In this document: positions 1 through 32,713 of the stretch, piece by piece | How positions within the stretch are numbered: position 1 is the first letter of the stretch | Layout: every line of letters begins with the position of its first letter | Assembly (NCBI GenBank): GCA_021847795.1 | Contig: JAJZPZ010000020.1 | Span: 1-32,713 of the forward strand | Source of the DNA: Nitrospirota bacterium | Lineage (GTDB): Bacteria > Nitrospirota > Thermodesulfovibrionia > Thermodesulfovibrionales > Dissulfurispiraceae | Reading direction: 5' to 3' | DNA: 32,713 bases | Program-made: the position numbers and the translations under genes | Notes under the pieces: model-generated | The model's database searches: none | The model's input: only the letters and a program-made list of their open reading frames with translations | Told to the model about the DNA's origin: nothing

Positions 1-32
1 AAGGCGGGCCGCTCCGGCCCGCCTTTTTTTTA
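1..32. terminator. Strong intrinsic terminator hairpin, probably bidirectional
   Basis: A 10-bp perfect stem (AAGGCGGGCC / GGCCCGCCTT) closes a 5-nt GCTCC loop and runs into a T tract through position 32. In plus orientation it is a textbook rho-independent terminator for a gene left of the window. The minus-strand triheme cytochrome ends 15 bp away and would use the same stem, but its own T tract would lie at or beyond the window edge, so function in that direction is only inferred. Confidence 0.8.
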
Positions 33-46
33 ATTATAAAGCCTGA

Positions 47-367
47 TTATTTCTTATGACATTTTGCGCAATTAGCGGGATCGCTTGTGCTGAATGCCTT
101 TGTGCCGTTATGACAAGCACCGCAATTCTTGCCCTCTTTCATTGAGGCCATGTTAAAAGTCCCGGTAGGAGATTTCTTCATCGGGAAAATCTTGGTATGA
201 CAGTCATTGCACTTAAGGCCTTTTTCGGCATGAACCTTGCCGTCAAATATGACCTTGCCTGCTGAACCATCCTGGAACTCTACGGTCTTTCCGGGAGGAA
301 CCGCCATAGCGCTCCCTACGAATACAACTGCAATAACAACTGCTAAGATTGCTGTGAGAATCTTCAT
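47..367 (-). CDS. Periplasmic triheme c7-type cytochrome
   Basis: A 106-aa exported cytochrome c, expected to carry electrons in the periplasm. It has an N-terminal signal peptide (hydrophobic residues about 4-20, AMA cleavage site near 22). Three CXXCH heme sites follow: CNDCH, CGACH and CAKCH, plus extra His residues (FDGKVH, for example) for bis-His ligation. Size and spacing match the c(7)-type triheme domain family known from Geobacter and Nitrospirota. The ATG is preceded by a GGGGGTGAG purine stretch. It is a clear paralogue of the protein at 16203-16547, sharing PxGKTV, FDGKxH, CGACHNG and AFS. It stands alone, 246 bp beyond gatB on the same strand. The partner donor and acceptor cannot be read from the sequence. 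Confidence 0.93.
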   Translation of the reverse strand: MKILTAILAVVIAVVFVGSAMAVPPGKTVEFQDGSAGKVIFDGKVHAEKGLKCNDCHTKIFPMKKSPTGTFNMASMKEGKNCGACHNGTKAFSTSDPANCAKCHKK

Positions 368-613
368 TTACTCACCCCCTTTCTTTCAGAAGAATTTATA
401 GCACTTACTGTGAAACGCTATATCAACATAAATTGTACTACAAAAAACGCTTTTAAAACAGTATTTTTTTACTGCCCGTCATTTCACGGGAAAATCTCAA
501 CGATGCTGTTGAACATAATAGGATTTCCGGGATTATGAATGCGCCCAAAAGGCACTCACTAATATAAAATAAACACCGGAGCGTGTCAATACAAATTTGC
601 CGCCTGCCGCGCC

Positions 614-2071
614 CTATTGCAGCTTTCTTTTCAGCAAATCATTGAGCAGTTGCGGGTTGGCCTTGCCTTTCATGGCCTTCATGACCTGCCCGACAAAGAA
701 ACCTATGAGCTTCTCGTCTCCGGCCCTGTATCGCTCAACCTCTTTGGCGCTCCTGGCCAGGACCTCATCTATTGCCTTTTCAATGGCCCCTTCATCGCTG
801 ATCTGGACAAGCCCCTTTTCCTTTACAACGGCATCGGCATCTTTACCGCCCCGGTACATTTCTTCAAATACGGTCTTTGCTATTTTACCGCTGATGGTGC
901 CGTTGTCCATGAGCTTAAGCATGCCTGCCAGTTGCTCGGGCTTGAGCAGGCAGTCCTCCAGGGATTTGTTTTCCTCATTGAGCAGCCGCATAAGCTCGCC
1001 CATCATCCAGTTCGACACCGCCTTGGGCTGTCCCCCCGCGGTAACCGCGCGCTCATACCAGTCTGATATGGCCCTTTCCGAGGTAAGCAGTTCGGCATCG
1101 TACTCCGGGATACCGTAGCTCGAGACGAACCGTTCGCGTTTTGCATCTGGCAACTCGGGAAGACCGGCCTCGATTCCCTTGATCCATTCCTGCGTAACCT
1201 CGATCGGTACGAGATCGGGCTCGGGGAAATAGCGGTAATCATGGGCCTCTTCCTTTGTCCTCATGGATTGCGTGACCCCTGCAGCGGAATCCCAGAGTCT
1301 CGTTTCCTGCACGACTTTTCCACCCTCTTCGAGAACGCTTATCTGCCTATTTATCTCATACTCCAGGGCCTTTTCGATAAACCTGAAGGAGTTCATGTTC
1401 TTCAACTCCGCCCTGATCCCGAATTCCTTCTGTCCCACGGGGCGCATCGATATGTTCGCATCGCACCTCAGGGAGCCCTGCTCCATGTTCCCGTCGCAGA
1501 CCCCCAGATAGCGGAGGATACTTCTCATCTTCCTCATGTACTCGGCAGCCTCCTTCGGCGTCCTGATATCGGGCTCGGAGACGATTTCCATCAAAGGAAC
1601 GCCTGCCCGGTTCAGATCAACGAAACTGTAATTGCCTGATGAGGACTCATGGATGTTCTTCCCCGCGTCCTCTTCCATGTGTATCCTCGTGATGCCGATC
1701 CGCTTCACTGCGCCGTCAACCACAATGTCTATATGCCCGCCTTCGCAGATGGGGAGTTCGTACTGGCTCACCTGGTATCCCTTGGGGAGATCGGGGTAAA
1801 AGTAATTCTTCCTCGCGAACCGGCTGTAGGTGGATATCCTGCAGCCCATTGCCAGTCCGGTCTTTATGGCGAATTCAACGGCCTTTTTATTCAGCACTGG
1901 CAGCACGCCGGGCATGCCGATGTCGACCGGGCATGTCTGGGTGTTGGGTTCCGCCCCGAATTTTGTGGAGCAGCCGCAGAAGATCTTAGTCTCCGTAAGC
2001 ATCTGGGCATGCACTTCCAGGCCGATCACTGCCTCGTATTTGCCGTTCCCGAAGGTTTCCTGCGCGCTCAT
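614..2071 (-). CDS. gatB: Aspartyl/glutamyl-tRNA amidotransferase subunit B
   Basis: GatB is the kinase and tRNA-binding subunit of GatCAB. It phosphorylates Glu-tRNAGln (or Asp-tRNAAsn) so that ammonia from GatA can convert it to the amide. Family signatures are plain: [12 protein letters not shown] near the start, the Cys-rich zinc-type region ([16 protein letters not shown]), [17 protein letters not shown], and a C-terminal YqeY-like helical tail. I place the start at 2071, not at an upstream in-frame ATG at 2095: the ATG at 2071 has AGGAGG 8 nt upstream and overlaps the gatA stop as ATGA. This gives 485 aa, normal for the family. It is translationally coupled to gatA. Confidence 0.96.
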
Positions 2072-3522
2072 AGTCCCGGCCTCCTTGCATGCCATTCCGT
2101 ACTCTGCTCATAGGCATATGCGGTTTTCATAACCGTCTCTTCGTCAAAGTGCTTTCCGATCAGTTGCAGCCCTATGGGCAGACCGGCCTTTGAGAACCCG
2201 CAGGGAATCGAGATGGCGGGCACTCCGGCAAGATTGATCGAGATGGTGAAGATGTCCGAAAGGTACATCTGGAGCGGGTCCGTCGTCTTTTCACCGATCC
2301 TGAACGCGGCGCTCGGCGCTGTGGGGGTGACGAGCACGTCCACGGTGGAAAAAGCATTGTCGAAATCCTGCTTTATCAGCGTCCTCACCTGCTGCGCCTT
2401 TTTATAGTAGGCGTCGTAATAGCCTGCCGACAGCGCATAGGTGCCGAGCATGATCCTCCTCTTGACCTCTGCGCCGAAACCCTGTGCCCGTGTATTCATG
2501 TACATTTCGAGCAGGTCTTTCCCGGCTGCCCTGAATCCGTATTTGACCCCGTCATAACGCGCAAGGTTCGATGAGGCTTCAGAGGTTGCGAGAATGTAGT
2601 AAGCAGCAACAGCGTACCCTGTATGCGGGAGCGAAACCTCAACCGGCACGGCTCCCAATGATTCGAGCCTCTTTATTGCACCGTGCACCGCCTCTTCCAC
2701 ATCCTTATCCATGCCCTCAACAAAATATTCCCTGGGGATTCCTATCCTGAGGCCCTTTATTTCCCGCCCTAATGCCCGGGTAAAATCAGGCGCCTCAACA
2801 GGGGCCGATGTGGAATCCAGGGGGTCATGGCCTGCAATCACATTCAGCATGATCGCGGCATCCGTCACATTCTTAGTGAGGGGTCCTATCTGGTCGAGGG
2901 AGGAGGCAAAGGCAACTAACCCGTATCGTGAAACACGGCCATAGGTCGGTTTTAATCCCACGATCCCGCAGAACGAGGCGGGTTGCCGTATCGAGCCCCC
3001 GGTATCGGAACCAAGGGCTGCTATGCACTCGTCCGCAGCCACGGCAGCAGCAGAGCCGCCGCTGCTTCCCCCGGGAACGCACTCCGTGTTCCAGGGATTT
3101 CTCGTTGTATGGAAGCCTGAATTCTCAGTGGAGGAACCCATGGCAAATTCATCCATGTTCGTTTTGCCGGTCAGAAGGTATTTCTGACCACCCAGCCGCG
3201 CTGTAACCGTGCTCTCATACGGGGGGACAAAATTGTCCAGTATCTTTGATGCGCAGGTGGTCAGTATGCCCTTCGTGCACATATTATCTTTTATCGCAAC
3301 AGGGATTCCGGTAAGGGGAGAGGCCTTATTCGCCCGGATTGCCTTTTCTGCATCTTCGGCAGCTCTATATGCCGCATCCTTTGTTACAGTGATATAGGAC
3401 TTCACCGTGCCTTCGATGTCATCGATTCTTTTATACACCGCGTCGAGGACTTCACGGGATTTCACCTCCCGGTCATCGAGGAGTTTCCTCAACCCGGCGA
3501 TGGTCAGTTCATTCAGCTTCAA
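2068..3522 (-). CDS. gatA: Aspartyl/glutamyl-tRNA amidotransferase subunit A
   Basis: GatA hydrolyses glutamine and channels ammonia to GatB. The 484-aa protein has the complete amidase-signature triad: Lys78 (PVAIKDN), cis-Ser153 in GGSSGGS, and nucleophile Ser177 in [11 protein letters not shown], numbered by analogy to the Staphylococcus enzyme. The start is a TTG with GGAGGG about 9 nt upstream; no ATG or GTG fits better. The gene overlaps gatB by 4 bp. The small third subunit gatC, often just upstream of gatA, is absent here: the next 169 bp are non-coding and the gene beyond is on the opposite strand. gatC must lie elsewhere. Confidence 0.96.
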
Positions 3523-3691
3523 GGATGTATTCCCTCCCCGTATAGATAACGGTATGATCTCTAGCGTATTTTAAGCAGCAAAGCAATCGATAATTTTATC
3601 ACTCTGCTATACTATTTAGCAAGGCGCACCAGGAGGATCGCATCGAGGATTTAATTCCCTGTGCCCTCCGTGGCTGAGGTTATTAATCACT

Positions 3692-4621
3692 ATGAAAAAA
3701 ACATTGACAGTTACCCCGTCTGATATTTCAAAAAGACTGGATATCTTTGCCTCTGAAAAGGCGGACCTCACGCGCTCCCGGCTCCAGCGGCTGATAAAGG
3801 ACGGCCACGTCCTGGTAAAGGGCAAGGAAGAGAGCCCGAACTACAAGGTCCGGGCCGGAGATATCGTGGAGATAGAAGTGCCCGGGCCGGAATCGGATGT
3901 CCTTATCCCGGAGCCGATACCGCTCCATATTCTTTACCAGGATGAATACCTTGCCGTTGTCGACAAACAGGCCGGGATGGTGGTGTACCCTTCGGCAGGC
4001 CATGGGAGCGGCACCCTGCTGAATGCGCTTGCCTATCACTGCAAAAAACTGGCGACCATAGGAGGCCCGCTGCGGCCCGGGGTAGTCCACCGCCTCGATA
4101 AAGACACTTCAGGGGTGATGGTAGTCGCCCTTGACGACAGGGCTTACTATGATCTCACGGAGCAATTCAAAGACAGGACAATCAACAGGCGCTACATCGC
4201 CCTGATCTACGGGAATATAAGAGACAATGCGGGTGAAATCATACTGGACATCGGGCGCTCCGCCTCGGACAGAAAGAAAATGTCCACCCGCGCCAGGAGA
4301 GGAAAAGAGGCGGTAACGCGGTGGAAGGTCATCAGGCGTTATGGGGTTGCAACGCTGATCGAGGCAAAACTCGGCACAGGAAGGACCCACCAGATCAGGG
4401 TCCATTTTTCAGCCATCGGACACCCGGTGCTCGGGGACATGACATACGGCAGGAAGAACTTCGTTGAACTAAAGAGGAGCCGGATCTTCTTCCCCCGCCA
4501 GATGCTCCATGCAGAGACCCTGGGCTTCACCCATCCCGTGACCGGGGAACATCTCGAATTCTCAAGCCCCCCGCCGCAGGACATGGAGGCATGCGTAAAC
4601 AGGCTTGCCGAATTGCTCTAG
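3692..4621 (+). CDS. rluD: RluD-type 23S rRNA pseudouridine synthase
   Basis: A 309-aa RluA/RluD-family enzyme that isomerises uridine to pseudouridine in RNA. An S4 RNA-binding domain spans about residues 13-62 (RLDIFASEKADLTRSRLQRL). The catalytic domain follows, with the motif HRLDKDTSG holding catalytic Asp136, and later GRTHQIRVHFSAIGHPVLGD. This S4-plus-catalytic layout is that of RluD, which modifies helix 69 of 23S rRNA; the exact target sites are inferred from the family. The ATG has only a weak TGAGGT upstream. A possible -10 box TATACT lies near 3608. A second family member is at 11205-12167, so the two probably have different targets. Confidence 0.9.
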   Translation: MKKTLTVTPSDISKRLDIFASEKADLTRSRLQRLIKDGHVLVKGKEESPNYKVRAGDIVEIEVPGPESDVLIPEPIPLHILYQDEYLAVVDKQAGMVVYPSAGHGSGTLLNALAYHCKKLATIGGPLRPGVVHRLDKDTSGVMVVALDDRAYYDLTEQFKDRTINRRYIALIYGNIRDNAGEIILDIGRSASDRKKMSTRARRGKEAVTRWKVIRRYGVATLIEAKLGTGRTHQIRVHFSAIGHPVLGDMTYGRKNFVELKRSRIFFPRQMLHAETLGFTHPVTGEHLEFSSPPPQDMEACVNRLAELL

Positions 4622-4709
4622 CTTGTACCACCCCTGTGGAATAAAATCAATATGCATCACGTGCCGAAAAAGTTTAATGAGTCTTTGCGCTCTTGAGTTC
4701 CGAGAGGGC

Positions 4710-4949
4710 CTACTGTTTTTTGTGGCAGGGCACACAGCGCGGGTCGCCTGTCATCTGCGCTTTCTGTTTTTCAGGGCTCTTCTCAAGTGCCTGTCCATGA
4801 CAGTTGAAGCAGTCCTTAAATCCAAGTTCCTGATGCATCCTGACCATCTTGGGGTTCTTGCTGTGGCAGACATTGCAGCCCGAGGCTTCACGGCTGGACG
4901 GAACGATCCAGGCAGCAATCACCACGAGGAAAAGCAATAATCTTTTCAT
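4710..4949 (-). CDS. Small periplasmic triheme cytochrome c
   Basis: A 79-aa exported protein with three CXXCH heme sites (CNVCH, CFNCH, CVPCH) after a signal peptide (MKRLLLFLVVIAAW). The open frame extends upstream, but that part contains REP-like repeat DNA and no signal sequence. The ATG at 4949 puts the signal peptide at the N-terminus and is my choice. No good Shine-Dalgarno is visible; a 15-bp inverted repeat sits directly in front of the start. Its heme spacing differs from the c7-like proteins at 47-367 and 16203-16547, so it is a separate family. Likely a small electron carrier; partner unknown. Confidence 0.85.
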   Translation of the reverse strand: MKRLLLFLVVIAAWIVPSSREASGCNVCHSKNPKMVRMHQELGFKDCFNCHGQALEKSPEKQKAQMTGDPRCVPCHKKQ

Positions 4950-4950
4950 G

Positions 4951-4965
4951 CCTGTAGTATACAGG
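4951..4965. promoter_or_regulatory. Short perfect inverted repeat ahead of cytochrome start
   Basis: CCTGTA-GTA-TACAGG is a perfect 6-bp inverted repeat with a 3-bp centre, ending 1 bp before the ATG at 4949. It occupies the normal ribosome-binding position, so it could be an operator or a small RNA hairpin limiting translation. No function is shown. Confidence 0.3.
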
Positions 4966-5035
4966 CTATTGACCCGGGGGAGTATGATCCTGATCACACG
5001 ATTTACCATTCTTATTAACCCGGTGATAAAACGTC

Positions 5036-5120
5036 TTGTCATTGCGAGGAGCGGAGCGACGTGGCAATCTCTCAGTTCAACGACGAGATTACCGGTTCCG
5101 TGATTTTGGGCTCGCAATGC
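5036..5120. repeat. REP-like imperfect palindromic repeat
   Basis: The segment opens with GTCATTGCGAGGAGCGGAGC and closes with CTCGCAATG, so its ends pair (CATTGCGAG / CTCGCAATG). Internally CAATCTC pairs with GAGATTAC. Sequences with this CATTGCGAGGAGCG...GGCAATCTC core are dispersed extragenic repeats in many deltaproteobacterial and Nitrospirota genomes. It lies between the small cytochrome and the toxin-antitoxin genes. The family assignment is from memory of the motif. Confidence 0.65.
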
Positions 5121-5241
5121 CTATAGTCCGTGCCGTTTATTTAATCGCCGGAGTAACAGACATCTTTCAGGAGGGAGCATCATCAACTATAAGAATTTGA
5201 TTTGCTTCATCGGCGCTCGTCTGTTCAGTTGAGATGACAAG

Positions 5242-5261
5242 TGTACCCCATATGTGGTACA
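5242..5261. promoter_or_regulatory. Palindromic operator of the toxin-antitoxin operon
   Basis: TGTACCCCATATGTGGTACA is a 20-bp near-perfect palindrome with a single mismatched base pair. It ends 8 bp before the antitoxin ATG at 5270. Ribbon-helix-helix antitoxins typically bind such palindromes to repress their own operon. It also argues that the upstream in-frame ATG at 5234 is not the real start, since that would place the operator inside the coding region. Confidence 0.65.
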
Positions 5262-5269
5262 TTATTTCC

Positions 5270-5740
5270 ATGAAGAAGGCAATCAAATCATCGACGATAC
5301 GGGCACGGGTTGAGCCGGCCCTCAAAGAGCAGGCCGAAAGGATTCTCTCTGAACTGGGCCTGAATGCCACGGAAGCCATCACGCTTTTTTACCGGCAGGT
5401 AGCCCTTCACAAGGGCTTGCCGTTTATCGTAAGACTGCCTGAGCCGCACCAGGTGCACTATGCAGACGTCGCACAGAGTTCTGCATCTGAGCGAAAACAG
5501 CTTATGGACGAACTCTCCTTTCCGTACGATTGGTCTAACCCTGATCTCGGTGAAGACGTACTGATCCGCCTTATCCTCAAAAGAGGCATCTTTCAGGATA
5601 TCCTGGAGGCCTGCAGACATTTCGGGTATGGGCGGGTTCAGGAGATTGCATCGGGGATGGACGATAATTCCAGGGTCCTCAGATCGCTTCAAAATATCAA
5701 AGAGGGAATGAGGAGAGCCCAGAGTGGCAGAAAAGCTTAA
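5270..5740 (+). CDS. RelB/DinJ-like antitoxin with extra C-terminal domain
   Basis: A 156-aa protein. Residues about 7-52 match the RelB/DinJ ribbon-helix-helix antitoxin domain (TIRARVEPALKEQAERIL, then LNATEAITLFYRQVALHKGLPF). Typical DinJ proteins end about 30-40 residues later. This one continues with a distinct segment around 84-127 (YDWSNPDLGEDVLI, RLILKRGIFQDIL, FGYGRVQEI) of the kind found in short proteins encoded beside AbiEii-type nucleotidyltransferases. It overlaps the next gene by 17 bp. I use the ATG at 5270 because it follows the operator and gives the usual DinJ N-terminus; 5234 would add 12 residues. No Shine-Dalgarno is visible for either start, so leaderless translation is possible. 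Likely role: neutralise the downstream toxin and repress the operon. Confidence 0.8.
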   Translation: MKKAIKSSTIRARVEPALKEQAERILSELGLNATEAITLFYRQVALHKGLPFIVRLPEPHQVHYADVAQSSASERKQLMDELSFPYDWSNPDLGEDVLIRLILKRGIFQDILEACRHFGYGRVQEIASGMDDNSRVLRSLQNIKEGMRRAQSGRKA

Positions 5741-6509
5741 CCTCGGTATTCTCCAGCCAAAGACGAAAGCGGTATTTGATCTCCTTGCCGACCAGCCTGA
5801 GATGAGCGGCTTTACGCTGATCGGAGGGACTGCGCTGGCCCTTCAGATCGGCCATAGAATCAGCAACGATCTCGACTTCATCACGTTATCCGGACAGTTG
5901 CCGGAACGCAAACTGGATATGATGATGACACGTCTGGCGGGTAAAGGCCATACGGCTTTGCTCACCACTGAACAGTCCCAGATAAGCGCCTTTCGCATCC
6001 AAAATGGTGAAAGCCTTCTGAAGTATGTACGCGACTATGCAATCGATACGGTAAAGGTTACCTTTATTGCCGATATACGAAACCCAAACCAAATCAAGTT
6101 CTATAAGAGAACTCCAAAGATAACTATTCCTGACTGCAGGTATACGATCATGGGACTCGAAGGGCTCAAAGCCTCAAAGACCCTTGTGCTTGCCGGCAGG
6201 ATAAAGTCCCGAGACCTCTACGATCTTATGATCCTGACACGTGACCACCACTACAGCATAGAGCAGGCTATGCAGTATATCGAGGAGCTGGGGGGAAACA
6301 ACAGCCCTGAGTATTATAAAGCCGTTTTGCGAGGGGAAATGCTGCTCGACAATAACGATGAGGGGCTCAAGCCCGTGGGGGTCAAAACAGGCATGAAAGA
6401 GATTTACGCATTTTTCAACAGCAGGATTGATGAATACGAGATTGCCCTTGCTGCAAAAGCTATGCTTCCGGAAAAGCAGCGTAGCAGACGGAGAAGGATG
6501 AAAGGCTGA
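5724..6509 (+). CDS. AbiEii/AbiGii-type nucleotidyltransferase toxin
   Basis: A 261-aa protein of the DUF1814/AbiEii nucleotidyltransferase family. The active-site motif GGTALALQ...HRISNDLDF spans residues 34-52, with the two metal-binding acidic residues Asp49 and Asp51. A second conserved block (LEGLKASKTLVLAGR, then SRDLYDLMIL) lies around 155-185. Family members act as toxins in type IV-like modules and phage defence by transferring nucleotides to RNA or proteins; the target here is unknown. The start is a GTG with AGGAG 8 nt upstream, inside the end of the antitoxin gene, so the two are translationally coupled. The C-terminus is very basic (RSRRRRMK). Confidence 0.88.
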   Translation: MAEKLNLGILQPKTKAVFDLLADQPEMSGFTLIGGTALALQIGHRISNDLDFITLSGQLPERKLDMMMTRLAGKGHTALLTTEQSQISAFRIQNGESLLKYVRDYAIDTVKVTFIADIRNPNQIKFYKRTPKITIPDCRYTIMGLEGLKASKTLVLAGRIKSRDLYDLMILTRDHHYSIEQAMQYIEELGGNNSPEYYKAVLRGEMLLDNNDEGLKPVGVKTGMKEIYAFFNSRIDEYEIALAAKAMLPEKQRSRRRRMKG

Positions 6510-6611
6510 GATCGCCGGCTGATGATCAACCACGATACGGAGAGTATGAGGAAAGGCGTAAACTTACTAGATGGGAAAACAGCCGTAAATAGCGAAATCC
6601 TCACATTTTTT

Positions 6612-6642
6612 ATGACAATCGGCGCGTTTTGTATGTTAAAAT
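6612..6642 (+). promoter_or_regulatory. Probable sigma70 promoter for tRNA-Arg
   Basis: ATGACA (6612-6617) and an extended -10 TGT-TAAAAT (6634-6642) are separated by 19 bp. The tRNA begins 37 bp downstream. The extended TG motif compensates for the long spacer. Confidence 0.5.
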
Positions 6643-6679
6643 AGCTAGACAAGAGTTGTAACCCACTGATTTATTACCT

Positions 6680-6753
6680 GCGCCCATAGCTCAGCTGGAT
6701 AGAGCGTCAGACTACGAATCTGTAGGCCGGGGGTTCGAATCCTCCTGGGCGCA
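6680..6753 (+). tRNA. tRNA-Arg (anticodon ACG)
   Basis: A complete cloverleaf is readable: 7-bp acceptor stem GCGCCCA / TGGGCGC, D arm GCTC / GAGC, anticodon loop CTACGAA with anticodon ACG, 5-nt variable loop, and T arm GGGGG-TTCGAAT-CCTCC with one G-T pair. The discriminator base is A and CCA is not encoded; a run of eight T follows at once and may terminate transcription. The outermost anticodon-stem pair is T-T. It reads CGU-family arginine codons after A-to-I editing of A34. It sits next to the toxin-antitoxin pair and a mobile-element remnant. Confidence 0.95.
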
Positions 6754-6855
6754 TTTTTTTTCCCTTCTGCCTTGTCTACTGTGAAAGAAATGTGAAAATT
6801 CACCCTTTCCTCTTCTTTTTGTCGAGAACATTCACCAAGGTCCTCAGGCTCTCGG

Positions 6856-6883
6856 CATTGGGACAAACGTCATTGGACAAACG
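6856..6883. repeat. Short tandem duplication
   Basis: CATTGGGACAAACG is followed by T and then CATTGGACAAACG, two copies differing by one G. It lies immediately left of the inverted-repeat element at 6884-6974 and may be part of its insertion scar or of an older copy. Confidence 0.45.
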
Positions 6884-6974
6884 GGGTCAGACTCGATTCT
6901 AGACATTTGAAAGGACATGTTAACACGTCGTCATGCGAGGGGCCAATCTGAATGTCTAATAGTAAGTCTGACCC
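6884..6974. mobile_element. MITE or REP-type element, 91 bp
   Basis: The outer ends GGGTCAGACT (6884-6893) and AGTCTGACCC (6965-6974) are perfect 10-bp inverted repeats. A second inner pair, TAGACATT (6900-6907) and AATGTCTA (6951-6958), is also perfect. No coding capacity and no target duplication are visible. GGGTCAGAC-type ends resemble those flanking REP-associated tyrosine transposase (Y1) elements in related genomes, so this is probably a non-autonomous relative. Confidence 0.6.
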
Positions 6975-7030
6975 TAGGAAATCTACGGAGCATGACCCAT
7001 TCCCCACATAGCATCCTCCCTCCTTCGGAT

Positions 7031-7366
7031 TCAATATGTTGACCGCAGCCTTCCGGTCCTTTTATCAATGAGCACCCGGTCGACGACATTGCCTTTTCTA
7101 TCCTTTATGTCCGCCTCGAAAAACCTTCCTCTCTCCCTGACTACGCCGATAACCACATCTTCGCCTTTGAAATACTCCTTGAGCATTTTCTTGGCTTCCT
7201 GCGGCGTTTTAACCGCCTTTCTGGCGCCGTACCAGCCCCATCCGGGACCGTCGCAATAATCTCCGTAAGGAACACCCATCCATTCATCCATTGCCCGGGC
7301 ATACGGAGCAGACAAAGTAGTCAAGGCATCGAAAACAATTACCAATATGAAAAGCCTTTTGACCAC
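7031..7366 (-). CDS. Small exported PepSY-like protein
   Basis: About 111 aa: a signal peptide (VKRLFILVIVFDALT...YARA) followed by a small domain. The C-terminal half has the PepSY pattern: a helix ending EYFKGEDVV, then alternating strands GRFFEADIKDRKGNVVDRV and a final DKRTGRLR. Such domains occur in periplasmic inhibitors and metal or protease regulators; the function here is not known. The start is uncertain. GTG at 7366 gives a compact signal peptide with GGAGAGG 12 nt upstream. GTG at 7387 (118 aa) would abut a hairpin and has no Shine-Dalgarno. It follows the ZraP-like gene on the same strand, with that hairpin between them. Confidence 0.7.
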   Translation of the reverse strand: MVKRLFILVIVFDALTTLSAPYARAMDEWMGVPYGDYCDGPGWGWYGARKAVKTPQEAKKMLKEYFKGEDVVIGVVRERGRFFEADIKDRKGNVVDRVLIDKRTGRLRSTY

Positions 7367-7389
7367 AGAACCTTTTGACCTCTCCACAT

Positions 7390-7410
7390 CAGGGGGCTCT
7401 GCGCCCCCTG
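7390..7410 (-). terminator. Intergenic hairpin between ZraP-like and PepSY-like genes
   Basis: CAGGGGGC-TCTGC-GCCCCCTG forms an 8-bp GC-rich stem with a 5-nt loop. It lies 21 bp past the ZraP-like stop, directly before the PepSY-like gene. There is no T tract, so it is more likely an mRNA-stabilising or attenuating hairpin than a full terminator. Confidence 0.5.
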
Positions 7411-7431
7411 ATTGTTAAAATATTCACTCTA

Positions 7432-7842
7432 CTAACAGCCCATGGGGCACATGTCCATCATCATCCCCTGCTGTCCCATCATACCACTGCCCATCATCAT
7501 TCCACCCATCGGGCCGCCTCCGGAAAAGCCGTGTTTATCAGCAGCCGCCTGTATATCTGCCTGGAGGTCGATGATCTCTTTTCTCAGTGAGGCAATGCGG
7601 TTATGATCGGGAGCGGGCTTATTATACTCGTTCTGGAGCTCAAAGTTCTTTGTCATCAGGTTATCCCTTAAGCTCAGGGTCTCTTTCTGGAACTTTTTTA
7701 CCGCATCTACATTCGCGGCTGTCCCATAGCCCGGCCCGTAGCCATATCCGTAGCCGCCGTATGTGCCCCAGCATGCATAGACCACGCCTGCCGTAAGCAG
7801 TCCCACCGCCAAAATCAAGCTTATGATTGTTGCTTTCCTCAT
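7432..7842 (-). CDS. ZraP/Spy-like periplasmic metal-responsive protein
   Basis: A 136-aa exported protein. After a signal peptide (residues 1-23) come a Gly/Tyr-rich linker (GGYGYGYGPGYG) and a helical core at about 47-105 with the ZraP pattern (VKKFQKETLSLRDNL, then HNRIASLRKEIIDLQADI). The tail at 107-136 is rich in Met, Gly and Cys (GGMMMGSGMMGQQGMMMDM, ending CPMGC) and suggests binding of Cu(I), Ag(I) or another soft metal. ZraP/Spy/CpxP proteins are periplasmic chaperones or modulators of two-component systems. Start at 7842 is supported by AAAGGAG 7 nt upstream; the frame is open for 32 codons before it. It follows the sensor kinase gene and probably has its own promoter downstream of the 10-bp repeats at 8006-8025. 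Confidence 0.85.
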   Translation of the reverse strand: MRKATIISLILAVGLLTAGVVYACWGTYGGYGYGYGPGYGTAANVDAVKKFQKETLSLRDNLMTKNFELQNEYNKPAPDHNRIASLRKEIIDLQADIQAAADKHGFSGGGPMGGMMMGSGMMGQQGMMMDMCPMGC

Positions 7843-8005
7843 TCTTCGCTCCTTTCGTTTTTCATTATAAAGCAGATTGAACTTAATTTGTGACCAGGAT
7901 TTTTCACCCTGACGGCCGGCCTTTTCACTTCCATTCACCTCCCTTCCTCGCCGGCCTTTCTATGATTCAATCGTACAAAAGGCGCTGCGAAGAAGTGACG
8001 AATGC

Positions 8006-8025
8006 ATTGTTAAGAATTGTTAAGA
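8006..8025. promoter_or_regulatory. Tandem 10-bp direct repeat, likely response-regulator box
   Basis: ATTGTTAAGA occurs twice head-to-tail with no spacer, a perfect 10-bp period. OmpR/CpxR-family regulators bind such direct repeats one helical turn apart. The site overlaps the sensor kinase stop codon and lies 164 bp upstream of the ZraP-like start. A candidate -10 (TACGAT on the minus strand, 7975-7970) lies about 30 bp below it. Confidence 0.55.
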
Positions 8026-9375
8026 TCGCTTAGCGGGGAAATAGACGGTGAAGGTCGAGCCTTTTCCGAATCGGCTCTGCACGTCGATTCTTCCTTGATG
8101 AGCTTCGACGAGCTCTTTGACGATGGAGAGCCCGAGGCCGAGGCCGCCTGCGTACTTCTTATAAAATCTTTCGAAGATGAAGGGCAGGTCTTCCTCTTTT
8201 ATCCCGACTCCCGTATCGGCGACCTCGATAAATACCTCTGCATTCTTACTGCCTGCTTTGATCAGGACATGTCCACCCTTTGTTGTCGCCTTTAAGGCAT
8301 TGCTGAGGAGATTAATGACAATCTGGCTCAGCCTGTCAGGGTCAACATAGATAAGCGAGCCATCATTGCATTGAAAGTCGAGGCTTATGCCTTTTTCGCT
8401 GAAGAGGATACCGAATCGCTCGGTTATGTTCTGCAGGAAAGGCTTGAGTTCCATATCCCTGGGCTTGAGAGACAGCCTGCTCGCCTCTGCATCGAAAAGG
8501 TCTTCGATGCCTTCGAGCATGCTTTTGAGCCGGTCCAACTCTGCATTTATGGATGCGAGATTCTCCTTCGTCAGGGGATGCAAGTCGTCAATCATCCCTT
8601 CGAGCTCGCTCTTCATGGCTCCCAGAGGCGTTCTGAGCTCATGGGCAACGTTGGCGAGCAGTTTTTTTCTGAGGGATTCCTGCATATCGAGGCTCCGGGC
8701 CATTGTGTTGAACGTATCCGAGAGTATCCTGATCTCGTCATTGCTTGTAACTGTCACCCTGCTTTTGAGATCGCCCTTGCCGATGGACCGCGCGGCGAGA
8801 GTGAGCTTCTTGATCGGGTCGGTCAGTTTTCTTGAGAAGACAACGCTCAACAGCAGAGCAAGACCGCCTAAAGCGAGGAGCGACAGCATGAGGAACCGAT
8901 TAGACCGTGTAATAAAAACCGGCTCCCTCCTGGGTCTCAGGAATTTGACCTCAAGCGAACCTATCTCCTGCCCTCTCAGGAATAAAGGGTAAGATATAAA
9001 CTCGCCTGTCGCCCCTGAAGCCTTGAATTGTGCAACCGCGGGAATCCTCCTTGCCATGGGCCCGGGAAGAGCAGCCAGTGCCTTTTTGGTATCAGTCATT
9101 ATGGTCCCGTTACTATCTTTTATCTTTACCTCAAGGCCGAGCATGAGGGCCCATATCATATCTTCGGTAATGACCTCATCATTCCAGCCGTCATATTTCG
9201 CATAGGTATTCTCAAGGTCGGCGATGACCCAATAGACCCTGTCCTCCTGCTCCCCTTCCAGGTATTCGCGAAAGTCCTTGATCATCAGCTCGCGCAGGAG
9301 GAGGGCTGCCGAGAGGGCTATAGCAGATACCGCAATAAGAAGGATAAGGAATTTGATCCACAGACTCTTAAGCAT
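8020..9375 (-). CDS. Membrane sensor histidine kinase (HAMP-HisKA-HATPase)
   Basis: A 451-aa sensor kinase in the inner membrane. Transmembrane helix 1 is at about 8-28, a periplasmic sensing region at 30-158 and transmembrane helix 2 at about 160-180. A HAMP domain spans 180-235. The phospho-acceptor His245 is in the H box HELRTPLG, followed by the N box (NLLSNA, around 355-360), G1 (DTGVGI, 387-392) and G2 (GLGLGL, 411-416). All catalytic motifs are intact. Its ATG overlaps the regulator's stop by 8 bp (ATGCTTAA), so the pair is co-translated. With the adjacent ZraP-like gene, a role in metal or envelope stress sensing like CpxA or ZraS is likely but not proven. Confidence 0.92.
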   Translation of the reverse strand: MLKSLWIKFLILLIAVSAIALSAALLLRELMIKDFREYLEGEQEDRVYWVIADLENTYAKYDGWNDEVITEDMIWALMLGLEVKIKDSNGTIMTDTKKALAALPGPMARRIPAVAQFKASGATGEFISYPLFLRGQEIGSLEVKFLRPRREPVFITRSNRFLMLSLLALGGLALLLSVVFSRKLTDPIKKLTLAARSIGKGDLKSRVTVTSNDEIRILSDTFNTMARSLDMQESLRKKLLANVAHELRTPLGAMKSELEGMIDDLHPLTKENLASINAELDRLKSMLEGIEDLFDAEASRLSLKPRDMELKPFLQNITERFGILFSEKGISLDFQCNDGSLIYVDPDRLSQIVINLLSNALKATTKGGHVLIKAGSKNAEVFIEVADTGVGIKEEDLPFIFERFYKKYAGGLGLGLSIVKELVEAHQGRIDVQSRFGKGSTFTVYFPAKRS

Positions 9376-10069
9376 CTTGTTTGCCTGAGAACCGGTAGCC
9401 TACACCGTAGATGGTAAGAATGATTTTGGGCTCACCGGGGTCATCCTCGATCTTTTGCCTGATATGCCGGATGTGGGCGTCGATACTCCGCTCGTATCCA
9501 TCGAATTGATAACCTAATGCCTCTTCCACGAGCTCTTTTCTTGAGAATGTCTTGCCGGGATGCGAAGCGAGGGTATAGAGGATTTTGAATTCGGTGGGCG
9601 TCAGATTGAGCGCCTGTCCTTCTCTCTTTGCCTCATACCGCTGTCCGTCGATCAGCAAGGAACCGTCATCAAAGCTCATCAGCTCTGCACTGCTCAGGTC
9701 CCTCTTTTCAGACCGTTTCAACACAGACTTTACCCGGAAGACCAATTCTCTGGGACTGAACGGTTTCACGACATAATCGTCGGCGCCGAGGGCGAACCCC
9801 GCCAGCCGCTCCTCTTCGGTCGACCGCGAGGTGAGCATGATGACCGGAAAGTCCCCGGATTCTTTCATCTTCATGAAGACTTCTTCGCCGGACATGCCGG
9901 GCAGCATCAGATCCAGTATCAGCAGGAGGGGGACCTCTTTCTCCGCAGCCTCTACGGCATCCTTGCCCCGCTCGAAATGCTTGACGCTAAAACCGGCGCT
10001 CTCAAGATAGACCTTGACCATCCTCGCCATTTTTGCATCGTCCTCTACGACAAAGATAGAGTGGAACAC
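9368..10069 (-). CDS. OmpR-family response regulator
   Basis: A 233-aa transcription regulator. The receiver domain has acidic residues Asp10/Asp11, phosphorylation site Asp53 (LILDLMLPG), Thr80 and Lys102 (VVKPF). A winged-helix Trans_reg_C DNA-binding domain spans about 130-230 (LNLTPTEFKILYTLA, SIDAHIRHIRQKI, YGVGYRF). The start is a GTG with GGGAGGA about 6 nt upstream. A perfect TATAAT (minus strand, 10107-10102) lies 33 bp above the start with a weak -35. The regulator is first in the operon with the histidine kinase; its probable binding site is the 10-bp tandem repeat at 8006-8025. Confidence 0.94.
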   Translation of the reverse strand: MFHSIFVVEDDAKMARMVKVYLESAGFSVKHFERGKDAVEAAEKEVPLLLILDLMLPGMSGEEVFMKMKESGDFPVIMLTSRSTEEERLAGFALGADDYVVKPFSPRELVFRVKSVLKRSEKRDLSSAELMSFDDGSLLIDGQRYEAKREGQALNLTPTEFKILYTLASHPGKTFSRKELVEEALGYQFDGYERSIDAHIRHIRQKIEDDPGEPKIILTIYGVGYRFSGKQDA

Positions 10070-10282
10070 CCTTATCCTCCCTTATACTACATGAACAGGA
10101 AATTATACAATCACAATATCTTACACGTAGTCGCTTGAGGTAGTCGCTGCTCTCAGCCCCTCGGCCAATACATAATGATGAATACCCCCATATACGCCTC
10201 TCCTCAAAACAGCGGAAATTCAAGAGCATCTCCTTCATTATATCAGACCCAGGTCCGGCCCGGATCAAATGCTGTGACTGAG

Positions 10283-10301
10283 AGCTGCCTTTCCGGCAGC
10301 T
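10283..10301. other. Small stem-loop in divergent intergenic region
   Basis: AGCTGCC-TTTCC-GGCAGCT is a perfect 7-bp stem with a 5-nt loop. It lies 33 bp before the His-rich protein ATG. No gene upstream on the plus strand needs a terminator here, so it may belong to that gene's leader. The rest of 10070-10334 holds only the regulator promoter and a 9-bp direct repeat (GTAGTCGCT at 10127 and 10140). Confidence 0.3.
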
Positions 10302-10334
10302 TGCTTCGATTTTTCATTTATGTAATAATTTCAC

Positions 10335-10775
10335 ATGGCGCTACAGTCTAAACAACTGCGGATTCTCCTGCCTTCCCTCCTTTTCTGCGTGCTCATTGTT
10401 TTTGTGTTTTCACCTGTTGCCCATCTTTATGCCCATGACAGCTCCCACAATCAGGGTAGCTTCAATAACAAGGGCTTATTCGTCTCACATATTCACCATG
10501 ATGCCGAAGCGAAGCGGTTTTCGGTAATCCCCGAAAACGATACCAGCCGTCACGATCACCATTCACGTCTTACTCTGGAAACAGGGTAGGCAGGCAGACA
10601 GGCGGACTGCTGCATCCAGCATGCAACGCCGCCTGATGCGATGGCCGCAGCGAACCGGCTTTCTTTACCTTTAAATGAATTGCCTGGATTCACTATTCCT
10701 CAAGGTAATAGTGTTCATCCCCCAAGCAGTTTCACTTCATTGTTCTCAGGCCTCTCTCCTCCCTGCAGCATCTAA
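10335..10775 (+). pseudogene. His-rich exported protein split by one in-frame TAG
   Basis: The first 84 codons encode a signal peptide (LRILLPSLLFCVLIVFVF, cleavage near YAHD) and a His-rich segment (SHIHHDAE, RHDHHSR), then TAG at 10587-10589. The same frame continues open for 61 codons to TAA at 10773. That part reads like normal protein (ADCCIQHATPPDA, LPLNELPGFTIPQG, LSPPCSI). The simplest explanation is a single nonsense change such as CAG to TAG in a 145-aa gene. TAG is an ordinary stop elsewhere here (gatB, rluD, the decaheme cytochrome), so recoding is unlikely. His and CC residues suggest metal binding, and the gene is divergent from the metal-type two-component system. No ribosome site is visible. 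Readthrough or sequence error are alternatives. Confidence 0.55.
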
Positions 10776-10830
10776 GGCAGCCCGTATTTTCAGCAGATTA
10801 CGATAAACTTGCCTTTAAAGGGGAGGACAT

Positions 10831-11067
10831 ATGTTCAAGATCATTGTCGGCTTTTTATTCTTTGCATCTGCGTTGCCGCTTGGAGGCGCCTCGGCAGCCG
10901 ATAGGATTCTCTATGAAAAGAATTCCCTGTATCAATACATCGTAGTAAGCGAAGACAATAAGACCGGACTCAGATGCATCCATAACAATGAAAAGCGCCT
11001 CAAGCAGGGCGGGATGGTTCTTAGGTTTTCCGGGGACGGTTTATTTAATTCGTTACTGAGAAGCTAA
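10831..11067 (+). CDS. Truncated spermidine-synthase-like exported protein
   Basis: A 78-aa frame with an excellent ribosome site (AAAGGGGAGG, 5-6 nt before the ATG) and a signal peptide (residues 1-22, ending ASAA). Residues 24-62 (ADRILYEKNSLYQYIVVSED, then LRCIHNNEKRLKQGGM) match the N-terminal beta-domain of spermidine synthase-like proteins, where E-x-x-S-x-YQxI leads to a Q-x-x-M turn. The catalytic Rossmann domain that should follow is missing. After GGM the sequence becomes unrelated (VLRFSGDGLFNSLL) and stops, and no reading frame downstream restores it. It is therefore a gene remnant or a small protein derived from one. No activity is expected. Confidence 0.55.
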   Translation: MFKIIVGFLFFASALPLGGASAADRILYEKNSLYQYIVVSEDNKTGLRCIHNNEKRLKQGGMVLRFSGDGLFNSLLRS

Positions 11068-11204
11068 ATTCACAAGTCCAAGCCCCCAATCATCACACCC
11101 AAATGTGATAGAATAGCGTTACGTAAAATTTAAGTGATCCACTCGCCGGATTATTCTTAAGGATTATAACCAGTGCCCTACCCTATGCCTGAGGCGCATA
11201 TTGC

Positions 11205-12167
11205 ATGACAGAGGAAACTACACTTTCATCCAGGATCTCAACGAAGTTTGCCGGCAGGAGTCTTATGGATTTTCTCACCCTGCGCTTCAAGTATCAGACC
11301 GGCGACGAATGGAAGCGGATGATCGGGCGCGGGAAGGTGACGGTCAACGGGAAGGCGACAACGCCTGATCATCTCCTGAAAAAGAACGATATTGTAGCGT
11401 ATTCGAATGTCCGCAGCGAACCCCCTGTAGATGGAAATATACAGATTATGCATGAAGAAGAAACCTTTCTTGTTGCAAATAAACCGGGCAACCTGCCGTC
11501 GCATTCCGACGGCACTTACATCAGGAATACTTTAATTTGCCTGTTGCGCGAACGCATGGCCGGCAAGGGCTTCCAGGGCACCCTCCACCTGGCGCATCGC
11601 CTGGACCGTGAAACAAGCGGGATAATCGTTGCTGCAAAAGCAAAAACCGCACACCGGGCGCTCTTGCAGCAATTTGAAACCGGAACAGTAGAAAAAGAGT
11701 ATATTGCGATAGTCCGCGGAGCAATCAGCAACGATTCCTTTGAGGTCAGGGGGTTTTTAGTGCCTGACCGTGACAGCTGCATCTCGATAAAAAAGAAAGT
11801 CGTGTGCGATGACGGCGCAGACGCCAAGTACTCCGCCACTGTTTTTGAGGTGATGGAACGCTTCGCATCATGCACGATGGTGAGGTGCAGGCCAGTCACC
11901 GGCAGGACAAACCAGATCAGGATTCACCTGGCACATGCCGGCCATCCATTGCTGGGCGACAAGTTATATGGCAGGACCGACGATCAATTCCTTGCGTTTG
12001 TTAAGAATGTCAGGGCCGGACATTACGACCTGCTTCCCTGGCAGGAAACTCCGAGGCACCTTCTGCATGCCTCACGCCTCATCATAAATCATCCGCTGTC
12101 CGGGGAGCAGCTTGTATTCAATGCGCCCGTACCGGAAGACATGAGTTCATTCATCCGGCACAGCTGA
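11205..12167 (+). CDS. RluA-family RNA pseudouridine synthase
   Basis: A 320-aa pseudouridine synthase, the second in the window. An S4-like region covers residues 14-66. The catalytic motif HRLDRETSG contains Asp134, and later motifs TGRTNQIRIHLAHAGHPLLGD and HLLHASRL are intact. It is divergent from the protein at 3692-4621 (HRLDRETSG rather than HRLDKDTSG, and a longer insert near 260-285), so it probably targets a different RNA site; which one cannot be told. The start ATG has a modest GAGG about 9 nt upstream. It appears monocistronic. Confidence 0.88.
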   Translation: MTEETTLSSRISTKFAGRSLMDFLTLRFKYQTGDEWKRMIGRGKVTVNGKATTPDHLLKKNDIVAYSNVRSEPPVDGNIQIMHEEETFLVANKPGNLPSHSDGTYIRNTLICLLRERMAGKGFQGTLHLAHRLDRETSGIIVAAKAKTAHRALLQQFETGTVEKEYIAIVRGAISNDSFEVRGFLVPDRDSCISIKKKVVCDDGADAKYSATVFEVMERFASCTMVRCRPVTGRTNQIRIHLAHAGHPLLGDKLYGRTDDQFLAFVKNVRAGHYDLLPWQETPRHLLHASRLIINHPLSGEQLVFNAPVPEDMSSFIRHS

Positions 12168-12214
12168 CCGCCTGAATTAAATGCACACCCCTCCACCGGA
12201 GGAGATACAGAATT

Positions 12215-12258
12215 GCTGCTGATCTGTTGATAGATGTTGCTCCCTGAGCAAATCAGCG
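12215..12258. other. Nested stem-loop after the RluA-family gene
   Basis: An outer pair GCTGAT / ATCAGC encloses a perfect hairpin TTGCTC-CCT-GAGCAA. It lies between the convergent RluA-family gene and the 46-aa peptide gene. No T tract follows in either direction. It may be a weak shared transcript end. Confidence 0.3.
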
Positions 12259-12336
12259 GGTTGCCCGGCGGGGCACTGGACTCAGGGGAATCTCACTTCA
12301 TATCGGCATAATGCGCACAAAGGCAGGACAGGCCGG

Positions 12337-12477
12337 CTAATCATCAAAATAAAAATTGCCGAGAAACAAGGATATGGTCATCAGCAGCAGCATCAGAATA
12401 TACAGGAACCTGTTCATGATATCGTTTGCCGTATCAACAAGCTGGACCAGCAATTGGGGAACCATATCTATAGTCAT
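12337..12477 (-). CDS. 46-aa single-span membrane peptide
   Basis: An unlisted small gene. From ATG 12477 it encodes 46 residues: an N-terminal amphipathic stretch (MTIDMVPQLLVQLVDTANDI), then a hydrophobic helix at about 24-40 (FLYILMLLLMTISLFLG) and a short acidic tail (NFYFDD), ending at TAG. The ribosome site AAAGGAG is 8-9 nt upstream, as strong as any in the window. Codon use looks like its neighbours. Small membrane peptides like this can be toxins, regulators of membrane proteins or stress peptides. No family is recognised and no partner lies beside it on the strand. Confidence 0.65.
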   Translation of the reverse strand: MTIDMVPQLLVQLVDTANDIMNRFLYILMLLLMTISLFLGNFYFDD

Positions 12478-12673
12478 TTACAACACTCCTTTCCCTGAAT
12501 ACAGCCGGGAATGAAACCGGCAACGACATCTCTTGAACAATGCTGCACAAGGCAATCGCAAGCTCTGTCCAATGCCGGCTACCACCTGAAAATAGCCTAT
12601 CAGCAGGCCTTTTTGCAAGTTTCCAAAATGACAGGAGGGACCAGGGGCCCGGGCCCGGAAAGCAAGATTTTGC

Positions 12674-12701
12674 TTGACAAGCTGTTTTTATCTGCTAGAC
12701 T
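12674..12701 (+). promoter_or_regulatory. Candidate sigma70 promoter for the 3D-domain gene
   Basis: A perfect -35 TTGACA (12674-12679) is followed after 16 bp by TAGACT (12696-12701); a perfect TATAAT lies a little further on (12708-12713). The stretch 12478-12990 otherwise has no convincing gene. It ends in a long leader with a strong hairpin. Confidence 0.45.
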
Positions 12702-12916
12702 TTACCTTATAATCTCTGCTCACATCACCACGGTCGGAACACGTTCTTCATTCTGACACAGGTCACTGCGCTACTGCTCATCCTTCTCATCCTGGTCATC
12801 GGCCTTAATATGCACAGCTTCCATGTAATTTTTTCTGAAAGAGGTGCAATTGGGATACAGGAATATCATATGCTTTGCCCTGCGCAGTTGGAGTGCTCTC
12901 AAGAAACGGCTGTCCC

Positions 12917-12943
12917 ACGGAATGCCGGGCAGTGCCGGGCATT
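12917..12943 (+). other. Strong GC-rich hairpin in leader of 3D-domain gene
   Basis: GGAATGCC and GGCATTCC form an 8-bp perfect stem around an inner GGC...GCC repeat. It lies 48 bp upstream of my chosen start for the 3D-domain protein and could affect its expression. If the longer open frame from 12844 is used, the hairpin is inside coding sequence instead. Confidence 0.35.
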
Positions 12944-12990
12944 CCTGCCTTGTCCAGGGCATAAGACTCCGGGACCCCAGGCAGCTCGCA

Positions 12991-13461
12991 ATGCTCGTCT
13001 TCGCCTTTATCGGGATCGCCAGTGCAGTGGATTGGTCTCTCGGTCTTTTGCTGTCCCTGGGCATGCATCGCCCCGGCAGGTCCGGAATAATTGCCGAATC
13101 CAGCGCAGAGGCCGCATATCCCCGGAAAGGAACCGGCCAGGGGAATGGAAAGCGCAGGTATGATAGAAAAGGCAATTTCACCGCATATAACCCCGAACCC
13201 GCCCAGACAGGGCCCAACCCGTTTATCATGGCCTCGGGCAGGTACATTTACGATAAAGCAATCGCCTGCCCTGAAAAATACGATTTCGGGACCAAAATCG
13301 AGATAGAAGGCCTGGGGGTCTACACCTGCGAAGACAGGCTGGCTGAACGGTTCCGCGCACAGGAACGGTTTGATATCCTGATGTTTTCCAACAAAGAGGC
13401 CCAGGAGTTCGGGATACAACAATTGAGGTTCAGAGTAGTGCCGCCGGCTGTTGCTCTGTAA
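12991..13461 (+). CDS. 3D-domain (double-psi beta-barrel) exported protein
   Basis: The C-terminal half (residues about 57-150 of a 156-aa product) matches the 3D domain of MltA and RlpA/Yuiba-type cell-wall proteins: FTAYNPEPAQTG, MASGRYIYDKAIACP, YDFGTKIEIEGLGVYTCEDR, RFDILMFSNKEAQEFG. These domains form a double-psi beta-barrel with conserved Asp residues that acts on or binds peptidoglycan. Asp115 and Asp128 are present; the usual QTD is QTG here, so one conserved Asp may be lost. A hydrophobic N-terminus (LVFAFIGIASAVDWSLGLL) suggests export or membrane anchoring. The frame is open from a GTG at 12844 (205 aa), but that start has no ribosome site. The ATG at 12991 is preferred, with only a weak AGG upstream. 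Confidence 0.72.
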   Translation: MLVFAFIGIASAVDWSLGLLLSLGMHRPGRSGIIAESSAEAAYPRKGTGQGNGKRRYDRKGNFTAYNPEPAQTGPNPFIMASGRYIYDKAIACPEKYDFGTKIEIEGLGVYTCEDRLAERFRAQERFDILMFSNKEAQEFGIQQLRFRVVPPAVAL

Positions 13462-13671
13462 CAGCAAAGGCAGCCGGCCGATCATCTCTTCTTGCTTCCT
13501 TTACTTTTCCGGATTTTTCCGTGATAATTAAACAGCCTTGGACCCTGTTCCCGCACACTGCTTTCCCTGGCCGGGCACCTCTCCGGAATGGCTTGCCAGG
13601 TGCATTTGACAACATAAGCATTGCCCGCAGCAGCGCCATATGCTGCCATTATGCTGATAGGAGCGGACATT

Positions 13672-14712
13672 ATGAAAGACTCTCTTATCTCCGATGTAAA
13701 GTTCAATTGCGATGTCTCTGATGCGAAATTCTGGGGTTACTTTTCGCTGTGCGGGCTCCTGATGCGCTTCAGGGACCTCTACAGATCAGAGCGCAACCTG
13801 CCCCCCTGGGCCCCTATAGACCAGAAAGAGATCTCCGGCTGGATAGCGGAAAAAGAGGCCCGGTGGGCCGAACTGGAAGCAATGGACTTCAGGACCTTGA
13901 TGATTGAGGGAGAACAGTATGACCCTTTTGACATATCGGGAATCAATAATGCACTGAAACATACCGGTCTCATCTACGGAGCAGGATACGGGGTTTACAT
14001 GAAACCGAACTTCCTGCTTGCAGAACTGCAGGCGCGCACTGAAATTCTCGACTACACGGTCTACTTCGCAGAAAGAGAATTGGCACGAGATGTCTTTGTA
14101 TCTTCAGGCATGGTGCAGGGCAGGTGCATCTTCCTGAGACTTGAGCCCCTGCAGGCCTTCTTGTGGGAAAAGTTCCTCGAATCCGGGGCAAAGAAAAACC
14201 TCTACCTTGACTACGGGTTTCAGCATTATGGATTCAGCCCCGGACAGAACAGGGATGCGGGGTTTGAAAAGGACTTTAAAGAGATGGTACGGAACTATTC
14301 CGATGTGGTGCTGCACCATGAACTGGCCGAGGCTATGGAAGATGTCCCGGAATGGCCCGACATACTGACAAAAGCGGGAGACAGGGACACGGAACTCCTC
14401 ATAAGAGCCTTGAAAGACCTCATTTCCGACACCTCCGGGCATGGGCCCCTCAAAAAGATAATCCTGACCAAGGACAGGGGCGCCCTCGGCCTCTACACCG
14501 GTTTGATAGACGGATACAGAAAGGGCATGTATCCTGAGATACGGCAGGCATTCCAGAAGTTCGTCCTCCATGAAGAATGGCAGATCATGGAGGCTGCACG
14601 GGAAGCAGGCTACAGCAAGTTCATCGCATTGCGGGAGAAAGTTCTCGCATCTTACAAGGCGGGCAGGAGCAAAGAAAGCCTTTCGCGTGAGGTAAAGGCA
14701 TTACTTTCGTAA
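13672..14712 (+). CDS. Conserved protein of unknown function, Sfum_1244-like
   Basis: A 346-aa soluble protein without signal peptide or transmembrane helix. The start ATG has AGGAG 8 nt upstream; the frame extends 17 codons further to a poor TTG. Features include FWGYFSLCGLLMRFRDLYRS near the N-terminus, YDPFDISGINNAL around 99-111, GAGYGVYMKPNFLLAEL around 120-136, and an HHELAEAMED segment around 232-241 with clustered His and Glu that could bind metal. The pattern resembles a deltaproteobacterial/Nitrospirota family I remember as Sfum_1244; that name is from memory and the function is unknown. It appears monocistronic. Confidence 0.8.
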   Translation: MKDSLISDVKFNCDVSDAKFWGYFSLCGLLMRFRDLYRSERNLPPWAPIDQKEISGWIAEKEARWAELEAMDFRTLMIEGEQYDPFDISGINNALKHTGLIYGAGYGVYMKPNFLLAELQARTEILDYTVYFAERELARDVFVSSGMVQGRCIFLRLEPLQAFLWEKFLESGAKKNLYLDYGFQHYGFSPGQNRDAGFEKDFKEMVRNYSDVVLHHELAEAMEDVPEWPDILTKAGDRDTELLIRALKDLISDTSGHGPLKKIILTKDRGALGLYTGLIDGYRKGMYPEIRQAFQKFVLHEEWQIMEAAREAGYSKFIALREKVLASYKAGRSKESLSREVKALLS

Positions 14713-14792
14713 TCCTGTTTGTGTTGTTTGGCGAGTCCGCGGTGGAGAATCCGGAAAGCACCTTACCCTTTCGGGCAAGGCGCGCCTCGTTT

Positions 14793-14960
14793 TCAACTCA
14801 GGGAAAAGCTTAAGGATTCTTTAAGGAACAACTCAAGGGGATTTTTGAATGACATTTTAAGGGACTTGCTGCGCCTGTCCCTCCTAACCCGCTCTTCAGG
14901 GGAAACTTCATGCTCCTCAAAATTCTCATCCTCAGCAAAACCATTCAATACTAATTTCAT
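14793..14960 (-). CDS. 55-aa highly charged peptide
   Basis: An unlisted short gene. From ATG 14960 it encodes 55 residues with an acidic centre (FAEDENFEEHEVSPEERV), a basic stretch (RRDRRSKSLK) and a C-terminus with two short helices (KNPLELFLKESLSF). A strong GTGGAGG is 8 nt upstream; an in-frame ATG five codons earlier lacks one. No transmembrane segment or known domain. It is convergent with the 346-aa gene, with a CCTTACCC-TTTC-GGGCAAGG hairpin between them (14761-14780). Function unknown. Confidence 0.5.
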   Translation of the reverse strand: MKLVLNGFAEDENFEEHEVSPEERVRRDRRSKSLKMSFKNPLELFLKESLSFSLS

Positions 14961-15057
14961 ATCGACAACCTCCACAGAAATACAATCAAGCCCTGAAAGG
15001 GAACTAATATATTAACATTATTACAGGGGGTTATCAATAAAAAAGGGCACGTGAAAA

Positions 15058-15152
15058 AGAGTATGCATGTCAATTGATGAAAAGTGGAGGTGAAAGCCTG
15101 CCCGTACCGGGGGATCGGACCCGGCTGACTTGGAAGGCTTTGTTGATACTCT
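15058..15152. ncRNA. Candidate structured RNA in 300-bp gap
   Basis: Three nested perfect helices can be drawn: AGAGTAT (15058-15064) with ATACTCT (15146-15152), AAAGCCT (15093-15099) with AGGCTTT (15135-15141), and CCGGG (15107-15111) with CCCGG (15120-15124). A 28-nt purine-rich single-stranded arm (containing GTGGAGGTG) lies on the 5-prime side only. It lies in the otherwise empty gap 14961-15238. It does not match any riboswitch or housekeeping RNA I can recall. Strand is undecided. Confidence 0.35.
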
Positions 15153-15238
15153 GCCTTTTCAGTATCTTCCGCATGATCCCGTATTTTCGATATATTATGC
15201 TACGTTTTTACTACAGTTGAAGAAATTTTTCAAGGCAA

Positions 15239-15286
15239 AAGGCGGAGTGTTCTCAGCCCTCTGCAGCGTGCAATCAGCTCCGCCCT
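15239..15286 (-). terminator. Long-loop terminator after the 178-aa gene
   Basis: GGCGGAG pairs with CTCCGCC across a loop of about 30 nt, flanked by A and T runs (AAAA / TTTT). Read on the minus strand the stem is followed by TTTTGCCTTG. It overlaps the 3-prime end of the hypothetical gene. Confidence 0.5.
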
Positions 15287-15810
15287 TTTGAACTGCGGGA
15301 GTCGAGCCTTTTTGCCGGAGAGACGGCGGTGGCGTCGGGGGTATCATCACCCGCTTCGCCTTCGCCCGACGCCTTATAAGAGCTCCATGCCTGCTCCAGG
15401 GAAAGTGCCTTCAGAAGCTCTCCCGCATAGAGGAAGGCTGCTGAATCCATTGCCACGTTGATGCCCCTGGTGTCGCCTCTCTTGAGGGAATAGGCATAGC
15501 CGGCCTTGCTCTCTTTCTCCCATTTCTCGATGGTGAACCTGGTTGTCACTTCGCCTTCCTCACCCTGAAACTTGTGGGTAAGTATTTGCTTGCCGCCCCT
15601 CTTCGCAATCTCCGCAGAGTAGAGAAAGATGCTGTAGGCCTCCAGGGGTGTGAGAATGAACTTCAGGCTCTGGACGTTCCCATTGCCGAATGAGAAGAAC
15701 CTCAGGGATATCCGTCCCTCTTTCTCTGTAGCGGATTCCTCTGCGCTCACCTTTGATGTCGCCCTGATTTCGACTCCGGTGTTTTTGGCGTAAACTGTGT
15801 AGCCTTTCAT
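15274..15810 (-). CDS. Hypothetical protein, 178 aa
   Basis: No family recognised. The chosen ATG at 15810 has a very strong GAGGAGG 8 nt upstream; the frame is open a further 31 codons but without ribosome sites. The product is cytosolic by appearance (no signal peptide). It begins MKGYTVYAKNTGVEIRATSK and has alternating strand-like segments (GRISLRFFSFGNGNVQSLKF, EVTTRFTIEKWEKESKAGYA), a helix LTPLEAYSIFLYSAEIAKRGG, and a disordered Ser/Ala/Asp-rich tail. The central pattern could be a nucleic-acid-binding beta fold with an amphipathic helix, but this is only an impression. Monocistronic with its own terminator. Confidence 0.7.
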   Translation of the reverse strand: MKGYTVYAKNTGVEIRATSKVSAEESATEKEGRISLRFFSFGNGNVQSLKFILTPLEAYSIFLYSAEIAKRGGKQILTHKFQGEEGEVTTRFTIEKWEKESKAGYAYSLKRGDTRGINVAMDSAAFLYAGELLKALSLEQAWSSYKASGEGEAGDDTPDATAVSPAKRLDSRSSKGRS

Positions 15811-16008
15811 GATGCATGCCTCCTCAAGACAAAATAGCGGTCCGGAAATCTTACCCATGCCGGTTCCGCTTTCGCCGCCGAAGACGGCTCGTACATTATT
15901 CATATTACCGGCGGCAGGGTCAGGATAAACCGTGTGTCATGGGAATAATGACAGGCAGGAAGGCATAAACAAACCCGACGCTCATCAGCTCCCGGGACCA
16001 GGCACATC

Positions 16009-16086
16009 ATGAAAAAAAAGTGGAACAGGTTTGATCCGGACATCCTCAGTGCATTTGTCCGCACCATGCCCGGCCTTGCGCTTTAG
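16009..16086 (+). pseudogene. Possible remnant of an HD-GYP gene C-terminus
   Basis: A 25-codon frame reads MKKKWNRFDPDILSAFVRTM and ends at TAG. FDPDI-x-x-AF is the usual end of HD-GYP phosphodiesterase domains (HFDPDIVDAF). Nothing of the rest of that domain is readable upstream. It is short and could be chance. The surrounding stretch 15811-16202 holds nothing else except a TATAAA box near 16171 for the next gene. Confidence 0.22.
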
Positions 16087-16202
16087 GACATAAACGCCGG
16101 TTATACCGGGCCAGGACGCGTTTATTGCTTTAGAACGGCTTGCGTTTCCTGCCATTCTCTATTATCATTATATAAATGTACAAAGCTCCTTAGGAGGCAC
16201 TA

Positions 16203-16547
16203 ATGCTCAGGTTGTTTCTGCCTGCATCATTCTCTGTTCTTTGGCTGTTGACCTTACCTGTCGGTTCCTATGCTGTGCCTTCAGGCAAAACAGTCACATG
16301 GGAAGGTGGAGGCCAGGGACTCGTTACCTTTGATGGTAAAGCGCATATCACAGAAGGGTACAAGTGCAACAGTTGCCATCCCTCGCTGTTCATGATGAGA
16401 GGGGGAACAGCAAAGATGACGATGAAGGCCCTGAGGGAGGGGGAGTTCTGCGGGGCGTGCCATAACGGGAAAACAGCTTTCAGCGCTGCAGATGTGTCAA
16501 AGTGCCGGAATTGTCATAAAGTGAATGCGCAAGGGGAGACGCCGTAA
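16203..16547 (+). CDS. Periplasmic triheme c7-type cytochrome, second copy
   Basis: A 114-aa exported cytochrome c with a signal peptide (residues 1-24) and three heme sites: CNSCH, CGACH and CRNCH. It shares with the 47-367 protein the landmarks PSGKTV, FDGKAH, CGACHNGKTAFS and the spacing of hemes, so the two are paralogues. Differences: MMRGGTAKMTMKALR replaces the Lys-rich loop, and the C-terminus is 7 residues longer. The ribosome site TTAGGAGG lies 5 nt before the ATG. It is single, with a terminator hairpin shared with the convergent CAP-domain gene. The redox partner is unknown; the decaheme conduit at 24-27 kb is a candidate. Confidence 0.93.
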   Translation: MLRLFLPASFSVLWLLTLPVGSYAVPSGKTVTWEGGGQGLVTFDGKAHITEGYKCNSCHPSLFMMRGGTAKMTMKALREGEFCGACHNGKTAFSAADVSKCRNCHKVNAQGETP

Positions 16548-16554
16548 AAGGCCT

Positions 16555-16587
16555 GGCGCATGCACAATGGTTCTTTGTGCATGCGCC
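16555..16587. terminator. Bidirectional terminator between convergent genes
   Basis: GGCGCATGCACAA and TTGTGCATGCGCC form a 13-bp perfect stem around a 7-nt loop. On the minus strand it is followed by AGGCCTTTT. It sits 7 bp after the cytochrome stop and 3 bp beyond the CAP-domain gene. Confidence 0.8.
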
Positions 16588-16590
16588 GCG

Positions 16591-17127
16591 CTACCGTCCC
16601 GGAGCCCCGAAGTCTATGGTCCAGTAGTTCCTTAGTTTGCTGCTCCTGGCATAAGCGGCGCCTGCGTCTCTGAAGTCAGGCTCCATGATATTTTTGCAGT
16701 GCGCCTCGCTCTTCAGCCATCCCTGCACCGCTTCTTCGGGAGTTCCATAGCCCTGCCCGATGTTTTCTCCGTACATTGCCCATTTATAGCCAAGCTTCGC
16801 AATCCTGTTCCCCGGATTACTGCCCGAAGAGCCGGTATGGCTCAGAAAACCGTTTTGCGCCATGTCTTCGGAATGGGCCAATGCCGCCTGCCCGAGCACG
16901 CTGTTCCAGGCAAGGGGCCGCACTGCCTTGTAGTAAGTGTTCCCGCACTTTCTGCCCCTGCCCCGGGCCTCATTCACCAGATCAACAATACGCCTCTCCG
17001 GAGCGGCACGCTCTTTATGCTGAAGCCTTGTTCTGCCTTCCTGCGCACTGCCCGGTATGTTCACAATGGCAACGCATCCTGACAAAAACGCCAGCAGGAA
17101 AGAGATACCCAGCGCAGCAAACCTCAT
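16591..17127 (-). CDS. CAP/SCP-domain lipoprotein
   Basis: A 178-aa lipoprotein. The signal peptide ends in lipobox LSGC (Cys18). The CAP (cysteine-rich secretory/PR-1) domain runs about 44-175: RIVDLVNEARGRGRKCG, LAWNSVLGQAALAHSEDMA with His85, GENIGQGYGTPEEAVQGW with Glu121, and SEAHCKNIMEPDFRDAGAAY with His143. The usual cavity residues His/Glu/His are all present. Bacterial CAP proteins are secreted or surface-tethered; their function is mostly unknown. The ATG at 17127 has AAGGAG 6 nt upstream; a TTG at 17142 is a poorer alternative. It is convergent with the triheme cytochrome, single, and probably sits on the periplasmic side of a membrane. Confidence 0.9.
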   Translation of the reverse strand: MRFAALGISFLLAFLSGCVAIVNIPGSAQEGRTRLQHKERAAPERRIVDLVNEARGRGRKCGNTYYKAVRPLAWNSVLGQAALAHSEDMAQNGFLSHTGSSGSNPGNRIAKLGYKWAMYGENIGQGYGTPEEAVQGWLKSEAHCKNIMEPDFRDAGAAYARSSKLRNYWTIDFGAPGR

Positions 17128-17245
17128 GATTCTCTCCTTCAACCTTTCCCCGGGGACACGGTCCTGCTGTCCAAGCCTATACTACCAATTGTACAGGCTA
17201 CCGGATGTTATGAAAAGCATTGTTTTTCAGGCAGCCTCCTGTCCT

Positions 17246-17438
17246 ATCCATGCGGTAGTGTCTCAGTTCAGCCCAAAGGCTTTGCGGCGATCCCTTTAAA
17301 AGTATTTCATACCAGGCTTATGGCCTGATTTGAAACCACCCAGGGGAATTCCGGCACTACAGGATCCGGCCGGATATGAATATGCCTTTCATCGCATCAC
17401 AAAGGCTTTAGGGTAAATTGAGACACTGCCATCCATCA
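17246..17438. mobile_element. MITE with 33-bp terminal inverted repeats and target duplication
   Basis: A 177-bp element (17254-17430) bounded by inverted repeats: left GGTAGTGTCTCAGTT... (17254-17286), right the reverse complement of 17398-17430, GGCAGTGTCTCAATT.... I count 26 of 33 positions matching. Direct repeats abut the ends: ATCCATGC on the left, ATCCATCA on the right, 6 of 8 identical. No reading frame inside. It is therefore a non-autonomous transposon of a family making 8-bp (or 6-bp) duplications. It ends 7 bp before the htpG -35 region. Confidence 0.75.
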
Positions 17439-17444
17439 GGATTC

Positions 17445-17474
17445 TTGACTTTAGTGCATTTTTTATACTATAAA
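17445..17474 (+). promoter_or_regulatory. htpG sigma70-type promoter
   Basis: TTGACT (17445-17450), 18-bp spacer, TATAAA (17469-17474). The predicted transcription start falls at about 17481, inside the CIRCE operator. Confidence 0.7.
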
Positions 17475-17479
17475 ATTAT

Positions 17480-17506
17480 TTAGCACTCTTGTTAAGCGAG
17501 TGCTAA
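17480..17506 (+). promoter_or_regulatory. CIRCE operator (HrcA binding site)
   Basis: TTAGCACTC-N9-GAGTGCTAA is a perfect match to the CIRCE consensus, a 9-bp inverted repeat bound by the heat-shock repressor HrcA. It overlaps the transcription start of htpG, so htpG is predicted to be derepressed on heat or folding stress. hrcA itself is not in the window. Confidence 0.97.
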
Positions 17507-17535
17507 TATTCTGGGAAAGAGAGGTGTACGCTGTT

Positions 17536-19446
17536 ATGACTGCGCAAAAAATGGAATTCAAGACAGAGGTCAAGCAACTCCTTGATCTCATGATCCACTC
17601 ACTGTATTCACATAAGGAAATATTCCTGAGGGAGCTTATTTCCAACGCCTCAGACGCCATAGACAAGGCACGTTATGAGGCGCTGACAAACGGCAATATC
17701 CTGGAGGGCGACGGGGACTGGAAAATCAGGATAACTGCGGACAAAAGCGCCGGCACGCTGACTGTCAGCGACAACGGCATAGGCATGACCAAAGATGAGA
17801 TTGTCCAGGCCCTGGGAACCATTGCCCATTCCGGCACCAAAGAATTTCTCACAATGCTCAAAGAAAAGGACATGAAGGACAACCCGGAACTCATCGGGCA
17901 GTTCGGGGTCGGCTTTTACTCCTCCTTTATGATTGCCGACAAGGTCACGGTCATTACGAGGAAGGCGGGCAAGGATGGACAGGGAGTGAGGTGGGAATCA
18001 ACTGCCGACGGTTCCTTTACCATAGAGGATGCGGAGAAGAATACAAAGGGCACCGAGGTCATCCTGCATCTCAAGGATGATGATAAAAAATACCTGGAAG
18101 AATGGGAAATACGGAGCGTTGTCAGGAAATACTCCGACTATATCGAGCACCCCGTTGTCATGGATATCGAGCGCGAAGAGGATTCCACGATAGACAAGGG
18201 AAAGAAGGTCAAAACAACAACAGAAGAAACACTGAATTCGCGGAAGGCAATCTGGCTCAGGAACAAGTCGGAAGTGACCGATGAAGAGTACGCTGAGTTC
18301 TACAAGCACATTTCCCATGACTTCACCGCTCCCCTGAAAACTATCCATTTCAAGGCCGAAGGCACATCGGAGTTCACCGCGCTTCTCTACCTTCCCTCGA
18401 AGGCGCCCTTCAACATCCTTTACAAGGACTACAAGTTGGGGCCCGTCCTCTATGTAAAAAGGGTCCAGATCATGGACAACTGCGAGGAGTTGATCCCCCC
18501 ATACCTGAGGTTCGTAAAAGGCGTGGTCGATTCATCCGATCTGCCTCTCAACGTATCCAGGGAAATCCTGCAGGCCAACAAGCAGGTAGAGATCATTAAG
18601 AAGAACATCACCAAACAGGTGCTTGATACGCTCCGCACCCTCAAGGACAACGAATACGACAAGTATCTCGGCTTTTATAAAGAGTTCGGCAGGATAGTGA
18701 AAGAGGGCATTCACTTTGACTTTTCGAGAAAGGAACAGATCGCGGACCTGCTCCTGTTCCCTTCGACGAAAACGGGAAGGGACACCTTCACCACACTGCA
18801 AAAGTACATTGAGGGCATGAAAGACGGGCAGGAGGACATTTACTATATAACCGGCGCAACATACGAGGAGGCCCTCAAATCCCCCTATCTCGAGGCCTTC
18901 AACGAAAAAGACTACGAAGTGCTGATCATGCTTGACGAAGTTGATGACATCATTATGAGCAGCCTGGAATACAAGGGGAAAAAGCTGAAGTCCGCCGGCA
19001 GGGGAGATATCAAGCTGGACAAAGCAGAAGAAAAAGAAAGGGAACAGGCAAAAAAGAAATACGAAAAAATAATCGACCTCATGAAAGAGCAGCTGAAGGA
19101 GGATGTGAAAGACGTGCGGCTCTCTTCAAGGCTCAAGGATTCCGCGTGCTGCCTCGTTGCCGATGAAGGGGACCTGGACCCGCATATGGAAAAAATCCTG
19201 AAGGCCATGGGGCAGGAGGTCCCGGCACAAAAAAGGATACTCGAAATCAACCCCGCACACCCCCTGTTCGGGGCCATGAATGCCCTTTTTGAAAAGGACG
19301 GGAAGAGCCCGCTCCTGCATGAATATACGCAAATGCTCTTTGATCAGGCAGCGCTCCTGGAAGGGTCAAAGCCCAAAGACCCGGCAGCTTTTGCCAGGTC
19401 CGTTGCAAAGCTCATGGTCGAAAACGCACAGCGCGTTGCATCATAG
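17536..19446 (+). CDS. htpG: Hsp90-family molecular chaperone HtpG
   Basis: A 636-aa Hsp90. The N-terminal GHKL ATPase domain has Glu33 (FLRELISNASDA), Asp79 in DNGIGM, GTIAHSGT (94-101) and GQFGVGFYS (121-129). The middle domain includes the substrate loop LPLNVSREILQ. The C-terminal dimerisation domain is present. The frame begins upstream at a GTG inside the CIRCE element, which cannot be translated from the predicted transcript; the ATG at 17536 gives the usual MTAQKMEFKTEV N-terminus. GAGAGG lies about 11 nt upstream. The gene is monocistronic, with a strong terminator after it and a MITE directly before its promoter. Confidence 0.96.
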   Translation: MTAQKMEFKTEVKQLLDLMIHSLYSHKEIFLRELISNASDAIDKARYEALTNGNILEGDGDWKIRITADKSAGTLTVSDNGIGMTKDEIVQALGTIAHSGTKEFLTMLKEKDMKDNPELIGQFGVGFYSSFMIADKVTVITRKAGKDGQGVRWESTADGSFTIEDAEKNTKGTEVILHLKDDDKKYLEEWEIRSVVRKYSDYIEHPVVMDIEREEDSTIDKGKKVKTTTEETLNSRKAIWLRNKSEVTDEEYAEFYKHISHDFTAPLKTIHFKAEGTSEFTALLYLPSKAPFNILYKDYKLGPVLYVKRVQIMDNCEELIPPYLRFVKGVVDSSDLPLNVSREILQANKQVEIIKKNITKQVLDTLRTLKDNEYDKYLGFYKEFGRIVKEGIHFDFSRKEQIADLLLFPSTKTGRDTFTTLQKYIEGMKDGQEDIYYITGATYEEALKSPYLEAFNEKDYEVLIMLDEVDDIIMSSLEYKGKKLKSAGRGDIKLDKAEEKEREQAKKKYEKIIDLMKEQLKEDVKDVRLSSRLKDSACCLVADEGDLDPHMEKILKAMGQEVPAQKRILEINPAHPLFGAMNALFEKDGKSPLLHEYTQMLFDQAALLEGSKPKDPAAFARSVAKLMVENAQRVAS

Positions 19447-19452
19447 CAATAA

Positions 19453-19478
19453 GCTGCCCGGGCGCTGTCCCGGGCAGC
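19453..19478 (+). terminator. htpG terminator hairpin
   Basis: GCTGCCCGGG-CGCTGT-CCCGGGCAGC forms a 10-bp perfect stem 6 bp after the htpG stop. A run of five T lies 14 bp further. It faces the minus-strand pseudogene and may serve both. Confidence 0.75.
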
Positions 19479-19488
19479 AGTTCCCCGG

Positions 19489-19993
19489 TCACTTTTTCTT
19501 TACCCCGCGCCTGTCGTTCTTTTCAACCCTGTCTTTCCCTTTACGCTTCGCTTTGTATAAAGCATCGTCAACCCTCTTGACCATCCTGTCCAATGAGCCC
19601 CCTCTTCCATGTGGACCTCTCTGTTCATCAGCTCGGGTTCCGTCCATCCGGGGGCTCGGCTTCGGGGTTCATAAATACAAGGCGACCCTGCCTGTCCAGG
19701 ACCAGGACCCCTTCGCCCAGGCTGGATGCGATGTCCCGCAGCTTCCTTTCGCTCTTTCGCAGCTCCTCTTCGACCGCCAGCCTCCGCATATTGTTCCTGC
19801 ATGCCCCTATAATGTTGGCGCAGGTAGCAAGGAATGGCTGAAGATAATCCACCAGTTCCTCATCATAACCCCCGGGGCGGTTGGCAATTCCCACTGTTCC
19901 CGCAAGTTGATCCCCGATGCAAAAGGGCAGTCCGAGAAACGCATTCAAAGGAGGATGGCCTTCAGGAAGACCGCCCTTGCGAGGGAAGGACAA
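19489..19993 (-). pseudogene. Decayed GAF-PAS-GGDEF (diguanylate cyclase) gene
   Basis: Three pieces of one gene are spread over three frames. Frame A (19993-19628) encodes the end of a GAF domain (FLGLPFCIGDQLAGTVGIAN, GYDEELVDYLQPFLATCANI), a coiled linker (EEELRKSERKLRD) and the start of a PAS domain (LGEGVLVLDRQGRLVFMNPE). Near 19650 the PAS continuation moves to a second frame (GWTEPELMNREVH). From about 19590 a third frame gives the very end of a GGDEF domain (MVKRVDDALYKAKRKGKDRV) to TGA at 19489. The bulk of GGDEF is deleted. Upstream, 19994-20226 is untranslatable decayed sequence. The intact ancestor was a cytosolic or membrane-linked c-di-GMP synthase. Confidence 0.8.
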
Positions 19994-20226
19994 TATGCGG
20001 GGAAATTCAAGTTAGAGCATCACAAGGCCATAACCTTCGCACAAGGAGCCTGAAATGTCCCAGCCTTCCTTCTTCGGCGGCTTCATGAGGAACATGGCAG
20101 GCGGCCTTGAGGAGGATTCCTGGGCCCCCTGCAGTCTCTATGCTGATCGTACAGTGCTATCCATCCGCTCCGCCTTCAGCAAGCAAAACATGATACCCGA
20201 AGCCTTATGGAAAGGTATGCAGACAC

Positions 20227-22521
20227 CTATGCCCTGTCAAGAATATCCCTTATCTTGAGCATCAGGCTCAGCACGTCAAGCGGCTTGGAGATAAAATCCA
20301 GTCCCTCTTCATATATGCCACGCGAGGTGAGGATATCCTGGGTGTATCCGCTCATGAAGAGGATCCTGGTATCCGGGCTCATCTCCCGAATGGAATCGTA
20401 GACTTCCTTGCCGTTCTTGCCGGGCATAACAACGTCCAGGATAACCATGTCTATGCTCTCTTTATTTTCCCTGTACTTCCTTAAGGCATCCACTCCGTCC
20501 GCTGCGATGATCACATGATATCCGTAAGACTTAAGGATATCCTCCATGAAGTTCCTTATCGACAGCTCATCCTCTGCTATGAGGATCGTCTCGTTCCCCC
20601 TTATATCGGTGTTTGAACGGACGTCTTCAGTCACCCACTGCACGTCGTCCTGCGAATCTTCAGTTACAGGCTGATATATCTTGAAGGTCGTTCCCCAGCC
20701 CTTTTCGGAATATACGTCGATAAACCCACCGTTCTGCTGGATTATCCCGTATACCATTGCAAGCCCGAGGCCGGTGCCTTTGCCTTTTTCTTTTGTCGTA
20801 AAAAACGGGTCGAATATATGGGGGACATCTTTGCTGTCTATGCCCAGCCCGGTGTCGCTTATGGAGAGCATCATGTACCTTCCGGGCGCTACCCGGTATT
20901 GCCCGGCAAATTCGGGGTTGAGCAGCACGGGGTTTGTCCCTATGACGAGCCTTCCACCCGTCGGCATCGCATCCCGCGCATTGGTCACCAGGTTCATGAT
21001 GACCTGCTCGATCTGGTGGGGATCCGAGAAGACAGGGGATTCCGTGCCCGAGCAGTTGATTATGAGTTCTATATCCTCGCTGATAAGGCTTTTCAGCAGG
21101 CCGGCGATATTCGTTACCACCGTGTTCAGGCTTATCCTGCTGGGCTTCATGATCTGCTTCCTGCTGAAGGCCAAAAGGCTTGAAGTAAGCTTCTGCGCCC
21201 TTTCAGATGCCTCAAGCACCTGGCGGACATATCGCCTCTTCCTTTCATCGCTCTCGCTCAGTTCCTCCTCCAGCATGGATGAATAGCCGAGGATCGACGT
21301 AAGGAGATTATTGAAGTCATGCGCGATCCCCCCTGCAAGGAGGCCGAGAGATTCCATCTTCTGCGATTGTGTGAGCTGTTCCTCAAGCCGCTTCCTGTCG
21401 GTAATATCCCTGTTGCTGACGCGCCTGCCGAGGAACCTGTCGCCTACATAGATCGGGCCGCAGACGTGGGACAGCCATTTTGCCTGGGCTGTTTTTGTGA
21501 CGATGCGATACTCCATTTCCCCGTGGCGGGGCGCCTCCGGGTTGCTCATATGCTCATCGAACAGGTGCTTGTCCTCCGGGTGGATGATGTCGGACAAAAG
21601 CCCGGGGTTACTGATGAACTCCTCCTGGGAGTACCCGGTTATCCGCGCGCAGGAGGCTGAAATAAAAACCATCTCTTTTTTCTCGTTGATCCAGTATTCC
21701 CAGTCATAGGTAAACTCGGAAAGTGTCCTGAATTTCCATTCGCTCTCTGTGATCTTTTCCTGCTGCCGGTAAATGCTTTCATGCCCCTCTTTCAATGCCG
21801 TGCTCATGGCGTTGAAGTTCCTTGCAAGCTCTCCGAATTCGGTCTTATCGGAGTATGCTATCGAATACCCGAGATTGCCGCTCGCGATCATCCTCGTTGC
21901 ATTCACCAACTCGGTTATCGGTTTTGTTATCATCCCGGTAAGCCTGAGGGAAAGCAGGAACCCCATCAGGCCTGAAAAGATAATCGTGGCCAGGAGTATG
22001 AACCTCGAGCTGTTGATCTTTTCAAGCGCCCGGATTGTTTTTGCATTGAGGCTCCTCTCTGCTACAAACGACATTTCCTGGGTTTTTGAAAGAAGCGAAT
22101 CTCCGATCCCTATTGCAACCATCTTCAGCCGTTCCACTCTCTGCTCATTGGCCGTGGTCGTTATCAGGGAGCTGATTGCCTGCTTGTACTGGTCTACCGT
22201 ATGGACGATCTGGTTGAGCCTTCCTGTTATGTTTTTATTATGGTGGCAGTTCAGGCAGTTCCGCGCGGCATCATCGAGGGCAATGACATTATCGACTATC
22301 ACATCCAGTTCCTTGCCGAATGTGGTCCCCGTGATATAGAGGTTCCCCTGTACCGTCTGGGCATTGATAACCAGGTTCTGGCGGATGATCTCGACCCTGT
22401 GAAGACTGATAACGGACTCAATGTCCCTGCTTATCTTGTACGTATTGTATATGCTCAGCCCTACCCCCAGTGAGAACAGGAGAAAGAGCGCGAAAAGATA
22501 TATTATAAGCTTCTTTTTCAT
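20227..22521 (-). CDS. Heme-binding hybrid histidine kinase (HAMP-PAS-HisKA-HATPase-REC)
   Basis: A 764-aa membrane sensor. Transmembrane helix 1 is at about 5-25. The extracytoplasmic region at 28-172 carries one c-type heme motif, CLNCH at 89-93, followed by another His, so a covalently bound heme is likely the sensing element. Transmembrane helix 2 is at about 174-194, then HAMP (195-247) and PAS (about 262-375). HisKA has His401 in the HDFNN motif, and HATPase motifs follow (N box around 510-516, DTGLGI 556-561, GTGLGLAM 582-589). A C-terminal receiver at 645-760 has phospho-Asp696. It is last in a five-gene operon and overlaps the PhnD-like gene by ATGA. No DNA-binding output is attached, so a partner regulator or phosphotransfer protein must exist elsewhere. 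It probably senses redox state or a ligand bound to heme. Confidence 0.93.
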   Translation of the reverse strand: MKKKLIIYLFALFLLFSLGVGLSIYNTYKISRDIESVISLHRVEIIRQNLVINAQTVQGNLYITGTTFGKELDVIVDNVIALDDAARNCLNCHHNKNITGRLNQIVHTVDQYKQAISSLITTTANEQRVERLKMVAIGIGDSLLSKTQEMSFVAERSLNAKTIRALEKINSSRFILLATIIFSGLMGFLLSLRLTGMITKPITELVNATRMIASGNLGYSIAYSDKTEFGELARNFNAMSTALKEGHESIYRQQEKITESEWKFRTLSEFTYDWEYWINEKKEMVFISASCARITGYSQEEFISNPGLLSDIIHPEDKHLFDEHMSNPEAPRHGEMEYRIVTKTAQAKWLSHVCGPIYVGDRFLGRRVSNRDITDRKRLEEQLTQSQKMESLGLLAGGIAHDFNNLLTSILGYSSMLEEELSESDERKRRYVRQVLEASERAQKLTSSLLAFSRKQIMKPSRISLNTVVTNIAGLLKSLISEDIELIINCSGTESPVFSDPHQIEQVIMNLVTNARDAMPTGGRLVIGTNPVLLNPEFAGQYRVAPGRYMMLSISDTGLGIDSKDVPHIFDPFFTTKEKGKGTGLGLAMVYGIIQQNGGFIDVYSEKGWGTTFKIYQPVTEDSQDDVQWVTEDVRSNTDIRGNETILIAEDELSIRNFMEDILKSYGYHVIIAADGVDALRKYRENKESIDMVILDVVMPGKNGKEVYDSIREMSPDTRILFMSGYTQDILTSRGIYEEGLDFISKPLDVLSLMLKIRDILDRA

Positions 22522-23420
22522 CTGCTTTCAGAGGCCCCTTCCGCCCGGTAACTCTTCATGCCGAATCCCGTATCCCTTATGAGTTCCTTCACCGTGGCAA
22601 AATCCCTTTTCCGGGCGTCGGCAAACCTCAGGGCCTTCATTTTGGCCAGGACCATTCTGCCTTCGGCATCATCCCCCATATGCATAAGGGCATTCCTGAT
22701 CCCTGCTTTCATCTGTGCAGGCATGTTCTTTCTGAGGAAAAGGGTGCTCGACGGGAAATCCTTTGACGCGGCAAGAATGGTCAGTTCGGCACGTATCGAC
22801 GGGTCCTTTTCCACCATGTTTTCATACACACTGTCTTCTGCGCACCCGACATCCGCCCTGTTGTCGAGCACGGAATATATAACGGAATCATGACTGCCGG
22901 TAAAATATTGCTCCTTAAAATACCCGTGCAGGTCATGAATGCCTTTTTCCTTGAAGAAGGAAACGGCATACAGGTAACCTGTTGCCGTCAGGGGGTCTAC
23001 AAAGGCTATTCTCTTTCCCTTCATGTCCCTCACTGTTTTTATGCCGCTGTCCTTTCTCACAAAGATATAGCCCTGAATCGTGGACTTCCCTGCAAGGGTT
23101 ACAAGCCTTGCCGCCGGCTCCACTCCGAGCTTGTCCATAGCGACAAAGCCCGTAATATCTCCGAAAAACGCCCCATCCATCCTTCTGGACTTGAATTTGT
23201 CGATAATATCGCCGTACCTGGACAGGATTGTCAATCTGACCTTTACCCCGAGTTTGCCGGACAAATACTCCGCCAGGCGCTTATGCTTCTTAACCTGATC
23301 AAAGATATTCTCCTCCGGGATGAGCCCGATAAGCAGCTCATTCCGGCAAAATGCCTTCGCAGGAATCGCCAGGATCACCATACATAATATGAATACCTTT
23401 ACCGACCTGATCATACTCAT
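22518..23420 (-). CDS. PhnD-like periplasmic solute-binding protein
   Basis: A 300-aa exported binding protein of the phosphate/phosphonate (PhnD) superfamily: signal peptide (residues 1-25), then LLIGLIPEENIFDQVKKHKRLAEYLSGKLG, GAFFGDITGFVAMDKLGVEPAARL, GYIFVRKDSGIKTVRDMKGKRIAFVDP and TGSHDSVIYSVLDNRADVGCAEDSV. It overlaps its neighbours by ATGA on both sides. No ABC permease or ATPase gene is nearby, so a transport role is doubtful. Proteins of this type are often encoded next to, or fused with, histidine kinases as sensory partners, and that fits the following gene. The ligand is unknown. The ATG has GAGG 8 nt upstream. Confidence 0.9.
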   Translation of the reverse strand: MSMIRSVKVFILCMVILAIPAKAFCRNELLIGLIPEENIFDQVKKHKRLAEYLSGKLGVKVRLTILSRYGDIIDKFKSRRMDGAFFGDITGFVAMDKLGVEPAARLVTLAGKSTIQGYIFVRKDSGIKTVRDMKGKRIAFVDPLTATGYLYAVSFFKEKGIHDLHGYFKEQYFTGSHDSVIYSVLDNRADVGCAEDSVYENMVEKDPSIRAELTILAASKDFPSSTLFLRKNMPAQMKAGIRNALMHMGDDAEGRMVLAKMKALRFADARKRDFATVKELIRDTGFGMKSYRAEGASESR

Positions 23421-24385
23421 TTTATCAACCTCGTTGCCTCTGTTACCAGTGCGGCAGGGATATCGAATCCCATATTCACTGCCTCTTTAAGATTAAAAAC
23501 CAGTTCCGTATCATTTGAACTGGTCCTGGCGATCTTTTCCGGATGGGTGCCGGTCAGGATCTTTATCGCCCTCTCCGCAGCCTTTTCCCCCAGGTCCCTC
23601 GGGTTGGCGCACAGGGTTATGAGGAAGCTCCTGCCGGGCACCAGGGATGCAGTGGGGATCCTGTATGTCCTCGAAAATTCCTCTATTTCGGAAGAGGCCA
23701 TCTCTGCAAGAGAACTGCTCGTGATGAAGAGGGCGTCCAGCTTCCTGCCTGCGAGAGCCGCTTTTATCGCGCGGACCCCCCGGATGTTTATGGACTCGCT
23801 TCTAAGCCCGTACTGTCCGGACATCTTATATACCTCCCTTGCCTGGAACAGGGAATCTTCCTCTGCCGAGTTGTAAATAATCCCGATGTTTTTGAGGGAT
23901 GTCGTTCCCCTCACATAGCGCAGCAGGCTCGAAACAGAAGGTCTTGCGCTCACTCCTGTCATATTTGCATCCCGGAGTTTCGAGGCAATGGGCTCATAAA
24001 CGCCTGCATACACAACAGGTATTTTTGTCTTCTCACGGAAAGCGGCCATAGTCGCAGCCGTGCCGTAGGTAATGATGAGATCGACATCAATTGCCATAAG
24101 TTTCCTGACTGCATTGCTCAGGGAGACATTGTCAGGGTAGGGCTTCTGTACGATCACTCTTACCTTGTCGTCATATCCCTCCCTGCCGAGCTTTGCCATA
24201 AAGGCATTTTGCATCTCCCGGTAATACCTGCCGTCACCCGTAATGATGATACCGATGCTTTTTCCTCCGGCAAAGGCGGCAGGGTGGAGAAACAATAAAA
24301 CAAGATATGCAAGAAAAACGGAGCCGAGAAAACAGCTAAGGCTTTTCCTCTTAAGCCGTGGCAGGAAAATATTACCGGTGCTCAA
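23417..24385 (-). CDS. TrpX-like ABC-type solute-binding protein (PF04392 family)
   Basis: A 322-aa exported protein with a signal anchor or peptide (residues 15-39, ending AFAGG) and the fold of the ABC_sub_bind family: GIIITGDGRYYREMQNAF, DVDLIITYGTAATMAAF, IPVVYAGVYEPIASKL, MTGVSARPSVSSLLRYVR, IGIIYNSAEEDS, LDALFITSSSLAEM. Such proteins bind aromatic amino acids or other small ligands. Start is a TTG immediately after the MtrB-like stop (TGA-TTG), with GAGGTGG just upstream. It has no transport partners, and like its PhnD-like neighbour it is probably a sensor component. A different binding-protein superfamily from the next gene. Confidence 0.88.
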   Translation of the reverse strand: MSTGNIFLPRLKRKSLSCFLGSVFLAYLVLLFLHPAAFAGGKSIGIIITGDGRYYREMQNAFMAKLGREGYDDKVRVIVQKPYPDNVSLSNAVRKLMAIDVDLIITYGTAATMAAFREKTKIPVVYAGVYEPIASKLRDANMTGVSARPSVSSLLRYVRGTTSLKNIGIIYNSAEEDSLFQAREVYKMSGQYGLRSESINIRGVRAIKAALAGRKLDALFITSSSLAEMASSEIEEFSRTYRIPTASLVPGRSFLITLCANPRDLGEKAAERAIKILTGTHPEKIARTSSNDTELVFNLKEAVNMGFDIPAALVTEATRLIK

Positions 24386-26377
24386 TCACCACCTCTTCGA
24401 GATCGTAAGCATAAGGGCATGTGAGATGCCGTCTTCCCAGTCATTGAAGGAGTTGTCAAGCTCATTCTTGATAGTCCGGTAGTTATAGGCAACCCCCAGT
24501 TGGAGACCGCCCTTGAATTTATACCCGCCGGAAAGCAAAAGGGTTGTCTCTTTTATTTTAAGCTCGGAAAAGGAATCTATGGAGACGGGCTCAAGAAGGT
24601 CCCCAGCGCCCGGGAAAAACCGTGAGCTGCTTATTGTCTGGCTAAGCCCGGCATTGATATTCACGTTTTCCCATGGTATGTAGCTGAGGTCCACGGAATA
24701 GTTATGTGCTTTTTCCTTGTAGGGAACCTGAGTATCGAAAGCATTCGCCGAGTTAGACCGGTAAGCGACATCCTGCTGCGTTCGCGAACGCATATACAGG
24801 TAGGCCGTATTCAGCGACAGGTTATCATTCAATAGGAACAAAACGCTTCCAAACACCTTATCTCTCTGCACATCCCTTTTTCCGGGGCTCGTTACGACAG
24901 CGCCTGACCGGTCGACATAGAGCAGGGCATCTCTCTTTTCCTCCGAGAGGCTGTAGACAAGGAGCGTATTGATTCTTTGCAGGGGGATCCAGGAAAGTGA
25001 TATTTTGCCCTCGTCAGACCGGTCGGGCTCTGTATTGTAGGCAGGGTTATGTATCTCCCGGTGGGTATACTGCGTCTTCAGGCTCAGGTTCTTCAAGACC
25101 CTCGAATCAGCCGACAGCGAAAACACATGCCTCTGAGTTGAGTCCGGAACGGCCCACTGGTTCGCGTTTTCTCTGCGTACAGTTTCGTATGTGTATTCGG
25201 ATCTCAGCGTTACCGCCGCGAGCAGCCGGTAGCGCATTGCCGTCGAAGCGGTATCGGTTTTGGATGAGATGGACGGCCTTACCCCGTAGGCATAGCTGTT
25301 GGCCGGATCGTTTATGTCCCGTAAAGTAACGGCATCCGGATTGTCGGAATCCGTTTCCTTATGCCTGTATTTGAGAAAGAATGCCAGCTTCGCAACCGGC
25401 GCCCATGTTATCTCTCCATTCCCTATAAGGTAATCTGCCTTTGCGCCGCTGTCCCTGTTCTCCCTGTCGGTCTGCGACAAGGTCGCTGCGGCGACTATTC
25501 CCCCTGTGTATGAAGTGTGGAGTTTTATTGTATTGGTCGAGCCCCTCAGCTCAGGCACTAAACTGTACGGATACCTTCCTGCACCCCGCGGCGCCGCCGA
25601 GTTTGCGGCGGCATAATCCTCATACAGGACCTTATCTCCTCCGGCATCAAATCGCTTCTCGCCGTGCGAGATATCCAGCTCAAAAGGGCCGAGATGGCTG
25701 TTTACTCCTACTGTTACCGTTCTCGTTTCCCAATCGATGTCCCTTTGCCGGGATTTCCTCACAATGTCGTTAAAATAGCCGGACCCCGACAGGCTTATCT
25801 GCTGCTGGACACCCTTTCTTTCAATCAGGCTGCCGTCAATGTAAAAGTGAGAGGGGAAATCAGGCGTTTTCAGCCTCAGGAGGAAACTGTTCAAGCCGGC
25901 CTTCAGCCCGTATTCTTTCCCCGCATCCCTGATATCAACGCCCGGCGACGGTGTAACAGGGTCGAGGTCCTTGAGGGTGATATTGTCAAGGTTATGGAAC
26001 AGTGCCCTGTTTATCTCTCTGAAGGAGACAATGTCCTTGAAAGCGTAACTGGCTTCTCCAACGTAATCATTTTTGTTCCTGAGGTCGAGGTCAAGGTGCA
26101 ATCTATGGGGGAACGAAAAGACTTTCAGCTCTCCGCCCAGCAGAATGGAATTGTGCAGATACTCATATTCGTTGCCCCGCGCAGAGCCTTTCGCGTCAAC
26201 AAACCCGTATCCGGTAAAAGCAGACAATACGGGCGTTATTGCGGGGAATACATATGCCTCAGGCTCCTCCTCGTACATCTCTTCCCCTGGAATGCCGTCC
26301 TCTGTGCCGGCGTCATTCGCAAAAGCAGCATGCGGGAACAGCAGCGAAAAGACTACTAAAAAAATGAACTTATTAAT
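24386..26377 (-). CDS. MtrB/PioB-like outer-membrane beta-barrel of electron conduit
   Basis: About 663 aa. A signal peptide ending HAAFA is followed by an acidic leader and a long chain of amphipathic beta strands, with alternating loops such as YSLSEEKRDALLYVDRSG and YLYMRSRTQQDVAYRS. The last residue is Trp (ISKRW), as expected for an outer-membrane barrel. Strand-rich repeats and the preceding decaheme cytochrome match MtrB/PioB-type porins, which hold a decaheme across the outer membrane. No usable ATG, GTG or TTG lies near the signal peptide. The best-placed codon is ATT at 26377, 6 nt after AGGAGG and 22 bp after the cytochrome stop. Other starts would overlap the cytochrome gene by more than 60 codons' worth of non-signal sequence. 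Confidence 0.82.
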   Translation of the reverse strand: MNKFIFLVVFSLLFPHAAFANDAGTEDGIPGEEMYEEEPEAYVFPAITPVLSAFTGYGFVDAKGSARGNEYEYLHNSILLGGELKVFSFPHRLHLDLDLRNKNDYVGEASYAFKDIVSFREINRALFHNLDNITLKDLDPVTPSPGVDIRDAGKEYGLKAGLNSFLLRLKTPDFPSHFYIDGSLIERKGVQQQISLSGSGYFNDIVRKSRQRDIDWETRTVTVGVNSHLGPFELDISHGEKRFDAGGDKVLYEDYAAANSAAPRGAGRYPYSLVPELRGSTNTIKLHTSYTGGIVAAATLSQTDRENRDSGAKADYLIGNGEITWAPVAKLAFFLKYRHKETDSDNPDAVTLRDINDPANSYAYGVRPSISSKTDTASTAMRYRLLAAVTLRSEYTYETVRRENANQWAVPDSTQRHVFSLSADSRVLKNLSLKTQYTHREIHNPAYNTEPDRSDEGKISLSWIPLQRINTLLVYSLSEEKRDALLYVDRSGAVVTSPGKRDVQRDKVFGSVLFLLNDNLSLNTAYLYMRSRTQQDVAYRSNSANAFDTQVPYKEKAHNYSVDLSYIPWENVNINAGLSQTISSSRFFPGAGDLLEPVSIDSFSELKIKETTLLLSGGYKFKGGLQLGVAYNYRTIKNELDNSFNDWEDGISHALMLTISKRW

Positions 26378-26399
26378 ACTCTTCCTCCTCTTTTCCGCT

Positions 26400-27422
26400 C
26401 TATTGAGTAAACTTTCCCTTTCCGCTTGCCGAGGGGAGGTCTGTCCCGTGTATCCGCGAATGGCAGTACGTACATTGTGTGTAGTAGGCGCCCTTCCTTT
26501 CCATCGCAGAGGCAGCCGAAGTCGAATGCCCCTGATGGCATTGCAGGCACAGGAAGGGCTCACGGAGGATGAGGAGATTATTGCTTACAGAACCGTGGGG
26601 GTTGTGGCAGGTCGTGCAGTCCTCGGTGATTTCAGCGTGTTCGTAAACAAAGGGGCCCTCCTTATCAGCGTGGCACATGGCGCAGGTCTGTTTCACCGTC
26701 TCCTTTCTCAACAGCTTGTCATTGTTCGTTCCATGGGCATCGTGACAGTCTGTGCAGAAAAGCTTTTTTTCCGGAACGGGATGGTGCGTGGGCAGGGAGA
26801 ACTCTGCCCGCACGTCCTGGTGGCACTTGTAGCACATCTCGGCCGTATCCTTTGGCTGCACCTTCAGATCATATTTTCCCATTTTAAAGGCGCTGCATAT
26901 GCTGTGGCAGGAGATGCAGGAGACGTCGCTGAACGCATGGGCGCCTGCGTTCCAGTTGTGAAGGTTAAAGGTTGCATTGGCCGTATGGCACTTGAGGCAT
27001 ATGAGAGATTGCGCCTGTGCCGGAAGGTTCTTTATATCGATCAGGGTGGTATAGTTGCACGCGGTCTGCTTTCCGTTCTTTGCGTCCATCTCGACCTTTT
27101 CAGGCGTTATCCCCTCTATGGCAAGGCTGCCGGGACCGTGGCATGACTCACAGTTCACCAGCGGCATGCCGGATTTCCTGGAAAGCTGGACCCCCATTGT
27201 GCTCGCATCAAGATTATGCCGTATCTCATCGTGATAATGGCAGGCGGAAAGGCAGTTCTGTGTGCCGACATACTGGGCATCGAGCCTTCCGACGATCATC
27301 CTTTCATACTCCTTCATGGGAAGAATGGCCCGGGATGATTTAAGAGACTCGCAGCCTGAAATTGCTATGGTCACCGGCAGGACAACCAAAAAAATCCCAT
27401 ATATGATTCCAGAAAATTTCAT
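26400..27422 (-). CDS. DmsE/MtrA-like decaheme c-type cytochrome lipoprotein
   Basis: A 340-aa exported cytochrome. The signal peptide ends in a lipobox-like AISGC (Cys24). Ten heme sites follow: one with a longer CX3CH spacing (CLSACH, 57-62) and nine CXXCH (CESCH 91, CLKCH 142, CISCH 169, CYKCH 197, CTDCH 223, CAMCH 247, CTTCH 269, CLQCH 292, CTYCH 317). Length, heme number and adjoining barrel match MtrA, PioA and DmsE, which pass electrons through an outer-membrane porin. It is the first gene of the operon, with AGGTGA about 6 nt before the ATG and a promoter near 27539. Electron flow direction (export to minerals or an outer reductase, or import) is not determined by sequence. Confidence 0.93.
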   Translation of the reverse strand: MKFSGIIYGIFLVVLPVTIAISGCESLKSSRAILPMKEYERMIVGRLDAQYVGTQNCLSACHYHDEIRHNLDASTMGVQLSRKSGMPLVNCESCHGPGSLAIEGITPEKVEMDAKNGKQTACNYTTLIDIKNLPAQAQSLICLKCHTANATFNLHNWNAGAHAFSDVSCISCHSICSAFKMGKYDLKVQPKDTAEMCYKCHQDVRAEFSLPTHHPVPEKKLFCTDCHDAHGTNNDKLLRKETVKQTCAMCHADKEGPFVYEHAEITEDCTTCHNPHGSVSNNLLILREPFLCLQCHQGHSTSAASAMERKGAYYTQCTYCHSRIHGTDLPSASGKGKFTQ

Positions 27423-27509
27423 GCTTCACCTGTGCCGGAGAATTCTGTGAAAAGAAAGCTGTGATAAAAAGGGGATCGCGTGCAAACCTTCGCCTTTTTA
27501 TTGGTTACC

Positions 27510-27539
27510 ATTATATACAATTTATCGGAGAAAAACCAA
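27510..27539 (-). promoter_or_regulatory. Promoter of the decaheme operon
   Basis: On the minus strand a perfect TATAAT (27515-27510) is preceded at 18 bp by TTGGTT (27539-27534). The predicted start is about 80 nt above the cytochrome ATG. The region 27423-27665 has no other gene. Confidence 0.55.
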
Positions 27540-27665
27540 AAAACTTCTGCGTTATAGCCGGTTATGCGGTTTACGGCTCCCTTTGACGCTGTTTGAACAG
27601 GAAAGGCGCTGTAGAAGAAGCGGCTGGTTGAGGATAGGTTTTTGCAAGCTGCGGCGAAGGGGCTT

Positions 27666-28442
27666 TCAGTTCCCGGGCTCCTGGGAGTGCTGCATGATCC
27701 ACACGGTGCCGAATTCCCTGTCCTGGTATGCCCGCACAAGCCCGAGCCGCAATACTTCGAGGAGGGCAAGGAAGGTGACGATTATCTCTACCCGCGTGAG
27801 CAGGCGCCCGGGAGAATTCTCATCGGAAGAGCTTTCAGGGGCCATGAAGAGGTCTTCGAACCTCACGGTCTGCCCGGTCTCCATCTTCTCGATGATCATG
27901 GCGATTTTATCCTTTACCGTGAGGGTTTCCCTTGTTATCCTGAGGGCTTCAGGCGGCGCCTTCTTCAGGATCTTCTTCAATATGCCCATGAGATCGAAAA
28001 GATTTATGTCGAACAGGTATAGATCAGGTTCCGGAGAACCTTCCTCCTCCGCCATCGGCTCCCTTGAAAATATATTCGTCCACAGATCTTCCCTTTCCCG
28101 CAAGGTAACCGATGCCTCCTTGAATGCCTGGTACTCAAGGAGCCTCCGGACAAGGCCGGCCCTGGGGTCCTCCTGGGACTCAGGTTCGATAGTTTCGTCC
28201 GGGGGAAGCAGCATGCGGGATTTTATATAGATAAGGGTTGCCGCCATAACAAGGAATTCCGCTGCGATTTCGAGATTCAGCTCTTTCATGATTTCGAGGA
28301 ATTCGAGGTACTGCCGTGTTATCTGGGCAATCGGGATGTCGTAGATGTCTATCTTGTCCTGTTTGATAAGATGGAGCAGCAGGTCCATCGGGCCTTCGAA
28401 CACAGGGATTTTTACACTATATGGATTTGTAGATTCAGTCAT
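27666..28442 (-). CDS. scpA: Segregation and condensation protein A
   Basis: A 258-aa kleisin that bridges the heads of the SMC ATPase and, with ScpB, condenses and segregates chromosomes. Family signatures: VFEGPMDLLLHLIKQDKIDIYDIPIAQIT near the N-terminus, AAEFLVMAATLIYIKSRMLLP, the acidic linker PPDETIEPESQEDP, and a C-terminal winged helix (RVEIIVTFLALLEVLRLGLV). I use ATG 28442; a TTG at 28460 adds six residues. Neither has a clear ribosome site. scpB and smc are not in the window. Possible cotranscription with hisG, 108 bp upstream on the same strand. Confidence 0.93.
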   Translation of the reverse strand: MTESTNPYSVKIPVFEGPMDLLLHLIKQDKIDIYDIPIAQITRQYLEFLEIMKELNLEIAAEFLVMAATLIYIKSRMLLPPDETIEPESQEDPRAGLVRRLLEYQAFKEASVTLREREDLWTNIFSREPMAEEEGSPEPDLYLFDINLFDLMGILKKILKKAPPEALRITRETLTVKDKIAMIIEKMETGQTVRFEDLFMAPESSSDENSPGRLLTRVEIIVTFLALLEVLRLGLVRAYQDREFGTVWIMQHSQEPGN

Positions 28443-28471
28443 ATGACTACCAAGTACCAAGCAAGAAACAG

Positions 28472-28519
28472 GAAGTGAAAGGTCAAGGAATAATAAAAAG
28501 CGCTTTAAACCTTCACTTC
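28472..28519. repeat. Inverted repeat between hisG and scpA
   Basis: GAAGTGAAAGGT (28472-28483) and ACCTTCACTTC (28509-28519) pair with one bulged A around a 25-nt loop. The neighbouring GAAGTAAGAAATGGGAA-type sequence is purine-rich on the minus strand. It could be an attenuator between the two genes or a dispersed repeat. No T tract. Confidence 0.4.
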
Positions 28520-28550
28520 TTACCGCTTAGTTCCCATTTCTTACTTGTCT

Positions 28551-29435
28551 TTACGGTATTACCTTGTTCAACGGATACTCGACAATGCCCGATGCACCGG
28601 CGCTTTTAAGCTTCGGGATAATGTCTCTAACTGTCCTTTCATCTATCACCACATCAATCGCGTACCACCCGGTATCGGAAAGAGGAGAAACCGTCGGGGA
28701 GTGCATTGCGGAAAGCAGGCTTAAAACCTTCTTAAATGATTTCTCAGGGACATTCATCTTCAGGCCGACCTTCTCTTCAGCAGCAAGCGCTCCCTTCAGA
28801 AGCAGCGCTATGTTCTCCATTTTCCTTTTCTTCCAGGGATCGTTCCATGCCTTCTTACTTGCTATGAACCTGGTTGTCGACTCAATGATAGTCTCCACAA
28901 TCCGCAGATTGTTTGCCCGCAAGGATATACCGGTCTCGGTCAGTTCCACAATGGCGTCTGCCAGGTAAGGCGGCTTTACCTCTGTTGCGCCCCAGGAGAA
29001 GTCTACTTCAGCCTTTATGCCCTTTGTTTTCAGATACCTTTTCGTAAAGCCCACAAGTTCCGTAGCGACGCGTTTGCCTTCAAGGTCTTTAACGGTCCTT
29101 ATCTTCGAATCATTGGGGACAGCAACAACCCAGCGTACCGGCCTGAAGCCCTCTTTTGCGTAATTCAGTTCAGCGACTTCCACCACATCGGCATGCTGCT
29201 CCAGGATCCAGTCAAGCCCCGTAAGCCCGCAATCAAGGACCCCGTCCTCGACATACCGGGCCATTTCCTGTGCCCTGATAAGCATGGATTCGATTTCAGG
29301 ATCATCGAAGGCAGGATAATAGGACCTCGAAGATACCCCTATATGGTACCCTGCTTTTCTGAAAAGCCGCAAGGTAGACTCCTGCAGGCTCCCTTTAGGA
29401 AGTCCAAGTTTGAGAATTTTCTTTTTTCCGTCCAT
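28551..29435 (-). CDS. hisG: ATP phosphoribosyltransferase (long form)
   Basis: First enzyme of histidine synthesis: it joins ATP and PRPP to give phosphoribosyl-ATP. The 294-aa length includes the C-terminal regulatory ACT-like domain (about 220-294, [13 protein letters not shown]...HSPTVSPL), so this is the long, histidine-inhibited form that needs no HisZ. Catalytic landmarks: [45 protein letters not shown] and [16 protein letters not shown]. The start has AGGGGA about 8 nt upstream. No other his genes are in the window. Confidence 0.95.
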
Positions 29436-29665
29436 ACCTGTAGTCCCCTAAATATTCATTTATATTGCAACCCTATAAGTCTGATATTTTACGGTTTTGG
29501 GGACGGCGGTGTCAACAGAAGGAAACGGCAGGCAAGGGCCGGGCAGACAGTTCAGCCCTTCCCATACCTTCCGGATGGCGGGAGAGTCCGGCGTGAAGCC
29601 TTTCTCCGCGATGCCTTATCCTGTTCAAAAAGATAGACGCATGTTCGTTATATGTGCTATCCTGT

Positions 29666-29682
29666 CATAAGTAATACTTATG
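29666..29682. promoter_or_regulatory. 17-bp perfect inverted repeat upstream of nfnAB
   Basis: CATAAGTA-A-TACTTATG, 8-bp arms about a single central base. It lies 73 bp upstream of the nfnA -35 box, in the 374-bp divergent region between hisG and nfnA. Probably a dimeric regulator site. A second palindrome TATTTTAAAATA (29773-29784) overlaps the -10. The stretch 29436-29660 holds some GC-rich short stems but nothing I can name. Confidence 0.4.
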
Positions 29683-29754
29683 CATCTATTAGTCGCAAGG
29701 CAAAGAAAAATAATAATGATTTATCATATACATCTGTCCTCGCTCACTTCCCCT

Positions 29755-29783
29755 TTCAACCTTATAAGCATTTATTTTAAAAT
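29755..29783 (+). promoter_or_regulatory. nfnAB promoter
   Basis: TTCAAC (29755-29760), 17-bp spacer, TAAAAT (29778-29783). The predicted start is about 20 nt before the nfnA ATG, leaving a short leader with AAAGGAGG. Confidence 0.5.
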
Positions 29784-29809
29784 AGTAAACTACATAAAGG
29801 AGGCTTCTC

Positions 29810-30676
29810 ATGTATAAAATTCTGGATAAACAAACCCTGAGTGATGTAACGAAACTCATGGTAATCCATGCTCCCCATGTTGCCCGGAAAGCAAAAGCCG
29901 GCCAGTTTATCATTGTTCGGATCAATGAAAACGGAGAGCGCATTCCACTTACCATAGCGGATTATGACCGCAGTTCAGGCACTATAACCATTATCTTTCA
30001 GGAGGTGGGAAAGTCCACCATACAACTCGGCGGCATGAAGGCCGGAGATACGCTTTCCACCTTTGTCGGCCCCCTAGGGCACCCCACCGAGATATCCGAT
30101 TTCGGGACAGTAGTGTGCGTAGGCGGCGGAGTGGGCATCGCCCCGATCTATCCCATAGCACGCGCCCTCAAGGAAGCCGGGAACAAGGTCATCTCTATTA
30201 TCGGCGCGCGGAACAAGGACCTCTTGTTCTGGGAAGATAAAATGCGGGCAGTATCCGATGAACTGCATATCTGCACTGACGACGGCTCCCATGGCCGCAA
30301 AGCGCTGGTAACAGACCCCCTCAGGGAAATCCTCGAAGATAAGAACCGTCCTGTGGCAAAGGTATGGGCCATCGGGCCGGCCATTATGATGAAGTTTGTG
30401 GCGACGACCACGAAACCCTTCAGCATCCCGACCATGGTAAGCCTTAATACGGTCATGATCGATGGGACCGGCATGTGCGGCGGCTGCCGCGTGCTGCTGG
30501 AAGACGGCGCGCAGTTCGTCTGTGTTGATGGCCCGGAATTCGACGGGCACAAGGTAGACTGGACCAATCTGCTGTCGCGACTGCAGTTTTACCGTGATGA
30601 AGAGAAGGCTGCTGTAGATCATTATAAAAATCACACCTGCAATCTCGAAAAAGCAGCGGCGGAAGGAGGGAAATAA
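29810..30676 (+). CDS. nfnA: NADH-dependent ferredoxin:NADP oxidoreductase, small subunit
   Basis: A 288-aa FAD/NAD(P)-binding protein of the sulfide dehydrogenase / NfnA family (also annotated dihydroorotate dehydrogenase electron-transfer-like). It has an N-terminal flavin barrel (IPLTIADYDR, about 45-54), a nucleotide-binding Rossmann part (CVGGGVGIAPIYPIARAL, 103-120), and a C-terminal [2Fe-2S] site: Asp218, Cys223, Cys226 and Cys238 (MIDGTGMCGGC...FVC), the three-Cys-one-Asp ligand pattern of NfnA. With NfnB it couples NADH, NADPH and ferredoxin by flavin-based bifurcation. Strong AAAGGAGG 6-7 nt before the ATG. The stop abuts the nfnB ATG directly. Confidence 0.9.
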   Translation: MYKILDKQTLSDVTKLMVIHAPHVARKAKAGQFIIVRINENGERIPLTIADYDRSSGTITIIFQEVGKSTIQLGGMKAGDTLSTFVGPLGHPTEISDFGTVVCVGGGVGIAPIYPIARALKEAGNKVISIIGARNKDLLFWEDKMRAVSDELHICTDDGSHGRKALVTDPLREILEDKNRPVAKVWAIGPAIMMKFVATTTKPFSIPTMVSLNTVMIDGTGMCGGCRVLLEDGAQFVCVDGPEFDGHKVDWTNLLSRLQFYRDEEKAAVDHYKNHTCNLEKAAAEGGK

Positions 30677-32125
30677 ATGGCTGAACTGAATCCACAGGAA
30701 AGAAAGAAAATTCCGCGCCAGCCTATGCCGAACCAGGACGGTGCAGTGCGCAGGGGAAACTTCGATGAAGTCGCCCTCGGATATACGGAAAGTACGGCAC
30801 GCCTGGAGGCCGAGCGCTGTCTGCAGTGCAAAAAACCCGCCTGCTCCGAAGGATGCCCTGTCGGTGTGCTCATTCCCCGGTTTATAAAGGCCCTGCGTGA
30901 AGGCGACATGGCAAAGGCGGTCGAGGCAATGAAGGTGAAAAACAATCTACCCGCCATCTGCGGCAGGGTCTGTCCGCAGGAGTCACAATGCGAAGGGAAA
31001 TGCATTGTCGGCAAGAAAGGAGAGCCCGTAGCCATCGGGCGTCTCGAACGGTTCGTGGGAGATTATGAACTTGCACATCGCACCTGTCCGCTGGTGAGTT
31101 CTCCTGCCACCGGGAAAAAGGTCGCAGTTGTGGGTTCCGGCCCCGCAGGCCTGACCTGCGCTGTGGATGTAGCGCGTGCAGGGCATAAAGTGACCATATT
31201 CGAGTCCCTTCACGACCCCGGCGGCGTGCTTATTTACGGCATTCCCGAATTCCGCCTTCCTAAAGGCGTTGTGCATGGAGAGATCAATTATGCAGTGCAG
31301 TGCCTGGGCATTGATATCAGGAATGACCATGTAGTCGGACGCACCATCACGCTCGACGAGTTGCTCGCCGGATACGACGCCGTTTTCCTGGGAACCGGAG
31401 CAGGGCTGCCCTCTTTCATGAGGATTCCCGGCATCAACCTCAACGGGGTGATGTCGGCAAATGAGTTTCTCACCCGTGTAAACCTGATGAAGGCATATCT
31501 TTTCCCGAATTACGACACCCCGGTAAAGGCCGGGAAGAAAGTAGCGGTTGTCGGAGCGGGAAACGTGGCCATGGACTCAGCCCGGTGCAGCGCCCGCATA
31601 CAGTCCCTCTCTGCAAAGCAGACAGGCGACGCGCCGGGAGAAGTGCATATCGTTTACCGCAGGTCCAGGGAAGAAGTCCCTGCCAGGGGCGAGGAAGTGC
31701 ACCATGCAGAGGAAGAGGGGGTAATCTTCGACCTCCTGACCAATCCCCTGGAGATTCTGGGTGACAGCAGCGGCAGGGTAAGGGCCATGCGCTGCATCCG
31801 CATGGAATTGGGAGAGCCTGATGCCTCGGGAAGACGGAAACCGGTGCCCATTGCCGGCTCTGAATTCGAGATGGAAGTGGACACCGTGATCATGGCCCTG
31901 GGCACCAGCCCGAACCCGCTGGTCTTCGTGGATGCAGAAGGGCTGGAAAGGACCAAACACGGCACCGCTGTTGCAGATACCGCGTCGGGAAGGACCAAAA
32001 AGCTCCGCGTATGGGCAGGCGGTGACGTAGTCACCGGCGCAGCGACAGTAATCAGCGCAATGGGCGCAGGCAAGCGCGCTGCAGCGGACATCAACAAGTA
32101 CCTGACAGGCGAGGCGCCCTGGTAA
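30677..32125 (+). CDS. nfnB: NADPH-dependent ferredoxin:NAD oxidoreductase, large subunit
   Basis: A 482-aa protein homologous to the glutamate synthase small subunit (GltD) and NfnB. Eight N-terminal Cys (48, 51, 56, 60, 95, 99, 105, 109) bind two [4Fe-4S] clusters. Two dinucleotide-binding domains follow (VAVVGSGPAGLTC, then VAVVGAGNVAMDSAR), with the C-terminal VWAGGDVVTGAATV FAD motif. Alone it could be read as a glutamate synthase subunit. The immediate upstream nfnA (stop and start touching, GGAGG upstream) makes the electron-bifurcating Nfn complex the better call. No large glutamate synthase subunit is nearby. Confidence 0.88.
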   Translation: MAELNPQERKKIPRQPMPNQDGAVRRGNFDEVALGYTESTARLEAERCLQCKKPACSEGCPVGVLIPRFIKALREGDMAKAVEAMKVKNNLPAICGRVCPQESQCEGKCIVGKKGEPVAIGRLERFVGDYELAHRTCPLVSSPATGKKVAVVGSGPAGLTCAVDVARAGHKVTIFESLHDPGGVLIYGIPEFRLPKGVVHGEINYAVQCLGIDIRNDHVVGRTITLDELLAGYDAVFLGTGAGLPSFMRIPGINLNGVMSANEFLTRVNLMKAYLFPNYDTPVKAGKKVAVVGAGNVAMDSARCSARIQSLSAKQTGDAPGEVHIVYRRSREEVPARGEEVHHAEEEGVIFDLLTNPLEILGDSSGRVRAMRCIRMELGEPDASGRRKPVPIAGSEFEMEVDTVIMALGTSPNPLVFVDAEGLERTKHGTAVADTASGRTKKLRVWAGGDVVTGAATVISAMGAGKRAAADINKYLTGEAPW

Positions 32126-32276
32126 AAACCTTCTGCCGGGAGGCGGAATCGTTTTAATTATTGAGGCCGTCAATAGAGCGGGATTTGGGATGTATTCTTA
32201 TTCCTGCTTCGCCTTTTTCCCCGGTAGAAGGAAAAATCCAGAAGCTTCCGCCTCTGAGGATAATCCCCTCTAATGA

Positions 32277-32367
32277 CTTCAATGAGGCCGAGGCATTGCT
32301 ACCTCGGAAAACTGCCATGGTTCACCCCCTCCTATTGCGGCAACTGGTGCTTCAATGAGGCCGAGGC
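32277..32367. CRISPR. CRISPR-like remnant: two repeats, one spacer
   Basis: A 36-bp unit (32277-32312) begins CTTCAATGAGGCCGAGGC and contains an internal palindrome CCGAGG / CCTCGG, ending GGAAAAC. After a 37-bp spacer the first 18 bases recur exactly (32350-32367); then the copy loses about 11 bp and resumes GGAAAA. On the minus strand the unit starts GTTTTCC and ends CATTGAAG, like many 36-37-bp CRISPR repeats. No cas genes or further repeats in the window, so this is a fossil or solo unit. The flanks 32126-32276 hold nothing else that I can identify. Confidence 0.45.
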
Positions 32368-32377
32368 TGGAAAAAGC

Positions 32378-32418
32378 AACCGAAATTTGACCACTTGCGA
32401 TAACCGAATTTTGACCAC
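32378..32418. repeat. Two 17-bp direct repeats, possible insertion-sequence end
   Basis: AACCGAAATTTGACCAC (32378-32394) and AACCGAATTTTGACCAC (32402-32418) differ at one base and are spaced 24 bp. Repeated CCGAAATTTGACCAC-type boxes near the ends are typical of IS21-family elements. No transposase is present, so this would be a remnant end. Confidence 0.4.
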
Positions 32419-32540
32419 CCCGAGCTGGTTAATATTTCGGGATGATATGTGATAATCATTCCACCCTGGTTGTTGCAAGGCAGGTGAAACCCCTCCTTTC
32501 GTTTCATCTGCCTGCTTATTCATCGACGCGTTGGGCATTT

Positions 32541-32713
32541 TTATTCGTACTGGCGTTTCAGTTCCTTTGCTTTCTTCCGGTCATACCCTATATCAGCCCT
32601 CGATATATCAGGAACTCTGATTGGATAGTTGTAACTGCATTCACTGATCAGCATATCGCCTTCATAATCCGTTATCTTCAAGATATCAGTGGTATTTCTG
32701 CATAGGCTGAACC
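32541..32713 (-). CDS. Unknown protein, C-terminal 56 residues (partial)
   Basis: An unlisted frame on the minus strand, open from the window edge (first complete codon at 32711) to TAA at 32541. The residues look like real protein: TTDILKITDYEGDMLIS, then YPIRVPDISRADIGYDRKKA and a basic end KELKRQYE. There is no start in the window, so the gene begins to the right of it. No family recognised. A plus-strand frame over the same region gives a less protein-like sequence. Confidence 0.5.
   Translation of the reverse strand, partial: FSLCRNTTDILKITDYEGDMLISECSYNYPIRVPDISRADIGYDRKKAKELKRQYE

What the first reader, a model, noticed from the sequence alone, without database searches (positions are those of the whole stretch)
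10335..10775. One amber codon splits an otherwise continuous exported protein
The frame stays open and protein-like for 61 codons past TAG at 10587, ending at a TAA. The first half has the signal peptide and His clusters, the second a CC pair and a Pro-rich conserved-looking tail. A single C-to-T change (CAG to TAG) explains it.
Basis: seen in the sequence. Interest (0 to 1): 0.5.

Follow-up and report, generated by a model that had tools for sequence, protein, structure and literature searches.

The report
Broken leader-protein gene with SGLSPP tail
A stop codon really does cut a small exported, histidine-rich protein in two; its relatives look like a so far undescribed family of leader proteins that may regulate the gene behind them by pausing the ribosome, and this copy has lost the tail thought to do that.

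Summary
In detail: window 10335-10775 is one frame, 84 codons, TAG, 61 codons, TAA. The frame after the TAG is not chance. With a family model built without the window, the pieces before and after the TAG are the two best of 620 frames in the window (21.4 bits each; 0 of 5000 shuffles of the second piece reach that). Intact relatives run unbroken to the same end, the motif SGLSPP, which here lies behind the TAG.

The copy looks decayed, not recoded. TAG ends 5 of 20 long ORFs in the window, no pyrrolysine synthetase passes its cut-off, the next gene, an exported spermidine-synthase-like enzyme, is cut after about 57 recognisable codons, and a second copy elsewhere in the genome is cut by a deletion.

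The wider result is the family: 68 distinct SGLSPP-type proteins (window piece included), no fitting Pfam or NCBIfam model, 63 of 68 just upstream of a same-strand gene. Plan and context resemble CutF/CruR-type metal-sensing leaders, but stalling is inferred, and a test for ribosome-binding-site masking was negative.

The parts
10335..10586 (+). First part of the broken leader gene (84 codons): N-terminal hydrophobic helix and His-rich part
   Evidence: 21.4 bits to the family model built without the window
10356..10418 (+). N-terminal hydrophobic segment (signal or membrane helix) ending in the conserved proline
   Evidence: Sequence; alignment A2; the corresponding segment of relative L020 is the only confident helix of its model. 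Coordinates approximate
10419..10568 (+). His-rich stretch, possible metal site
   Evidence: Sequence; His-rich in 30 of 68 members. Metal binding is inferred
10587..10589 (+). In-frame amber codon TAG
   Evidence: absent from the relatives
10590..10775 (+). Second part of the leader gene (61 codons and TAA)
   Evidence: 21.4 bits to the family model built without the window; 0 of 5000 shuffles reach that
10746..10763 (+). Codons of the conserved tail SGLSPP
10776..10830 (+). 55-base gap to the next gene, with a GGGGAGG ribosome-binding-site-like stretch
   Evidence: gaps of 43-82 bases in the 14 relatives listed there
10831..11067 (+). Truncated remnant of an exported spermidine-synthase-like gene
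   Evidence: 57 residues at 68% identity to the synthase of L039, nothing after; intact synthase has PF01564

Best explanation
The locus is a decayed copy of a two-gene module: a small exported His-rich leader protein followed by an exported spermidine-synthase-like enzyme. A nonsense (amber) mutation cuts the leader before its conserved tail, and the second gene has lost everything after its first 60 or so codons. Intact members most likely act as nascent-chain regulators: the N-terminal helix sends the chain to the membrane, the His-rich (metal-type) or KKxRA (other-type) middle part senses a condition, and the C-terminal SGLSPP pauses the ribosome shortly before the next gene, so that the pause sets the expression of that gene. 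Shown here: homology across the TAG, truncation of the partner, the family, its motif and its gene order. Inferred: export, metal binding, stalling, regulation, and loss of function of this copy. I put about 0.85 on the decayed-copy part and about 0.5 on arrest as the mechanism of intact members; the figure below is for the whole.
For: Both halves match the family model. Relatives are unbroken and end in the same tail. Partner gene truncated; second copy in the genome cut by a deletion. TAG is an ordinary stop here and in relatives L019 and L028. Family plan: one confident N-terminal helix, no confident fold after it, tail nearly invariant and two residues from the end in 43 of 68, synonymous codons vary in the tail, nearest downstream ORF on the same strand in 63 of 68, downstream genes of many kinds. 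DNA pattern GLSPP-x-x-stop: 109 places against 41 for the frame-shifted control in 175 genomes. Known leaders with this plan regulate metal genes (PMC9973294, PMC9426467).
Against: No stalling or expression data. Folding of 54 loci: a pause at the tail does not free the next ribosome-binding site more than shuffled upstream sequence does (p=0.43). No RNA family match. The tail lacks the Arg of RAPP-type motifs. Rows of the 68 were selected for the tail, so its invariance is partly by construction (one full-length model hit, L093, has SGLSPL). The genome is a draft in 273 contigs, so assembly error is possible.
Confidence: 0.55

Rival explanations
1. The TAG and/or the truncated neighbour are errors of a draft (metagenome-type) assembly, and the gene in the living organism is intact.
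For: 273 contigs, 2.9% contamination; another gene of this genome, behind leader L096, also seems to lack an internal piece, and L040 is a deletion join.
Against: Three separate lesions of different kinds (a point change and two losses) fall in the same two modules.
Confidence: 0.15
2. The TAG is read through (suppression or recoding), so that the full-length protein is made.
For: Frame and family tail are preserved behind the TAG, with no further stop or frameshift.
Against: TAG ends 5 of 20 long ORFs in the window; no PylS over its cut-off, the one weak match being of the kind seen in 13 of 14 control genomes; relatives have no TAG there; the partner gene is broken too. A suppressor tRNA in the rest of the genome was not searched for.
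Confidence: 0.05
3. Intact members are exported metal-binding or envelope proteins that act as finished proteins; the SGLSPP end is a docking or sorting signal, not an arrest motif.
For: Exported, His-rich in 30 of 68; SD-masking test negative.
Against: The tail is shared by His-rich and KKxRA-type members in front of unrelated genes, is not preceded by a confident fold or second helix, and tolerates up to 20 residues after it, as a pause site would and an end signal would not.
Confidence: 0.3
4. The 84-codon first half is itself a functional shortened protein, selected to have lost its tail.
For: The second copy in the same genome (L040) is also cut just behind its His-rich part.
Against: Both copies also lack part of the partner gene; among the model hits the tail-less ones are broken or weak.
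Confidence: 0.08

Closest known systems
CutF and CutF-like proteins (Rhodobacter capsulatus cutFOG; PMC9973294: abstract, sections 10-12 and passages read)
   Same: Short exported protein, metal-binding residues, Pro-containing motif within the last 15 residues, same-strand gene close behind; downstream genes include OEP/CzcC and, for the His-only clusters 14 and 17, HupE/UreJ, both seen here.
   Different: CutF has CxxxC and a stem-loop over the next ribosome-binding site; here no such masking was found in general. Most published members are from Pseudomonadota and Bacteroidota; Nitrospirota and spermidine synthase are not mentioned in the main text. About half of the present family is not His-rich and precedes non-metal genes.
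CruR / DUF2946 (Bordetella pertussis bp2923; PMC9426467: abstract and passages read)
   Same: Exported leader of about 145 residues, metal-sensing, Pro-Pro motif three residues before the end, heads an operon.
   Different: No DUF2946 match, no RAPP, no conserved CxxC.
RAPP-type and other arrest peptides upstream of sec/yidC and other genes (PMC10987492, PMC12992588: passages and one section read)
   Same: N-terminal targeting signal, variable middle, short conserved Pro-containing motif close to the C-terminus, diverse downstream genes.
   Different: Those motifs are RAPP, RGPP, HAPP, QAPP, LPPP and the like; 'LSPP' does not occur in either main text, and 'GLSPP' was found in only five papers of the library, by their titles on eukaryotic or AAV subjects.

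Membership tests
CutF-like proteins (rules as given in PMC9973294, section 10) | Fewer than 150 residues | tested here: met
   Read-through window protein 146 residues; the 14 relatives have 129-148 residues as annotated there and; some non-metal members may be longer, starts not being certain
[quoted passage not shown]
   67 of 68 family members; in the window only behind the TAG
CutF-like proteins (rules as given in PMC9973294, section 10) | N-terminal signal peptide | tested here: inconclusive
   Hydrophobic N-terminal stretch and a confident helix 12-33 in L020; no signal-peptide predictor was available
[quoted passage not shown]
   63 of 68 as nearest ORF; in the window the downstream gene is a remnant
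CutF-like proteins (rules as given in PMC9973294, section 10) | Cys and/or His metal-binding motif | tested here: inconclusive
   His-rich in the window and in 30 of 68; absent in the KKxRA type, 25 of 68; binding not testable
CutF-like proteins (rules as given in PMC9973294, section 10) | Homology to a published CutF-like cluster | not tested
   Published clusters are in supplements, which could not be opened
CutF mechanism | mRNA structure over the next ribosome-binding site opened by the pause | tested here: not met
   54 loci: gain in openness no larger than with shuffled upstream sequence, p=0.43
CruR / DUF2946 | Match to the DUF2946 profile with CxxC and RAPP | tested here: not met
   No DUF2946 match in 19 members (E<=0.1) or 10 further members (E<=0.01); no RAPP, no shared CxxC
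Translation arrest peptides | Ribosome stalling at the motif | not testable with these tools
   Needs in vitro translation, toeprinting or ribosome profiling
Pyrrolysine or other TAG recoding | PylS gene in the genome | tested here: not met
   One match of 28.5 bits, cut-off 178

The most novel reading that the evidence does not exclude
SGLSPP marks a new class of translation-arrest leader proteins in Nitrospirota: one tail and one membrane-targeting head combined with interchangeable sensor middles (His-rich for metal genes; KKxRA-type for envelope, glycosyltransferase and other genes), several copies per genome, set before at least eight unrelated kinds of gene. The window shows such a leader losing its arrest tail by an amber codon while its target gene is also being lost.
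Probability: 0.45. Interest if true: 0.7.

Novelty: new variant of a known kind. Interest (0 to 1): 0.45.

Why it matters
By itself a nonsense-broken small gene is ordinary. Following it exposed a family without a Pfam or NCBIfam model in a little-studied phylum, with the hallmarks of nascent-chain regulators but with a tail motif not found in the arrest-peptide papers searched here. If the tail arrests ribosomes, it adds a non-RAPP arrest motif and extends leader-based sensing from metals to other gene classes; the broken copies would then be natural tail-loss mutants.

Tried and rejected
Chance open frame after the TAG: rejected. Homologues ending at the TAG: rejected. Recoding by pyrrolysine: no support. 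Known family: no Pfam or NCBIfam match worth naming for the leader (the best, DUF3810, E=0.002, is below its cut-off). Relatives on plasmids: none. First scan of genome contigs with the single protein: 70 pattern matches, none confirmed. Masking of the ribosome-binding site by RNA structure: negative. Known RNA families in 13 loci: none. The broken region elsewhere in the same genome at DNA level: only weak short matches. The syntenic place in relatives: the neighbouring pseudouridine synthase gene was found in only 2 of 31 genomes of the family at E<=1e-60, the window's own included; the other locus (L072) shares only that gene with window 9000-12500, so an unbroken or empty site could not be compared.

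In one search I kept 68 of 77 distinct model hits (E<=1), those with G-x-S/T-PP within 30 residues of the end; the nine dropped are the first halves of the window gene (L001) and of L141, the deleted copy L040, L093 (SGLSPL), and five weak matches (L067, L062, L031, second frames of L066 and L010). Only 30 of the 109 pattern places were fetched and looked at. In one search the five members not counted as same-strand (L023, L096, L105, L111, L117) had an antisense ORF chosen by the script; a same-strand ORF follows each of them too, but I left the count at 63.

Full report
Observation. The frame described is there: ATG 10335, TAG 10587-10589, TAA 10773-10775. The genome is a draft of 273 contigs and 3.54 Mb, 97.8% complete; the window is one contig. 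Its relatives with named records are Nitrospirota, among them Thermodesulfovibrionales: the contig of G017 has the same length as, and the same synthase as, L127, a Thermodesulfovibrionales record. That the window's genome belongs there too is inferred.

Is the second half real? A search of 60 genomes (the window's own among them) with the read-through protein gave, besides the window, one weak full-length match (E=0.007, 30%), unbroken, in G017. It lies a few dozen bases before an exported spermidine-synthase-like gene, and the window's next ORF, 10831-11067, begins like that synthase. Using the synthase as a guide I read the DNA upstream of the 30 best synthase loci in the order: 15 of 30 carry an unbroken small protein directly upstream, all with the same plan and all ending in GLSPP plus two residues (L035 was missed by the filter and seen). 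In the alignment of 14 of these with the window and the broken own-genome copy, 14 of the 15 rows that reach the tail have SGLSPP and one has FGLSPP (L029), while the stretch before it is variable; the window has the tail behind its TAG. A model from 18 rows without the window gives 21.4 bits to each half and ranks them first and second of 620 frames; no shuffle of 5000 comes near. Some of those 18 rows had been found with a model that contained the window row. So the TAG splits a real gene.

State of the locus. The second gene keeps 57 residues at 68% identity to the synthase of L039 and then ends in unrelated sequence. The same genome has a second leader (contig 16, L040): it is cut right behind its His-rich part and joined to the C-terminal half of a synthase, with a cation-efflux gene further downstream. 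Two more members in this genome, L096 and L097, are unbroken. TAG ends 5 of 20 long ORFs that I picked in the window, no PylS passes its cut-off, and relatives L019 and L028 use TAG as their normal stop just behind the motif. I therefore read the locus as decayed, not recoded. The ancestral codon cannot be told, because relatives do not share a residue there. Assembly error remains possible.

The family. A model search found the leader in 28 of 176 genomes of the order (E<=0.01; these include a few partial or doubtful matches) and, with a wider model, in 47 of 395 genomes of the phylum sample (E<=0.001), up to four matches per genome, four being in the window's own. Among 80 named synthase loci from GTDB genomes, 10 carry an unbroken leader upstream and one (L141) a frameshifted one; a twelfth pattern hit (L159) looks like chance. 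I collected 68 distinct proteins or pieces with the tail, the window's second half and L141 included. Residues after PP: two in 43 of 68, up to 20 in one. In 66 full-length rows the S, G, S, P, P of the tail and a proline behind the N-terminal helix stand out, with a weaker RA in the middle; the rows were selected for the tail, so part of this is by construction. The middle comes in two kinds that do not overlap: 30 with five or more His, 25 with a KKxRA-type motif, 13 neither (the thresholds are mine). No Pfam or NCBIfam family describes them. The AlphaFold model of L020 shows one confident helix, residues 12-33, and no confident fold after it (mean pLDDT 59.8).

Context. The nearest downstream ORF is on the same strand in 63 of 68. 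Of ten chosen downstream proteins, eight have Pfam matches, of seven kinds: outer membrane efflux protein (twice), OmpA, glycosyl transferase 2, sigma-70, CBS, HupE/UreJ and multihaem cytochrome; two have none. The synthase is an eighth kind. An independent count by DNA pattern, GLSPP plus two codons plus stop, gives 109 places in 175 genomes, the frame-shifted control 41 (rows counted by hand). Of the 30 loci fetched, 9 lie in frames of 120 or more codons, all nine with an N-terminal hydrophobic stretch; two of these, L225 and L226, were not in the model set; the other 21 lie in frames of fewer than 100 codons and look like chance.

Mechanism. A targeting signal, a variable sensor-like part, a short Pro-Pro tail near the stop and a same-strand gene soon after are the marks used to define CutF-like leaders (PMC9973294; abstract, sections 10-12 and passages) and are shared by CruR (PMC9426467; abstract and passages) and by RAPP-type arrest peptides (PMC10987492 passages, PMC12992588 passages and one section). 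In CutF and CruR copper acts on the nascent chain and changes the fate of the downstream gene. I think the same kind of action is most likely here, with about even odds for true ribosome arrest at SGLSPP. Against it: no stalling data, and folding of 54 loci gives no sign that a pause would free the next ribosome-binding site (mean gain 0.081 against 0.066 with shuffled upstream sequence, p=0.43). A Rho-type mechanism as in CruR was not tested. Codons of the tail vary synonymously, so selection acts on the amino acids.

Novelty. The window copy is an ordinary nonsense-broken gene. The family is a new variant of a known kind: by the CutF rules the metal-type members would qualify, but the SGLSPP tail and the non-metal members are not mentioned in the texts I could search. 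Published supplements were not available, so part of the metal type may already be listed there.

Noticed in passing
L040 2217-2941 (own genome, contig 16): A second His-rich leader, joined by a deletion to the C-terminal half of a synthase; downstream a membrane gene and a cation-efflux (CDF-type) gene, with a TolC/CzcC-like frame on the other strand.
   Followed up: partly
L096 (own genome, contig 148): The glycosyltransferase-like gene behind this leader is about 85-90 residues shorter inside than its relatives behind L070 or L063, an in-frame gap; real loss or assembly error.
   Followed up: no
L141 3158-3440; L065 (G171 contig 96): Other damaged leaders: L141 seems split by a frameshift, and in L065 only a 29-codon frame with the tail remains before the synthase.
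   Followed up: partly
L101 about 1033 (G020 contig 216): Another member whose match contains a TAG, here near the N-terminal helix; it may be broken or may start later.
   Followed up: no
L093 (G372 contig 56): The one full-length member with a changed tail, SGLSPL in place of SGLSPP.
   Followed up: no
L098 (G042 contig 13): Two leaders back to back on opposite strands, one before a HupE/UreJ gene, the other before the synthase.
   Followed up: partly
window 10282-10302: Terminator-like hairpin followed by T-rich sequence 33 bases before the leader's start codon (two such sites found, 1.1 expected in shuffles).
   Followed up: no
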